Shown here: positions 1-64,000 of the stretch, one piece after another
Layout of the letters: the number at the start of each line of letters is the position of its first letter
How positions within the stretch are numbered: position 1 is the first letter of the stretch
Origin: Labilithrix sp.
GTDB taxonomy: Bacteria; Myxococcota_A; Polyangia; Polyangiales; Polyangiaceae
Assembly: GCA_019637175.1 (NCBI GenBank)
Contig: JAHBWD010000004.1
Location: 1-64,000, forward strand
DNA: 64,000 nt
Direction of reading: 5' to 3'
The notes under the pieces: generated by a model
Seen by the model: only the letters and a program-made list of their open reading frames with translations
Told to the model about the DNA's origin: nothing
The model's database searches: none
Program-made: the position numbers and the translations under genes

Positions 1-1
1 C

Positions 2-466
2 GCCGCCGCGCTCCAGGCCACCGCCGCCGTGCTGCCCCAGCCGACGCGCCAGGAGATCGAGCAGGTCCTCAAAGAGATGCGCGTCGGCAGCACGCTCGAT
101 CAAGGGCTCGTCGCGATGTCGGCGCGCGTGAGGAGCCGGTGGCTCGACGTCGCCCTCTCCGCCGTCCTCGTCGGCCTGCGCGTCGGCGGAAACCTGCCGG
201 TCGTCCTCGAGCGGACCGCGTCGACGATACGCGAGATGAACCGCTTGGTCGGCGTCGTGCGCACGAAGACCGGCGAAGGGCGCATGCAACTCTGGGTGCT
301 CGCCGCCTTTCCCGTCCTCATCATCTTCGGGTTCAACGCCGTGCAACCTGGATACTTCGATCCGCTCCAGAGCTCGGTCGCCGGCCAGCTCGCCGTCGGC
401 GTGGCTGCCACGCTGTGGATCGGCTCGCTCCTCGTCGCGCGCAAGGTGCTGGCGGTGGACGTATGA
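2..466 (+). CDS. tadB: TadB-like type II secretion F-family protein, C-terminal part
   Basis: The reading frame is open to the left window edge, so only the C-terminal ~154 residues are present and the true start lies outside. The fragment contains a helical cytoplasmic segment with NRLVGVVRTKTGEGR just before two hydrophobic segments (about AAFPVLIIFGFNA and VGVAATLWIGSLLVA). This is the usual end of GspF/TadB membrane proteins that form the inner-membrane platform of Tad pilus machines. Its stop overlaps the start of the next gene by ATGA, and the next gene is a TadC-like partner, which supports the call. The split into tadB and tadC is inferred from order; either could be called a generic T2SSF protein. 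Confidence 0.8.
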   Translation, partial: AAALQATAAVLPQPTRQEIEQVLKEMRVGSTLDQGLVAMSARVRSRWLDVALSAVLVGLRVGGNLPVVLERTASTIREMNRLVGVVRTKTGEGRMQLWVLAAFPVLIIFGFNAVQPGYFDPLQSSVAGQLAVGVAATLWIGSLLVARKVLAVDV

Positions 467-1365
467 AGCCGCTGCCGCTCCTCGAGCTCGGGCTCGTCGT
501 CGTCACGTTCGCGTCGGCGTTCTTCATCGCGGTCTGGGTGGCCTCGGCGCCCATGCCGACCGCGACGCGCACCGGCGTGCGAGGCCTCGTTCGCCAGCGA
601 GCGCTGGCCGAGGGTGGAATCTGGAGTCATTTCGAGCCCTTGGTGCGATGGCTCGGGAAACGTCTGCACGGGCTCCTTTCTCCGCAACTTCTCGCTGCGA
701 TCAGCCGACAGGTGGGCATGGCCGGTGGCTTTCTCGGGTTGCTCGCGGAGGAGCTCGTGGCGCTGAGCGTGCTCAGCGCCACGGGCGGGCTCGTCGCCGG
801 GGCGCTCGCGAACGTCGTCGTCAAGATCGGCCCGGCGTTCATCCTCGCCGTCGGCGCGTTCGGCGGCGTGGCGCCGTTCCTCAGCGTGTCGAGCGCCGCG
901 GGCGAGCGAGCGAAGGCGATCAGCCGCAGGCTCCCCAGCGCCATCGATCTGCTCGCCTTGAGCATGAGCGCGGGGCTCGACTTTCCGGGAGCGCTTCGTC
1001 AGGTCGTCGAGAAGTCGGGCACGCCGAACGATCCGCTCATCGAGGAGCTCTCGCTCGTGCTCCAGAGCCTCAAGCTCGGGCGGACTCGGCGCCAGGCGCT
1101 CGAGGAGCTCGCGGAGCGCGCGCCGATCGAGCCCGTGTCGGAGCTCGTCAACGCCGTCGTGCAGGCCGAGCTCCGGGGCAACCCGCTCGCCGACGTGCTC
1201 AGGATCCAGGCAGAGGTCTCGCGCCAGCGCCGAACGGTCATCGCCGAGGAGAGCGCGGCAAAGGCGGGCGTCTCGATGGTCTTGCCTCTCGTCCTCGTCT
1301 TCATCGCGATTCTCATCCTGATCGCCGGTCCCATGGCGATCCGGCTGTCGCAGAGCGGAATGTGA
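463..1365 (+). CDS. tadC: TadC-like type II secretion F-family membrane protein
   Basis: A 300-residue inner-membrane protein, the likely second platform subunit of a Tad/Flp pilus or type II-like secretion machine. It has an N-terminal hydrophobic segment (LVVVTFASAFFIAVWVA), central hydrophobic segments around residues 110-145, and a soluble helical T2SSF domain with ALDLLALSMSAGL-type and GRTRRQALEELAER features. It ends in a strong C-terminal membrane segment (VLPLVLVFIAILILIAGPMA). The ATG at 463 overlaps the upstream stop by four bases, as expected for translational coupling with tadB. The start is preferred over longer in-frame extensions because it sits exactly at the overlap and directly precedes the first membrane helix. 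Confidence 0.85.
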   Translation: MKPLPLLELGLVVVTFASAFFIAVWVASAPMPTATRTGVRGLVRQRALAEGGIWSHFEPLVRWLGKRLHGLLSPQLLAAISRQVGMAGGFLGLLAEELVALSVLSATGGLVAGALANVVVKIGPAFILAVGAFGGVAPFLSVSSAAGERAKAISRRLPSAIDLLALSMSAGLDFPGALRQVVEKSGTPNDPLIEELSLVLQSLKLGRTRRQALEELAERAPIEPVSELVNAVVQAELRGNPLADVLRIQAEVSRQRRTVIAEESAAKAGVSMVLPLVLVFIAILILIAGPMAIRLSQSGM

Positions 1366-1370
1366 TCGCC

Positions 1371-1967
1371 ATGGAACCGACGAAGCTGGACGACGCCGTG
1401 GCCCCCGAGGGCAACAAGCCCGCGGGCATGACCGCAGCGTCGATCGCGAAGCTCGCCGTGGCCGGCGCATTGCTCGTCGCCATCGGCGTCATCGCTCGCG
1501 GCGCGAAGCCCGAGGAGCTCGATGTCGCCCTGCCGACGCCGGAGCTGTTCTCCGAGGCGGCTGCGACTTGTCCTCGCAACGATCCCGCCGAGGCACGAGC
1601 GATCGCCGATGATCTACGTGCACGCGCCGACGGCGCGCGCGAACGAAGCCCCTTCGATCCGCGTGAGGCGCTCTCGGCGATCAAGAGCTACGAGACTGCC
1701 GCGGCCTGCTGCCGGATCGCGAAGGACGTCGAAGGCGCCGACGACGCCGCTCACGCCGCTCGACGCATGCGTGACGAGACGCTGCTCGACTTTCGCTCGC
1801 GCCGCGTCCGCCTCGAACGGCTCCTGATCGTGAAGGACTACGAGCTGGCGGCGCAGGACGTCAGGGTGCTCCGCGCGCTCACGGAGGGGCGACAGAGCGA
1901 GTACTCGCAGTGGCTCGGCGCGGTCGCCCGCGACCTCGAGAATCAACAAGTGGAGAACGTACGATGA
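1371..1967 (+). CDS. Membrane-anchored hypothetical protein in Tad operon
   Basis: A 198-residue protein of unknown function. After ~25 polar residues it has one membrane segment (IAKLAVAGALLVAIGVIA). A soluble helical region follows, with paired cysteines (AAACC near residue 105) and many charged residues, resembling a helical-repeat assembly or scaffold protein. It starts five bases after the tadC stop and its own stop overlaps the next gene by ATGA, so it belongs to the Tad operon. Proteins like this are commonly lineage-specific accessory factors, but I do not recognise a named family. Confidence 0.65.
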   Translation: MEPTKLDDAVAPEGNKPAGMTAASIAKLAVAGALLVAIGVIARGAKPEELDVALPTPELFSEAAATCPRNDPAEARAIADDLRARADGARERSPFDPREALSAIKSYETAAACCRIAKDVEGADDAAHAARRMRDETLLDFRSRRVRLERLLIVKDYELAAQDVRVLRALTEGRQSEYSQWLGAVARDLENQQVENVR

Positions 1968-2551
1968 GCTTCCGAAGTTGGGTGCGCGGGCCGGGGATCT
2001 TGATGGCGCTCGTTTGCGCGGCCGGCGCGTTCGGCTGCGCGGCGCCGCAGTCGAAGATGAGGAAGGACGTCGAGGCCATGAAGGCCGAGTCGACGCCAGA
2101 GCACCTCGTCGCGAGCGGAGATGCCTACGCCTCGGTCGGCGACATGACGCGCGCCGAGCAGTACTTCGTCGCGGCGCTCCGATCGGGGGGAGAACACGAC
2201 AAGCTCGTTCGCCGCTTGATCGCCGTGTGCGTCTCCGACAGCCGCTATCCCGTCGCGCTGGATTACGCCGACGAGTATCTACGCAAGCACCCCGCAGACG
2301 TCGACGTTCGATACGCCGCGGCCACGCTTCGCGTCGCCGTCGGCGACGACAAGCGAGCGCGAGAAGAGCTCGCGCGCGTCTTCGCGGCCAGACCCGATCA
2401 CGCCGAGGGTCACTACCTGCTCGCCCTGGTCGAGAAGGGCGGCGGCGACGTCATGGCCGCCGACGCGCAGTTTCGCGCCTACCTCACCGCGGCTCCCGAC
2501 GGCGAGCACGCGGAGGTCGCGCGGGCGAACCTGATGCGGAGCGTTCCATGA
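1964..2551 (+). CDS. TPR lipoprotein, TadD-like
   Basis: A 195-residue lipoprotein. The start at 1964 gives a clean signal peptide (hydrophobic GILMALVCAAGAFGC) with the lipid-attachment Cys at about residue 28; longer in-frame starts would bury this signal. The rest consists of TPR-like helical pairs (for example VASGDAYASVGDMTRAEQYF and HPADVDVRYAAATLRVAVGD). TPR lipoproteins of this kind (TadD/PilF class) act as pilotins or assembly factors for secretin or pilus machinery. Overlaps of four bases with both neighbours place it in the Tad operon, which supports the role although the exact TadD assignment is inference. Confidence 0.75.
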   Translation: MSFRSWVRGPGILMALVCAAGAFGCAAPQSKMRKDVEAMKAESTPEHLVASGDAYASVGDMTRAEQYFVAALRSGGEHDKLVRRLIAVCVSDSRYPVALDYADEYLRKHPADVDVRYAAATLRVAVGDDKRAREELARVFAARPDHAEGHYLLALVEKGGGDVMAADAQFRAYLTAAPDGEHAEVARANLMRSVP

Positions 2552-3699
2552 TCCCCGCGAAGGTCTTCGAGAAGACGCTGCTCTCCTTCTTCGCTCCGGT
2601 CCGACCGTACCTCGACGATCCGTCCGTCAGCGAGATCATGATCAACGGCCCCGAGCGGATCTACATCGAGCGCAAGGGCGTCCTCTCGCTCGTGAACGCA
2701 CGCTTCGAGAGTCACGAAGCGCTCACGGCCGCCGTCTGCAACCTCTCGCAGTACGTCGGCAAGCCGGTCAGCGCAGCGCGCCCGATCCTGGAGGGCCGCA
2801 TGCCCGACGGCTCACGCGTCGAAGCCATCCTCCCGCCCGTCGCTCCCGACGGACCTCACGTGTCGATTCGACGGTTCTTCAAGGAGACGCTCACGATCGC
2901 GCGCCTCGTCGAGATGGACGCGCTCACGGCAAGCGCCGCGGAGGCGCTGCGTGCGTTCGTCGTCGGCAAGTGCAACATCGTCGTGGCCGGCGGAACCGGC
3001 ACCGGAAAGACGTCGATGCTCAACGCCCTCTCCGGGTTCATCCCCGACGGAGAGCGTGTCGTCGTCATCGAAGACTCGCGCGAGGTTCAGTTCCACAAGC
3101 CGCACGTCGTGCAGCTCGAAGCTCGTCCCGCCGACGCGAACGGCGACGGCGCGGTCACGATTCGCGACATCTTCCGCGCGACGCTCCGCATGAGGCCCGA
3201 TCGCGTCGTCGTCGGCGAGATCCGCGGCGGCGAAGCGCTCGACATCGTCCAAGCGATGACCAGCGGTCACGGTGGCTGCATGGGCACGCTTCACGCGACC
3301 TATCCGCGCGACACGCTCACGCGCATGGAGACGATGGCGATGATGAGCGACGTAGAAATGCCGCTCGCTGCCATGCGGGCGCAGATCGGCTCCGGTATCC
3401 AGATCATCGTGCAGGTGGCACGCCTCGAGGACGGGAGCCGAAAGGTGACGCACGTGACGGAGGTCCTCGGGTTCGACGCCGCTACGCAAGCGTACCTGCT
3501 CCAGGATCTCTACGTCCGACGCTACTTCGGTCGGACCAACGACAATCGCGTCCCGAGTCGTCTCGTCGCCACCGGCGTGATGCCTGCGTGCAAGCCGCAG
3601 CTCGACCAGCACGGCGTGAGCTTGCCTCCCGAGCTCGTCCGGCGCGGCGCCGTCGACGAGCGCTTTTCGAACGAGGTCGAGTGTCATGCATCATTCTGA
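2548..3699 (+). CDS. cpaF: CpaF/TadA-family secretion ATPase
   Basis: A 383-residue cytoplasmic hexameric ATPase expected to power Tad pilus assembly or secretion through the TadB/TadC platform. It has the CpaF N-terminal segment (DDPSVSEIMINGPERIYIE), a Walker A motif GGTGTGKT at about residues 148-155, an Asp-box (VVVIEDSRE), and the Walker B/His-box region RPDRVVVGEIRGGEALD followed by TSGHGG and GTLHA. It is somewhat shorter than many CpaF proteins because the N-terminal extension is brief. Its start overlaps the preceding stop by four bases, and its end overlaps the next gene by 14 bases. Confidence 0.93.
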   Translation: MIPAKVFEKTLLSFFAPVRPYLDDPSVSEIMINGPERIYIERKGVLSLVNARFESHEALTAAVCNLSQYVGKPVSAARPILEGRMPDGSRVEAILPPVAPDGPHVSIRRFFKETLTIARLVEMDALTASAAEALRAFVVGKCNIVVAGGTGTGKTSMLNALSGFIPDGERVVVIEDSREVQFHKPHVVQLEARPADANGDGAVTIRDIFRATLRMRPDRVVVGEIRGGEALDIVQAMTSGHGGCMGTLHATYPRDTLTRMETMAMMSDVEMPLAAMRAQIGSGIQIIVQVARLEDGSRKVTHVTEVLGFDAATQAYLLQDLYVRRYFGRTNDNRVPSRLVATGVMPACKPQLDQHGVSLPPELVRRGAVDERFSNEVECHASF

Positions 3700-5179
3700 G
3701 TCGACGAGTGACGTGGTTCTCCAACTGCTCGCGGACGCGCGCGAGCCGCGGGAATTGGTCCTGCAAGCGGGGCTCGCGGTCCCGCCCTTCGCCATCGGCG
3801 CCCACCCGACGTTCGCCCCCGTCTCGGAGCGCTTCGCCGGGGCGCACGTGATGGCGGCCTTCAACGGCCACACGCTCTTCGTATGCTCGCTGCACGGCGA
3901 GAACGCGCGTCTCGGCGGCGCGCGGCTCGATGCACGCGGGGTCGAGGTCGTCGAGCCGGTCGAGCTTTGCTTCGGCGGAGCGCGTATCAACATCCGTCGC
4001 CAGTCGCGCGCCGCGGCGCCGACGTACGTCGTAGACGCCGAAGCGACCCGCATCGCTGCAGTGATTCCGAAGGCGCGTCGCGCCCAAGCGCAGGACCACG
4101 CCGACGAGCTCACGCGCATCGACGAGACCGCCCTCGCGACCGCGCTGCGACGCTCGATACCCGACGCGGAAGCGACGCGCATCGTCGACGTGGACGTGCC
4201 GGCCGCGGCCAAGGGCCCCTCGAACCAAGATGTGACGCTGCTGCCGAGCCCCCCCACACCCGCCGCGCGACCGGTCACGCGCACCGTTCAGCTCGTTCGC
4301 CGGCGGATCCGGTCGCTGCCGGACGCAGCCGTGGAGCGAGTCGAGGAGGCGCCGCTCTCGCCGGCGTCGGAGCTGACCGCCCAGGTCCTCGCCGGCCTCG
4401 ACGCGCGACGGCGCGAAGCGCGGTTCGAAACCCCGGCGCGAGCGCGCGTGCGAGCCGAGGAGCTGGCCCCGCCTTCGAGCGTGCCACCGACGATCCCCAC
4501 CGATCGGGTCGTCTTCGCAGCCGCGCCCCAGCACTTCCCGCCGACATCGACGATCGACGCGACGCGCCCCTCCTCTCCGACGATCGCGATTCCGCCGCTT
4601 GCGGCGCGAACCGATGGCTCGGTCGCGGACGCGGACGCGGGAGACCGCCTGACGCCGCCTCCTCATTCCGTCGACACCCACCTGCACCCGCTCGCGGATG
4701 CGCGCACGGGTGAAAGCCCCGCGGCGGGGCTTTCCGATCGGCCGCCTTCGCCCTTCGAACGTAAGCTTGCAGCAGTCCGGTCTGGATGGCGGCAGGCATC
4801 CGTTGCCAAGAAGGCCATCGCCGTTCTCATCGGGGTGCTCCTCGTGGTGGCGCTGAGCCAGCTCCGATCCGCGAGCACGCCTCAGGGCGCGATCGCACGA
4901 TCCTCGGACGCGATCGTCGTCCAGGGCGACGCCGGAGGTCTGCAGACGTCGGCGCCCGCCGAGGCGCGACAGGCCGCCTCGCCGCGCCAAGGGTCAGGCG
5001 CCCCACCGTCACGCGAGCTACGCGACGCAGAGCGGCGCGCGCTGGACACGGCGGCATCCGGGCTCGACAGCGCTGCGGCCGAACAGTACGAAGCGCTCGC
5101 GTTGGCTCATCCGGAGAACATCGCCTTTCGAGAGGCGGCGCGCATCCTCCGTGGGCGCGCGCCGACGCATCGGGAATGA
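3686..5179 (+). CDS. FHA-like domain membrane protein
   Basis: A 497-residue protein. Residues ~20-115 resemble a divergent FHA fold (PFAIGAHPTF, then RFAGAHVMAAF, TLFVCSLHGENARLGG, and a final LCFGGARINI), the phosphothreonine-binding module often linked to Ser/Thr kinases and secretion systems. A long Pro/Ala/Arg-rich disordered stretch follows. One membrane helix lies near residue 380 (KKAIAVLIGVLLVVALSQL), then a short helical C-terminus resembling a single TPR unit (AAEQYEALALAHPENIAF). Placement at the end of the Tad operon, with a 14-base overlap into cpaF, suggests a regulatory or scaffold role; FHA function is inferred. A 23-base GC palindrome lies within its coding sequence. Confidence 0.6.
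   Translation: MHHSESTSDVVLQLLADAREPRELVLQAGLAVPPFAIGAHPTFAPVSERFAGAHVMAAFNGHTLFVCSLHGENARLGGARLDARGVEVVEPVELCFGGARINIRRQSRAAAPTYVVDAEATRIAAVIPKARRAQAQDHADELTRIDETALATALRRSIPDAEATRIVDVDVPAAAKGPSNQDVTLLPSPPTPAARPVTRTVQLVRRRIRSLPDAAVERVEEAPLSPASELTAQVLAGLDARRREARFETPARARVRAEELAPPSSVPPTIPTDRVVFAAAPQHFPPTSTIDATRPSSPTIAIPPLAARTDGSVADADAGDRLTPPPHSVDTHLHPLADARTGESPAAGLSDRPPSPFERKLAAVRSGWRQASVAKKAIAVLIGVLLVVALSQLRSASTPQGAIARSSDAIVVQGDAGGLQTSAPAEARQAASPRQGSGAPPSRELRDAERRALDTAASGLDSAAAEQYEALALAHPENIAFREAARILRGRAPTHRE
4712..4734. repeat. 23-base perfect GC-rich palindrome inside a coding sequence
   Basis: The arms GAAAGCCCCGC and GCGGGGCTTTC are exact reverse complements separated by one base. In RNA this would form a very stable hairpin followed by a short pyrimidine tract, resembling an intrinsic terminator, yet it lies in-frame inside the disordered linker of the FHA-like gene. 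Confidence 0.7.
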
Positions 5180-5206
5180 GGTCGCGCGCGCGTCACCCCG
5201 GGGTGC

Positions 5207-5665
5207 TCACCACGCGAGCGGAGTGACGACCACGCCGGGATCGTCGGGTCGCGCGTACGGCGCGTCGGGCGCGACGTCGAGGAGCGGCGCGAGCGCGAAC
5301 GCGCGCTCGGCGAGGAGCGGGTGCGGGACGACGAGCCGATCGTCGTCGTGGACGACACCCTCGATCCACAGCACGTCGATGTCGAGCGTGCGCGCGCCCC
5401 AGCGCGCTTCGCGCGTGCGGCCGAGATCGATCTCGATCCGCTGCGCTTCGTCGAGCAGCGCGAGCGGCGACGCCGCCCACGCGAGCGAGAGCGCCGCATT
5501 GAGGAACTTCGGTTGTGGCGCGCTGCCCGGCAGGATCACCGCTTCGGTTTCGTAGATCCTCGAGCGCGCGGTGACGCGCGTCAGCTGCGCGAGGCGCCGC
5601 GCGGCTTCGCGCAGCGTCTCGAGGCGATCGCCGAGGTTCGAGCCGATGCCGACGACCGCGCGCAG
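5207..5665 (-). CDS. folK: 2-amino-4-hydroxy-6-hydroxymethyldihydropteridine pyrophosphokinase (HPPK)
   Basis: HPPK transfers pyrophosphate from ATP to 6-hydroxymethyl-dihydropterin in folate synthesis. Recognisable features are the N-terminal VVGIGSNLGDR, the central RIYETEAV and PKFLNAAL segments, and the signature WGARTLDIDVLWI followed by VVPHPLLAERAFALAPL. Total length of about 150 residues is normal. The start is problematic: between the conserved N-terminus and the upstream gene's stop (5722) there is no in-frame ATG, GTG or TTG. I give a CTG at 5663-5665 as the only near-cognate candidate; real initiation may lie elsewhere. No other folate gene is adjacent. Confidence 0.85.
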   Translation of the reverse strand: MRAVVGIGSNLGDRLETLREAARRLAQLTRVTARSRIYETEAVILPGSAPQPKFLNAALSLAWAASPLALLDEAQRIEIDLGRTREARWGARTLDIDVLWIEGVVHDDDRLVVPHPLLAERAFALAPLLDVAPDAPYARPDDPGVVVTPLAW

Positions 5666-5721
5666 CGAAACGCTGAGCGCGCGGCTGCGCGCGCGTCCAG
5701 GGGGGAACCTGAGCGGAACGC

Positions 5722-6354
5722 TCAGGGCTCTTTCGCCTGGAGCTGGAGAGGATTCGTCAGCTTGCCCTGGAATCCTCCGTTGACCTTCTTGTTCTGTACG
5801 AAGAAGAGAAACGAACCGTCTTTGATACCGCCCACGCTCGCCTCGAGCGTGATCACCGCGCCGGGGTTCGTGGTGAACGTGATGCCGTGGACCTCCGTCG
5901 TCGTCGTCACCTTCGCCTCGACGCGCGAGGCCGTCGGCGTCGCGGTGAAGCCGCCTTGGAGCTCGCCCGCGTCGACGTTCTCGATGTTGCCCGACGCTGC
6001 GGTGGCGCTCACCGAGAAGTCGCAGCTCTGCTGCGTTTGCGCGGTGTCGCACGTCCACCAGACGCGCCATCGGCCGCCCGTTTTGTACTCGGTGAAGACG
6101 CCGACGCCTTGCCCCGGGTCGGCCGTCATCACCTCGTCGGTGTCGATCTCGACGAGCATCGGCGGCGTGACCGCGGGCGGCGCCGACGACGATCCCGACG
6201 ACGAGCCGCCCGTCGCCGCAGGCGGTTCGGTCGACCGGTCGCGATCGTCGTCGCGATCGCGGTGTCGACCGCCGTCGCCGATGACGCACGCGACGAGCGA
6301 GGTGGAGATCGCCAAGAGAGCGGTTGTCTGGGCGAGCGGCTTCATGAACGACAT
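5722..6354 (-). CDS. Putative lipoprotein of unknown function
   Basis: A 210-residue exported protein. The chosen start (MSFMKPLAQ) gives a signal peptide ending in the lipobox LVAC near residue 23, followed by a very polar Asp/Arg-rich linker (RHRDRDDDRDR) and a Gly/Ser linker. The rest looks beta-rich (GGRWRVWWTCDTAQTQQSC, VHGITFTTNPGAVITLEA), consistent with an Ig-like extracytoplasmic fold. It begins four bases after the stop of the upstream DUF6600-like gene and probably shares its transcript. An alternative start three codons downstream (MKPLAQ) is equally compatible with the signal. No family recognised. Confidence 0.7.
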   Translation of the reverse strand: MSFMKPLAQTTALLAISTSLVACVIGDGGRHRDRDDDRDRSTEPPAATGGSSSGSSSAPPAVTPPMLVEIDTDEVMTADPGQGVGVFTEYKTGGRWRVWWTCDTAQTQQSCDFSVSATAASGNIENVDAGELQGGFTATPTASRVEAKVTTTTEVHGITFTTNPGAVITLEASVGGIKDGSFLFFVQNKKVNGGFQGKLTNPLQLQAKEP

Positions 6355-6358
6355 CAGT

Positions 6359-7903
6359 CTACCTCCGGGCGCGGACGGAAGGCGATACCGAGCGGGACGG
6401 GCTCGAGGATCGGAAGGAAGGCGGCGAAGACACACGAGGAGAAGGAGAGCGGACGCTCGGAGACGACACGCTCGGTGCGGATCGGAAGCTCGGAGACGAC
6501 GAGCGGATGCTCGGCGTCGGCGACGATCGCGGAGAAGACGACACGCTCGGCGAAGATCGGAAGCTCGGAGACGACGAGCGAACGCTCGGCGACGACGACC
6601 CGAAGCTCGGCGTGGATCGATAGCTCGGCGCCGGCGAAACGGAAGGGGCAGAGCGCTGCGGCGGCGGAGACGCGACGCTCGGCGCGCTGCGATACGCGGG
6701 CGCAGTCGCCGCGAGGCCGGAGCTCGCCGGAGGCAGATACCCCGGCGCGGGCGACGCCGTGCGCGGCGTCGGGCGAAGATCGGGCAACGCGGCCTGACGC
6801 GGTGGCACCGGCGCGATCGCGCGAGAGCCGTCGAAGGTGCGCGCGCCGCGACCCGCGACGACGTCGGGCGCGGAGGGCGTGACGCGCGGGCGCGCGTTGA
6901 TCGGCGGCGCCGCGCCCGCGGCGACGGCCGTGCGCGGCGTCGAGAAGGCGCGCGCGCGCGCGAGACCGCGATGATCGGCCGGCACGGGCGCGATCGACTC
7001 CGGCTGGATGCCCATCTCGCTCGGTGAAGGACCGACCTTCGGCGTCGCGCCCACGCGACCGCCGACGCCGCCGACGCTGGGAGAGGCGACCACGCGATCG
7101 CCCGAGCCCACGCCGGGGTTGGCGATGACGCGGTTCGAACCGCCGACGCCGGGGCTCGCCGGCACGTAGTCTTGCGTGCGGCCGTCGTGCGGGCGCGCCG
7201 CGGGGCCGCGCACGACGTGCGTCACGACCGTCGGGCTGTAGATGTGCTGATGCGGGCAGTAAACGTAGTAAGGGCTCCAGCCGAACGTCCAGCCGACGGC
7301 GACGCCGTGATACCAGTACCAATCCGGCGGCGCGGGCGCCCACCCGACGTAGCCGTAGCCCGGCGAGCCCACGCGCCACGTCACCCACGCGCCCGCGTAG
7401 CGACGGCCAGGGATCCAGGCCCACCCGCGCGGACCGACGTGCACCCAGCGCCCGTAGTGATACGGCACCCAGCCCCACTCGTAGTCGGACACCCAGGTCC
7501 AGCTGTAGGTGTCGTCGTACGTCCAGTGACCGGCCGTGACGTAAGGCGTGAAGTCGGCGCCGACCTCGTTCTCGTTCGGCACCCACACAGTGCCGTACGT
7601 CGCGTCGTCGACCCAAACGCCGTGGCCCTCGAGCGCGGGCTTGAACTCGGTGAGCGCGCTCGGATCGGTGTCGCCGTACTCGTCGGCGTCTTCGCCGATC
7701 GCGACTTCGCCGCGCGCTTGCTGCTGGGCGGCGAGCTCTTCGGAGCTCAGCGGCTCGGGAGCGGGCGGCGCATATCCGACCGGCATCCGCGGCTCCGGCT
7801 CGTAGCCGGGCGCCGGACCGCACCCGATCGAGAAGACACCGACGGCGATGACCGCCATCGCCGCCAGGAGCTTCACCACCACGCTCGACGAATGTTGCTT
7901 CAC
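6359..7903 (-). CDS. DUF6600-like Trp/Tyr-rich lipoprotein with Ser/Pro/Arg repeat tail
   Basis: A 514-residue secreted protein. The signal peptide ends at a lipobox (FSIGC, about residue 28). Residues ~95-230 are exceptionally rich in Trp, Tyr and Gly in a repeating pattern (GHWTYDDTYSWTWVSDYEWG, PYHYGRWVHV, GWAWIPG, WRVGSPGYGYVGWAPAPPDW), which I recognise as the DUF6600-type repeat of exported proteins. The last ~130 residues are a low-complexity Ser/Pro/Arg tail of repeated units (SPSFRS, SPSVRS), likely disordered and possibly wall- or polymer-binding. It appears to head an operon with the following lipoprotein. Function unknown. Confidence 0.75.
   Translation of the reverse strand: MKQHSSSVVVKLLAAMAVIAVGVFSIGCGPAPGYEPEPRMPVGYAPPAPEPLSSEELAAQQQARGEVAIGEDADEYGDTDPSALTEFKPALEGHGVWVDDATYGTVWVPNENEVGADFTPYVTAGHWTYDDTYSWTWVSDYEWGWVPYHYGRWVHVGPRGWAWIPGRRYAGAWVTWRVGSPGYGYVGWAPAPPDWYWYHGVAVGWTFGWSPYYVYCPHQHIYSPTVVTHVVRGPAARPHDGRTQDYVPASPGVGGSNRVIANPGVGSGDRVVASPSVGGVGGRVGATPKVGPSPSEMGIQPESIAPVPADHRGLARARAFSTPRTAVAAGAAPPINARPRVTPSAPDVVAGRGARTFDGSRAIAPVPPRQAALPDLRPTPRTASPAPGYLPPASSGLAATAPAYRSAPSVASPPPQRSAPSVSPAPSYRSTPSFGSSSPSVRSSSPSFRSSPSVSSSPRSSPTPSIRSSSPSFRSAPSVSSPSVRSPSPRVSSPPSFRSSSPSRSVSPSVRARR
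6362..6720 (-). repeat. Coding tandem repeats (Ser-Pro-Ser/Arg units)
   Basis: The DNA encoding the C-terminal tail of the DUF6600-like protein is made of imperfect short repeats (variants of CGGAAGCTCGGAGACGACGA), giving the units SFRSSPSV and similar. Copy number is likely to vary by slippage between strains. Confidence 0.7.
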
Positions 7904-8135
7904 TGCGTTCCTCGTCGCTGCAACCTACGAGCCGTCAGCCCACCCCAAGATCGGGCGAGGGCGATGACGCATTTTTCGACGGACATGCCGCGAAATCCCA
8001 CGATTGCTCGGATTTCAGGATAGCCCTCCACGCGCAAAACATCGCCGAGTTGTCGGGGGCGGCTCGGGCGCTGCCATTCCGGCAGAGGTCGTCCACAACC
8101 CGGAGACACGACACCCGTGTGAACTCCCGGATACG
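7904..8135. other. Intergenic region, no gene seen
   Basis: About 230 bases separate two minus-strand lipoprotein genes. It should contain the promoter of the DUF6600-like operon. I see no convincing -10/-35 pair, terminator or RNA gene in it. Confidence 0.4.
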
Positions 8136-8516
8136 TCAGCGTGCTCGCGAGCTGAAACGGCGAAGCCCTCCCCAGGCGCGGGTCTCGTCGATGGGCCGGT
8201 GCAACGTGAGCGCAGGAAGAGGCGACGAAGCGCCGCCGAGCGAGCCCGGAGGATGAGCGGCTTCCCACTCCTTCACGGTGTTCGGCGTCGACCAATCGTC
8301 GAGCTTCACGTATTCGACGCCGCGCCGCGGCGCGGCCTCGAGCTCGACGTCGTCGTACTCGTCGTCGTCGCAGAGGCAGGTGCCCTTGACCTGACTCGCA
8401 GGCACGACGCGCACGGCGTTCGGAGGCACGTTCGCCGGCCGCGCGTTCGGCGCCGGCCCGCACGCCATGCTCCCGAACAAGAGCCCCATCCCCATGGCGA
8501 TGACCCGCTTCGTCAT
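8136..8516 (-). CDS. Small putative lipoprotein
   Basis: A 126-residue protein of unknown function. Start at 8516 ([11 protein letters not shown]) gives a short signal peptide with the lipobox GSMAC. The mature region includes an acidic motif with two cysteines ([16 protein letters not shown]) that could bind metal, and a C-terminal Arg-rich end. A longer in-frame upstream extension exists but would place the signal peptide internally. It is divergent from prkA, with ~140 bases between the two starts. Confidence 0.6.
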
Positions 8517-8655
8517 GGAGGAGCTGATAAGCACTAGCCGTACCGTTCGCCAGGGTGCCGACCCGCGCGGGGCCCTCGAAAGAAGCGACCCCCGATCGTC
8601 CGGTCGGAGTGGTATCTTCTGGTCTCTTCGCAAGAGCCCGAGCACGAGGGAAAAG

Positions 8656-10713
<2,058 letters not shown>

Positions 10714-10757
10714 TCGCGGGTCGACAGCCGCTCACGTGGCGCCCGCGCCTCGCGTTG

Positions 10758-10818
10758 CCCTGGCTGGCTTACGAGCTTCGGAGCGACCACCCTTGGCGCA
10801 TCCAGGATCCAGCCAGGG
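10758..10818. other. Long-loop inverted repeat in prkA downstream region
   Basis: A perfect 10-base inverted repeat (CCCTGGCTGG / CCAGCCAGGG) encloses a 41-base loop in the 189-base gap after prkA. It could be a structured RNA leader for the following lipoprotein gene or a protein-binding site. There is no U-tract, so it is not a standard terminator. Confidence 0.4.
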
Positions 10819-10902
10819 GCGGTGTCGCGCGCCGTTTCGTAAGTGATTTCGAGCGCGCGGGATCGATTCCAAGACGGTCGGAAAGTTGCAGCCTCACCGT
10901 TC

Positions 10903-12738
10903 ATGCGGACGGTGGTGGTGGGGCTGGTCGTCGGTTGGGTCGGGATCCTCGCGTTCGGTTGCTCGACGACGCCGGTCAACGCCGATTCGGAGATCACGCC
11001 TCCGCTGGCCGGCAACCCGAACGGCGCGGACGTCGGCGGCGACTGCCAGGGCGCGGGAGACTGCAAGAGCGGCATCTGCTCGAACGGCACCTGCCAGCCG
11101 GCGACGCCGCGCGACGGCGTCCGCAACGGTGACGAGACCGACGTCGACTGCGGCGGATCGATCGCGCCCAAGTGCCTCGCGGGCAAGGGCTGCGCGCAGG
11201 GATCGGACTGCACCTCGGGCGTGTGCGCCGGCGGAAAGTGCGGCGCCGGCACCGCCGACGACGGCGTGAAGAACGGCGACGAGACCGACGTCGACTGCGG
11301 CGGCGCCTCGAGCCCCAAGTGCGGCGCGGGCAAGGCGTGCCTCGACGCGACCAACTGCGAGAGCGCGATCTGCAACGCGGGCGCGTGCGCCGCGCCCTCG
11401 CCGACCGACGGCGTGAAGAACGGCGACGAGACCGACATCGACTGCGGTGGAACCATCGCGGCCAAGTGCGAGAGCGGTCGCGCGTGCAAGGCAGGCGGCG
11501 ATTGCACGAGCCTCGTGTGCAAAGACGCGCTCTGCATCAGCGCGAGCGCGAACGACGGCGTGAAGAACGCGACCGAGACCGACGTCGACTGCGGCGGGCC
11601 CGACGCGGGGACGCCTCGCTGCGCGACGGGGAAGATCTGCGTCGCCGGCGGCGACTGCGCGAGCCTCGTGTGCGACGGCGCCACCAAGCAGTGCAAGGCG
11701 CCCACGGGCACCGACGGCGTGAAGAACGGCGACGAGAGCGACGTCGACTGCGGCGGCACCACGACGGGCGCGCCGAAGTGCGGCGTCGCCAAAACATGCA
11801 AAGTGCACGCAGATTGCGCGAGCGACGGCTGCGACGACGGCGGCAAGTGCGCGCTCCGCCGGAGCTGCACGCGCCGCCTGGGCGGAAGGACGTGCGGCGT
11901 CGGCGAGAGCAACGATCCGGCGTCGCCCCACGAGAGCTGCTGCACCACCATCACGTTCACGAGCGGCGGCAGAACGGTGAACCTCGACAAGTACGACGTC
12001 ACCGCGGGCCGCATGCGCGCCTTCGTCGATCGCTTCAACGGCAACCTCCGCGGCGCGATGACGGGCTATGCCGGCTTCCCGCAGCAGTGGCTCGGCAACC
12101 TCCCGCAGAACCAAGACGAGGTGAACGCGCGGCTCGGGCCGTACGAGGTGTTCGAAGAGGCGCCGCGCGTCCAGGGCTCACGCATGGTCGACGGCTGCTA
12201 CATCGCGGGGCAGGGCACGCGCACGTGGTGGGCGCCGGCGACGGCGGGCGACCCGACGAAGATGAGCCGCGATCAGCTCGACGAGAAGGCGCTCAACTGC
12301 GTCAACTTCTACATGCTCTACGCGCTCTGCGCGTGGGACGGCGGACGCCTCCCGACGTCGACCGAGATCCAGGCCGCGTGGAAGGGCAACGACAACCGCA
12401 GCTACCCGTGGGGCAACACGCTCGAGGACGCGCGGATGATCCACAAGTTCAACTACTACCACCCGCTCACCAACGCAGCCGGTCAGCTCTGCGCGCAGGG
12501 CAACTGCGACAACTCGATCTTCATCGGCGCCCCCGGTCGGCGCGGCAACGGTTACGGCCCCTTCGGGCACGCCGATCTCGCGGGGTTGATGTTCAACTTC
12601 GTCTGGGACGGCGACTACGTCGGAAAATGGATCTGGACCGGCTCGTGGGAGAACCACGTTCCGACCGTGCAGGGCCAGATCGCCGATCTCCGCGCGCGCC
12701 CGCGCTACTGGGCCGCCGGCGGCCGCTGCGCACGCTGA
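10903..12738 (+). CDS. Cys-rich repeat lipoprotein with formylglycine-enzyme-like domain
   Basis: A 611-residue exported protein. A signal peptide ends at the lipobox LAFGC (~residue 20). Residues ~30-330 contain five tandem units of about 45 residues, each starting with a variant of DGVKNGDETDVDCGG and holding about six cysteines (disulfide-rich repeats common in myxobacterial surface proteins). The C-terminal ~280 residues resemble the FGE/SUMF1 fold: ALNCVNFYMLYALCAWDGGR, LPTSTEIQAAWKGN, SYPWGNT and a terminal GGRCAR. Such domains often act as binding modules rather than enzymes; whether this one oxidises a sulfatase Cys is unknown. The start is fixed by the signal peptide. Confidence 0.8.
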   Translation: MRTVVVGLVVGWVGILAFGCSTTPVNADSEITPPLAGNPNGADVGGDCQGAGDCKSGICSNGTCQPATPRDGVRNGDETDVDCGGSIAPKCLAGKGCAQGSDCTSGVCAGGKCGAGTADDGVKNGDETDVDCGGASSPKCGAGKACLDATNCESAICNAGACAAPSPTDGVKNGDETDIDCGGTIAAKCESGRACKAGGDCTSLVCKDALCISASANDGVKNATETDVDCGGPDAGTPRCATGKICVAGGDCASLVCDGATKQCKAPTGTDGVKNGDESDVDCGGTTTGAPKCGVAKTCKVHADCASDGCDDGGKCALRRSCTRRLGGRTCGVGESNDPASPHESCCTTITFTSGGRTVNLDKYDVTAGRMRAFVDRFNGNLRGAMTGYAGFPQQWLGNLPQNQDEVNARLGPYEVFEEAPRVQGSRMVDGCYIAGQGTRTWWAPATAGDPTKMSRDQLDEKALNCVNFYMLYALCAWDGGRLPTSTEIQAAWKGNDNRSYPWGNTLEDARMIHKFNYYHPLTNAAGQLCAQGNCDNSIFIGAPGRRGNGYGPFGHADLAGLMFNFVWDGDYVGKWIWTGSWENHVPTVQGQIADLRARPRYWAAGGRCAR

Positions 12739-12788
12739 GCATTCCGCCGGCTTCCATCGCTCGAAAAGAATACTACGCTGCGTCCTTC

Positions 12789-13526
12789 ATGCACCGACGC
12801 CCTTCGAAGCCGCCGCTTCGGATCCAACCGACGACGCTCTGGGAGTATCCGTCGCAGCACTACGGCGACGCGATCCAGGGAGATCAGCGATACGTCGGCG
12901 CGACGCCGTCGTACGTGATCTGGAACCTGATCGAGCGCTATACGAAGCCCGGCGATCTCGTGGTCGATCCGTTCTGCGGATCGGGAACGACGCTCGACGT
13001 CGCGAAGGACACGGGGCGCACCGCGCGCGGGTTCGACGTCGCGCCCTACCGGCCCGACATCGAGAAGGCCGACGCGCGCAAGCTCCCGCTCGAGCCCGGA
13101 TCGGTCGATCTCGTGTTCATGGATCCGCCGTACGGCGATCACATCCACTACTCCGATGCGCCGGATTGCATCGGCAGGCTCTCGGCTTACGATCCGCGCT
13201 ACTACCAGGCGATGCATCGCGCGATCCGCGAAGCCGCGCGCGTCTTGAAGCCGGGCGGCGTGCTGGGCCTCTACGTGTGCGACTACTTCGAGAAGAAGAA
13301 GGGGTTCGCGCCGGTGGGCTTCCAGCTCTTCGTGAGCGTCGCCGAGGCGCTCGCGATCGTCGACATCGTGTCGGTCGTCCGGCACAACAAGTCGCTCGAG
13401 ATGGGCAACTACCGGAAGGCCGCCGAAGAGGGGAACTTCTTCCTCCGCGGGTTCAACTACCTCTTCATCGCGCAGAAGCCCGAGGGGCGAAGCCGAGAGC
13501 GCCCATCGAAAAGAGGCGCTCGATGA
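12789..13526 (+). CDS. Orphan DNA N4/N6 methyltransferase
   Basis: A 245-residue SAM-dependent methyltransferase. The SAM-binding motif is DPFCGSGTTL (residues 60-69) preceded by the typical PSYVIWNLIERYTKPGD segment, and the catalytic motif is DPPY at residues 112-115, indicating amino-methylation of adenine or cytosine. The order SAM motif then DPPY with only ~50 residues between them, and no obvious target-recognition domain, differs from the common beta-class layout. No restriction endonuclease gene is adjacent, so it is likely an orphan methylase or an RNA/DNA modification enzyme. Its 3' end overlaps the convergent roxA-like gene by 62 bases. Confidence 0.8.
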   Translation: MHRRPSKPPLRIQPTTLWEYPSQHYGDAIQGDQRYVGATPSYVIWNLIERYTKPGDLVVDPFCGSGTTLDVAKDTGRTARGFDVAPYRPDIEKADARKLPLEPGSVDLVFMDPPYGDHIHYSDAPDCIGRLSAYDPRYYQAMHRAIREAARVLKPGGVLGLYVCDYFEKKKGFAPVGFQLFVSVAEALAIVDIVSVVRHNKSLEMGNYRKAAEEGNFFLRGFNYLFIAQKPEGRSRERPSKRGAR

Positions 13527-14637
13527 GGTCGCGCGCGGCCGCGCTCTTGCTCAGCGCCGCGAGCGCACGCCCCTCGAAGCGACGCGACGCGCAGAGCGCT
13601 TCGACCAGCGGAGCCGCGCTCTTCGCGACGGCGATCTCTTCTCCCCCGACATAAAGGAGGAGCGCGCCCCGCGGCCCCGGGAGGAACGCCCACCTCCCCT
13701 CCTCCGATCGCGAGACGACGGCGCCGCGGGCGAGCGCGTCGAAGAGCTTCTTCGCGGACGGCGGACGGCGAGGAGCCTCGAGCGTGTGCCCCGGCGCGAG
13801 GCGCGTGGCGAACGACGCGAACCAGCGATCGATGGATGCGTCGTCGAGATCGACGCCTCGGATCGCGTCGCGCACGCGCGCGAGGATCCCCGGAGGAATC
13901 ACGCCCGGATTCGACGCGGGCGAGAGCGGAGGATCGACGAGGAGCGCGCTCGCCTTCGGATCGCTCGAGGCGGCGTGCGCGGCGAAGGCTCTCCACATCT
14001 CGCCGAAGCTTGGCGAACGGAAGCCGACCGAGTACGTGAGGCAAGGCGTGACGGCGACGCCGTGGTGGGCGAAGCCCGGCGGCAGGTAGAGCATGTCGCC
14101 GGGCCCGAGCACCTCGTCGCGATCCCACGCGAACCGCTCGAGGATGCGGAGCTCGAGGCCCCTTCGAAAGCGCACGTCTTTCGCCGGGCGTTCTCCGTAG
14201 CGCCAGCGACGCTGGCCCATCCCCTGCACCAAGAAGACGTCGTAGCTGTCGAGATGAGGACCGACGCTGCCGCCCGGCGCGGCGTAGCTGACCATCACGT
14301 CGTCGACGCGCACGTTGGGGATGAACGAGAAGCGATCGAGCAGGTGCGCGAGCGGGGGGACGTGGCGGTTGCACTCCTGCACGAGGACCGTCCACCCGCG
14401 CTTCGGCATCGCGCGGAATCGCGCTTCGGGATGAGGCCCCCACGTCACCTCCCAGGGCCGCGCGCCGCCGCGCTCGCGCACGATGCGCGACTCGACCCCC
14501 TCCTCGCACGCGAGGCCGGCGAGCTCCTCCGGCGTCAGAGGATCGCGAAGATCGAGCGCGCCGCGCACGAGGAGCGGTTTCTTCTGCCAGTGCTCGCGGA
14601 GAAAGCGCGAGACCGGCATGCCGAGCAATCGCTGCAT
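13465..14637 (-). CDS. RoxA/YcfD-type cupin (JmjC) ribosomal oxygenase
   Basis: A 390-residue Fe(II)/2-oxoglutarate-dependent oxygenase. YcfD/RoxA hydroxylates an Arg of ribosomal protein uL16. The iron-binding facial triad is visible as HLD at residues 128-130 (PHLDSYDVFLVQ) and the distal His in PPGFAHHG (~191). The N-terminus (FLREHWQKKPLLVRGAL) is the classical opening of this family, and the C-terminal winged-helix-like region is present. The ATG at 14637 directly precedes this conserved opening. It is divergent from the next gene with 21 bases between starts and overlaps the methyltransferase tail-to-tail. Confidence 0.88.
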   Translation of the reverse strand: MQRLLGMPVSRFLREHWQKKPLLVRGALDLRDPLTPEELAGLACEEGVESRIVRERGGARPWEVTWGPHPEARFRAMPKRGWTVLVQECNRHVPPLAHLLDRFSFIPNVRVDDVMVSYAAPGGSVGPHLDSYDVFLVQGMGQRRWRYGERPAKDVRFRRGLELRILERFAWDRDEVLGPGDMLYLPPGFAHHGVAVTPCLTYSVGFRSPSFGEMWRAFAAHAASSDPKASALLVDPPLSPASNPGVIPPGILARVRDAIRGVDLDDASIDRWFASFATRLAPGHTLEAPRRPPSAKKLFDALARGAVVSRSEEGRWAFLPGPRGALLLYVGGEEIAVAKSAAPLVEALCASRRFEGRALAALSKSAAARDLIERLFSMGALGFAPRASAR

Positions 14638-14658
14638 GGATCTCGCTCGACCATTATC

Positions 14659-15729
14659 ATGAGCGCGGTGAAGGCTGGGATCGCGCCGGAGCTGCTCCTC
14701 TCTCAGGTCAAGAACACCGCGTCGTGGCTTTGGGCCGACGCGCGCGTCGCCCCGGTCATCGAGGCGCTCGAGGGCGGCGGCTTCGCGTCGCTCCTCGCGG
14801 CGCACTTCGCGACCGTCGCGACCTTCGTGCCTACCGACGTCGACGCGCGGATCCGACACCACGTCTGGGCGGCGATGGAGAGCGGCGAGGAGATCGCCGC
14901 GGCGTGCGACGTCGTCGATCGCGCCGCGTCGTGGGACGCGCGCTGGGTCTCCGAGCGCGCCGAGCCCGACGGCGACGGGTGCGTCTCCGGTCACGACGGC
15001 GAGTGGCTCGGCGTCCGCGCGGGCGCCCTCGGCCGCGCGGCGTCGCTCGGCGCGAACGACGTCGTCGAGCGCTTGATCGCCCAGCTCGACGGCGAGCTCG
15101 CGCGCGAAGAGGCCCTCTTCGTCTCCGCGTTCGAAGGCGGCGCGCCCGCGCGTCGCGTGCTCGCGCTCGCGACGATCCTCGCCCACAACCTCGGCGATCT
15201 CTCGCGCGTCGTCGAGGCGTGGCCTGGGCGCGACGAGGTCGCGTCGCTTCGCGCACGCTACGCGCGACTCGGTCATCCCGACGGGCTGGCACGACGGAGG
15301 CCCTTCGTCGCCGCGGGGATCCTCAACAAGGCCATCATGTCGCTCGAGAACCATCGGTTCCTCGCGTTGCGCAAGGCGCGCGCGCTCCGCGCTTCGCGCG
15401 CGCTGCTCCTGCCGATCGGTCCCTGGTTCGACGCGTGGGGCGAGATCGTCGCCACCCACGACGCGCTCTCGGAGCGCGACCGCGCCGACGTCGTGACCGC
15501 GCTCCTCGAGCTGCACGCCTCATCGCCCGATCAGCAAGGCTGCCTCCGCGCGCTCGCGGGGATGCATCGCGCGACGCGCGGCGGCCTCGAGCTCTACGTC
15601 GCGAGCCTCCCCGCCCGGCTTCGCAAAGACGCCCTGCGCGGGCGCGTCCGCGACGCGCTCGACGTCACGGTGTCGCACTTCGAGGCGCGGATCGATCGCC
15701 GCTACCGCGCCGAGCGCGATCGGCTGTAG
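14659..15729 (+). CDS. Hypothetical helical protein
   Basis: A 356-residue protein with no signal peptide or membrane segment, predicted largely alpha-helical and rich in Ala, Arg and Glu. I recognise no domain. Some segments (for example ARRVLALATILAHNLGDLSR and EIVATHDALSERDRADV) suggest HEAT-like helical repeats. The ATG at 14659 lies 21 bases from the divergent roxA start, so the two genes must share a compact promoter region. Reading frame and codon pattern match neighbouring genes, which supports a real gene. Confidence 0.7.
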   Translation: MSAVKAGIAPELLLSQVKNTASWLWADARVAPVIEALEGGGFASLLAAHFATVATFVPTDVDARIRHHVWAAMESGEEIAAACDVVDRAASWDARWVSERAEPDGDGCVSGHDGEWLGVRAGALGRAASLGANDVVERLIAQLDGELAREEALFVSAFEGGAPARRVLALATILAHNLGDLSRVVEAWPGRDEVASLRARYARLGHPDGLARRRPFVAAGILNKAIMSLENHRFLALRKARALRASRALLLPIGPWFDAWGEIVATHDALSERDRADVVTALLELHASSPDQQGCLRALAGMHRATRGGLELYVASLPARLRKDALRGRVRDALDVTVSHFEARIDRRYRAERDRL

Positions 15730-15761
15730 CCCGGGCGCATTGAAAACATTCACGTTTCAGT

Positions 15762-15777
15762 GAGGCCTGGAGGCCTC
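15762..15777. terminator. Weak hairpin after hypothetical gene
   Basis: The palindrome GAGGCC-TGGA-GGCCTC forms a 6-bp stem with a 4-base loop about 35 bases after the stop at 15729. There is no T-tract, so it is at best a factor-assisted terminator or a protein site. Confidence 0.3.
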
Positions 15778-15863
15778 GTAACACCGTGGATCCGCGGCGC
15801 TTCATCCGTTCTGGGGATGCGGGCGCGTGAATGAGGGGCGCGTGTTCGAAGTCTCTCTTCGCG

Positions 15864-16928
15864 ATGAACGCCTGCAAACGTCTTCGCCCTTCCGTCCTCT
15901 TCTCTCTCCTCGCGTCTCTCGGCGCCGCCGCGTGCGCCCTCCCGTCGGACGACGCCGCCGACGCGAACGCGCGCGTCGACGCGATCGTCGTCGTCGGCAC
16001 GAGCGTCACGAGCGCGCTCTACACGACCGGTGAGCTCGGGCTCACGCTCGTTCCGAAGGACGCGAGCGGCGAAGCGGTGCTCGCGAAGAACCTCGACGTG
16101 AAGGTCGTGCTGACGTCGCACCCGGAGATCGGCGTCGAGGTGTCGAGCACGGCGTGCACCGCGCCGGAGGCGGGCAAGCAGCACATCTCCGTCGGCGTCA
16201 TCCTCGACGACTCGGGCTCGATGGGATCGAACGATCCCGACGTGCTCCGCAAGAAGGCGACGATCGGCTTCCTCGACACGCTCGGCAACGACGACAAGGT
16301 CCTCCTCACCGACTACGGCCACACCGGCGACGATCTGCGCGATCTCGTGTGCGAGTCCACGAACCAGTCGGGCAACGCGAGCTGCTCGCCGCCGAAGGCG
16401 ATGTTCAGCGCCGACAAGCCGGCGCTCGCGCGCGCGGCGGAGCTGATCTCCGACGGCGGCGGCACACCGCTCTACGAGGCGTGCGTGCAGATGGTGCCGC
16501 TCGTCGACTCGGTCAAGCAGGGTCGTCGCGGCATCTTGCTCCTCTCCGACGGCGAGCCGAACGGCGACGAGAAGCGCGACGCGTGCCACGCCGCCGCGAA
16601 GGCGGCGCAGATCCCGGTCTTCACCGTGGGCCTCGGCCCCGCGGCGGAGGGCAACCCGGAGGTCGACGACGACGCGGTGAAGGTGCTGCGCGAGCTCTCG
16701 ACGGAGACCGGCGGCAGCTACGCGTCGGCGAACGACGCGGCGCAGCTCGACCAGCTCTTCCGGAACATGGGCACGGCGCTCGCGCGCGGGAGCTGCAAGA
16801 CCACGACGCGCATCACCAACGCCTCGGCGATCGCGCCGGGGTCGAAGATCCGAGGCGAGGTGACGGTCGGATCGAAGGGCGCGAAGGCGACGTTCGAGCT
16901 CGTCGCGCCGCGCGCCTCGCAGCGATGA
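15864..16928 (+). CDS. VWA-domain lipoprotein
   Basis: A 354-residue exported protein. The start MNACKRLRP gives a signal peptide ending in the lipobox GAAAC at residue 24; an in-frame ATG 11 codons upstream is possible but places extra residues before the signal. The von Willebrand factor A domain spans ~residues 105-320, with the metal-ion-dependent adhesion motif DDSGSM (115-120), GGTPLYEA and the strand GILLLSDGEPNGDE. Such domains bind protein ligands through Mg2+. A short beta domain follows. Isolated VWA lipoproteins in myxobacteria are probably surface adhesins or assembly factors; the partner is unknown. Confidence 0.8.
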   Translation: MNACKRLRPSVLFSLLASLGAAACALPSDDAADANARVDAIVVVGTSVTSALYTTGELGLTLVPKDASGEAVLAKNLDVKVVLTSHPEIGVEVSSTACTAPEAGKQHISVGVILDDSGSMGSNDPDVLRKKATIGFLDTLGNDDKVLLTDYGHTGDDLRDLVCESTNQSGNASCSPPKAMFSADKPALARAAELISDGGGTPLYEACVQMVPLVDSVKQGRRGILLLSDGEPNGDEKRDACHAAAKAAQIPVFTVGLGPAAEGNPEVDDDAVKVLRELSTETGGSYASANDAAQLDQLFRNMGTALARGSCKTTTRITNASAIAPGSKIRGEVTVGSKGAKATFELVAPRASQR

Positions 16929-16998
16929 CGGCGCTCACGGCCTGACGAGCTGGAGCTTCGAGAGGTCGCTCGTCGGCGACGCTGATACGCTCACGACG

Positions 16999-17868
16999 AT
17001 GCAGCGCGCCGGAATGATCGCTCTGGGGTTGGCGCTCGCGCTGGGATGTTACCGCGAGCCCTCACGTCCGCACGGGTATCCGCCGCCGGGCTACTACCCA
17101 CCGCCCGGTCATCATCCGCCGCCCGGCTACTACCCGCCGACGCAGCCCCAGCCGCCTCAAGTGCTGCCGCCGGCGCCGCAGCAACCCGCGCCGCCGCCGG
17201 CGCCGCAGCAACCCGCGCCGGCGAGCAACCCGTGGGGCGATCTGCTCGCCAGCTTGCTCGCCAATCCTCCGCCGATTCCGCCGTGGTGGGGGCCGATACC
17301 GCCACCTCCACCGACGACTCCTCCGCCCGCGCCGCCGCCCACGACCGCGCCGACCGCGCCGGCACCGGGGGCGCTCCCGCCGATCGGTCCGCGCGCGCTC
17401 GATCTCGCGAACGCGATCAATCGCTACCGCGGCCAGAACGGCCTCCCGCCCATCCCGATCTCGAAGTCACTCTCGTTCGTGGCCGACACCCACGCCCGCG
17501 ACCTGCGCGACTCACCGAAGGTCGCGCCCGAGTGCAACGGCCACAGCTGGTCGTCGCGAGGACCGTGGAGCGCGTGCTGCTACACCGCCGATCACGCGCA
17601 GGCAAAGTGCATGTGGAACAAGCCAGGCGAGCTCACCGCGCTCAAGGCGACGGGCTTCGAGATCGCGATCGGCCAACCCGGCGTGAGCACCGGGGTCGTC
17701 CTCGATTCGGAGAAAGCGATCTCGACATGGCAGGGTAGCGCGCTCCACAACGACGTGCTCCTCAACCGGAACACGTGGCAGAAGACGACCTGGCGCGCGA
17801 TGGGAGCCGGCATCGTCGATAGTCACGCCTGCGCGTGGTTCTCCGCCGAGGCCGACCCCGCGCAGTAA
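16999..17868 (+). CDS. CAP (SCP-like) domain lipoprotein with Pro-rich linker
   Basis: A 289-residue exported protein with a lipobox (LALGC, residue 17). The mature N-terminus is a long Pro/Gly/Tyr-rich tract with near repeats such as PPPGYYPPPGHH and APQQPAPPPAPQQPAP, likely an extended spacer. The C-terminal ~155 residues are a CAP/SCP domain: LANAINRYRGQNGLPPI, FVADTHARDL, NGHSWSS and the final WRAMGAGIV. It has five or more cysteines that may form disulfides (SACCYTADHAQAKC). CAP proteins of bacteria are secreted, with poorly defined roles. Confidence 0.8.
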   Translation: MQRAGMIALGLALALGCYREPSRPHGYPPPGYYPPPGHHPPPGYYPPTQPQPPQVLPPAPQQPAPPPAPQQPAPASNPWGDLLASLLANPPPIPPWWGPIPPPPPTTPPPAPPPTTAPTAPAPGALPPIGPRALDLANAINRYRGQNGLPPIPISKSLSFVADTHARDLRDSPKVAPECNGHSWSSRGPWSACCYTADHAQAKCMWNKPGELTALKATGFEIAIGQPGVSTGVVLDSEKAISTWQGSALHNDVLLNRNTWQKTTWRAMGAGIVDSHACAWFSAEADPAQ

Positions 17869-17924
17869 CGCGCATTGACGCGCAGAGCGATGACAGCTCG
17901 CCGCCAATGGCGTAGACCGATCAT

Positions 17925-18476
17925 GTGCGAAGGGGTGCGCTCGTCATCGCTCTCGTGATCGGCTGCGGCGCGCCCGCGCGCGCGCCCGACGCGCGCGATC
18001 CGCTCGCGAAGGCCTCACCGGGCGGCGCGGCGGCAGAACGCGCAGAGGGCGCGCCGCGCGCCTGCACCCACGACGTCGAAGATCTCGCCCCCTGCGCCGA
18101 AGAGTGCGATCGCGCGATCGCGTTCTCGTGCACGGTGCTCGCCGCGCGCGTCGAGCGAGGCGATCGCGTCCCGCGCGATCTGACGCGCGCCGTTCGGATC
18201 CACGAGCGCGCCTGCGAGCTCAGAGACGCGGCGTCGTGCGTCAACGCCGCGCGCATGTACGCGTCGGGCGCCGGCGTGCCTCCGAGCCGAGCGAAGCAGA
18301 TCGAGCTGCTCGGCGCCGCGTGCATGCTGGGCGACGCGTTCGCGTGCGCCGTACCGGCGAAGGCCTTCGCGAGCGGCAACGGCGTCGCCCGCGATCCGCG
18401 CCGCGCCGAAGAGCTCTGGCAGCACGCGTGCGCGGGGGGCGTCGAGTCCGCGTGCGCGTCGCTCGGCGAGCCTTGA
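17925..18476 (+). CDS. Sel1-repeat lipoprotein
   Basis: A 183-residue exported protein starting with GTG at 17925. An ATG two bases earlier is in another frame and does not give this protein. The very short signal peptide ends in VIGC. Cys-containing Sel1-like repeats follow (HERACELRDAASCVNAARMY, LLGAACMLGDAFAC, EELWQHACAGGVESACASLG), helical repeats in which paired cysteines probably staple each unit. Such proteins resemble HcpA-like secreted Sel1 proteins. The ligand is unknown. Confidence 0.72.
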   Translation: MRRGALVIALVIGCGAPARAPDARDPLAKASPGGAAAERAEGAPRACTHDVEDLAPCAEECDRAIAFSCTVLAARVERGDRVPRDLTRAVRIHERACELRDAASCVNAARMYASGAGVPPSRAKQIELLGAACMLGDAFACAVPAKAFASGNGVARDPRRAEELWQHACAGGVESACASLGEP

Positions 18477-18561
18477 CGTCAATCGACTGACGCCGCGCGA
18501 GGCGCCCCGGGAGAACGCTGCAGAACCGCGTGGTCGGGATCTTGCACATCGCGTTTCTGCT

Positions 18562-20751
18562 TTGCGTCGCTCCTTTCTCCTCCCCTTCTTCTTCTTCCTC
18601 GCGTCGATCGCCGCCTGCTCCGACGAGCCGGCGGCGCCGCCTGCGGCGCCGTCCACGGCGCTCGGTCCGTTCGACGCCAACCCGTGCGCGCATCTCCGCG
18701 GAGGTCCGCGCGGCGTACACTCCGCGGCTTCCGATCTAGGTCGTGCGCATGCGCACGCGCGCTATTTCGGGATCGAGAAGGAGGGACGCGTCGCCGACGC
18801 ACACCTCGCCGACGCGCTCGACGCGCACGAGCCTTCGTCGCCGGAGGCGGTGACCGCGTACGCCGAGGCTTCGTCGGCGTGCGCCGCAGCCGCAGAGCCC
18901 ACCGCGCTCGCCCAGGCGCGCGTCGAGATCATCGACGGCGTCGCCGTCGTCACGCCGGGAGCCGGTGCGCTGGTGCTCCCGAGCGAGGCGAAGGCGATCG
19001 CCCTCGACGTCCGCTCGCTCCCCGAGGCCGAAGAGGCAGGCGCGGCGCTCGAGAACGCTCTGGCCGCGATCGTCGAAGGCGACCTCGCGATGTTCGACTC
19101 GACCGAACGAAAGTGCAACGGGCAGCCGGACGAGGTGTGGAGCCTCAGCGCGACGCCGGTCGAGCAATATGGGTGCACGGAGATGCGCGTTCCCGGCGCG
19201 ATCGTGCGAGGCTTCGCGACCGAGACCCGGCCGCTCGCGGTGCTCACTGCGGAGAAGCTGACGCCGCTCGCGGCGCAAGCCGCCGCCGTGCTTCGCGTCC
19301 GCAAGGGCGCTTTCGTGATCGGCGACTCCGTGCCCGCGGAGATCGCAGAGAGCCGCTGGTTCGGTGTGGGCGATCGCGGGCTCGCGATCCGAACCCGGCG
19401 ACTCTCGGCCGGGGCGTCGCCGGTCGGCCCGTCGCCGATCCCCGACGTCATCGAGGCGGACGTGCGGACCTCCGATCCGATCGCAGCGCTCGCCTCGATC
19501 GACTGGGCCGCGGAGCGCTTCGCGCCCGAGGGCGAAGCGACGCGCCCGAGGATCGTCGGCGGCGTTCGCCCCACGGAGTGGGGCGCGCGCGGCGATCGGA
19601 TCGGCGACGCGCGCGCGGCGCTCGTCGTCGCCTACGCCGCGACGCGGACGTTCTTCCCCTACTTCGCCGAGGTCGGCGACACGATCGACGAGCGCCTCGA
19701 CGAAGCGCTCGCGATGATCGCAGGCGACGCGGCCAGAGATCGGGCGAAGGTGCTCTCCGCGATCGCGCGGTTCGGCGAGGCGCTCCACGACGGGCACGCC
19801 TTCCCTCAGGACAGGTATCGAGGGGCGCGTGCGGGCTCGAGCCCGGTCGCCCTGATTCCGATCGGCAACGAGCTCGTCGTCGCCGTTTCGGGAGCACCCG
19901 ACGCCTCGCCGGGAGACGTGGTCGTGTCGATCGACGGCGTCCCTGCCGAGCAGCGTCTGGAGAGCGCCCTGCGTTTCGTGAGCGGCTCCGTCCATCACGC
20001 CCGAGAGCAGGCAGCACAGACGCTCGCGGTGCCGGGCAAGCCCATCGTCTTGAGAGGCGCGACCGGCGCGCTGCGAACGGTGACGTTCACCGCGTCGGCC
20101 GCTCCGCCCTCGACCTTCGGCATGTACGATCGCCCCGCGGGCACCCTCGACGATCTCGGCGCGCCGGACGTCTATTACGTCACGCTCGATTCGTCGAGCG
20201 CTCACCTCCCGAAGAGCGCCGATCTGCCCGCGATCAAGGCCGCGATGGCCGGCAAGCGCGGCGTCGTGCTCGACATGCGCGGCTATCCGAACGCGATCGC
20301 GTGGTCGATCCTCGCGCACGTCGCGCCACAGACCTCCTTCGGTCCCTACATGGCCGAGCTCCAGGTGACGCCGTCGACGCGCGCGATGGACGAGATGCCG
20401 CGCCAGTACCTCAGCTCGTGGAGCCCCGGCAGACAGGGCTACACCGGTCCGGTCATCGTCCTCACCGGCGCGAACACCCAGTCGCAGGCGGAGCACTGGA
20501 CGAGCTTCTTCCGCAGCAGGCAGCGCGGAAAGGTCGTCGGCGGCAAGACGAGCGGCGCGAACGGGACGATCACCGGCGTGCAGCTCCCCGGCGGCTACGC
20601 CCTCACCTTCACGGGGATGATCGTGAAACACCCCGACCAGACGCGTTTTCACGCGCTCGGGCACGTCCCCGACGTCGAGGTCGAGCCGACGATCGCCGAT
20701 CTGCGCGAGGGCAAGGACACCGTTCTCTTGCGGGCGTTGACGCTCCTCTGA
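18562..20751 (+). CDS. S41-family C-terminal-processing-like peptidase, lipid-anchored
   Basis: A 729-residue exported protein starting with TTG at 18562, chosen because it gives a signal peptide ([18 protein letters not shown]) with a lipobox; no in-frame ATG or GTG is near. The central region has a tail-specific-protease helical part ([18 protein letters not shown]) and a PDZ-like segment ([16 protein letters not shown]). The C-terminal S41 fold includes [29 protein letters not shown] (Ser of the usual S-x-x-E/catalytic Ser site) and [11 protein letters not shown]. The catalytic Ser is expected in the NTQSQAE motif; the Lys was not identified with certainty. Confidence 0.8.
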
Positions 20752-20768
20752 TCCGATACGATGCCGTC

Positions 20769-22532
<1,764 letters not shown>

Positions 22533-22544
22533 AGTCGGCCGTTC

Positions 22545-23999
22545 ATGTCGGGAAAAGCCCCGCCCTCCCAACCGCCCGGGCCTTCGCGCGATCAGGTCGA
22601 GGGCCTGCTCCAGCCCCACCGCAAGCGGCTCGCGAAGCTGCGCCGCGCGAGCGATCTGTCGAAGGGCGACTTCGACGCCGCCGTGAGGCAGGTCACCGAG
22701 CTCGCCTCCGCCGTGCTCGACGTCGAGCGGGCGAGCGTCTGGCGCCTCGCGCCGAAGGGCGCGGCGATCGAGTGCCTCGATCTGTACGTGCGAGGCACGA
22801 ACACGCACGCGGTCGGCGGCGCGCTCGCGCGCGAGACGTTCCCTGCGTATTTCGCCGCGCTCGAGACCGAGCGCTGCATCGCGGCCGACGACGCGCACAC
22901 CGATCCGCGAACGTCCGAGTTCAGCTCGGTGTACCTGCGCCCCAACGGCATCGGCGCGATGCTCGACTCGCCGATCTTCGTGCAGGGCAAGATGGTCGGC
23001 GTCGTCTGTCACGAGCACGTCGGCGACGCGCGCGCGTGGAACCTCTGGGAGGAGCTCGTCGCCGCGACGCTCGCCGACTTCGTCGCGCACGTCATGGAGT
23101 CGGAGCACCGCGTGTCCGAGCTCAACGCGAGCGAGGAGAGCTTCCGCGAGCTCTTCGAGGCGTCGCCGAGCCCGCTGATGCTCGTTCGTCGCACCGACGG
23201 GACGATCGTCCTCTCGAACTCGCGCGCGCGCGAGATCATGGCGCTCCCGGACGACGACGCGGAGCTGCTCGAGGGCGGGCGCTTCTACGAGAACGCCGAC
23301 GATCGGGCGAAGATCCTCGCGGATCTCGCGGCGCGAGGCTTCGTCGAGGGCCGCGAGGTCCGGATGAAGAACTTCCGCGGCGAGCCGCGCTGGTGCCTCA
23401 TGTCGGCGCGAACGCTGACCTACCGCGGCGAGCCGCACATCGCCGTCGGCGTGAGCGACGTCACCGCGCTCAAGGACGTCGAGGCGCGCCTGCGCGAAGC
23501 CGCGATGCGCGATCCGCTCACGAACCTCTACGACCGCCGCTTCTTCCAGGAGACGGGCACGCGCGAGCTCGAGCGCGCTCGCCGCTATGGAAGGCCGCTC
23601 TCGCTGGCGATGATCGACGTCGATCACTTCAAGTCGAAGAACGACGCGCACGGTCACGGCGTCGGCGACGAGCTCCTCGTCGCGCTCGCGAAGATCGCGA
23701 GCCGCGAGCTGCGGCAGAGCGATCTGCTCGCGCGATACGGCGGCGAAGAGCTCGTCATCCTCTTCCCCGAGACCGATCTCGAAGAGGCCGCGCGCGTGAC
23801 CGAGCGCCTCCGCGCGACGGTCGCGCGCGAGCCGTTCGCGACGTCGGCGGGTCCCTTGGCGCTCACCGTGAGCGGGGGCGTCGTCGGGGCGGTCCTGCGC
23901 GACGGATCGCTCGGCGCCCTCGACGAGCTCGTCGATCGCGCCGAGCGCGCGCTCGACAAAGCCAAAGGCGAAGGCAAGAACCGCGTCGTCGTCGACTGA
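22545..23999 (+). CDS. GAF-PAS-GGDEF diguanylate cyclase
   Basis: A 484-residue cytoplasmic protein that should make cyclic di-GMP. The GAF sensor occupies ~residues 30-180 (ASVWRLAP, MLDSPIFVQGKMVGVVCHEH), the PAS domain ~185-315 (FRELFEASPSPLMLVRRTDG) and the GGDEF domain ~318-480 (RDPLTNLYDRRFF, DHFKSKNDAHGHGVGD and the active signature GGEEL). The active-site motif is intact, so it is likely a functional cyclase with a ligand-sensing input. No EAL domain is present. It sits 12 bases after the amidohydrolase. Confidence 0.92.
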   Translation: MSGKAPPSQPPGPSRDQVEGLLQPHRKRLAKLRRASDLSKGDFDAAVRQVTELASAVLDVERASVWRLAPKGAAIECLDLYVRGTNTHAVGGALARETFPAYFAALETERCIAADDAHTDPRTSEFSSVYLRPNGIGAMLDSPIFVQGKMVGVVCHEHVGDARAWNLWEELVAATLADFVAHVMESEHRVSELNASEESFRELFEASPSPLMLVRRTDGTIVLSNSRAREIMALPDDDAELLEGGRFYENADDRAKILADLAARGFVEGREVRMKNFRGEPRWCLMSARTLTYRGEPHIAVGVSDVTALKDVEARLREAAMRDPLTNLYDRRFFQETGTRELERARRYGRPLSLAMIDVDHFKSKNDAHGHGVGDELLVALAKIASRELRQSDLLARYGGEELVILFPETDLEEAARVTERLRATVAREPFATSAGPLALTVSGGVVGAVLRDGSLGALDELVDRAERALDKAKGEGKNRVVVD

Positions 24000-24008
24000 C
24001 GCTCGATC

Positions 24009-25382
24009 TCACGCGCGCGCGATCACACGCAGAGGCAGGCCGCCGAGGGGGCGCAGCGTGATGAGGGGCTCGAGCCTGACGCGTTCGCGCTGCGCTTCGC
24101 TCGCGAGATCGAAGCGGAGGCGCCTCGCGATCGTCGCGAGCAGGACGTGCGCCTCCATCAGCGCGAAGTGGTTGCCGATGCAGATGCGCGGGCCTGCGCC
24201 GAAGGGCAGGTAGGCGCAGCGAGGCATCTGCTTGTCGGCGGCGCCGAGGAAGCGACCGGGGTCGAAGCGCGCCGGATCGGCGTACAGATCGGGGCGGTGG
24301 TGGATGCCGAGCACGTTGATCATCACGATGCTGCCACGCCTGATGCGGTGCTCGCCGATCACCACGTCTTCGGTCGCGCGGCGGCCGAGGATGTACGCCG
24401 GCGGGTAGAGGCGCATCGACTCCTTGAGCACCGCGAGCGTCCACGGGAGCTGCTCGAGGTCGTCGTACGAAGGAACGCGGCCGAGCGCGTCGACCTCGGC
24501 CTCCATCTTGGCCCGCGCCTCGGGGTGCTTGGCGAGCAGATAGAACGTCCACGCGAGCGCGTTCGCCGTCGTCTCGTGACCCGCGAGGAAGAGCGTCATC
24601 GCCTCGTCGCGGATCTGGCGATCGTCCATCGTGCCGCCCTCTTCGTCTCGCGCGGCGAGGAGCATGCTGAGGAGATCGCCGCGATCGCCTCCTTCGCGCC
24701 GGCGCTCGCGGATGATGCGGTAGATCACGGCGTCGAGGCGCGCGACGGCGCGGCGGTTCTTGAGGTTCGTCGGCGTCGGGATCGCCGGCGGCAAGGGCAC
24801 GAGCGAGCCGAGCTGATCCATCGCCGTCTGCATCGCGGTCGTGAGCGCGTCGCCCACCTCGTCGGCGTCGGATCCGACCTCGGCGTCGAAGAGCGTCTTG
24901 CCGACGATCTCCAGCGTGAGGTGCATCATCGCGCCCGCCACGTCGATCTCGCCGGCCCCGGGGGCCGACGCGGCGAACGCGTCGGCGCGGTCGGCCATCG
25001 TCTTCGCGTACGAAGCGATGCGTTTGTGCGCGAAGACCGGCGCGAGGAGCTTCCGCTGCTTGGCGTGCACCTCGCGCTCGCTCGTGAGGAGGCCGTTGCC
25101 GAGGAGCGGCCGAAGGAAAATCGCCAGGCCCGGCGCCTTCACGAACGCGTGGTTCTTCGTCGCGAGCACCTCGTGCGCGAGCGCCGGTGAGCCGATCACG
25201 ATCGCGGGGATGAAGCCGAAACGAAGCCTCGCGATGTCCGGCGCTTCGCGCACGAGCCGGAGCTGGAGCTCCGTTCGATCCGTCTGCCACGAGCGAAGGT
25301 GCCCGTAGACCGGATGGCCAGGCACGCGCGGGATCGGGAGCAGGCGCGTTTCGGCGCGTACGTCGGACGCGGCGACGGTCAT
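24009..25382 (-). CDS. Cytochrome P450 monooxygenase
   Basis: A 457-residue haem monooxygenase. Visible hallmarks are the I-helix oxygen-activation motif AGHETT (267-272), the ExxR pair in KESMRLYPPA (Glu321, Arg324) and the haem-binding loop FGAGPRICIG with the proximal Cys at 401. Sequence style (LPWTLAVLKESMRLYPPAYI) is of the CYP102/CYP110-like type. The start at 25382 is supported by an AAGGAGG site six bases upstream; longer in-frame starts are less likely. It is divergently transcribed from a TetR regulator, which suggests inducible expression by its own substrate or a related small molecule. No dedicated ferredoxin or reductase gene is adjacent. Confidence 0.92.
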   Translation of the reverse strand: MTVAASDVRAETRLLPIPRVPGHPVYGHLRSWQTDRTELQLRLVREAPDIARLRFGFIPAIVIGSPALAHEVLATKNHAFVKAPGLAIFLRPLLGNGLLTSEREVHAKQRKLLAPVFAHKRIASYAKTMADRADAFAASAPGAGEIDVAGAMMHLTLEIVGKTLFDAEVGSDADEVGDALTTAMQTAMDQLGSLVPLPPAIPTPTNLKNRRAVARLDAVIYRIIRERRREGGDRGDLLSMLLAARDEEGGTMDDRQIRDEAMTLFLAGHETTANALAWTFYLLAKHPEARAKMEAEVDALGRVPSYDDLEQLPWTLAVLKESMRLYPPAYILGRRATEDVVIGEHRIRRGSIVMINVLGIHHRPDLYADPARFDPGRFLGAADKQMPRCAYLPFGAGPRICIGNHFALMEAHVLLATIARRLRFDLASEAQRERVRLEPLITLRPLGGLPLRVIARA

Positions 25383-25388
25383 GGCGAA

Positions 25389-25395
25389 CCTCCTT
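25389..25395 (-). promoter_or_regulatory. Strong ribosome-binding site of the P450 gene
   Basis: AAGGAGG (minus strand) lies six bases upstream of the ATG at 25382. It is a near-perfect anti-16S match and decides the P450 start. Confidence 0.8.
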
Positions 25396-25407
25396 GCGTG
25401 AGCTATC

Positions 25408-25427
25408 ATGTGAGCGATCGCTCGCAT
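25408..25427. promoter_or_regulatory. Probable TetR operator
   Basis: ATGTGAGCGATCGCTCGCAT is a 20-base palindrome with one mismatched pair and a perfect 12-base core, GAGCGATCGCTC. It lies in the 74-base gap between the divergent P450 and TetR genes, the typical location of a TetR-family operator controlling both promoters. Confidence 0.7.
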
Positions 25428-25456
25428 TTGCTACTCGCAATCGTGGAGGCCGACGC

Positions 25457-26101
25457 ATGGCCCGACGTCCCCTCACCTCGCCCCGGAAAATCGCGTCCCA
25501 AGACCGCTCGCGCGCCACGATCGACGCGCTCCTCGCGGCGACCGCTCGCATTCTGGTCAAGGAGGGCTACGACCGCGCGAGCACGAACAAGATCGCCGAG
25601 GCCGCGGGCGTGAGCATCGGATCGCTCTATCAGTACTTCCCCAGCAAGGAGGCGCTCGTCGCCGCGGTCATCGAGCGCCACACGGGCGAGATGATGAAGG
25701 TGCTGCGCTCGGCCTTCGCTCGCGTCGCAGGCCTTCCGCTCGAGGAGGCCGCGCGAGAGCTCGTCCGCGTGATGATCGACGCGCACAAGATCGAGCCCAG
25801 GCTCCATCGTGTCCTCGTCGAGCAGATCCCCCGCGTGGGCAGCCTCGAACGGATCGAGTCGCTCGACGCGGAGGCCGTGGCGCTCGTGAGGGCCTACCTC
25901 GAGGCGCACCGGAGCGAGATCGACGTCGTCGATCTCGACGTCGCGGCGTTCGTCGCCGTCACCTCGGTGGAGGCGCTGACGCACGTGGCCGTGCTCCGGC
26001 GCCCCGCGCTCCTCTCGGACGAGCGCTTCGTCGACGAGGTCAGCGGGCTCGTCGTCCGGTATCTGCGCGCCGCATCGCCCTGCTATGCTGCGGCTCGATG
26101 A
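25457..26101 (+). CDS. TetR-family transcriptional regulator
   Basis: A 214-residue DNA-binding repressor. The N-terminal helix-turn-helix spans ~residues 18-65 (ATIDALLAATARILVKEGYD, STNKIAEAAGVSIGSLYQYF, PSKEALVAAVIERH), and the remainder is the ligand-binding helical domain. A GGAGG site lies upstream of the ATG at 25457. It is divergent from the P450 gene across a palindromic operator, so it probably represses the P450 gene and itself until an unknown ligand binds. Its stop overlaps the next small gene by ATGA, so the two are coupled. Confidence 0.9.
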   Translation: MARRPLTSPRKIASQDRSRATIDALLAATARILVKEGYDRASTNKIAEAAGVSIGSLYQYFPSKEALVAAVIERHTGEMMKVLRSAFARVAGLPLEEAARELVRVMIDAHKIEPRLHRVLVEQIPRVGSLERIESLDAEAVALVRAYLEAHRSEIDVVDLDVAAFVAVTSVEALTHVAVLRRPALLSDERFVDEVSGLVVRYLRAASPCYAAAR

Positions 26102-26373
26102 GCTCGATCAAGAAGACCCTGATGAAGCAGGGCATGAAATTGATGACCGATCCCCGCGTCATGAAGCTGATGCAAGACGAGCGGGTGATGAAGGCCGTCA
26201 TGCAGATGATGAACGTGCCGGGCAAGGTCACGAGCTTCACGAACGAGCAGATCGAGAAGCTCGCCAAGGCGATGAGCCTGGCGACCGAAGACGAGGTGAA
26301 GGATCTGAAGCGTCAGATCCGGCGCCTCGAAGAAGAAGTCAGCCGCCTCGAGCGAGAGAAGAAGAAGGGCTGA
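26098..26373 (+). CDS. Small coiled-coil protein coupled to TetR gene
   Basis: A 91-residue protein, highly charged and Met-rich. Residues 1-45 are amphipathic (KKTLMKQGMKLMTDPRVMKL, MQDERVMKAVMQMMNVPGK), and residues 60-90 form a classic coiled coil ending LEREKKKG. There is no signal peptide. It starts within the ATGA overlap of the TetR stop. The amphipathic Met-rich repeats suggest membrane- or lipid-surface association, as in phasin-like proteins, but this is inference. The small size and strong coupling support a real gene. Confidence 0.7.
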   Translation: MSSIKKTLMKQGMKLMTDPRVMKLMQDERVMKAVMQMMNVPGKVTSFTNEQIEKLAKAMSLATEDEVKDLKRQIRRLEEEVSRLEREKKKG

Positions 26374-27393
26374 TCAGGCCGCGCGGCCGCCGATCCAGCT
26401 CGTGAGGAGCGGCCACGTCGAGAGCGGGGCGTCGCGGCCCACGAGCAGATCGATGTGCCCGAGCGGCGCGGTGCGGTAGGTCTTGTCCTTCGAGCGGCTG
26501 CGCTCGAACGCGGGGCGCACGCTCGCCGCGGGCGCGAGATCGTCGTTGGCGCCGGCCACGACGAGCAGCGGGAGGTCCATCGCCTCGAAGCGCTCGACGT
26601 AGTCGCGCTCGCCGCCGCCGAAGCGCTTCTCCGCGGCCCACTCGAACATGTTCCGCAGCTCGGCGATGCCGGCGCGATCGAACGCGAGGCGGAGGTGCTG
26701 CTCGAGGACGTGCGGCTCGAGCGCGCCCGCGTGCCAGCCGCGCAGCGGGAGCGGATAGAACGGGCTGTCGGCGACGCGGCGGATCGAGCGCATGAACGCG
26801 CCGATGGGGTAGAGCGGGACCGGCATCCCGATGTGGGGCACGCCCGCGCGGCGAACGCCTTCGAAGAAGAGGGCGATGGCCTGGAGCGAGAGCGACCCGC
26901 GCGTGAAGTGATACGGGCTGCCGATGGAGATGACGCCGCCGATCGCGCCCGCGAGGCTCGGCGCCGCGCCGTAGCTGACGAGGCCGCCGAGCGAGTGACC
27001 GACGAGGAACACGGGGCGGCCGCCGCTGTGGAGCCGGACCTCGTCGACCGCGGTGGGCAGGTCTTCGGTGATGTAGTCGTCGATGCTTCGCGGCGCGCGG
27101 GCGCCGAAGTGGCGCGACCGGCCGTGCCCGCGGAGGTCGAGGTTGAAGACGTCGAAGCCCGCCCGCGCGAGGTGGTTGGCGAGGCTCCGCGCAGGAAGGT
27201 GCCAGGCGTAGCGATTCTGCCCGAAGCCGTGGACCAGCAGGACCGGCGCGCGGGTGCCTCCCTCGTTCGCTGCGAGGCGTTTCCTCACGAGCGCGAGCGG
27301 CACGCGGCCGGCGGTGACGACCAGCTCCTTCACGAACGTCGCGCGGTCGCGGCGGTCGACGGTCTGTTCGAGGGTACGTCCGTAGAGGATCAC
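26374..27393 (-). CDS. Alpha/beta-fold hydrolase
   Basis: A 339-residue serine hydrolase. It contains LLVHGFGQN (oxyanion hole region), FNLDLRGHGRS, the nucleophile elbow GHSLGG (Ser134), a likely acidic residue in AGANDDLAP and the catalytic His in PLGHIDLL. The GTG at 27393 is chosen because no in-frame ATG lies near the conserved start of the fold. It is convergent with the small coiled-coil gene (the two stop codons abut) and divergent from the outer-membrane barrel gene. Substrate unknown; such proteins include esterases and PHA-related lipases. Confidence 0.8.
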   Translation of the reverse strand: MILYGRTLEQTVDRRDRATFVKELVVTAGRVPLALVRKRLAANEGGTRAPVLLVHGFGQNRYAWHLPARSLANHLARAGFDVFNLDLRGHGRSRHFGARAPRSIDDYITEDLPTAVDEVRLHSGGRPVFLVGHSLGGLVSYGAAPSLAGAIGGVISIGSPYHFTRGSLSLQAIALFFEGVRRAGVPHIGMPVPLYPIGAFMRSIRRVADSPFYPLPLRGWHAGALEPHVLEQHLRLAFDRAGIAELRNMFEWAAEKRFGGGERDYVERFEAMDLPLLVVAGANDDLAPAASVRPAFERSRSKDKTYRTAPLGHIDLLVGRDAPLSTWPLLTSWIGGRAA

Positions 27394-27424
27394 GCAGGCG
27401 GGGCGGGGATTTGTGACTCGATCC

Positions 27425-27439
27425 CTACACTCAGTGTAG
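27425..27439. promoter_or_regulatory. Inverted repeat in divergent promoter region
   Basis: CTACAC-TCA-GTGTAG is a perfect 6-base inverted repeat with a 3-base centre, lying between the divergent hydrolase and outer-membrane protein genes. It is a plausible regulator site; no dedicated regulator is adjacent. Confidence 0.4.
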
Positions 27440-27490
27440 CATCGATCGCGCCGCGCCGGCCAAGGGCCGTGCCGCACAGGAGGATGCCCC

Positions 27491-28531
27491 ATGCACCGGC
27501 GCCTGGTCGTCGCAGCAAGAGCCGTCGCGTTGACGAGCTTGGTCATGGTGGCCTTCGCGCCGAGCGCCTCGGCGCAGCCCGCGAAGCCTGCGGCGAAGCC
27601 GGCCGCGAAGCCCGATCCGAAGAAGGCCGAAGAAGAGAAGCGCAAGGCCGAGGAAGCGAAGAAGGCCGAGGAAGAGGCCAAGAAGGCCGAAGAAGAGAAG
27701 AAGGCCGAAGAAGAGAAGAAGGCCGAAGAGGAGAAGCGCAAAGCGGAAGAGGAAGCCAACGCGCCGAAGCCCGTCACCGAGCCTCCGGCCGAGACGTGGG
27801 ACATCAAGAACGTCGAAGAGGTGCCGGGCAAGACGTACCTCTTCATCGGCCTCCGCTACCGCGGCAACGTCGTCCCCAAGTTCATGATCAACCTCTTCGT
27901 CGACGAAGGCGCGACCATCTGGTCGAACACGATCGGCGTCGAGCTCGACATCCGCAAAGACGGCTTCTCGCTCATCCCCGCGCTCAGCTACACGGAGTAC
28001 GGAACCGGCGACCTCCTCTTCAAGGAGAAGGGGTCGACGGACATCCCGGGAAACTACACGCTCGTCAACAGCGGCCTGAAGGCGCTCTACGCGACCGCCG
28101 ATCTGATGTGGTCGGTGAAGCTCTCGAAGACGCTCCAGTTCGAGTACGGCGCAGGCTTCGGCCTCGGGATCGTGTTCGGCGATCTCGTCAACAACTGGGT
28201 CCGCGTGGGGGCGCCCGGACAGCCGGGCGCGGTCGTCGGGCAGAACGGCACGAGCTACGTTCCCTGCGCGACCATCAACGACGGGCCCGGGTGCAACGCC
28301 GCGGAGCACCAGAACGCGCAGATCAACAAGGTCGGCGGCTACGTCGAGCCCGGCTGGGCGAACGGCGGATCGCAGCCGCTCATCTTTCCGTGGGTCTCGT
28401 TTCCGCAGGTCGGTCTGAGGTTCAAGCCGATCAAGCAGTTCGCCGGCCGCCTGGGCCTCGGCTTTGCGCTCACCGGCTTCTGGTTCGGCCTCAGCGGCCA
28501 GTACGGGCTCGAAACGAAGCCGGCGCCCTGA
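27491..28531 (+). CDS. Outer-membrane beta-barrel-like protein with Lys/Ala/Glu repeats
   Basis: A 346-residue exported protein. The signal peptide has a clear cleavage site (PSASA then QPAKP). Residues ~30-95 form a repeated charged helix (KAEEE/KKAEEEK units) that could be a periplasm-spanning helix or peptidoglycan-facing spacer. The C-terminal ~250 residues alternate amphipathic beta strands (TYLFIGLRYRGNVVPKFMIN, FEYGAGFGLGIVFGDLVNN) and end in LGLGFALTGFWFGLSGQYGL, typical of outer-membrane barrels. An AGGAGG site lies seven bases before the ATG at 27491; an ATG at 27484 is out of frame. Confidence 0.78.
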   Translation: MHRRLVVAARAVALTSLVMVAFAPSASAQPAKPAAKPAAKPDPKKAEEEKRKAEEAKKAEEEAKKAEEEKKAEEEKKAEEEKRKAEEEANAPKPVTEPPAETWDIKNVEEVPGKTYLFIGLRYRGNVVPKFMINLFVDEGATIWSNTIGVELDIRKDGFSLIPALSYTEYGTGDLLFKEKGSTDIPGNYTLVNSGLKALYATADLMWSVKLSKTLQFEYGAGFGLGIVFGDLVNNWVRVGAPGQPGAVVGQNGTSYVPCATINDGPGCNAAEHQNAQINKVGGYVEPGWANGGSQPLIFPWVSFPQVGLRFKPIKQFAGRLGLGFALTGFWFGLSGQYGLETKPAP

Positions 28532-28574
28532 CCTGACGCGCCGGCGCGGCGCGAACGCCCTTTGGCACAGAGTT

Positions 28575-28601
28575 GTACCTTGGCACAGCGTGCCACGGTA
28601 C
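28575..28601. promoter_or_regulatory. 27-base inverted repeat upstream of kinase-sigma54 regulator
   Basis: GTACCTTGGCAC-AGC-GTGCCACGGTAC has 11 of 12 matching arm positions and ends 39 bases before the start codon at 28641. A further TTGGCACAG copy begins at 28562. This looks like a strong operator, possibly autoregulatory. A sigma54 promoter was considered, but the TGGCAC to TTGT spacing is one base short. Confidence 0.65.
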
Positions 28602-28640
28602 ACTTGCCAACGGGCGGCACATGCGCTGTCGCGCCATGAA

Positions 28641-31600
28641 ATGAGCACCCAGCAGACCTCCCCTGCGTTTCGGATGCCCGCGCGATACGAGAGCGTGGCA
28701 CGCCTCGGCAAAGGCGGCGGCGGCGAGGTCTGGGCCGTGCGCGACCGCGTGACCGGCACCGATCTCGCGCTCAAGGCGCTCGCCGAAGACGCGGGCGAGG
28801 CCGAAGTCATGGCGCTCGTCCGCGAGGCGGTGACGTTGAGCGGCCTCGAGGGGCTCGGCGTTCCTCGCGTCGTCGCGTTCGGGAGCCTGCCGGCGAGCAA
28901 GCGACGCTACCTCGTTCGCGAGATCGTCGCCGGCAAGAGCCTCGAGGAGGTGATGGACACGGGCGAGGGCGAGTGGCTGCGTCCGATCGTGTGCGCCGCC
29001 GATCAGCTCACCGTGCTCCATCGCGCGGGGCTCCTCCACGGCGACATCAAGCCGGCGAACGTGATCGTCGGCGACGACGGCACGGGCACGCTCGTCGATC
29101 TCGGCCTGGCGACGCCGTGGCGCGAAGGCGGCGCGCGCGCGCGCGGGCTCACGCCCAAGTACGCCGCGCCCGAGATCTTGATCGGCGATCCGCTCACCGT
29201 GCGCGCCGAGGTCTACGCGCTCGGGCAGACGCTGGCCGACGCCGTCGCGGCGCGAGGCGACGATCTCCCGCCGGCGACGCGCGCGGCGCTCGGCAAGATC
29301 GCGGCGCGCGCGACCGAAGAGAACCCGCAGGCGAGATACCCCAGCATCGACGAGCTCGCGAGCGCGCTGAAGAGCGCGGCGCGCATCGACACGCGCTCGC
29401 TGCAGGAAGCCGTCGCGTGGCCCGTGCTCGGCGTCGACGCGGCCGCGCAGACGCTCGCTGCGGAGGCGGCCTTGCTCGCGCCCGGCGAAGCCCTCGCCGT
29501 CATCGGCCCGCGGCGGAGCGGCCGAACGACGCTCGTGCGACGCCTCGCGTGGTCGCTCGGCGTCAGCGGCGCGCCGGTCGCGAGCGTCGAGCCCTCGCGC
29601 GGCGCGCAGGCGCTCTCCGCGCGCGAGGTCGTCGCGCTGGAGCTCGACCCGTGGGGCGGGATCGACGCGCCGATCGAGGGGCTCGTCGTCGTGGTCGACG
29701 ATCTCGCGGGCCTCGACGACGACGCGCGCGCGGCGCTCGCGCGCGCGGCCGAGCGCGGCGCGCGGATCGTCGCGGTGGGCGACGCCGGCGTCGCCCGCGC
29801 CGTCGCTCCCCAAGGCGTGCGAACGTTCGACGTTCCGCCGCTCGAGGCGAGCGCGGCGTCGGAGCTCGTGCGCCGCGCGGTGCCGTCGCTCCCCGACAAG
29901 CTCGCCGCGCACCTGCTCGCGCGCGCCGACCGGCGACCGGGCGAGCTCCGCGCGTTCGTCAGGCGCCTCGGCGGAAGGCCCATCACGTCGACCGACGAGA
30001 TCGACGAGATCCTCGACGCCGCCTCGAAGCGGAGCGTCCCGCCCTCCTCGCGCTCGCGCGAGGAAGGCTTGTCGGATCTCTCGCGCGCGCTCGACACCGG
30101 CCGCTTCGATCTCGCCGCGGAGACGCTCGACGCCCTCGGCGCGCCGACCGACGACGGCGAAGCGGTGGCGTTCGCGATCGCGCGAGGGAAGATCCTCCTC
30201 GCGCGAGGCGACGGACCGGGCGCGGGCGACGCCCTCGACGCCGCGTCGACTGCGGCGCGCCGCGGACCGCTCGCGCGGGCGTGGCTCACCGCGCGCGCGC
30301 GCACGTACGTCCGCGCGGGAAACTTCGCGCAGGCCGCGTCGCTCGCCGAAGAAGCCGCGAAGGCGTCCGGCCGCGACGCCCTCTCGGCCGAGGCGCTCGC
30401 CGCGCGCGGTGTCGCGCTCGCGTATCTCGGCGACGAAGCCAAGGCGCGCGAGGCGCTCGACGAGGCCGTCGCGATCGCGAAGAGCGTCGGCGATGCGCGC
30501 GTCGTCGCGGTCGCGCTCGGCTCCGCCGCGATCGCGCACCAGCGCGCCGGGCGCACGAAGGAGGCGCGCGAGGCGTACGAAGGCGCGCTCGTCAGCGCCG
30601 AAGAGGCGAAAGACGCGTGGACGCTCGCGACGATGCGCCTCAACCTCGGCGGAATCGCCAAGGCGGACGGCGACTTGGCGCTCTCGCTCGTGCACCTCGA
30701 GGCCGCGCTCGACATGGGTAAGCGCGCGGGCGCGCTCATGGTCGTGCAGCAAGCGCTCTTCACGCTCGCGAACGTCGATCTCTACCTCGGTCGCTACGCG
30801 CGCGCCGCCGGATCGATCGAGCACCTCGCGACGCTGCGCGACAAGCTCTCGCCGAACGCGCGCGCCGAGCTGCTCGGCCTCCAGGCCGAGGTCGCGACGC
30901 GCACGGGCGAGATCGATCGCGCCGCGCGCCTCTACGAGCTCTCTGCCGAGGCCTACGACGCGGTCGCGCGCCCGCTCGACGCCGCCGAGGCGAGGCTCGA
31001 GGGCATCCTGACGCGCCTCGCGAACGCCGGCGAGGGATCGACGCTCGACGCGACGTCGCTCTCGCGCGAGCTCGAGACGGTGCGCGCGAAGCTCGGCGAC
31101 GGCGGCTTCGCCGAGCACGAGCCGCTCGCGTGCATCGTCAAGGGATCGCTCGCGCTCGCCCGCGGAGACGAGATCGCGGCGCGCGAGGCGCTCGACGAAG
31201 CGTACGAGCGCGCCTCGAAGGCCGGCCTCCGCGAGTGGTCGTGGCGCGCGCTCGACGCGCGCGCGCGGCTCGCGAGCTCGCAAGGCGCGACCGCCCTCGC
31301 GCGTCGCGACACGGAGGCCGCCTTGGCGATGCTCGAGGAGACGGCGGCCAAGCTCCCGCGCGATCTCCGTGAGGTCTTCTGGAACGATCCGCGGCGGCGA
31401 TCGCTCCGCCAGGCGCACACGGCCACGATCCCCGCGGCGTCCTCGTCGAGCGTGCCGTGGAGCTCGACGCCGAATCCGCCGCTGCGCGGCCGCGCGATCC
31501 ACGCGGAGACCTCGATGCCGACGATGAGCAGCGCGCGTTCGGGGATCACGAGCATGGGCGCGCCGCTGCCCGCCGAAGACCGCCTCGCGCGGATCTTCGA

Positions 31601-33200
31601 GATCACGCGCGATCTCGCGCGCGAGCACGATCTCGATCGCCTCCTCGTGCGCGTGACCGATCACGCGGTGGGCCTGCTCGGCGCCGAGCGCGGGCTCATC
31701 GTGCTGGTGAACGACGAGGGCGGCGTCGTCGCGCACACCGCGCGCGACAGCAAGGGAGAAGAGGCGGCGCAGAACTTCTCCCGCAGCGTCGCCGAGCGCG
31801 TGATCCAGGACGGCGAGCCGGTGATCGCGACGAGCGCGCGCGACGACGAGCGTCTCGCGCAGGCCGTCAGCGTCCACCAGCTGATGATCCAGTCGATCGC
31901 GTGCGTGCCCATTCGCGGCGCGCCGCCGGCGGGCAAGACGATCGGCGCGCTCTACGTCGAGACGCGCCTCCGGCCCGGCGTCCGCTTCCGCGAAGAGCTG
32001 CCGACGCTCGCGGCGTTCGCCGATCAGGCCGCGATCGCGATCGAGGCCGCGCGCCTCATCGACGAGAACAAGCGCCGCGCCGACGAGCTCGAGATCGCGA
32101 ACGAGGAGCTCACCGCCGCGAAAGACAAGCTCGCCGAGCTGCTCGGCCGGCGCACCGAGCAGCTCCAGAACGTTCGCCGCGATCTGAAGCAGGCGCGCTC
32201 GGAGCTGCGCTCGCACTTCGGCTACGCCGGCCTCGTCGGGACGAGCGCGGCGATGCGCAAGCTCTACGCGCTCATCGAGCGCGTGCGCGACACCGACGTG
32301 CCCATCCTCGTCACCGGCGAGAGCGGCACCGGCAAGGAGATGGTCGCGCGCGCGGTGCACGTCGCCGGCCCGCGCGCGAAGCAGCCGTTCCTCGGCGTCA
32401 ACTGCGGCGCGATCCCGGCGAACCTCCTCGAGAGCGAGCTGTTCGGCCACGTCCGCGGCGCGTTCACCGGCGCCGAGCGCGATCGCAAGGGCCTCTTCCG
32501 CGAGGCGGAGAACGGCACCATCCTGCTCGACGAGATCGGCGAGATGCCCCAGAAGATGCAGGCGGGTCTCCTGCGCGTGCTCCAGGAGAAGACCGTGCGG
32601 CCCGTCGGCGGCGTGAAGGAAGAGCCGTGCAGCGCGCGCGTCATCGCGGCGACCAACCGCGATCTCGCGACGATGGTGGCCGAGGGGACGTTCCGCGAAG
32701 ATCTGTTCTATCGCCTCCACGTCGTCGAGCTGAAGATCCCCGCGCTGCGCGAGCGCACCGACGACATCCCGGCGCTCATCGATCACTTCCTCGGGCTCTT
32801 CGCCGCGCGCCACAAGCGGGAGAGGAAGACGATCGAGCGAACGGCGGTGCGGCGCCTCCAGGCGTTCGACTGGCCGGGCAACGTGCGCCAGCTCGAGCAC
32901 GTGCTCCTCAACGCGTGGCTGCTCTCGGAAGAGAGCGAGATCACCTCCGACGATCTCGATCTGCCGACCGCCAGCGTGCGTCCTTCACCGCCTCTCGGCA
33001 CGACGTCGGAGCCGCGCACGAGCGCCTCGACCACGAGCACGGTGCGGGCGAGGACGCAGGAGGAGTACCGCGACGCGGAGAAGGAGAAGATCCTCTCCGC
33101 GCTCACGCGCTGCAACTGGAACCGCGTGCAGGCCGCCAAGATGATCGGCGTCCCGCGGCGCACGTTCTACCGCCGCCTGAAGGAGTACGGCATCGTCTAG
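28641..33200 (+). CDS. Ser/Thr kinase - AAA/TPR - GAF - sigma54 activator - Fis fusion regulator
   Basis: A 1,519-residue regulator. An STK-like domain (~15-265) has [20 protein letters not shown] (catalytic loop ~133) and [10 protein letters not shown]-loop GPRRSGRTT lies near residue 288, followed by a long TPR-rich region (~450-940), a GAF domain (~975-1145) and a coiled coil. The C-terminal sigma54-interacting AAA+ domain carries GESGTGKE (~1225) and the sigma54 loop GAFTGA (~1273), and the protein ends in a Fis-type helix-turn-helix ([20 protein letters not shown]). All activator motifs look intact, so it should open sigma54 promoters in response to kinase or GAF inputs. The start at 28641 is the first in-frame ATG after the inverted repeat. 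Confidence 0.92.
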
Positions 33201-33215
33201 GTTCGCCGGCCGCGC

Positions 33216-34466
33216 TCACGCTCTCGAGCGGCGGCGGCGCATCGAGGCGAGGGCGACGGCGCCGAGGGCGAGCGCGAACGCGGCGCCCGCGGGCGCGCGC
33301 CCGGGCGCCGAAGAGCAGCCCGTCGTCTCGGTGATGACCGTGCGGCTCGGCGCGGCGGCCGCGGGCTCGGCCTCGAGATCCTCGGACGCCGGCTCGACCG
33401 TCGGCTCGGGCGCGCAGATCTGCTTGTCGCCGACGGCGGTGCAGACCTCGCCCGGAGCGCACGTCGTGCCGTCGTCGCAGCGACGCTCGCACACGCCCTC
33501 GATGCACGCGTCGGAGCTGCACTCGAGGTTCGACTTGCACGACTCGCCCACGCCCTTGCCCGGAGGCGCGCCCTCGGTGCGAGGCTCGGCGCCGGCCGCG
33601 GCGAACGCCTTGGTCACGAGCGCGCCCTTGTCGCTCAGGTGCGTGTACGTGTTGAGCACGCTGCGCCCGATGCAGTTCTGCGCCTCGTTGTTCGGGTTCT
33701 CGCCCCCGCCGCCGCCGCGCGAGACGACACCGACGACGGCGCCCTTCGACGAGAACGCCGGACCTCCGCTGTCGCCGGAGCAGATCGACTCGGCGACGAC
33801 GAACTCGGAGGCGCCGACGCCGATGTTGTTCGCCTCGTCGAGCGCGAGCGGACCGACGCCGAGCACCTGCACGCGGGCGCGTTGCATGCGCTTGTCGGGC
33901 ATCTCGCCGGCCTCGGTGAGGCCCCAGCCGACCGACGTGAGCAGCTCGCCTTCGCGCGCGGCGCCCTTGACGCGGATCGGCGCGATGCGTCCCTGGATCG
34001 ATCGATCGAGGACCATGAACGCGATGTCCGCGTTGCACAGCGTGCGCGCGTTCTCGTGGACGAGGAGCTTGCCGCGCGCGTTGGCGGCGTTGCGATCGTG
34101 GGCGCGACGGACGCCGTCGATGCCCGTGTAGACGTAGATGTCGCTCGCCGCGAAGTCGGCGCCGACGGCGCCGCCGGCGACGGGCCTGCCGGTGTGCGAG
34201 CAGAGCGCGCCGCGATCGGTCTCGGCGACGCAGTGACGCGCGGTGAGCACGAGGTTCGGGGCGACGAGCGTGCCGGTGCACGTGCCCGCGAGCTGCGTGC
34301 CGCGGCGCATCGCGAGGAGCACGACGGCGTCCTGATCGGACGTCGACGCGGTGCCCTTGATGATGGGTGAGGACGCGGTGCCGATCGGATCGGAAGCGTC
34401 GCCGCTCGAGCAGCCGATCACGAACAGCGCGCCGGCCGCGACTCCTTTCCAAGAAACGATGCGCAT
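33216..34466 (-). CDS. Trypsin-like serine protease with MYXO-CTERM sorting tail
   Basis: A 416-residue exported S1 protease. The signal peptide ends in a lipobox-like FVIGC, then a probable pro-segment ends at SSPIIKGT, close to the usual IVGG-type activation site. Catalytic residues are His78 (LTARHC), Asp157 (NADIAFMVL) and Ser243 (SGDSGGP). A Cys-rich module follows (~315-365). The C-terminus TGCSSAPGR, a hydrophobic helix (FALALGAVALASM) and RRRRSR form a MYXO-CTERM-type sorting signal seen in myxobacterial surface proteins. The start is placed at a good GGGGAG site. It converges with the large regulator gene, leaving 15 bases between their stops. Confidence 0.9.
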   Translation of the reverse strand: MRIVSWKGVAAGALFVIGCSSGDASDPIGTASSPIIKGTASTSDQDAVVLLAMRRGTQLAGTCTGTLVAPNLVLTARHCVAETDRGALCSHTGRPVAGGAVGADFAASDIYVYTGIDGVRRAHDRNAANARGKLLVHENARTLCNADIAFMVLDRSIQGRIAPIRVKGAAREGELLTSVGWGLTEAGEMPDKRMQRARVQVLGVGPLALDEANNIGVGASEFVVAESICSGDSGGPAFSSKGAVVGVVSRGGGGGENPNNEAQNCIGRSVLNTYTHLSDKGALVTKAFAAAGAEPRTEGAPPGKGVGESCKSNLECSSDACIEGVCERRCDDGTTCAPGEVCTAVGDKQICAPEPTVEPASEDLEAEPAAAAPSRTVITETTGCSSAPGRAPAGAAFALALGAVALASMRRRRSRA

Positions 34467-34679
34467 CTCCCCGTCCTCCCTTTGACCACACCATCCGCAA
34501 GACACACACCAGCGTCTGGAGCGGGGCGCGTGCGCTCAATACATTGAAATAACTGTCATTAATCGACCGTCGCGATGGATCGGCGGCCATCCATTGGGCC
34601 GCTGCCGATCCGCCGCTGCCGGACAATTGCAGCGGAACGGCACCGTCCTCCGAGCGCAGCGTCGAGCTATCCTCGCGCC
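34467..34679. other. Divergent promoter region (protease / peroxiredoxin)
   Basis: This 213-base region has an AT-rich segment (34537-34565, including CAATACATTG and ATTAATCG) unusual for this GC-rich window, and should hold both promoters. The GC hairpin at 34577-34611 is described separately. No RNA gene seen. Confidence 0.45.
34577..34611. other. Stem-loop in divergent intergenic region
   Basis: GGATCGGC and GCCGATCC form a perfect 8-base inverted repeat around a 19-base loop that contains further complementary GGCC bases. It could be a leader structure of the peroxiredoxin transcript or a regulator site. Confidence 0.4.
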
Positions 34680-35258
34680 ATGCGCTTGCCTCTCGTTCTC
34701 CTCGCCGTCCTCGCCACGCTCCCGGCTTGCGGGCGCGACGCGCCGCCGGCGCCCGCGCCCACGACCGCGACGTCGGCGGCCGCTTCGCCGACCTCCGATC
34801 CCGCGCCCGCCGCGGCCGGGGAGGTCGCCGTGGGAAAGCCGGCGCCCGACTTCAGCGCGAAGAGCCACGACGGAGCGGACCTCAAGCTCTCGGCGCTGAA
34901 GGGCAAGCCCGTCGTCGTCTACTTCTATCCGAAGGACGAGACCCCGGGCTGCACCAAGCAAGCGTGCGCCTTCCGCGACGCGTGGAAGGAGCTCGCGGCG
35001 ACGGGCGTGGTGCTCATCGGGATCTCGACCGACGACGTCGATTCCCACAAAGCGTTCGCCAAGCATCACGAGCTGCCCTTTCACCTCGTCAGCGACGAGG
35101 CCGGCGCCATCGCGAAGTCGTTCGGCGTGCCCAATCGGGGCGGATTTCTCGGGCGACAGACGTTCGTGATCGGCCCCGACGGGAACATGAAGAAGATCTA
35201 TCGGGAGGTCGACGTGTCGAAGCACGCGAGCGAGATCCTCGCCGACGTGAAGTCTTGA
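34680..35258 (+). CDS. Lipid-anchored peroxiredoxin (BCP/PrxQ-type)
   Basis: A 192-residue thiol peroxidase. A signal peptide ends in TLPAC (lipobox), followed by a Thr/Ala/Pro-rich linker and then the thioredoxin-fold domain. The peroxidatic motif is DETPGCTKQACAF: the first Cys is peroxidatic, and the second, five residues later, matches the PrxQ/BCP resolving Cys. The C-terminal RQTFVIGPDGNMKKIYREVD is typical. Most BCP proteins are cytoplasmic, so a lipid-anchored exported version implies envelope peroxide defence. It overlaps no other gene and precedes a small gene by one base. Confidence 0.88.
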   Translation: MRLPLVLLAVLATLPACGRDAPPAPAPTTATSAAASPTSDPAPAAAGEVAVGKPAPDFSAKSHDGADLKLSALKGKPVVVYFYPKDETPGCTKQACAFRDAWKELAATGVVLIGISTDDVDSHKAFAKHHELPFHLVSDEAGAIAKSFGVPNRGGFLGRQTFVIGPDGNMKKIYREVDVSKHASEILADVKS

Positions 35259-35259
35259 G

Positions 35260-35592
35260 ATGAGCCGGCCGGCCCTCGTCGTCGTCGTGGATGGCGAGCC
35301 GATGGAGGAGGCCTCGGCGCGCGCGCTCTGGGCGCGCTTCAGCGCGTGGATGGAGGAGCATCGCGGCGATCTCGCGGGCTTCGCGCGCCAAGAAGGGTTC
35401 GTGAGCGTCCACCCCGGCGTCGAGGGCGGACGGCCCGTCCTGCGCGTGAGCAACACCACGCCTCAGCAGGCGTACGGGGGCGATCTGCCCTCGGGCGGGG
35501 CCGGTGGATCGGGCGAACGCCACACTGCGGGCACGAAGCCGGATCGCCGCCGGAGCAGTGGCCCGCGAAACCGCGGCAAAAAGCGGGGTTGA
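35260..35592 (+). CDS. Small hypothetical protein
   Basis: A 110-residue protein starting one base after the peroxiredoxin stop (TGAGATG), so translation is probably coupled. Residues 1-75 look folded (PALVVVVDGEPMEEASARAL, HRGDLAGFARQEGFVSVHPG), and the C-terminal third is Gly-, Arg- and Lys-rich (RRRSSGPRNRGKKRG) and probably disordered or nucleic-acid-binding. No signal peptide. No family recognised. Confidence 0.6.
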   Translation: MSRPALVVVVDGEPMEEASARALWARFSAWMEEHRGDLAGFARQEGFVSVHPGVEGGRPVLRVSNTTPQQAYGGDLPSGGAGGSGERHTAGTKPDRRRSSGPRNRGKKRG

Positions 35593-35602
35593 GGTAGGAC
35601 AC

Positions 35603-35625
35603 GGGCCCACAATGTATGGGCCCAC
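35603..35625. repeat. Direct repeat of GGGCCCAC
   Basis: GGGCCCAC occurs twice (35603-35610 and 35618-35625), separated by seven bases, just upstream of the next gene's likely start. Each copy contains a GGGCCC palindrome. It may be a regulator site or chance in GC-rich DNA. Confidence 0.35.
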
Positions 35626-35649
35626 CCCTTGCTAGCTCTATCCATCGAC

Positions 35650-36450
35650 GTGGCGACCCGATTCGAAATCACCTACGCCGCCCATACGGGCACCTGCACC
35701 TTCTTGTTGGACGCAGACGGCATCTGCCGACGCATCGTGATGCTGCCGTCGAAAGGCAAGCGTCGCGAGTCGTCGAAGACGGCCGCGCGATGCGTCGGCG
35801 CGCAATACGTCGCGTCGCTCGACTCGGGCGCCGCCGGCGGTCTCGTCGAGATGCCCCGCGTGGGCGCCGCCATGCTCTTCGCGCGCGTCGACGAGCGAGG
35901 GCGCATCTCGCTGGTTCGCACGAGCGTGCTCACCGGCTTCGAATCGCAGCAGGTCGAGGATCCGTTCGCGGAGTCGACCGGCGTCCAGACCTCGGCGCCC
36001 GAAATCGACACGCCGCTGGTGCCCGAGGCGCCCGCCCCGCCCGACAGCGACGTCGCCGTCGCCGATCCCGACGACTACTTCGACGCGAGCGATCGGACGC
36101 AACGCATCCAGGCCCTGCGGCCCGAAGACATCGCGGCGACCTTCCCCGAAGCGGCCACCGCCGAGTATCGCGCGGTCGAGAGCGAGCCCGCGCCGCGCAC
36201 CACGCTGCCCTCGCAGCTTGCGCCGTCGAACGTCCCGACCCTACGGAATCCTCACCGTGACGTCCGCATCGAGGCCGACGACGAGTACGCGCCGCCACCG
36301 CCGCGATCGGTGCCGACCCGCGGGATGCTCCCGCGGGTCCGCGGGTCGAGCGCCGCCGTGGCGAGCGAGCCCATGCGAACGCCGAGGGCGTATTCTCGGC
36401 CCGCCGCGTCGGACGTGCAGATGGCTTCGCGGCGACGTCGCGGCACCTGA
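35650..36450 (+). CDS. Hypothetical protein with disordered C-terminus
   Basis: A ~266-residue protein. The N-terminal ~90 residues look globular (ATRFEITYAAHTGTCTFLLD, GICRRIVMLPSKGK), with two to three cysteines (CTF, CRR, ARC) that could bind metal. The rest is rich in Pro, Ala, Asp and Arg and likely disordered, ending in an Arg run. The start is uncertain: GTG at 35650 is chosen because it begins the conserved-looking segment; an in-frame TTG at 35629 is also possible. No signal peptide. Function unknown. Confidence 0.55.
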   Translation: MATRFEITYAAHTGTCTFLLDADGICRRIVMLPSKGKRRESSKTAARCVGAQYVASLDSGAAGGLVEMPRVGAAMLFARVDERGRISLVRTSVLTGFESQQVEDPFAESTGVQTSAPEIDTPLVPEAPAPPDSDVAVADPDDYFDASDRTQRIQALRPEDIAATFPEAATAEYRAVESEPAPRTTLPSQLAPSNVPTLRNPHRDVRIEADDEYAPPPPRSVPTRGMLPRVRGSSAAVASEPMRTPRAYSRPAASDVQMASRRRRGT

Positions 36451-36579
36451 GCCGCGTCCGCGCAGCGCGACCGCGAGTCCCCATGGACATGCGGCGCCGA
36501 CAGTGTTACCTCGCGCGTCGATGAAAGCTCGGCATCTCGGCACGTTGAGTGCCGCTTGCCGCGGACGCCTCGAGGCCCC

Positions 36580-37071
36580 ATGTCGCTGCTCGGAGTGAGC
36601 ATCCTCAACGCTGAAAGGTCCCTCGCCGAAGGCGGGGTCAACGTCGACCTCGATTTGAGTCTCTTCGTGCAGCTCGGGTTCTTCCTCGTGCTGCTCTTCG
36701 TGCTCAAGCCGGCGCTCTTCGATCCGATGATGAAGCTCTTCGAAGAGCGCGAGAGGCGCATCGAAGGCACCATCGCCGACGCGAAGAGAGAAGACGAAAA
36801 GTCGGCCAAGGCGCTCGCCAAGTACGAAGCGATCGTCGGCAAGGCGCGCCAGGAAGGCGCGACCGAGCGCGACGCGATTCGCGCGCAAGGCATGAAGCGA
36901 GAAGCCGAGGTCATGGCGAAGGTCCGCGCCGAGACGAGCGCGACGCTCGACGCCGGGCGCAAGTCGATCGGCGACGCCGCCGACGCCGCGCGCAAGCAGC
37001 TCGAGACCGAGGCGCAAGTGCTCGCCCGACAGATGGCGACGCGGGTGCTCGGGCGCGAGGTGTCGTCGTGA
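36580..37071 (+). CDS. F-type ATP synthase subunit b' (first b subunit)
   Basis: A 163-residue peripheral-stalk subunit. A membrane segment (LSLFVQLGFFLVLLFVLKPALF) lies near residues 27-48, followed by a long charged coiled-coil (EERERRIEGTIADAKREDEK and on) that dimerises with the second b subunit to hold delta and alpha. The ATG at 36580 is the first in-frame start with a sensible N-terminus. It heads an ATPase operon in which the genes overlap by four bases or lie 6-21 bases apart. Two b-type genes in tandem (b' then b) are usual for many deltaproteobacterial lineages. Confidence 0.85.
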   Translation: MSLLGVSILNAERSLAEGGVNVDLDLSLFVQLGFFLVLLFVLKPALFDPMMKLFEERERRIEGTIADAKREDEKSAKALAKYEAIVGKARQEGATERDAIRAQGMKREAEVMAKVRAETSATLDAGRKSIGDAADAARKQLETEAQVLARQMATRVLGREVSS

Positions 37072-37853
37072 GCCGGCGCGCGAGGCTGATCCTCGCGGCC
37101 GCCGTCGCGCTCTCGCTCGCCATCTGGGTGCTCGCCGCCGGTCCGAAGGCGAGCGCGCAGGGGCACGGCGAAGGCCACGGCTCGAGCGAGCACGCCGCGC
37201 CCACGACGCACGCCCCCGCGGGCGAGCACGCCGCCCCCGCGGGCGAGCACGGCGAGCACGGCGCCGCCGAGCACGGCGCGCACCACGGCCCGGCGCCGAT
37301 CAACTGGACGGACATCTGGAACACGAAGCAGCCGGCCGTCCTCGCGCTCGTCATCAACTTCGGTCTTCTGATGGGCCTCTACTACGTGCTCGGCAAGAAG
37401 CCGATCACCGAGGCCCTCAAGCAGCGCCGCATCACGATCGGCAAGGAGATCGACGACGCGCAGGCGCTGCTCGCCGAGGCCAAGGAGCGCGGGAAGAAGT
37501 ACCAGGCCGATCTCAAGAACGCCGACACCGACGCCGAGACCGCGCGGTCGGGCCTCGTCAGCGCGGGCAAGGGCGAGGTCGATCGCATCCTCTCCGAAGC
37601 CGAAGAGCGCGCCGAGCGCATGAAGCGCGACGCCGAGCGCCTCGTCGAGCAGGAGAAGAAGCAGCTCGCCGTCGATCTGCTGCTCGAGACGATCGAGGTC
37701 GCGTCGAGCGAGGCGGGCAAGATCCTCGCGAAGTCGGTCACGGCGGAAGATCACGCGCGCCTCGCGCAGGATCTCCTCGCGGAGCTCGCGAAGAAGCCGG
37801 CAGCGCCTCGCGCCGCGGCCGCGGGCTCGGTTCGTCCGGGAGGTGCAGCGTGA
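37068..37853 (+). CDS. atpF: ATP synthase subunit b with extended His-rich N-terminus
   Basis: A 261-residue subunit b starting with GTG inside the upstream stop overlap. Normal b subunits are about 155-170 residues. Here ~75 residues are added: a signal-like hydrophobic segment (LILAAAVALSLAIWVLAAG, ending KASAQ), then a His/Glu/Gly-rich stretch with repeats of GEHAAPAGEHGEHG. The usual membrane helix follows (VLALVINFGLLMGLYYVLG), then the coiled coil and a C-terminal Pro/Ala tail. If the first hydrophobic segment is cleaved or spans the membrane, the His-rich part would lie outside the cytoplasm and could bind metal ions. Confidence 0.85.
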   Translation: MSRRARLILAAAVALSLAIWVLAAGPKASAQGHGEGHGSSEHAAPTTHAPAGEHAAPAGEHGEHGAAEHGAHHGPAPINWTDIWNTKQPAVLALVINFGLLMGLYYVLGKKPITEALKQRRITIGKEIDDAQALLAEAKERGKKYQADLKNADTDAETARSGLVSAGKGEVDRILSEAEERAERMKRDAERLVEQEKKQLAVDLLLETIEVASSEAGKILAKSVTAEDHARLAQDLLAELAKKPAAPRAAAAGSVRPGGAA

Positions 37854-38392
37854 TCCCCGGCGTCATCGCGAAGCGCTACGCCACCGCGATCCTCGAGCTC
37901 GGCTCCGAGTCGGGGCAGCTCGATCAGCTCGTCGAAGAGATCGGGCGCGCAGCCGAAGCCTACGAAACGAGCGGCGAGCTGCGAGCGGCGTTCGCCGATC
38001 CGCTGGTCGCGATCGCGACGAAGAAGGCGATCCTCGGCGATCTCGCCCAGCGCCTGAACCTCGGCGCGACCGCGCAGAAGACCGTCGGTCTCTTGCTCGA
38101 GCGCCGCCGCATCCGCGCGCTGCCCGCGATCGCCGCGCGGCTGCGCGAGATGGCCGACCAGAAGCGCGGGATCCTCCGCGCGGAGGTCTCGACCGCGATG
38201 CCGCTCCCCGAAGAGTACTTCGAGCGGCTCCAGCGAGAGCTCGAACGCATCACCGGGCGCCGCGTCGCCCTCGACCGCAAGCTCGATGCGACGCTGATCT
38301 GCGGCGTCCTCGTGCGCGTGGGCGACACCGTCTACGACGGCTCGCTCGTCGCGCGCCTCTCGCACCTCAAAGAGACGTTGCTCCCCAACTGA
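37850..38392 (+). CDS. atpH: ATP synthase subunit delta
   Basis: A 180-residue stalk subunit (OSCP family) that joins F1 to the b dimer. It has the N-terminal helical domain (IAKRYATAILELGSESGQL, RAAFADPLVAIATKKAIL) and a C-terminal domain ending in the family signature DATLICGVLVRVGDTVYDGS. Length is normal. A GTG start overlaps the atpF stop by four bases; in-frame alternatives are not better. Confidence 0.92.
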   Translation: MIPGVIAKRYATAILELGSESGQLDQLVEEIGRAAEAYETSGELRAAFADPLVAIATKKAILGDLAQRLNLGATAQKTVGLLLERRRIRALPAIAARLREMADQKRGILRAEVSTAMPLPEEYFERLQRELERITGRRVALDRKLDATLICGVLVRVGDTVYDGSLVARLSHLKETLLPN

Positions 38393-38413
38393 CGGGACAA
38401 TCAAGGAACCGAC

Positions 38414-40090
38414 ATGCAGCTCCGCGCCGAAGAGATCTCCCAGATCATCAAGAAGCAGATCCAGTCGTACGAGAAGGCCGCGCTCACGACCGAGACGGGC
38501 ACCGTGCTCAGCGTCGGTGACGGCATCGCGCGCATCTACGGCCTCGAAGGCGCCATGGCCGGCGAGCTCGTCGAGTTCCCCGGCGGCATCATGGGGCTCG
38601 TCCTCAACCTCGAGTCCGACAACGTCGGCGCCGTGCTCTTCGGCGAGTCGACGAACATCAAGGAAGGCGCGACCGTCAAGCGCACGAGCCGCATCATGGA
38701 GGTGCCCGTCGGCGAGGCCGCGATCGGCCGCGTCGTCAACGCGCTCGGCATCCCCGTCGACGGCAAGGGCCCGATCGAGACGCCGCACCGCCGCCGCGTC
38801 GAGATCAAGGCGCCCGGCATCCTCGCGCGTCAGCCCGTCAAGGAGCCGCTCCAGACCGGCATCAAGGCCATCGACTCGATGGTCCCGATCGGCCGCGGGC
38901 AGCGCGAGCTCATCATCGGCGACCGCCAGACCGGCAAGACCGCGGTCGCGATCGACGCGATCATCAACCAGAAGGGCCTCGGCGTTTACTGCTTCTACAT
39001 CGCCATCGGGCAGAAGCAGTCGACCGTCGCCGCCGTCGTCGACAAGCTCACCCAGCACGGCGCGATGGAGTACACGACCGTCGTCGTCTCCGGCGCGAGC
39101 GAGTCGGCGCCCCTCCAGTTCATCGCGCCGTACACCGGCGTCACGATGGCGGAGTACTTCCGCGACACCGGCCGTCACGCGCTCTGCGTCTACGACGACC
39201 TCTCGAAGCAAGCCGTCGCGTACCGCCAGCTCTCGCTCCTCCTCCGCCGCCCGCCGGGCCGCGAGGCGTACCCGGGCGACGTCTTCTACATCCACTCGCG
39301 CCTCCTCGAGCGCGCGGCGAAGATGGCCGACCGCCTCGCGGTCGTGAAGAAGGGCACGACGTGGGAGCAGCGCGGCGACGCGACGATCCACATCGGCGAG
39401 CAGGGCCACGAGTCGTCGGCCGAAGAGCTCAAGGCCAAGGGCGAAGGCTACGAGGTCGTGAAGGATCCGCTCTCGGGCGGATCGCTCACCGCGCTCCCGA
39501 TCATCGAGACGCAGGCAGGCGACGTCTCGGCGTACATCCCGACCAACGTGATCTCGATCACCGACGGTCAGATCTTCCTCGAGGCCGACCTCTTCTTCTC
39601 CGGCGTGCGGCCCGCGATCAACGTCGGCATCTCGGTCAGCCGCGTCGGCGGCAACGCGCAGATCAAGGCGATGAAGGGCGTCGCCGGCTCGCTCAAGCTC
39701 GATCTCGCGCAGTACCGCGAGAAGGCGGCGTTCAGCCAGTTCGCCTCCGACCTCGACAAGGTCACGCGCGACATGCTCGATCGCGGCGTCCGCCTCGTCG
39801 AGATCCTCAAGCAGGGCCAGTACGTTCCGCTCCCGGTCGAGAAGCAGGTCGTTCTCATCTACGCGGGCACCAAGGGCTACTGCGACGGCATCGAGGTGTC
39901 GAAGCTCGGCGAGTACGAGAAGCAGCTCTACGCGTTCATCGACTCGAAGTACGGCTCGCTCTTCGAGAGCATCAAGACGAAGAAGGCGCTCGACAAGGAC
40001 TCCGAGGAGACCCTCAAGAAGGCGCTCAAGGAGTTCGGAACGGCGTTCGGCAAGGCGAAGGACGAGAAGAAGAGCTCCAAGAAGGACTGA
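38414..40090 (+). CDS. atpA: ATP synthase subunit alpha with insertion
   Basis: A 558-residue F1 alpha subunit, longer than the usual ~505-515. Hallmarks are the P-loop [44 protein letters not shown] and [14 protein letters not shown]. Relative to E. coli alpha, about 34 extra residues lie between LLERAAK and [12 protein letters not shown] (about residues 303-358, a charged Gly/Glu/Lys-rich segment including [20 protein letters not shown]), and the C-terminus carries a Lys-rich tail. The ATG follows atpH by 21 bases. Confidence 0.95.
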
Positions 40091-40096
40091 CGGCCG

Positions 40097-41011
40097 ATGC
40101 CTTCTCTCAAGACGATTCGCAAGCGGATCACGAGCGTCAAGGCGACGCAGAAGATCACGAAGGCGATGAAGATGGTCGCGGGCGCGCGGCTCAACCGCGC
40201 GCAGCAGCGCATCACCGCGCTCCGTCCGTTCGCGGTGAAGACGCACGAGGTGCTCGAGGGCGTCGCCGCGGCGATGATCCAGAAGCAGACCGATCTCGAG
40301 TACAGCGCCGCCGACAGCAGCGAAGGCCTCCATCCGCTCCTCCAGCGGCGGCCCGAGCGCACCGTGCTCCTCATCGTGCTGTCCGGCGATCGCGGCCTCT
40401 GCGGCGCGTTCAACGCCAACGTCAGCAAGGCGGCGTACGCGGCCTGGCGCGAGAAGAAGGAGGCGGGCGCCGAGGTGCTCGTCGCGACCGCCGGCAAGAA
40501 GGGCCGCGACTTCCTCCTTCGCCGCAAGGCGACCATCGCGCGCGACTTCCCGCGGATGTACGACGGCCTCGACCTCGCGAAGGCCGGCATCCTCGGCGAC
40601 TGGGTCACCTCGAAGTTCGAGCGGGCCGAGGTCGACAGCGTCTACATCGTCTACAACGAGTTCAAGAGCGCCATCACCCAGAAGACGGTCGTCGAGCCGC
40701 TCTTGCCTTTGCCCGAGCCGCCGCCGCGCAAGGAAGGCCAGCTCGAGCCGACCGAGTACCGCTTCGAGCCGAACGAGCGCTCCGTGCTCGAGCGCCTGAT
40801 GCCGATGTACGTCGAGATCTCGATCTACCGCGCGCTCCTCGAGAGCCAGGCGAGCGAGCTCGGCGCGCGCATGACGGCGATGGACGCGGCGACGCGCAAC
40901 GCGAAGGACATGATCGCGAAGCTCACGCTCGTCTACAACCGCGCGCGCCAGGCGGCGATCACGAAGGAGCTGATGGAGATCATCGGCGGCGCCGAGGCGC
41001 TCAAGGAGTAG
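40097..41011 (+). CDS. atpG: ATP synthase subunit gamma
   Basis: A 304-residue central rotor subunit. N-terminal coiled-coil helix (RKRITSVKATQKITKAMKMV) and C-terminal helix (RNAKDMIAKLTLVYNRARQA, ending ELMEIIGGAEAL) are typical, and the central Rossmann-like part includes DRGLCGAFNANV. It begins six bases after atpA. The usual next genes, atpD and atpC (beta and epsilon), are not found here; the operon ends after gamma and an unrelated lipoprotein gene follows. Confidence 0.95.
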   Translation: MPSLKTIRKRITSVKATQKITKAMKMVAGARLNRAQQRITALRPFAVKTHEVLEGVAAAMIQKQTDLEYSAADSSEGLHPLLQRRPERTVLLIVLSGDRGLCGAFNANVSKAAYAAWREKKEAGAEVLVATAGKKGRDFLLRRKATIARDFPRMYDGLDLAKAGILGDWVTSKFERAEVDSVYIVYNEFKSAITQKTVVEPLLPLPEPPPRKEGQLEPTEYRFEPNERSVLERLMPMYVEISIYRALLESQASELGARMTAMDAATRNAKDMIAKLTLVYNRARQAAITKELMEIIGGAEALKE

Positions 41012-41058
41012 TCGCGCGGCGATTTCCGGCGCGCGGCGAGTGCGCTAGGGTGCGCGCC

Positions 41059-41730
41059 ATGTCCACCCGCCTGCTCGCCTGCGTCGCCGTCGTCTCGTCC
41101 CTCGTCGCGTGCGGAGGGCCCGACAAGCCGCCGAAGGCGCCCGACATGGAGCCCGTCGGGACCGAGAGCGCGGCGGCCGACATGCCCGCCGCCCCGGAGA
41201 AGACGGTCGCCGACGCGCCGGCGCCCGCGGAGGCCGCTCCGCCGCCGGGCATCCCGGATCCGAACGCGGGCTCGACGACCCTCGCGCTGCCGCCCTCGCC
41301 CGCCAAGATCTCGCTCAAGGGGAAGAAGGCCGCGAACGTCGAGCTCAAGCCCGACGGAACGATCCTGAGCGGCGGCAAGGCGGTCGCGAAGGTCGCCGGG
41401 ATGACGCTCGAGAGCGCCGACGGCAAGCCCGCGCTCAGCGTCGGCAACGACGGCGCCGTCACGACGGCCGACGGCATCAGCTACGGGAGCTTCGCCGGCG
41501 ACGAGCTCACGATCGTGAAGAGCGGCGACAAGCTCGCCCTCGGCGACGACGGCACCTTGACGCTCACGGCGAGCGGCACGCCGTCGGCGCTCGGCAAGTT
41601 CGAGAACGCGGGAACGGCGAAGCGCTCGGCGGTGCTCGCCGCGGCGTTCGTGATCGCGCCGCCGACCGGCGACGCCAAGGCGCCGGCCAAGCCCGCCTCT
41701 GGCAAGCCGGCCGCGAAGCCGAAGAAGTAA
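41059..41730 (+). CDS. Putative lipoprotein following the ATPase genes
   Basis: A 223-residue exported protein. The signal peptide ends in SLVAC (lipobox), followed by a Pro/Ala-rich linker, then a beta-rich domain with regular short strands (AKISLKGKKAANVELKPDGT, DGKPALSVGNDGAVTTADGI, DKLALGDDGTLTLTASG), and a Pro/Ala/Lys tail. The repeating GGK-V-G and GDG turns resemble small beta-helix or jelly-roll repeats. It starts 47 bases after atpG and may lie at the end of the ATPase transcript, but no functional link is evident. No family recognised. Confidence 0.65.
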   Translation: MSTRLLACVAVVSSLVACGGPDKPPKAPDMEPVGTESAAADMPAAPEKTVADAPAPAEAAPPPGIPDPNAGSTTLALPPSPAKISLKGKKAANVELKPDGTILSGGKAVAKVAGMTLESADGKPALSVGNDGAVTTADGISYGSFAGDELTIVKSGDKLALGDDGTLTLTASGTPSALGKFENAGTAKRSAVLAAAFVIAPPTGDAKAPAKPASGKPAAKPKK

Positions 41731-41751
41731 GCTTCGCGAACGCGGCGGGCG

Positions 41752-42309
41752 TCAGCGCTCGAGCGCCGCTCCTTCGGGGATGGCGCAGCCGAGGGCGTAG
41801 CGCACCCATGCCTGATCGCGGCAAACGAACGTGGCGCCGCCCTCGCATTTCCATCGCTGGGCGTTGAGATCGGTGCACGCTCCGGGCGGAGGGCGCGTGG
41901 CGGGGCCGCGCCCGTTCGAGGCCGACCACGCGACGAGCCCCGCCATCGCGCCCGGCCCCGCCTCGAGGCGCGCCGCGAGCGAGCCGCCCATCTCGAGCCG
42001 CCAGAGCATCGCCGGACCGCGCCCTACGCAGGTCGTGAGGTTCGGTCCGCGCCCGTTCGGACCGGTCGTCGCTTGCGAAGCGATCGCGTGCCCGCTGTCG
42101 ACGCTCACGACCCGCATCCTTCGACTTCGCTCGAGCCGGCCTGCGTTCATCCGCACGAACTCGACGTCGAGCACGCGCCCCATGTCGAGGTCCGAGAGCG
42201 CGGCGACGGCGTCGACGCAAGGAACGTCGGGGTCGGCGTTGCAGTCGGCCAGCCCTTGCTCCATGCGGTAGGGCGACACGAGCATGCGCCAGACGAAGTT
42301 CGAGGCCAT
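41752..42309 (-). CDS. Downstream part of a possibly frameshifted secreted protein
   Basis: About 185 residues from an internal ATG at 42309, with the frame open further upstream. It has no signal peptide, although the sequence looks exported: two repeats of a phrase (TTGPNGRGPNLTTC and SASNGRGPATRP) and a disulfide-rich end (CTDLNAQRWKCEGG, VCRDQAWVRYALGC). The upstream gene in another frame carries the signal peptide and ends abruptly just before this reading frame becomes coding-like, so the two are probably halves of one gene broken by a frameshift near 42340-42370. Pseudogene, sequencing error or programmed shift are all possible. Confidence 0.5.
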   Translation of the reverse strand: MASNFVWRMLVSPYRMEQGLADCNADPDVPCVDAVAALSDLDMGRVLDVEFVRMNAGRLERSRRMRVVSVDSGHAIASQATTGPNGRGPNLTTCVGRGPAMLWRLEMGGSLAARLEAGPGAMAGLVAWSASNGRGPATRPPPGACTDLNAQRWKCEGGATFVCRDQAWVRYALGCAIPEGAALER

Positions 42310-42365
42310 GATGTCGTCGTCGGCGTCGAGCGCACCGTACTGGAGTGATCGCCGCGGGGATCGGC

Positions 42366-42854
42366 TCAGTGGGGATTGAGCTGCTCGTAGAAGCGTTCCG
42401 GCGCGGCGCCCTCCGCGCGCAGCTCGCGGAAGACGACGTCGTTCGGGCGAGACTCGGTTCGGGAGAAGGACGGCAAGACCGGCGCGAACGAGAGCCACTC
42501 CTTGTAGCGGTCGACGCGCCGGCCCTGGGGCAGCGTCGGCAAGCGGCGCGCTTCGACGTACGCAGCGAGATCGGGAGCGTCCGTCCAGCCGAAGTCCGCG
42601 GGTCGGCGCGCCCCGAAGTAGGTGTCGTAGATGCGCTTCGCCTCGACGCGCGGATCGCGCCCGCTGCGCGAGTGAATCGCGCACGAGCCTATCGCGGTGC
42701 CGCACGCTCCCGCGTAGAGATCGCCGAGATCAGGAAGGTGCGCGAGCGCGGGTCGGCTCGTCTGGGCCGACGACGATTCGCCGACGGGCTCGTCGACGGG
42801 ACCGACACACGCAGCGACGAGCAGAACGCTCGCGAAGAGACTCCGCACTCCCAT
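42366..42854 (-). CDS. Putative lipoprotein, likely N-terminal half of a split gene
   Basis: A 162-residue protein starting at 42854 (MGVRSLFASVLLVAAC, lipobox at residue 16). The mature part includes LAHLPDLGDLYAGACGTAIG and a helical segment (DPRVEAKRIYDTYFGARRPA, VDRYKEWLSFAPVLPS). It ends with PERFYEQLNPH just upstream of the neighbouring frame that encodes the rest of a protein. I therefore suspect one gene of ~300 residues interrupted by a frameshift. Function unrecognised. Confidence 0.55.
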   Translation of the reverse strand: MGVRSLFASVLLVAACVGPVDEPVGESSSAQTSRPALAHLPDLGDLYAGACGTAIGSCAIHSRSGRDPRVEAKRIYDTYFGARRPADFGWTDAPDLAAYVEARRLPTLPQGRRVDRYKEWLSFAPVLPSFSRTESRPNDVVFRELRAEGAAPERFYEQLNPH

Positions 42855-42962
42855 GGCGAGGCTCGCTGCACGTACGATGCCGCGTGAAGAACGCGGCGCG
42901 CGGCGCCGACGTGCGGGGGCCACGCGCGATCCGGGGTGGCGCGGCGCACCACGCCGGTCGCG

Positions 42963-44501
42963 TCAGAGCGACTTCGCGACCTCTTCGACGAGGAGCCTTC
43001 CTTGGAGCACGATCGCCGCGCGATAGGCTTCGAACTTCGAATCCGTGATCTCGCTCTCGTTGCCGGCGAGAAAGCGCGTCATGACCGGCGTGTGAATGTG
43101 GCCGACGGGGATCGTCAGGCCCATCACGTCGCGCAGCAGCGTCGCGCGGTACGCGCTCTCGTTCGAGAGATAGTCGCCGCCGCTCCCCGAACGGGCGCAC
43201 GTGCTCGCGCTCGGCGGAGACGGCATGACGGGCGGCGGATAGGTCGTCGAGACCGGACTGTAGAGGGATTGCGTTTCGCTCGCGGTGCAGCTCGTGAAGA
43301 TGCCGTAGTCGTAGCCCCAGACGACGTCGAACGCGTTTCCGCCCGCGGCCTGCGAGTCCGGTGGACGCGGCACGCGCGTGCCGGTGTTGGCGGCGATCAT
43401 CTTGTCGACCGGCAGCGTCGACTCGACGAACTGCGGCGGCTGCCCGATCCGCCACGGCCGGCTGTCGTAGCCGATCCATTTGGCCGATGGATGTATATTG
43501 CACCCATCCACGCTCGGCAGGAACGAGCCGTTGCACGTCGCCACGTCGTCGTTGCCGGCGAAGAGCCCGTGGTAGCGGCCGTTGTACTCTTCGAGCTTGA
43601 AGCGATAGCCGCCGCCCTGGCTCATGGTGATCGAGATGTCGACCTGCGACGGGCCGGCGGAGAACCACGGGCCCAGCGTCTCTTCCTGCATGCCGCGCTC
43701 GAACGGCCCGTAGTTGACCGGCAAGGTGAAGGCCTCGATGTGCGCCGTCTTGCCGTTCGGGAGCGTGAGCTCGTAGCCGTCGTAGGCGAGGGCGGAGGCG
43801 CCCGAGGGGTTGCCGATCTTGATCGAGGCGTCGTCGGTCGCGCCCGGAGTGCCGAGGGTGAACGGGTCGAAGCCGCTCACGAGGACGCGGACGTAGTTGG
43901 ATCCCGGCGGCAGCTTCACGTCGAGCTGTCCGCGCGAGGCGCGCTCGAGCTCCCACTCGAGATCGGCGCGCTTCGCGGCGTCGAGCTCGAACGAAGGCGC
44001 CCACGCGCGGAGGGTCTTCGTCATCGTGAGGCGCGCCCAGTAGAGCATTCGATCGTCGCCCGCCGGGAGCGTGCCCGAAGGGCGCCGGCCTTGCACGCGA
44101 TCCACCGCGGCGCGCCAGAGGCGCGTGCCCGCGGCGGAGACGAGCGCCTTGGCGGCGTCGAACGTCGCCGCGCCCGCGATGCCGTCTTTGCACAGCTCCT
44201 TGGAGAAGTCGGGTTCGAAGACGTCGAAGCCGGTGCCCTTCAAGAGCTCCTCGGAGAACGCGACGCTCTTGCCCGGCAAGCGATTGACGAGGCGCTTCTC
44301 TTCGTACGTCAGCGGAACGTCCGCGCGCATCGTGCACGTCGCCGTCGGCGTCGTCGGGCCCGCGGGCTCCGGCTCCGGAGGCGTGCCCGGTCCGCCGCCC
44401 GGGTTCACGTTGCCGGTCGGCTCGACCTCCTCCGCAGCGCTCGAGCAGCCGGCGAGCATCACGAAGAGCGCGCACGCAAGGACCCTCGCGCTGCGTTGCA
44501 T
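42963..44501 (-). CDS. Pyroglutamyl-peptidase-I-like lipoprotein with Cys-to-Ser active site
   Basis: A 512-residue exported protein with lipobox MLAGC. After a Pro-rich linker and a ~140-residue helical domain, residues 205-475 resemble peptidase family C15: VRVLVSGFDPF and NPSG (substrate pocket), DISITMSQGGGYRFKLEE (conserved Glu at ~304), and VGHIHTP (catalytic His ~470). At the catalytic position the family has VCN, but here the sequence is YLSN, so Cys is replaced by Ser446. Inserts lengthen the fold. It is therefore either a non-peptidase relative or a Ser-based variant. It lies 46 bases after the NuoM-like gene in the same direction. Confidence 0.7.
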   Translation of the reverse strand: MQRSARVLACALFVMLAGCSSAAEEVEPTGNVNPGGGPGTPPEPEPAGPTTPTATCTMRADVPLTYEEKRLVNRLPGKSVAFSEELLKGTGFDVFEPDFSKELCKDGIAGAATFDAAKALVSAAGTRLWRAAVDRVQGRRPSGTLPAGDDRMLYWARLTMTKTLRAWAPSFELDAAKRADLEWELERASRGQLDVKLPPGSNYVRVLVSGFDPFTLGTPGATDDASIKIGNPSGASALAYDGYELTLPNGKTAHIEAFTLPVNYGPFERGMQEETLGPWFSAGPSQVDISITMSQGGGYRFKLEEYNGRYHGLFAGNDDVATCNGSFLPSVDGCNIHPSAKWIGYDSRPWRIGQPPQFVESTLPVDKMIAANTGTRVPRPPDSQAAGGNAFDVVWGYDYGIFTSCTASETQSLYSPVSTTYPPPVMPSPPSASTCARSGSGGDYLSNESAYRATLLRDVMGLTIPVGHIHTPVMTRFLAGNESEITDSKFEAYRAAIVLQGRLLVEEVAKSL

Positions 44502-44547
44502 CGATTCAGGATAGCCCAGAAACGCGACCGCGCCGCTCGGCGATCGA

Positions 44548-46611
44548 TCAGCGATCGACCATCGCGATCTGCTCCGGACCAGGCGGGCTCACCGCGTTCG
44601 TGAGATCACGCACGGTTCCCGTCGTCGACGCGAAGAGAGACGCCGGCCAGAGCCCCAAGAGCACGACGAGCGTCGCGAGCGGCGCGACGCTCGCCCACTC
44701 GCGCGCGCTGAGATCCGGGAACCTCCCGCCGAACGGCTCGAGCAGCGGACTCTTCTGCCAGCTCTCGGCGAGCTTGCCGAAGACGATGCGCGCGAGCGCG
44801 AGGAAGTGGGCCGCCGCCGCGACGATGAGCGCCATCGCCGCGACGAACGCGAGCGGCGGATAGTTGGGCAGCGCGCCGAGGAGCGCCAGCATCGGCCCCC
44901 ACGCACCCCCGAGGCCCATGACGCCCGCCTGGCCGAGCGCGGCGGCCCCGAGCGCGGTCGCCCATCCGGGCATCTGCGTCGCGACGCCGGAGAGGCGGTC
45001 GACGTCACCCGTCTGCGCGCGCGCTTCCGCGGCGCCCGCGAGGATCAAGAAGAGCGCGCACGCGAGCGCGCGCGTCGCCGCGAGGACCATCGCGCCGGAG
45101 ATGCCTTGAGGGGTGAGCGAGCCCGCGCCGAGGAGGACGAAGCCGACCTGACCGACGGTGGCGAACGCCGCGAGCCGCCTCAGATCCGACTGCCCGAGCG
45201 CGCCGAGCGCGCCGTACGCCGCCGTCACCGCGCCGAGCGCGACGACGACGCCCGACGCCCAACGCATGCCTTCGGGGAGCACCGCGCACCCGATGCGCAA
45301 GAGAGCGCAGACGCCCAGCGTCGGCAGTGACGCCGAGACGAGCGCGCCCGCCGCCGTCGGGGCCTCGACGAAGACGGGCGCCAGCCAACCGTGGAGCGGG
45401 AACGCGCCGAGGAGGATCAAGCTCGCGACGAGGACGAGGACGAACGCGACCTTCACGATCGCGCCGCCGAAGAGCGTCGCGCCCTTTGCTCCGAACGCGA
45501 CGCGGGAGAGCTCGGGGAGGCTGAACGTGCGCGTCGTCTTCGCGCCGTCGACGAGGAAGGTTGGATCGGCCTCACGCGAGACGGCGACGACGGCGACGAG
45601 CAAGAACACGATCGCGATCGCGCCGAGGACGGCGAGCTTGAGCGCCGCCGCCCGCCGCTCTTCGCCGCCCCAGCCGCCGACGAGGAGCGCCGAGGCGATC
45701 ACGGCGACCGTCGTGAAGAGGACGAAGAGGAGCGCGTCCATCGCGCAGAGCGCGCCGGGGACGGCCGCGGCGAGCGTCAAGTACGCGCCGTGGTAGCCCG
45801 TCGCGCCTCGCGGCACGGTTCGATCCGGCAGGATGCCGACGAGCGCGACGGCGCTCGTGACGAGCAGAGCGGCCGCGCCCGTCCCGTCGACGCCGAAGAA
45901 GAGCTCGGCGGAGATCGAGCGAATCCAGACGGCGTGCTCGACGAACTGGAGGCCGTCGTTGCCGTCGAGGCGCGAGACGTCGGCGGCGAAGCCGCGATAG
46001 ACGTAGGCCGCGAGCGCGGTCTGACACGCGAGCGACGCGACCGCGATCACGTGCGGCGTGCGATCGTCGCGCCTCCCGATCGCGCGGGCGACGAACGTGA
46101 GCACCGCGCCGAAGAGCGGCAGGCCGATGAGGAGCGAGAGGACGTGCGACTCGAGCGGCCCGAGCAGCCCGGGCACTTGCGCGCGCACGCCCATCGCGAC
46201 CTCGCCCGACGCTTCGTCGGACGTCGTCACCACGACGTGGGCGAAGAGCTGACGAAGGCGCACGCCGTGCTCCGGCGCCCAGTGGACGACGGCCTTCCGC
46301 GACGTGCCCGGCGCGACCGTCGCCGGCAGCGCGCCGCTGTCGAGCCTCGCCACGAGCTTCGGCGGCGCGCGTGGATCGCCGACGTCGCCTCGCACGGCGA
46401 TGCGCGAGATCACGAGCGGCTCCTTGCCGTCGTTGACGATCGCGAGCTCGCCGCTGAAGCCGTCTTTGACCGCGCGCAGCGCGATCGGACCGCGGCCGCC
46501 ACCCCCCACCTCGAGGCGTACCGTGCCCGCGCGCCGGAGCTCCTGAGCGAGCGAGGGCGCTGCGAAGAGCGTCAGGACCGCGAAGACGAAGCAGAAGAGC
46601 GCTCGTGTCAT
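44548..46611 (-). CDS. NuoM-like membrane protein with exported N-terminal domain
   Basis: A 687-residue protein. Residues 1-22 are a signal peptide (FAAPSLA), and ~25-145 form a beta-sandwich (GFSGELAIVNDGKEPLVISR) resembling ASH/Hydin-type domains. The rest is polytopic and matches NuoM: FFGVDGTGAAALL, PLHGWLAPVFVEAPTA, QSDLRRLAAFATVGQVGFVL. The Glu of helix 5 (E. coli Glu144) aligns with Thr301, the Lys in VKMP (Lys234) with Leu, and Lys265 with Pro, so ion translocation looks lost. It starts six bases after the NuoL-like gene's stop. No NADH, flavin or Fe-S subunits are nearby. Confidence 0.75.
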   Translation of the reverse strand: MTRALFCFVFAVLTLFAAPSLAQELRRAGTVRLEVGGGGRGPIALRAVKDGFSGELAIVNDGKEPLVISRIAVRGDVGDPRAPPKLVARLDSGALPATVAPGTSRKAVVHWAPEHGVRLRQLFAHVVVTTSDEASGEVAMGVRAQVPGLLGPLESHVLSLLIGLPLFGAVLTFVARAIGRRDDRTPHVIAVASLACQTALAAYVYRGFAADVSRLDGNDGLQFVEHAVWIRSISAELFFGVDGTGAAALLVTSAVALVGILPDRTVPRGATGYHGAYLTLAAAVPGALCAMDALLFVLFTTVAVIASALLVGGWGGEERRAAALKLAVLGAIAIVFLLVAVVAVSREADPTFLVDGAKTTRTFSLPELSRVAFGAKGATLFGGAIVKVAFVLVLVASLILLGAFPLHGWLAPVFVEAPTAAGALVSASLPTLGVCALLRIGCAVLPEGMRWASGVVVALGAVTAAYGALGALGQSDLRRLAAFATVGQVGFVLLGAGSLTPQGISGAMVLAATRALACALFLILAGAAEARAQTGDVDRLSGVATQMPGWATALGAAALGQAGVMGLGGAWGPMLALLGALPNYPPLAFVAAMALIVAAAAHFLALARIVFGKLAESWQKSPLLEPFGGRFPDLSAREWASVAPLATLVVLLGLWPASLFASTTGTVRDLTNAVSPPGPEQIAMVDR

Positions 46612-46617
46612 CGTCCT

Positions 46618-48861
46618 TCAGCCGAGGAGCATCGAGGAGAGCACGACGAGGCCCAGGAGGGCCACCATCGCGAGCACGAGGGCGAGCCGGAAGAGCTCGA
46701 ACCGATTGGACGTGGGCGCGTCGCTCTTCGGCTTGCCCACGAGCCGGGCGGGGATCCGCTCGAGCCGGCGCAGGCCGCCTGAGGCGGCGACCGCGCCCGA
46801 CGTGAGCAGCTCGGTCGCGTCGTCGATCATCTCTCGGTCCATCGTGTCGACCGAGCGCGCGAGGAAGCGAACGACCGAGGCGCCGGCGGCGGCGACGTAG
46901 CCGAAGAGCGCCGTCGGCGCGGCGAGCGCGGCGATCCAGCGCGGGCGCCGCGCGGTCGACGTCGCGCGGCGCGCGGCGAGCAGACCGAGCGCGGCGGCGG
47001 CGAGCGAGATGCCGAACGCGGCGGCGACCATGCGCGGGCCGCCGTCGAGGCCTCCTCGCCCGAGCACGAGGCGCCGTGCGAGCGGCGGGATGCTGCCGCC
47101 GAAGGGCGACGTGCCGACGCCGAGGGCGACGCCGGCGCCGAGCGACGCGACCGCCAGGAGCACGACGAGCACACGAGGACCGCGCGGCCCCTTCACCTTC
47201 GCGGGAGCGCGAATACTTGCACCATACACACGAAAGACGGCGAGCGAGACGAGGACGGCGGAGAGCGTCACGACGGGTGCGATGATCGCGCCGGCGACCC
47301 GGCCGGCCGCGCTCGCGGCGAACGCGCCCGCCGTGACCGACGCGATCCCGGGAGAAGCGCCCGCCGCGGGCATCAGGCCGGCGAGCCCGGCGCAGGCCAC
47401 GCCGAGCCATCGAACGTCGGCGTCGGAGTCGATCGCCGCGGTGACCGCCGCGGCGCCGAGGCTCGCGGCGACCACGATGACGATCGCCGAGGCGGGCTCG
47501 CCGAGGAACACGGACGCCACCGCGAGCGCGGAGAGCGCGGCTACGACCGTCCGCGGGACGCCGTCGCGCGAATCGCCGGGCACCTCCTGCGCCACCGCCG
47601 GCGCGCGACCGAGACCCGACGACGCCGCCTTCGCGGCGAGCACGACGGCAGCGATGACCGGCGCGATCGCCAGCGCGGCGCCCGCGAGCGATCCTGGCTC
47701 GAGCAGCGGCGTCACGCGCATCGCGAGGATGAGCGGAGGGACGCCCTCGAGGGTGTACGCGAGGCCCCCGCGATCGCCGCGCGCGAGCAGGCTCAGGCGG
47801 AGGAGCGCGCCGAGCACCACGATGAACCCGATGACGGCGGCGACGGGGACACCGCCGATCGTGCGCTGCGCGAGCACTGCGCGAAGCGGCGACGGCCCGG
47901 TCGACGTGGGGCGCGCGACGGCGAGCTGATCGCCGAGGTTGCGCATGCTCGTCGTCGGGCCGTACGGCGTGAGCACGTACGAGCGCCCGGGGGCGAGCGT
48001 GACGTGGGTGACGAGCAAGTCGGACGTCGCCGCGCCGGCTTGGAGCCGAAACGAGTACGTGCCCGGCTCGAGCGTGAGCGCGAACGGCGAGTGAAGCGGC
48101 TCGCCGGGCAAGGGCGGTCCGTCGTCGGAGGTCACGAGCGCGTCTTCGTATGTCGTGAGCGACACCGTGCTCTTGCCTTCGGGGGCGGGCTCGGGCGTCG
48201 ATACGATGGCGAAGCGAGGGAGCGGATCCGGCGTGTACCCCGACGCGCCGAAGCCGCCGCCGAGCGACCAGAAAAGGACCCACGCGGCGTAGAGGACCGC
48301 GGCGTCGCCGCCGAGCGCGACCGCGAGCGATCGCTTGCGGCCCCCGCCTCCGAGCCCCCACGCGGCGAGGGTCGCGAGCTGCAGCCCCACGGCGACGAGC
48401 GGCCAGTCGTCGCCCAAGACGACGAGGAGCACGCCGCTCGTGAGCAGGCCCGTCCACGCGAGGCGGCCCGAGACGTGTCCCGGCACGCTCCAGACGGCGT
48501 GGAGGACCGCGAGGAAGGCGATGAAGGTCACGAGGAGCGCGAGCGTGGCCGACGTCGGATCGCGAACCAGGTCGATGCCGACCTCGAGCTGTCCGATGCG
48601 AACGAACTGGGCGACGTGCTGCTGCGCGACGCGTCCCGCGGGCGTCATCGCCGCGCGCACGGCGTGGCTCACGGCGAGGCCGAAGGCGCCGCCGGCGGCC
48701 GCGATCGAGACCTGCGCGGCGATGCGCTGGCCGGTGGCCCCGCGACCGCCGCGGAGCGAGACGAGCGCGGACACGACCGCCCACAGGAGCGGAAGGGCCA
48801 CCAGCCAAACGAGCGACGAGACCTGCTCGACGATCGTGAGGGCACCCGCAGTCTCGAACAT
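46618..48861 (-). CDS. NuoL-like membrane protein with periplasmic insert
   Basis: A 747-residue polytopic protein. The first ~200 residues match the NuoL core (DPTSATLALLVTFIAFLAVL, VLLVVLGDDWPLVAVGLQL). The NuoL Glu of LGWEGVG corresponds to Gln161. An inserted ~120-residue soluble segment (206-330) contains a PEGA-like beta unit (FALTLEPGTYSFRLQAG, LAPGRSYVLTPYG). The second half has EGVPPLILAMRVTPLL in place of the EGPTPVSALIHAATMV region and ends with the long lateral-helix region (FLARSVDTMDREMIDDATEL). It lies between the NuoH-like and NuoM-like genes with short spacers (51 and 6 bases), a clear operon. Confidence 0.7.
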   Translation of the reverse strand: MFETAGALTIVEQVSSLVWLVALPLLWAVVSALVSLRGGRGATGQRIAAQVSIAAAGGAFGLAVSHAVRAAMTPAGRVAQQHVAQFVRIGQLEVGIDLVRDPTSATLALLVTFIAFLAVLHAVWSVPGHVSGRLAWTGLLTSGVLLVVLGDDWPLVAVGLQLATLAAWGLGGGGRKRSLAVALGGDAAVLYAAWVLFWSLGGGFGASGYTPDPLPRFAIVSTPEPAPEGKSTVSLTTYEDALVTSDDGPPLPGEPLHSPFALTLEPGTYSFRLQAGAATSDLLVTHVTLAPGRSYVLTPYGPTTSMRNLGDQLAVARPTSTGPSPLRAVLAQRTIGGVPVAAVIGFIVVLGALLRLSLLARGDRGGLAYTLEGVPPLILAMRVTPLLEPGSLAGAALAIAPVIAAVVLAAKAASSGLGRAPAVAQEVPGDSRDGVPRTVVAALSALAVASVFLGEPASAIVIVVAASLGAAAVTAAIDSDADVRWLGVACAGLAGLMPAAGASPGIASVTAGAFAASAAGRVAGAIIAPVVTLSAVLVSLAVFRVYGASIRAPAKVKGPRGPRVLVVLLAVASLGAGVALGVGTSPFGGSIPPLARRLVLGRGGLDGGPRMVAAAFGISLAAAALGLLAARRATSTARRPRWIAALAAPTALFGYVAAAGASVVRFLARSVDTMDREMIDDATELLTSGAVAASGGLRRLERIPARLVGKPKSDAPTSNRFELFRLALVLAMVALLGLVVLSSMLLG

Positions 48862-48912
48862 GGAGGCCTACAGGCTACAGCGTTTTCGAGCCGTCAGGTC
48901 TTCGGGAACGGG

Positions 48913-50724
48913 TCACAAGAACGGGCTGGCGTGAGGCTCCGGACGCGACATGGCCCCGCGGATCCGGAGCGCCGTTCGAAGCACGAGCAGGACGCCCGCC
49001 GTCACGATGGTCGCGCCGAGAGCGGCCTCGAGCGACTCGCTGGGCGCGAGCTTGCGCGCGAGCGCGACGAGGGCGCCCGCGAGCACGAGCGCGGGGAGGA
49101 GCCGGCGGACGACGAAGCGGCGGACCTCGTCCGGAGCCCAGGGCGATGCGACCGCGGCCGCGCCGAGGAGGAGTCCGGCGAGGATCCACGTCTTGAGGAC
49201 GAAGAGCAGCGCCGCGACCGCTTGCAACGCGGGCCCGCGCGGCTCGACGCCCCCGGGCAGCTGCCAGCCGCCGAAGAAGACCGCGACGCCGAGCGCGCAC
49301 GCGACGACGAGGCCGAGGCGCTCGAGGAGGCGTCCGTGCGTCTCCGAGGTCTTCGGCGGCGCGATCGCGTCGAAGCGCGCCTCCTTCTGGAGTGAGATGT
49401 CCGCGGCGCGGCTCTCCGTCATGGAGCCCCCGGAGCGAAGGAAGGCGAAGAGCGCTCCGACATAGGCGAACGCCGCCGCCGAAGCGAGCGGCTGACGGAA
49501 CGCGGCGATCTCCCACGGCGCTCCGCCCTGCGCGCGGACGATCTCGGAGATGCGGAGCGCGCCGCCGTGGATCATCATCTCGGCGAGCGAAGCCGCGAGG
49601 ATCAGGCCGAGCAGCCCCACGTGCGCGGCGGCGCGCGCGGCGCCCATCGCTCCGCGCGCGCCGAAGACGCGCGACGTGACGAGCAGCGCGAGCGCGGTGA
49701 CGAGCAGCACCGCCGCGTCGAGATCGGGGGACGCGACGTGCGGACCGAGGGCGAACGTCCCCACGAGGACCGAGACGAGGAGCGACGCGACCGCGATCGG
49801 GCCGCGCCCGACGAGCGCGAAGAAGATCGACGCCGGGCCGCGCGCGCGGAGCTGGCCGGCGACGCGGAGCTCGATGGCCGACGCGATCGTCGGCGCGGGC
49901 AGCACGAGCACGAGCAAGATCGCGAGCGCGAGCCCCACGAGCAAGAGCGCGGGCGAGTACTCGGCGGGAATGCGCGCCCCCGCGTACTCGATCATCGGGA
50001 CGGTCTTCGTCTCTTCGCCTCCGGCCTCGCCGTGACGCAGCGTGATCTGCGTCGTGCGCGCGGAGAACGGCGCGACGTCGGCGATCTCGCGCACGTGGAC
50101 GCCGTCGACCGCCGTGATCACGTCGCCGGGCTGGAACCCGAGGCGCTCCGCAGGCGAGCCCAGGACGATGCGATCGACCGGCACGCCGCGCGAGCTCGCG
50201 GGGCCGGGCGCGATGCCGAGGAACGCGAGGACGCGCGCGCCTTCTTCGGCGCGCGCGAGCGCGACGCTGGCGCGGACCGACGACGGCGTGACGTCGAGCG
50301 TCGCGCCCGTCATGACGCCGACGAGCGGCGGTGCCCCCGGCGCGCTCGACGCGAAGGCGACCTCGACGTCGCCCTTCATCGTCGTGTGGATCGCGTGATC
50401 GCCGTGTCCGCAGAAACGCTCTTCGAGAGCGTCGCTCACGACGATCTCGATCCGGTCGAAGCTCGCGACGAGCCCCTCGGCCTCGATCGCCGCGCGGTGA
50501 ATCGGAGGCTGGCCGGGTCGGTAGAGCGTGCCCCGAAAGGTCACGCGCGCGACGCGGCCTTGGGGGAACCCCGATCCGCGGAGCTCGATGCGATCGCCGA
50601 CCTCGATCTCGCGCGGCGAGATCTCGGTGACCTCGACGAGAGGAGGCACGCCGTCGCGCTCGCAACCGAGGAGGCCGAAGAGGCAGAGGAGGCCCAGAGA
50701 CAGGGCGAGGACGAGGCGTGACAC
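48913..50724 (-). CDS. IPT-PDZ-NuoH-like fusion protein
   Basis: A 603-residue protein that begins the operon. Residues 1-21 form a signal with a lipobox (LLGC). Residues ~28-100 resemble an IPT/TIG fold (EISPREIEVGDRIELRGSGF), ~175-220 a PDZ domain (VPVDRIVLGSPAERLGFQPG, DVITAVDGVHV), and from ~258 membrane helices begin. The C-terminal part matches NuoH: GARGAMGAARAA, RISEIVRAQGGAPWEI then FRQPLA, VAVFFGGWQLPGG and LLFVLKTWILAG. The quinone-site acidic loop (PEAEQELADGYHIEYSG in E. coli) is replaced by an unrelated segment, and a Glu in the RASAQ-SYE region is absent. A PDZ-fused NuoH relative is highly unusual. Confidence 0.75.
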   Translation of the reverse strand: MSRLVLALSLGLLCLFGLLGCERDGVPPLVEVTEISPREIEVGDRIELRGSGFPQGRVARVTFRGTLYRPGQPPIHRAAIEAEGLVASFDRIEIVVSDALEERFCGHGDHAIHTTMKGDVEVAFASSAPGAPPLVGVMTGATLDVTPSSVRASVALARAEEGARVLAFLGIAPGPASSRGVPVDRIVLGSPAERLGFQPGDVITAVDGVHVREIADVAPFSARTTQITLRHGEAGGEETKTVPMIEYAGARIPAEYSPALLLVGLALAILLVLVLPAPTIASAIELRVAGQLRARGPASIFFALVGRGPIAVASLLVSVLVGTFALGPHVASPDLDAAVLLVTALALLVTSRVFGARGAMGAARAAAHVGLLGLILAASLAEMMIHGGALRISEIVRAQGGAPWEIAAFRQPLASAAAFAYVGALFAFLRSGGSMTESRAADISLQKEARFDAIAPPKTSETHGRLLERLGLVVACALGVAVFFGGWQLPGGVEPRGPALQAVAALLFVLKTWILAGLLLGAAAVASPWAPDEVRRFVVRRLLPALVLAGALVALARKLAPSESLEAALGATIVTAGVLLVLRTALRIRGAMSRPEPHASPFL

Positions 50725-50794
50725 CAGACGATCCCTATAGAGGACGTGCCGGGATCACGCGACTTTTCGGCCTTTCTTGTGCCATGCTCCGCGC

Positions 50795-51910
50795 ATGACG
50801 AAGTCTCGACCCGCGGTCTATGCGGTGATCATGGCGGGTGGCGCGGGCACCCGCTTCTGGCCGGCGTCGCGCGCGCTCCGTCCCAAGCAGCTCTTGCCGC
50901 TCGCCGGCGCGAGCGAGGAGACGCTGCTCGCGGCCACGGTGCGCCGGCTCTCTCCTCTCGTACCTCCCGAGCGCGTCATCGTCGTGACCGGCGAGCACCT
51001 CGCGGAGGCGACGGCGAAGGCGGTGCCCCAGGTGCCGCGGGCGCAGATCCTCTGCGAGCCCGCGCCGCGCAACACCGCGCCATGCATCGCCTGGGCGACG
51101 GCGACGATCGCCCGGCGCGATCCGGAGGCGCTCGTCGCCGTCCTGCCGAGCGATCACTTCATCGCGAACGAAGACGAGCTGCGCCGCGTCTTCGACCACG
51201 CGCTCGACGCGGCGGCGCGCGGGCACGTGACGACGGTGGGCATCGTGCCGACGCGCCCGGAGACGGGCTACGGCTACATCGAGGTCGGCGATCCGCTCGC
51301 AGGCGGCGCGGGCGCGGGCGGCGGGGCAAAGAGCGTCGTTCGGTTCGTCGAGAAGCCGAGCGCGGAGAAGGCCGCCGAGCTCCTCGCAGGAGGCCGGCAC
51401 CTCTGGAACGCGGGCATGTTCTTCTTCCGCGTGGGCGACATGACGGCCCTCGTCGAGCGTCACCTGCCGGCGCTCGCCGCGGGGGTCGCCAAGATCGACG
51501 AGGCGGCCCGGAGCGGCGACGAGACGGCCGCGGTCAAGGCGATCTTCCCGACGCTCCCGAGCATCTCGATCGATCACGGCGTCATGGAGAAGGCCGCCGG
51601 CCTGGCGGTGGTGCCCGGCGATTTCGGGTGGAACGACGTGGGGAGCTGGCAGTCGGCGTGGGAGCTCGGCCAGCGCGACGAAGCTGGCAACGTGCTCGCG
51701 CCCGGCGCGATCGCGATCGACGCGAAGAACAACCTCGTGCGCGCCCTCGGCGAGCCCGCGTCGAAGAAGGTCGTCGCGCTCGTCGGCGTCGACGATCTCG
51801 TGGTCGTCGAGACCGACGACGCGCTGCTCGTGATCCCGCGTTCGCGCGCGCAAGACGTTCGCCTGGTGGTCGACGCGCTGAAAGCCGCCGGGCGCACGAA
51901 CGCGATCTGA
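50795..51910 (+). CDS. manC: Mannose-1-phosphate guanylyltransferase
   Basis: A 371-residue nucleotidyltransferase making GDP-mannose from mannose-1-phosphate and GTP. It has the pyrophosphorylase signature GGAGTRFWPASRALRPKQ, the sugar-binding FVEKPSAEKA and WNAGMFFFR segments, and DFGWNDVGSW. The C-terminal phosphomannose-isomerase domain of bifunctional ManC/AlgA is absent, so this is the single-domain form. The ATG at 50795 is preferred to an earlier in-frame ATG at 50777 because it begins the conserved N-terminus. It is divergent from the NuoH-like operon across about 70 bases. GDP-mannose feeds surface polysaccharide or glycoprotein synthesis. Confidence 0.92.
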   Translation: MTKSRPAVYAVIMAGGAGTRFWPASRALRPKQLLPLAGASEETLLAATVRRLSPLVPPERVIVVTGEHLAEATAKAVPQVPRAQILCEPAPRNTAPCIAWATATIARRDPEALVAVLPSDHFIANEDELRRVFDHALDAAARGHVTTVGIVPTRPETGYGYIEVGDPLAGGAGAGGGAKSVVRFVEKPSAEKAAELLAGGRHLWNAGMFFFRVGDMTALVERHLPALAAGVAKIDEAARSGDETAAVKAIFPTLPSISIDHGVMEKAAGLAVVPGDFGWNDVGSWQSAWELGQRDEAGNVLAPGAIAIDAKNNLVRALGEPASKKVVALVGVDDLVVVETDDALLVIPRSRAQDVRLVVDALKAAGRTNAI

Positions 51911-51926
51911 CGATCTGAGGCTGGCG

Positions 51927-54083
<2,157 letters not shown>

Positions 54084-54151
54084 GGAGAACGTCGGATGAT
54101 TCCCTTTGATCCCGCAAAGGGCAAGCGGCTTGAGATAGCTTCTTTCCTAGG

Positions 54152-55108
54152 GTGACGCAGGTGAGCGTGAGCGCGAGAAAGAGCGATGGCGGGCGTCGGG
54201 TGCGCCGCGGCGCGACGAGCATCGCGACCGTCGCGTTCATCGGGCTCGGCGCGATGGGGCGGCCGATGGCCACGCGCCTCGTTCGGTCGGGCTTGTCGCT
54301 TCGCGTCTACAACCGAACCAAAGGACCGGAGCGCGCGCTCGTCAAGCTCGGCGCGACGGCGTGCGCGACGCCCGCGGAGTGCGCGCGAGGCGCCGACCTC
54401 GTCATCACGATGCTGAGCGACGCCGAGGCGCTCGCCGCGGTCCTCGAAGGACCGCAAGGCGTGCTCCGGGCTTTCGCCGCGGAGCCCAAGGGCCAGAAGC
54501 ACCGGCCGCTGCTCATCGACATGTCGACCATCGGGAGGCGCGCCGCGATCGCGGCGGGCAAGCGCGCCGAGCAGCACGGCGCGCGATTCCTCGACGCGCC
54601 GGTGAGCGGGTCCGTACGGCCCGCCGCTTCGGGCGAGCTCGTCGCGCTCGTCGGCGGCCTCGTCAAGACGGTCGAGCGCGCGAGGCCCATCCTCTCGATG
54701 CTCTGCAGCAAGATCATCCACGCCGGAGGCGTCGGACAAGGCCAGGCGCTCAAGGTCGTGCTCAACGGAGTCGGCGCGCATCACCTCGTCGGCTTCACCA
54801 GCATGCTCGCGCTCGCCGAGCGCGCCGGCCTCGCGCGCGACATCGTGCTCGACGCCTTCACGACCGGCGCGTTCGCCACGCCGAGCTACGTCGGCAAGCG
54901 CGACAAGCTCCTCGCGCGCGACTACACCCCAGACTTCTCGCTCGAGCTCGCGCTCAAAGACTGCGCGCTCGCCAGGCTCCTCCAGGAGGAGGTCGGCGTC
55001 GAGCTCCCCGTCCACCGCGCGATCTTCGACGACGTCGCGCGCGGCGTCGACGAGGGGCTCGGCAAGCTCGATCTCTTCGCGCTCGAGAAACACTACGGTC
55101 GCAAATGA
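54152..55108 (+). CDS. NAD(P)-dependent beta-hydroxyacid dehydrogenase (HIBADH family)
   Basis: A 318-residue oxidoreductase. The N-terminal Rossmann domain has VAFIGLGAMGRPMATRL (dinucleotide binding). The substrate-binding segment DAPVSGSVRPAASGEL and the catalytic Lys in GQALKVVLNG are present, and the C-terminal all-helical domain follows. Family members act on 3-hydroxyisobutyrate, tartronate semialdehyde or related acids; the substrate here is unknown. It begins with GTG at 54152; a second GTG nine bases later is possible. Its stop overlaps the next gene's start (ATGA), linking it to the glycosidase-like lipoprotein. Confidence 0.88.
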   Translation: MTQVSVSARKSDGGRRVRRGATSIATVAFIGLGAMGRPMATRLVRSGLSLRVYNRTKGPERALVKLGATACATPAECARGADLVITMLSDAEALAAVLEGPQGVLRAFAAEPKGQKHRPLLIDMSTIGRRAAIAAGKRAEQHGARFLDAPVSGSVRPAASGELVALVGGLVKTVERARPILSMLCSKIIHAGGVGQGQALKVVLNGVGAHHLVGFTSMLALAERAGLARDIVLDAFTTGAFATPSYVGKRDKLLARDYTPDFSLELALKDCALARLLQEEVGVELPVHRAIFDDVARGVDEGLGKLDLFALEKHYGRK

Positions 55109-57282
55109 AAACGCTCGTTCGTCTCCTCTCGCTCGTTGGCCTCGGCGTCGTGACCTCGGCGGGCTGCTCGTCGACGCGTGACGATCCCCCCGAGCCGCTC
55201 CCGGTCATCGCGTGCGCGTCGTCGGAGATCGCGGTCGCGATGGATCCCGCGACCGACGTGCGCGTCTTCGTCGATCCCGATCTGCATCCGCAGGTGAGCG
55301 CCGATCTGGGGAGCTATCTCACACGCATGTGGAAGCGACAGGTGAGCGTCGTCGCCGGCGCGCCCGAGGGCGCGGGCGACGCGGTGTGGATCTCGTCGTC
55401 GCCCGCGGCCCTCGAGAAGGCGCGGCCCCCCGAGGGCGGATATGCCCTCGTGCGCGCCGACGAAGGCCCGCGGAAGCTCCTGCTCGCGGCGTCGGCGCCG
55501 GCCGATCGCGCGTTCGCCGCGTATGCGCTGCTCGAGGAGCTCGGCGCGCGCTTCTTCCATCCGATGCAGGAGCTCGTGCCCGAGCTCGACGGGCCGCGCT
55601 TCCCTCGCGCGCTCGAGGCGCGACGCACGCCGATGACGAAGACCGCGCGCGGTCTTCAACCTCACCTGCTCCACCCGACGGAGTACATGCGCACGTTCCA
55701 GGAGCCGGGCGAAGCGAACCTGGCCGAGGCGCGCCGCTTCGTCGACTGGCTGGTCAAGACAGGGCAGAACCACGTGCAGTGGCCGCTGCTCGACGAGAAC
55801 GCCACGCCGTGGGTGCCCTTCTCCGAGCACGCGCGCCAGATCGCCGCGTACGCGCGCTCGCGCGGCGTGACGACCGGCGCCGTCATCCAGGTGAACCAGC
55901 GCGGCTCGCTCCAGCGCAACTACGTGCTCGTCAAAGACGAAGCGAAGAAGAAGGAGCAGATCGAGGCCGCGCTCACCAAAGCGATGGAGGTCCCGTGGAA
56001 CGACGTCGAGCTCGCGCTCGGCGAGTTCTTGGCGACCGACCCCGAGGGGATGCTCGAGTCGCTGAACCTCGCCGTCGCGCACCTCGCGAAGATCGCGCCG
56101 GAGACGCGCGTAGGCGTCCACAACCACGTCGGCAACTTCCCCGATCTCTACGTCGACTTCCGCGGGCAGACGACGTTCTTCTACCACGTGCCTCAGTACG
56201 CCGATCCGCGCCTCGGCCAGACCGTGCACACGGTGTTCTGGTACGACCTCTACCGCGATCGCGGGATGTACTCGCATCCCAACTTCTTCTTGCAGCGCGA
56301 CTACATCATGGCGCAGCTCGCGACGACGGGCCGGCGCGTGCGCTACTACCCCGAGTCGGCGTACTGGATCGCGGCCGACGTCGACGTGCCGGTGTTCCTG
56401 CCCGAGTTCATCGAGTCGCGCTGGCTCGACATCCATCGGCTCGACGAAGACATCCGCAACGCGAACCTGCCGAAGCTCGACGGCCACCTCCTCTTCACGT
56501 CTGGTCACGAGTGGGGCTACTGGCTCACCGACTACCTCGTCGCCAAGATGCTCTGGGAGCCCGCGGCGCCGCTCGATCGCTTCCTCCAGCACTACGCCGC
56601 CGCGTTCGGATCGTGCAGCGGCGGCGTCGCCGCCGAGCTCTCGGCGTTCATCGCGCTGCAGAAGAAGTACCTCTTCGAAGGCCGACTCATCCCCTACGTG
56701 AGCGGCGAAGACGCGACCGTCGAGACCGGCGCCTCCGTCGGCTACGTGATCCGCGACATCCGCAAGAAGTTCGAAGACCTCGTCACCGGCCCGGAGAGCG
56801 AGCGCGCCGCGTTCGAGGCCGAAGTCCTCGCGCCGCTCGAGACGATGACCGCCGAGACGCGCCCGATCGAAGACTCGCTCGCGGCGCGCTGCCGGGGATC
56901 GGATCCGATCCTCGCGCCGTGGTGCGACGAGCTGCGCGACGGCGTCCGCATCGTGCGCCAGCGCCTCGAGCACGTCGTCGTCGTCTATCGCGCGGTCATC
57001 GCGCACGCGCGCGGCGACGGCACGAAAGCCAAGGAGCTGCTCGCGCGCGCGCGGGCGAAGACCGAAGAAGCGAAGGTCACGATCGAGGCGCGCGAGAAGG
57101 CCTATCGCTTCGATCTCGAGAGGCTCACCGGCGCGTACTACAACCCGACGTTCTATCCGTTCGGCTACCTCCGCCAGGCGCACACGCAGTGCCTCTGGCG
57201 CCGCCGCGATCAGTTCGCGAGCCTCATCATCGAGGAGGGCGTCCTCGGGAGCACGAGCGACGTGCCGACCTGCCTCGACTGA
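55105..57282 (+). CDS. Glycoside-hydrolase-like lipoprotein
   Basis: A 725-residue exported protein starting at 55105, overlapping the upstream stop by four bases. Lipobox SAGCS (~residue 21). Residues ~60-170 resemble the N-terminal domain of GH67/DUF4838-type glycosidases (ADLGSYLTRMWKRQVSVVAG, AFAAYALLEELGARFFHP), followed by a large TIM-barrel-like region (NHVQWPLLDENATPWVPFSE, RVGVHNHVGNFPDLYVDF) and a C-terminal helical part. I cannot name the catalytic residues or substrate. The pairing with a hydroxyacid dehydrogenase suggests use of an acidic sugar, but this is inference. Confidence 0.65.
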   Translation: MKTLVRLLSLVGLGVVTSAGCSSTRDDPPEPLPVIACASSEIAVAMDPATDVRVFVDPDLHPQVSADLGSYLTRMWKRQVSVVAGAPEGAGDAVWISSSPAALEKARPPEGGYALVRADEGPRKLLLAASAPADRAFAAYALLEELGARFFHPMQELVPELDGPRFPRALEARRTPMTKTARGLQPHLLHPTEYMRTFQEPGEANLAEARRFVDWLVKTGQNHVQWPLLDENATPWVPFSEHARQIAAYARSRGVTTGAVIQVNQRGSLQRNYVLVKDEAKKKEQIEAALTKAMEVPWNDVELALGEFLATDPEGMLESLNLAVAHLAKIAPETRVGVHNHVGNFPDLYVDFRGQTTFFYHVPQYADPRLGQTVHTVFWYDLYRDRGMYSHPNFFLQRDYIMAQLATTGRRVRYYPESAYWIAADVDVPVFLPEFIESRWLDIHRLDEDIRNANLPKLDGHLLFTSGHEWGYWLTDYLVAKMLWEPAAPLDRFLQHYAAAFGSCSGGVAAELSAFIALQKKYLFEGRLIPYVSGEDATVETGASVGYVIRDIRKKFEDLVTGPESERAAFEAEVLAPLETMTAETRPIEDSLAARCRGSDPILAPWCDELRDGVRIVRQRLEHVVVVYRAVIAHARGDGTKAKELLARARAKTEEAKVTIEAREKAYRFDLERLTGAYYNPTFYPFGYLRQAHTQCLWRRRDQFASLIIEEGVLGSTSDVPTCLD

Positions 57283-57292
57283 GAGGCGAGCC

Positions 57293-58441
57293 TCAAGCCG
57301 CGTCGACGCGCGCGACCATGGCGCTGCCGCCGCCGAAGACGACGGCGTCGAGGAGGAGCTCGTCTTCGACCAGGGCGAGCGAGGGGTGATCGCGCGAGAT
57401 CCGGAGCGTTCCTCCGGCGTCGGCGAAGCCGCACGCGAGCGCGCCCTCGCTCGATCCCGCCTTCCACAGCTCGGCCGCGGGCGTCGCTCCCGCGGGGTCG
57501 AAGGTCACGCGCTTGCCGCTGCGAAGACGCTCGAGAGTCTCGAGCGCGCGCAGATCGGCGATCGGATCGGTGATGACGTGGCTGTCGATGCCGGTGCAGA
57601 GGCGCGCCCCCGAAGCGCGGAGCGCGCCGAGATCGGGCAGACCGTCGCCGAGATCGGCCTCGGTCGTCGCGCAGACGCAAGCGAACGCGCGCGCGCGCCC
57701 GAGCAGCTCGGCTTCGTGCGGCGCGAGGTGCGTCGCGTGCACGGCCACGAAGCGATCCGAGAGCACGCCGAGATCGGCGAGCAGCTCGACCGGCCGCTTC
57801 CCCGTCTCGGCGACGCACTCCTCGATCTCGCGCGGCTGCTCCGCCACGTGCATGTGGAACGGCATCGCGTGGCGCGCTGCGTACGCGGCGAGCTCGGCGA
57901 TCCAGCTAGGCGGAACGGCGCGCACCGAGTGGGGGGCGACGCCCACGCGCACGTCGGGATCATTCTTGTATTTTACATATAAATCCTCGACGTCGCGGAG
58001 CACGGCGTCGACGGTGGGGTCGCAGAAGCGCCGCTGCCCCGGCTCGGGATCGCGACCGGGGCCCGCCCGGTGATAGGCGACGCGGAGGAGCGCGATGCGC
58101 AGCCCCTCGGCCTTCGCCGCGCGGATCATCGCGTCGCTCATGATCGTGCGATCGACGTACGGCGTCCCGTCGGGTTGGTGGTGAACGTAGTGAAACTCCC
58201 CGACCGTACGCACGCCCGCGGCGCGCAGCTCACGGAAGGCGACTCGGCCGATCGCCTCGATCGACGCGGGATCCACCGACGAAGCGGCGCGATACATCGC
58301 GCCCCTCCACGACCAGAAGTCTTCACGCGTCCCTCGAGGGCGCTGCGCCGCACCGCGCATGGCGCGCTGGAACGCGTGCGAATGGACGGTCGTGAGCGCC
58401 GGCAAGCTCAGCGTTCGGCCGTCGGGGGACAGCGACAGCAT
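57293..58441 (-). CDS. hutF: Formimidoylglutamate deiminase (HutF)
   Basis: A 382-residue amidohydrolase of histidine degradation, releasing ammonia from N-formimidoyl-glutamate. Metal and active-site motifs: VHSHAFQRAMRG, HMHVAEQPREIEEC and the Asp motif CTGIDSH. Typical HutF is ~450 residues and begins with a small beta domain; here the first residues are MLSLSPDGRTLSLPAL, so the N-terminal part is short and may be trimmed. No other hut genes are adjacent. Its start lies 25 bases from the divergent kinase-fusion start, so regulation is probably shared. Confidence 0.85.
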   Translation of the reverse strand: MLSLSPDGRTLSLPALTTVHSHAFQRAMRGAAQRPRGTREDFWSWRGAMYRAASSVDPASIEAIGRVAFRELRAAGVRTVGEFHYVHHQPDGTPYVDRTIMSDAMIRAAKAEGLRIALLRVAYHRAGPGRDPEPGQRRFCDPTVDAVLRDVEDLYVKYKNDPDVRVGVAPHSVRAVPPSWIAELAAYAARHAMPFHMHVAEQPREIEECVAETGKRPVELLADLGVLSDRFVAVHATHLAPHEAELLGRARAFACVCATTEADLGDGLPDLGALRASGARLCTGIDSHVITDPIADLRALETLERLRSGKRVTFDPAGATPAAELWKAGSSEGALACGFADAGGTLRISRDHPSLALVEDELLLDAVVFGGGSAMVARVDAA

Positions 58442-58466
58442 CGCCCACGCAAGCTACCATCGATCC

Positions 58467-61250
58467 GTGCGCGAGGAGGGACCCGCGAGCGACGCAACGC
58501 AAACGGAGGTGCCCGGCGAGCTGACGGTCCCGATCGCTCCGGTGGCGGACGAAGCGAAGCCCGTCGTCGCCGGCTACGACATGGTCCGCGTCCTCGGGCG
58601 GGGGGGCATGGGCGTCGTGTGGGAGGCGATCGAGCACCGCTTCGACCGGCGCGTCGCCGTGAAGGTCCACGCCGAAGGCCGCGCGCTCCTCCCCGACGAG
58701 CTCTGGTCGGAGGCCTTGATCGCGGCGCGGATCGGAGATCCTGGGATCGTTCGCGTCCTCGACGTCGGGCTCACCTTGGCCGAGCGCCCGTACTACGCGA
58801 TGGAGCTCGTCGACGGGACCGATCTCGCGACGCTCCTCGCCGACGGCCCGCTCGCGCCGCGCAAGGCGGTCGATGTCGCTGCCGACGTCGCGCGCGCCGC
58901 CGCCGCGGCGCACGAGTACGGCGTCATCCATCGCGATCTCAAGCCGCGGAACGTGATCGTCGACCCGACGGGGCGCGCGCGCGTGCTCGACTTCGGGATC
59001 GCGCTCGACACGCGCGCGTCGGACGTCGATCCGTACGCCGGCCAGCTCGCGGGCTCGCCGGCCTACATGGCCCCGGAGCAGGCGCTGGGCCATCCGGTGG
59101 TACCGCAGACCGACATCTTCGCGATCGGCGTGATGCTCTACGAGATGTTGACCGGCGCGAGGCCGTTCGAGGGCTCGTCGAGAGAGGCGCTGCTCTTCAA
59201 CATCGCCGCGGGAGACGTTCGGCCGCCGTCGGCGATGAACGCGAGCATCCATCGCGATCTCGACGCGGTCGTCGGTCGGTGCCTCGCGAAGTCGGCCGAG
59301 GATCGCTTCCCGACGGCGCGCGCGCTCTTCGAGACGCTGTGCGCCATCGCCGAAGGTCGACCGATCGACACGGCGCCGCAGAGCCTCAGGCGGCCGTACA
59401 TCCCCAAGGTCTCGACCGTTCCTCCGCCGGATCGCCCGCGGCGCGACGAGGCGAAGAAGCACCTGTCGTGGAGCTGGCGGCTCGCGTCGTCGCCGGGCGC
59501 GCTATGGCCCCACGTCGCCAACACCGATCGCTTCAACAAAGCCGTCGGTCTCGCGCCGATCGTCTTCACCGACGAGCCTGCCCCCGAAGGCGGCGCGATC
59601 CGAACGGGCGAGATGCGCGTCCTCGGCATGGCCATCCGGTGGCGCGAGTTCCCCTTCGAGTGGGTGAAGGACCGCGAGCACTCGGTATTCCGCTGGTATC
59701 GGAGCGGCCCGCTCGCCGCGCTGTGGAATCGCGTCAAGCTCACCCCGATCGAAGGTGGTGGCACCGAGCTCGAGCACGACATCTGGCTCACGCCGCGCGG
59801 CGTCGTCGGTCAGGTCGCGGCGTTCGTCGAGATCGATCGCAAGCTCGGACCGGCCGTCGATCGCTTCTACCGCCACCTCGACGACGTGCTCGTCGCCGGC
59901 GGCCACGTCGATCCCTTCGAGCCGGCGCACGCGCCGACGCCCGATCAAGGCGCGACGGTCGAGGCGGCGTGCGCGCGGCTGCGCGCCGAGGGGTTCGCGC
60001 CCGCGATCGTCGAGCGGCTCGCGATGCACCTGCTCACCGCGCCCGACGGCGTGCTCGGCGCGCTGCGCCCTCACGCGCTCGCCGACGCGTGGCGCGCGGA
60101 TCGCTCCGAGGTCCTCGACGTGCTCATGCACGCGGCGCACGCAGGCGCGCTCGAGCCGGCGTGGGACGTCGTGTGCCCGAGGTGCATGCTCGCCCACGAG
60201 TCGCTCCAAGGGCTCGCGCAGATCACGCGCGTCGGCACATGCTCGGCGTGCGCGACCTCGTTCGAACGCGATCTGCGCGATTCGGTCGAGCTCGTGTTCG
60301 TCCCCTCGCCGAGCGTGCGCAGCGTGCCGCGGACGACTTATTGCGCGGGCGCGCCCGCGCTTCGCCCCCACGTCGTCGCCCAGCAGGTGGTCGAGCCGGG
60401 CGGCGAGCGCCGGTTGACGATGGATCTCACGCGCGGCGAGTACCGGGTGACGGGCGCGCTCGCGAGCGCCGCCGGCGAGCTCGTCGCGAGCGCCGTCGGC
60501 TTCGAAAGCGAGGCGACGGCGGTCGCCCGCGACGGGCGGATCCACGTCCGACCGTCGATCGTGCGCGCGGGAACGGTCACGCTCGTCCTCCGCAACGAGG
60601 GCGACGACGAGGAGACGCTCCGCCTCGAGCTGGCCGGCGCGCGCGGCGACGGCGTCGCCGCGGCGACGGCGATGACCCATCCCGCGTTTCGCGAGCTCTT
60701 CGCCGACCAGCTCCTCGCGCACGGAGAGCACCTTCGGGTCAGCCACCTCGCGTTCGTGTTCGTCGAGCTCATCGGGCGACAGGGCGTCTTCGAGAAGCTC
60801 GGTGACGCCTCGGCGTGCGCCGAGCTCACGCGGCTCGACGAGCTCGTTCGCGCACGAGCCCGTGCCCATGAAGGCACCGCCGTCCCGAGCTCGCTCGACA
60901 TCCTGATCGTCGCGTTCCCCACGGTGCAGCGCGCCCTGCGGGCGGCGCTCGAGCTTCGAATGGGCGTCGACGAAGCGCGACTCTCGGCGCCGGTCGCGAT
61001 CGCCGCGCACGACGGTCGATGCATCGCCCTGACGCGCGAGGGCAAGCCCGAGTTCTTCGGCGAGACGCTCCTCCGCGGCCAGGCGCTCTTGCGCGACTGT
61101 CCGACCGGCGGGATCGCGCTCAGCGCGACGCTGGCAGCCGACCGCGCCGTCGCCGTCGCGGTGCACGAGTCCGGCATGCGCGTCGGCGTGGTCAAGTCGG
61201 ACGCCGGGCCCTACGCCGGGCGCCGCGTGACCGTGCTCGCGCCCGCGTGA
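58467..61250 (+). CDS. Ser/Thr kinase - START-like - DUF5939 - cyclase-like fusion
   Basis: A 927-residue protein starting with GTG at 58467, chosen to avoid overlap with the divergent hutF. A Hanks-type kinase (~30-300) has LGRGGMGVVWE, catalytic HRDLKPRN (~155) and DFGIAL, all intact. Residues ~330-490 look like a START/SRPBCC domain (SSPGALWPHVANTDRFNKAV, GTELEHDIWLTPRG). Next comes a DUF5939-like zinc-ribbon (CPRCML and CSAC at ~569-595), then a C-terminal class-III cyclase-like fold (~745-925). The cyclase metal site FTDLKGST is changed to FVELIGRQ, so it is probably not catalytic. Confidence 0.82.
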   Translation: MREEGPASDATQTEVPGELTVPIAPVADEAKPVVAGYDMVRVLGRGGMGVVWEAIEHRFDRRVAVKVHAEGRALLPDELWSEALIAARIGDPGIVRVLDVGLTLAERPYYAMELVDGTDLATLLADGPLAPRKAVDVAADVARAAAAAHEYGVIHRDLKPRNVIVDPTGRARVLDFGIALDTRASDVDPYAGQLAGSPAYMAPEQALGHPVVPQTDIFAIGVMLYEMLTGARPFEGSSREALLFNIAAGDVRPPSAMNASIHRDLDAVVGRCLAKSAEDRFPTARALFETLCAIAEGRPIDTAPQSLRRPYIPKVSTVPPPDRPRRDEAKKHLSWSWRLASSPGALWPHVANTDRFNKAVGLAPIVFTDEPAPEGGAIRTGEMRVLGMAIRWREFPFEWVKDREHSVFRWYRSGPLAALWNRVKLTPIEGGGTELEHDIWLTPRGVVGQVAAFVEIDRKLGPAVDRFYRHLDDVLVAGGHVDPFEPAHAPTPDQGATVEAACARLRAEGFAPAIVERLAMHLLTAPDGVLGALRPHALADAWRADRSEVLDVLMHAAHAGALEPAWDVVCPRCMLAHESLQGLAQITRVGTCSACATSFERDLRDSVELVFVPSPSVRSVPRTTYCAGAPALRPHVVAQQVVEPGGERRLTMDLTRGEYRVTGALASAAGELVASAVGFESEATAVARDGRIHVRPSIVRAGTVTLVLRNEGDDEETLRLELAGARGDGVAAATAMTHPAFRELFADQLLAHGEHLRVSHLAFVFVELIGRQGVFEKLGDASACAELTRLDELVRARARAHEGTAVPSSLDILIVAFPTVQRALRAALELRMGVDEARLSAPVAIAAHDGRCIALTREGKPEFFGETLLRGQALLRDCPTGGIALSATLAADRAVAVAVHESGMRVGVVKSDAGPYAGRRVTVLAPA

Positions 61251-61261
61251 GAAGATCGGCT

Positions 61262-63025
61262 GTGCGGATCGGCCTCGGTTGCATGCGCTTGTCGACGGAC
61301 GCAGACCGCGACGAAGCGCGCGCCCTCGAGACGATCCGAGCGGCGTTCGACGGCGGCGTGCGGCTCTTCGACACCGCGCGCGCATACGGAGTCGACGGCG
61401 CCGACGAGGGACACAACGAGCGGCTCGTCGCCCGCGCGCTCTCGGGCCGCGAAGGCGGGCGCGTCGTGACGAAGTGCGGAATGCGCCGCGAAGGTTGGAT
61501 CCCCGACGGTCGCGCGTCGACGATCGCGCGCGACGCCGCGGCGAGCGCGATCGCCCTCGGACGGCCCCTCGACGTCTTGCTCCTCCACGCGCCCGATCCC
61601 AGGACGCCGCTCGTGACGAGCGTGCGCGCGCTCGATCGCGCGCGCAAGGACGGCGTGGCGCGATCCATCGGCGTCTCCAACGTATCCCGCAAGCAGCTCG
61701 AAGAGATCGCGACGGTCGCGCGCGTCGACGTCGTCGAGATCGCGCTCGGCGCCTACGACGACGCTGCCGTACGCGGAGGCGTCGTCGCGTGGTGCGCGGA
61801 GCGCGGCGTCGAGCTGCTCGCGCACTCGCCGCTGGGCGGACCGGCGCGCGCGCCCCGCCTCGCTCGTGACGTGCGGCTCCGTGCGCTCGCCGAGCGCGCG
61901 GGCGCCACCGCTCACGAGCTGGTGCTCGCGTACCTGCTCGCCGTGCATCCGTCGATCATGCTGCTGGTGGGCGCACGGCGCGCGAACGCGGCGGCGAGCG
62001 CGGTCGCGGCGGCGCGGATCGCGCTCGACGACGAGCTCCTCTTCGCGCTCGACGCGCGCTTTCCGGGCCTCGCGCTCCTGCGACGACCTCCGCCGCGGCC
62101 GCCCGAGACGAGCACGCGCGAGGTCGTCATCTTGATGGGGATCCCGGGAGCAGGAAAGTCGACGGCGGCCAAGGCCTACGTCGATCGCGGGCACGTCCGG
62201 CTCAATCGAGACACCGTCGGCGGCACGCTCGCCGGGATCGCCAAGCGCCTCGACGAGGTGTTGCGCAAGGGCGCGACCGGCGTCGTGCTCGACAACACCT
62301 ACGTCTCGCGAGCCTCTCGGAGCGAGGTCGTGAGGATCGCGCACACCCACGGCGCACACGTCAGGTGCGTGCACTTCGACACGCCGCCGCACGAAGCGCA
62401 GCGCAACGTCGTCTCGCGGATGCTCGAGCGCCACGGCGCGCTGCTCGGCCCGAAGGAGATCGCGTCGCTCTCCAAGAGAGATCCGACGGCGCTCGGGCCC
62501 AACGCGCTCCGTCGCCTGCTCGGCGAGCTCGAAGCGCCGGCGCCCGAAGAGGGGTTCGCGTCCGTCGACGTCGTCACCTTCACGCGGCGGCACGATCCGC
62601 GAGCGACCGCGCGCGGAGCCGCGATCGCCCTCGACGCGATCGCGCGACGGGCAGGAGACGGCTACGCGCTCGCGGCAGACGCGCGTGCGATCTTCGACGA
62701 CCTCCCCGCCGGATCGCGCGCGCTGGTGTTCGGATGGATCCCCGACGCGAGCCCCGCGCTCGTCGCGTCGACGACGGCGCTGCTCCGCGAGGCCCACGGG
62801 GCAGAGCTTGCATTATGCACACATTTGGCCGGACCGCCGCTCTGCTGGTGCCGGCCTCCCCTCCCCGGCCTCTGGCTCGCCTTCGCGCGCGCGCACGGCC
62901 TCGACGCGCGGGCGAGCGTCCTCGTGGGCACGGGCGCGTCGCACGCGTCGATGGCCCGCGCGCTCGAGATGACCTACCTCGAGCGGCCGCTCACTGGCGC
63001 ATCAAGTCCGCCGCGGACCGCGTGA
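61262..63025 (+). CDS. Aldo/keto reductase fused to Pnkp-like P-loop kinase
   Basis: A 587-residue fusion starting with GTG at 61262, eleven bases after the kinase-fusion stop. Residues ~1-270 form an aldo/keto reductase barrel: GGVRLFDTARAYG (Asp, Tyr), VVTKCGM (Lys) and LLLHAPDP (His) give the full catalytic tetrad. From ~285, a polynucleotide-kinase-like P-loop domain follows: ILMGIPGAGKSTAAKAYVD (~294), VRLNRDTVGG and VLDNTYVSRASRSEV. The C-terminal ~130 residues resemble a HAD-fold phosphatase lacking its catalytic Asp (VGTGASHASMARA). I know of no standard role for this combination. Its 3' end overlaps the next minus-strand gene by 35 bases. Confidence 0.82.
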   Translation: MRIGLGCMRLSTDADRDEARALETIRAAFDGGVRLFDTARAYGVDGADEGHNERLVARALSGREGGRVVTKCGMRREGWIPDGRASTIARDAAASAIALGRPLDVLLLHAPDPRTPLVTSVRALDRARKDGVARSIGVSNVSRKQLEEIATVARVDVVEIALGAYDDAAVRGGVVAWCAERGVELLAHSPLGGPARAPRLARDVRLRALAERAGATAHELVLAYLLAVHPSIMLLVGARRANAAASAVAAARIALDDELLFALDARFPGLALLRRPPPRPPETSTREVVILMGIPGAGKSTAAKAYVDRGHVRLNRDTVGGTLAGIAKRLDEVLRKGATGVVLDNTYVSRASRSEVVRIAHTHGAHVRCVHFDTPPHEAQRNVVSRMLERHGALLGPKEIASLSKRDPTALGPNALRRLLGELEAPAPEEGFASVDVVTFTRRHDPRATARGAAIALDAIARRAGDGYALAADARAIFDDLPAGSRALVFGWIPDASPALVASTTALLREAHGAELALCTHLAGPPLCWCRPPLPGLWLAFARAHGLDARASVLVGTGASHASMARALEMTYLERPLTGASSPPRTA

Positions 63026-63539
63026 CGTAGAAGTAGCGCGGCCAGTGACGATAAAAGCTCGACCGGAGGATGGGGCTCCCGTCGGCCGGATCGACGTCTT
63101 CGCCGAAGGTGCCGACCGTCCGCACGAGCGAGCCGACGCCGACCGACTTTTCGCCGATGTCGTCGTCGGGCGAGAGCGCGGCGAGGACGTGCACGACGCC
63201 GAAGTCGCGATCGCTCACCGTGACGCGACAGGTGTCTTCGTCGTTGGCGTTGCTGCAGAGGTTACGCGTCTCGAGCTTGCGAACGCTGAGCGTGAGGTAG
63301 GCGGCGCCGCCGGGACCGGGCGCGCGGCCCTTCACCACGCCGAAGAGCGACGCCTTGCCCTTCCGCCAGGCCTCGGCTTCGCGCGCGTACATCACCGGAT
63401 CGTATTCGCGCGCGCCGTTCGCCGCCGCCGCTTCGTCGGAGGTGGCCGCGTATTGCGCCGCATAACCGTAAGGCCCGGCGCTCCGACATCCAGCCGAGAG
63501 GAGCACCGCGAGCGCGAGCATCGATGAACGACCCCACAT
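62991..63539 (-). CDS. Putative lipoprotein
   Basis: A 182-residue exported protein with a signal peptide ending in LLSAGC (~residue 18). The start at 63539 is preferred; an in-frame ATG six codons downstream is also consistent. The mature part has Ala/Tyr-rich early residues (GPYGYAAQYAATSDEAAAAN), then a beta-rich domain (LFGVVKGRAPGPGG, AYLTLSVRKLETRN, CRVTVSDRDFGVVHVLAAL). It ends in RSSFYRHWPRYFYVTRSAAD. Cys in RNLCSNANDEDTC could form a disulfide. Convergent with and overlapping the kinase-fused reductase gene. Function unknown. Confidence 0.7.
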   Translation of the reverse strand: MWGRSSMLALAVLLSAGCRSAGPYGYAAQYAATSDEAAAANGAREYDPVMYAREAEAWRKGKASLFGVVKGRAPGPGGAAYLTLSVRKLETRNLCSNANDEDTCRVTVSDRDFGVVHVLAALSPDDDIGEKSVGVGSLVRTVGTFGEDVDPADGSPILRSSFYRHWPRYFYVTRSAADLMRQ

Positions 63540-63572
63540 GGCCCTCGTTCTACGCGATTCTGCGCCTGCTGA

Positions 63573-63998
63573 CTACGCGGTCTCGCCGCGAGGCCGCGTG
63601 AGCGCTCGAACGACGAGCTCGGCGGCGACGAGCGCGAGGAGCACGAGGGCCACGATCCAGGAGACGTCGACGATCGCCACGCCGCCGCCGAGCGCAGACG
63701 AGGTCGCGCTCTCGGCCACCGCCCTGGGCCGCAGATCGATCTCCCGCGCGATGGGCGCCGCGACGCGGAGCTCGCGGCTTCCGTCGATCGTCACGCGATA
63801 GACGCCCGCGATCGGGGGCACGACGCGCATCGCGCCTTCTTCGCGCGCGACCTCGACGCGGGGGCCGGAAGGAGGTCCCTCGACCTCCACTTGCCGAGCG
63901 CCCGCGAACGTCCAGGGTACGCCCACGTCTCCCCGCCGCGGCGTGGCGCGCTGCTTCGCTTCGGTGACGAACGCGTCGAGGAGCGCGAGGAACCCGGG
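63573..63998 (-). CDS. BatA-like membrane protein, C-terminal part
   Basis: The frame remains open to the right window edge, so only ~140 residues are present. The fragment has FLALLDAFVTEAKQRATP, a beta-rich extracytoplasmic stretch (GVPWTFAGARQVEVEGPP, AGVYRVTIDGSRELRV) and a single C-terminal membrane helix (VSWIVALVLLALVAAELVV) followed by an Arg-containing tail. This architecture matches the end of BatA/VWA-type aerotolerance membrane proteins, although the VWA domain itself would lie outside the window. It ends 33 bases before the start of the neighbouring lipoprotein gene, so the two are probably in the same operon. Confidence 0.55.
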   Translation of the reverse strand, partial: PGFLALLDAFVTEAKQRATPRRGDVGVPWTFAGARQVEVEGPPSGPRVEVAREEGAMRVVPPIAGVYRVTIDGSRELRVAAPIAREIDLRPRAVAESATSSALGGGVAIVDVSWIVALVLLALVAAELVVRALTRPRGETA

Positions 63999-64000
63999 CC

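Follow-up and report, generated by a model that had tools for sequence, protein, structure and literature searches.

Why would a carbonyl reductase be fused covalently with a kinase from the class that heals nucleic-acid ends? The question is raised by one gene of the window, the 64,000-nt stretch of Labilithrix sp. contig JAHBWD010000004.1 analysed here, the product of which includes: (i) an aldo/keto reductase (AKR) domain, (ii) a PNKP-type polynucleotide kinase domain and (iii) a degenerate HAD-IIIA domain (Table 1).

The gene opens with GTG at 61262 and closes with TGA at 63023-63025, spanning 587 codons with no internal stop. The GTG start is supported by the homologues of the fusion gene, which begin with MRIGLGCMRLS. 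The first-pass annotation had placed one polypeptide at this position, and its coordinates and frame prove correct, with a single open frame throughout. The two separate translation products that it had named as a possible refutation are unlikely, as one open frame is found in 35 genomes. Two genes misread as one are also rejected as an explanation, given the single open frame at 36 distinct loci, and contamination or an isolated artefact is rejected in view of the conservation of the fusion over the phylum.

A Ser/Thr protein kinase gene with a DUF5939 domain (58359-61250, + strand) stops 11 nt upstream of the fusion gene. By eye, the C-terminal stretch of this kinase looks like a class III nucleotidyl cyclase in degenerate form, and the opposite-strand ORF beside it (57293-58441, - strand) resembles a formimidoylglutamate deiminase (HutF-type amidohydrolase). 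An operon partner that supplies the substrate was considered and rejected, as none is conserved; the upstream Ser/Thr kinase is not syntenic in other genomes. No conserved operon or repair neighbours of the bacterial fusion genes were found in neighbourhoods derived from a home-made gene caller.

Table 1. Features of the fusion gene and its product in window coordinates.
Feature	Position	Strand	Details
AKR - PNKP-type kinase - degenerate HAD fusion gene	61262..63025	+	587 aa, GTG start, TGA stop
Aldo/keto reductase domain, residues 2-268	61265..62065	+	PF00248, fold alignment
AKR tetrad Asp37 (D37)	61370..61372	+	35/35 invariant
AKR tetrad Tyr42 (Y42)	61385..61387	+	35/35 invariant
AKR tetrad Lys71 (K71)	61472..61474	+	35/35 invariant
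AKR tetrad His109 (H109)	61586..61588	+	35/35 invariant
AKR residue 188	61823..61825	+	His in 31/36 fused AKRs; stand-alone AKRs mostly Tyr
PNKP-type polynucleotide kinase domain, residues 284-442	62111..62587	+	AAA_33, TIGR01663, family profile
P-loop GIPGAGKST, residues 293-301	62138..62164	+	G293, G298, K299 in 52/52
NRD motif, residues 315-317	62204..62212	+	R316, D317 in 52/52; aligns with catalytic-Asp NRD of PNKP
Degenerate HAD-IIIA domain, residues 443-575	62588..62986	+	Motif table; relatives with DxDGT match PNK3P
Retained Cys/His site C519 H521 C528 C530 (HisB/GmhB-type zinc loop)	62816..62851	+	Each in 50-51 of 52 rows

Domains of the fusion protein

The AKR domain matches PF00248 (Aldo_ket_red) over residues 2-264 (Pfam, E 2.8e-39). 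In VIA-align, the predicted model of the domain aligns with AKR13B2 (8hnq; Z 32.2, 253 residues, rmsd 1.5) and with the pyridoxal reductase PdxI (Z 30); Kv-beta also appears among the AKR matches. The complete catalytic tetrad announced in the first-pass annotation (D37, Y42, K71 and H109) is present and unchanged in the 35 aligned fused proteins. By its whole-domain fold and its tetrad, the domain is a member of the AKR superfamily, and its predicted activity is NAD(P)H-dependent carbonyl reduction. Position 188 is near the nicotinamide in other AKRs. The fold is generic, with AKR13 and PdxI nearest, and R76 and W79, which reside near the active site, are also present in stand-alone AKRs; thus, nothing in the AKR domain points to nucleic acid.

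The kinase domain matches the AAA_33 P-loop kinases at residues 288-390 (Pfam, E 3.1e-17) and NCBIfam TIGR01663 (PNK-3'Pase) at E 1.3e-15. As the latter match is confined to the kinase part and scores 56.8 bits vs a curated cut-off of 502.8, the window protein is not a full eukaryotic-type PNKP. The P-loop described earlier is present as GIPGAGKST, and the Asp of the NRD motif serves as the general base in PNKP. Residues G293, G298, K299, R316, D317, R353, R386 and E430 are invariant in all 52 aligned kinase-HAD rows, and the lack of kinase conservation that the first pass had named as a possible refutation is thereby refuted. The window sequence alone detects PNKP at E 5.1e-10 (phmmer). Among solved structures, the family profile matches mouse PNKP (1yj5) at E 1.1e-39, with the kinase and phosphatase stretches matched separately, followed by weaker matches to T4 Pnkp, Clostridium thermocellum Pnkp and Pnkp1. 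The C. thermocellum structure is deposited as a metallophosphoesterase, and we take it to be Pnkp. Besides these, the profile matches HAD phosphatases and a pair of P-loop proteins that includes one named as a Rhizopus kinase. The first-pass likening to T4 polynucleotide kinase stands as regards the type of enzyme, but not as regards the closest relative: judged by these profile comparisons, the window kinase resembles mammalian PNKP more closely than it does the T4 enzyme. Phosphorylation of 5'-OH ends of DNA or RNA is the activity predicted for it.

The HAD domain of the window protein is decayed in all four motifs. The nucleophile position of motif I is A456 (AAIALDAI vs LLLDVDGT in relatives), with D458 kept, and motifs II, III and IV are also lost (GW for NQ, Pro for the motif III Lys and no GD). 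Pfam finds no PNK3P (PF08645) match in the window protein; relatives L020 (8.3e-10) and L034 (1.2e-8) do match this family. Intact HAD domains, with DxDGT, SNQ or a close form, CRKP and GD..D, are noted in L019-L021, L034 and the phage copies, and the aligned columns show DxDGT in L049, L090, L104 and L110. The intact-HAD relatives also match GmhB and HisB. About half of the family retains an intact domain, and decay is found chiefly in a single clade, to which the window protein belongs; on the kinase-only tree, the decayed copies are essentially one clade of 21 rows with support that is not firm (90/78), plus L061 and L054. The HAD-like C-terminus without its catalytic Asp, as claimed in the first pass, is thereby borne out for the window protein, but degeneracy is only in part a trait of the family. 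What is left of the window HAD probably serves a structural or nucleic-acid-binding purpose around the putative metal site formed by the retained Cys and His residues.

The model of the window protein (pLDDT 95.1, pTM 0.90; HAD region pLDDT 85-97) suggests that the domains are held in a well-defined arrangement; the model of the intact-HAD relative L020 has a pLDDT of 94.2 and a pTM of 0.80. Fold searches with full models list only AKRs. As the AKR domain fills these lists, the kinase and HAD domains are compared by sequence only.

Distribution of the fusion and its large-phage relatives

About 17 full-length homologues are found among the 96 relatives searched, and further ones were recovered when 377 genomes of the window's phylum were searched. 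Domain mapping of six-frame ORFs identifies the AKR and kinase in one frame in 36 distinct proteins from 35 genomes of many families, in a sampling that covered mainly the window's phylum. The search for the same fusion in other genomes, suggested in the first pass, is thus answered by a three-domain ORF in 35 genomes of this phylum, and presence in so many genomes indicates that the fusion is not due to chance. Identity to the window protein drops to about 32-35% among the fused homologues. Pairwise dN/dS is below 0.5 for every domain in every computable pair; in one close pair the decayed HAD evolves under weaker constraint than the other domains (0.31 vs 0.11-0.13), but is still constrained. 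The AKR, kinase and HAD domains are all under purifying selection. Plasmid searches returned only AKR-only or HAD-dominated partial matches, and one scan of genome contigs returned only stand-alone AKRs. In 64 genomes of the phylum to which G424 belongs (the Gemmatimonadetes record from which L035 comes), no kinase-HAD was found at E 1e-25; this constitutes weak evidence that it is absent there.

The complete bacterial kinase-HAD copies that are free of an AKR are L031, L034 and L042, all of which fall outside a supported clade of 42 rows (95/93). No demonstrably complete AKR-less bacterial member was found within this clade. Secondary loss of the AKR was considered for L022, L023, L048, L049, L051 and L054, which reside inside the fused clade, and was rejected; these sequences reach contig ends, and the AKR is therefore probably just cut off. 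The fused L061 falls outside the 42-row clade on an unresolved branch, and the phage row L110 falls inside it with weak support and a long branch. A single fusion event fits, but is not proven by, the kinase tree; the fused AKRs need two changes on the AKR tree, which neither proves nor excludes one origin. In L034 (1129-2070 and 2088-3191, both - strand), the stand-alone kinase-HAD gene directly follows a gene that by eye resembles ferrochelatase hemH.

A scan of viral contigs reveals eight AKR-less kinase-HAD proteins with 38-44% identity to the query, and relatives are also present in two phage records, 462 and 595 kb in length. PNK-HAD fusions are known from jumbo phages, where they are described as RNA repair parts (PMC7824862). 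RNA ligase genes (Pfam PF09414) reside within 5 kb of the kinase-HAD gene at 5/8 phage loci (L104, L106, L108, L109 and L111). The RNA ligases of L108 match PF09511 besides PF09414, and this phage also encodes a second, T4-type Pnkp with PF25109. This RNA-ligase neighbourhood is the strongest functional context of the family and points to nucleic-acid ends. Two different Pnkp-like proteins close together, along with RNA ligases, are observed in L106, L108, L109 and L111. In two huge phages, ORFs near the kinase-HAD gene (L115:6895-8583 and L116:6013-6504) resemble by eye NAD synthetase and NADAR, neighbours that hint at NAD-linked nucleic-acid repair.

Proposed role at oxidised nucleic-acid ends

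The window protein is proposed to heal nucleic-acid ends as a PNKP-type enzyme to which an NADPH-type aldehyde reductase is covalently attached, with the 5'-aldehyde route as the most likely one; we assign this reading a probability of about 0.4. The repair of damaged ends had been suggested in the first pass, and the part of that suggestion that concerns nucleic-acid ends is upheld by a kinase-HAD that is PNKP-like in both halves, by key kinase residues that are invariant in 52 relatives and by the RNA ligases near the phage copies. The fusion alone makes it plausible that the AKR acts on the same damaged ends as the kinase; neither residues nor neighbours that tie the AKR to such ends were found.

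In the proposed mechanism, the AKR would act first, on carbonyl-bearing oxidised ends. Its most likely substrate would be the 5'-aldehyde terminus that arises from C5' hydrogen abstraction, which would be reduced to a 5'-OH. The kinase would then phosphorylate this 5'-OH end in DNA or RNA, with the substrates, the order of the steps and any preference for DNA or RNA all presumed. In relatives that retain the intact and presumably ancestral HAD, this domain would remove the 3'-phosphate across the same break, so that both ends would be made ligatable by one polypeptide. The window protein would instead leave the 3' end to another enzyme, which could be a LigD 3'-phosphoesterase. A LigD 3'-phosphoesterase (PE) domain is present in the window's genome, and no Rnl2-type ligase was found there.

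Breaks of the neocarzinostatin type carry a 3'-phosphate opposite the 5'-aldehyde. We know of no enzyme for the direct reversal of 5'-aldehyde ends, and, if the proposal is true, a reductase bound to a 5'-kinase would provide such a route for abundant and stable termini of radical damage. The 5'-aldehyde ends are a major and long-lived product of DNA oxidation, for which only a non-specific long-patch repair (synthesis and flap cutting) is described, in vitro (PMC12564780). In RNA, the 5'-aldehyde is the main hydroxyl-radical product and is converted to a 5'-OH by borohydride (PMC4227780). A more specific form of the proposal, in which the family is dedicated to the one-polypeptide repair of C5'-oxidised DNA or RNA breaks (AKR reduction, phosphorylation and, in half of the family, removal of the 3'-phosphate by the HAD), is viewed as rather unlikely.

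Other readings differ mainly in what the AKR is thought to do. The kinase-HAD may heal ends while the AKR reduces another aldehyde lesion, such as an abasic site in its ring-opened form or the 3'-unsaturated aldehyde generated by AP lyases. The same domain evidence serves this reading as serves the 5'-aldehyde route, and these lesions are common and are processed alongside PNKP during base excision repair (PMC12564780). It is nevertheless considered improbable: a reduced abasic site or 3'-PUA is by itself no substrate for a 5'-kinase, whereas a reduced 5'-aldehyde is. About equally improbable is an AKR that acts as a redox sensor, the bound NADP(H) state of which would tune the end-healing kinase by analogy with the Kv-beta subunits, where a regulatory AKR is attached to a protein of different function. 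The nearly strict fusion in the clade would suit a sensor, but the full tetrad in 35/35 fused proteins is what an enzyme would be expected to show. The tetrad is also retained in Kv-beta, and its invariance is thus compatible with sensing.

The fusion protein may instead act on small molecules, with the AKR reducing the aldehyde of a sugar or a vitamin, in the way that PdxI acts on pyridoxal, and the product then being phosphorylated or dephosphorylated by the kinase and HAD. While the resemblance of the AKR to PdxI and the GmhB and HisB matches of the intact-HAD relatives favour such a role, the solved structures that the kinase profile detects are chiefly polynucleotide kinases, the phage homologues reside near RNA ligases and the PNKP phosphatase itself has HAD-IIIA similarity to GmhB; a small-molecule role is, on balance, unlikely. 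That two unrelated enzymes were joined by chance and have no joint function would agree with the lack of a shared operon partner in bacteria and with the existence of stand-alone AKR-less homologues. This reading is judged very improbable, as 35 genomes retain the fusion at identities down to about 35% and the 42-row clade is devoid of a demonstrably complete AKR-less bacterial member. The preferred reading is end healing with reduction of the 5'-aldehyde.

Comparison with known enzymes

No earlier description of an AKR-kinase-HAD fusion was found in the searchable full-text literature. With this family comes a branch from bacteria and large phages in which the kinase is nearer to PNKP of animals than to that of T4; the family also exhibits a HAD domain in which the catalytic residues are lost and the putative metal site is kept.

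The AKR13 and PdxI-like AKRs share the full fold (Z 30-32) and tetrad of the fused AKRs. By contrast, they are stand-alone proteins of about 280-330 aa, and their residue 188 is mostly Tyr rather than the His188 of most fused proteins. GmhB and HisB are similar in their HAD-IIIA fold type, Cys/His metal loop and CxCRxPxPG motif, but are small-molecule phosphatases with neither a fused kinase nor an AKR, and their nucleophile is missing from the window protein. Mammalian PNKP has the kinase motifs of the family (GxPGAGKST, NRD, DNT and ExPxxxEGF) and a HAD-IIIA phosphatase like that of the relatives. It differs in its HAD-kinase order, as the fusion family is kinase-HAD with an N-terminal AKR and has no FHA domain match; in the alignment it lacks the HisB/GmhB-type Cys/His loop; and its HAD contrasts with the catalytically decayed HAD of the window protein. 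T4 Pnkp and the PNK-HAD proteins of jumbo phages share the order of kinase then HAD, and phage members of the same family reside near RNA ligases; the T4-type HAD, however, is of a different family (PF25109), and neither group has an AKR.
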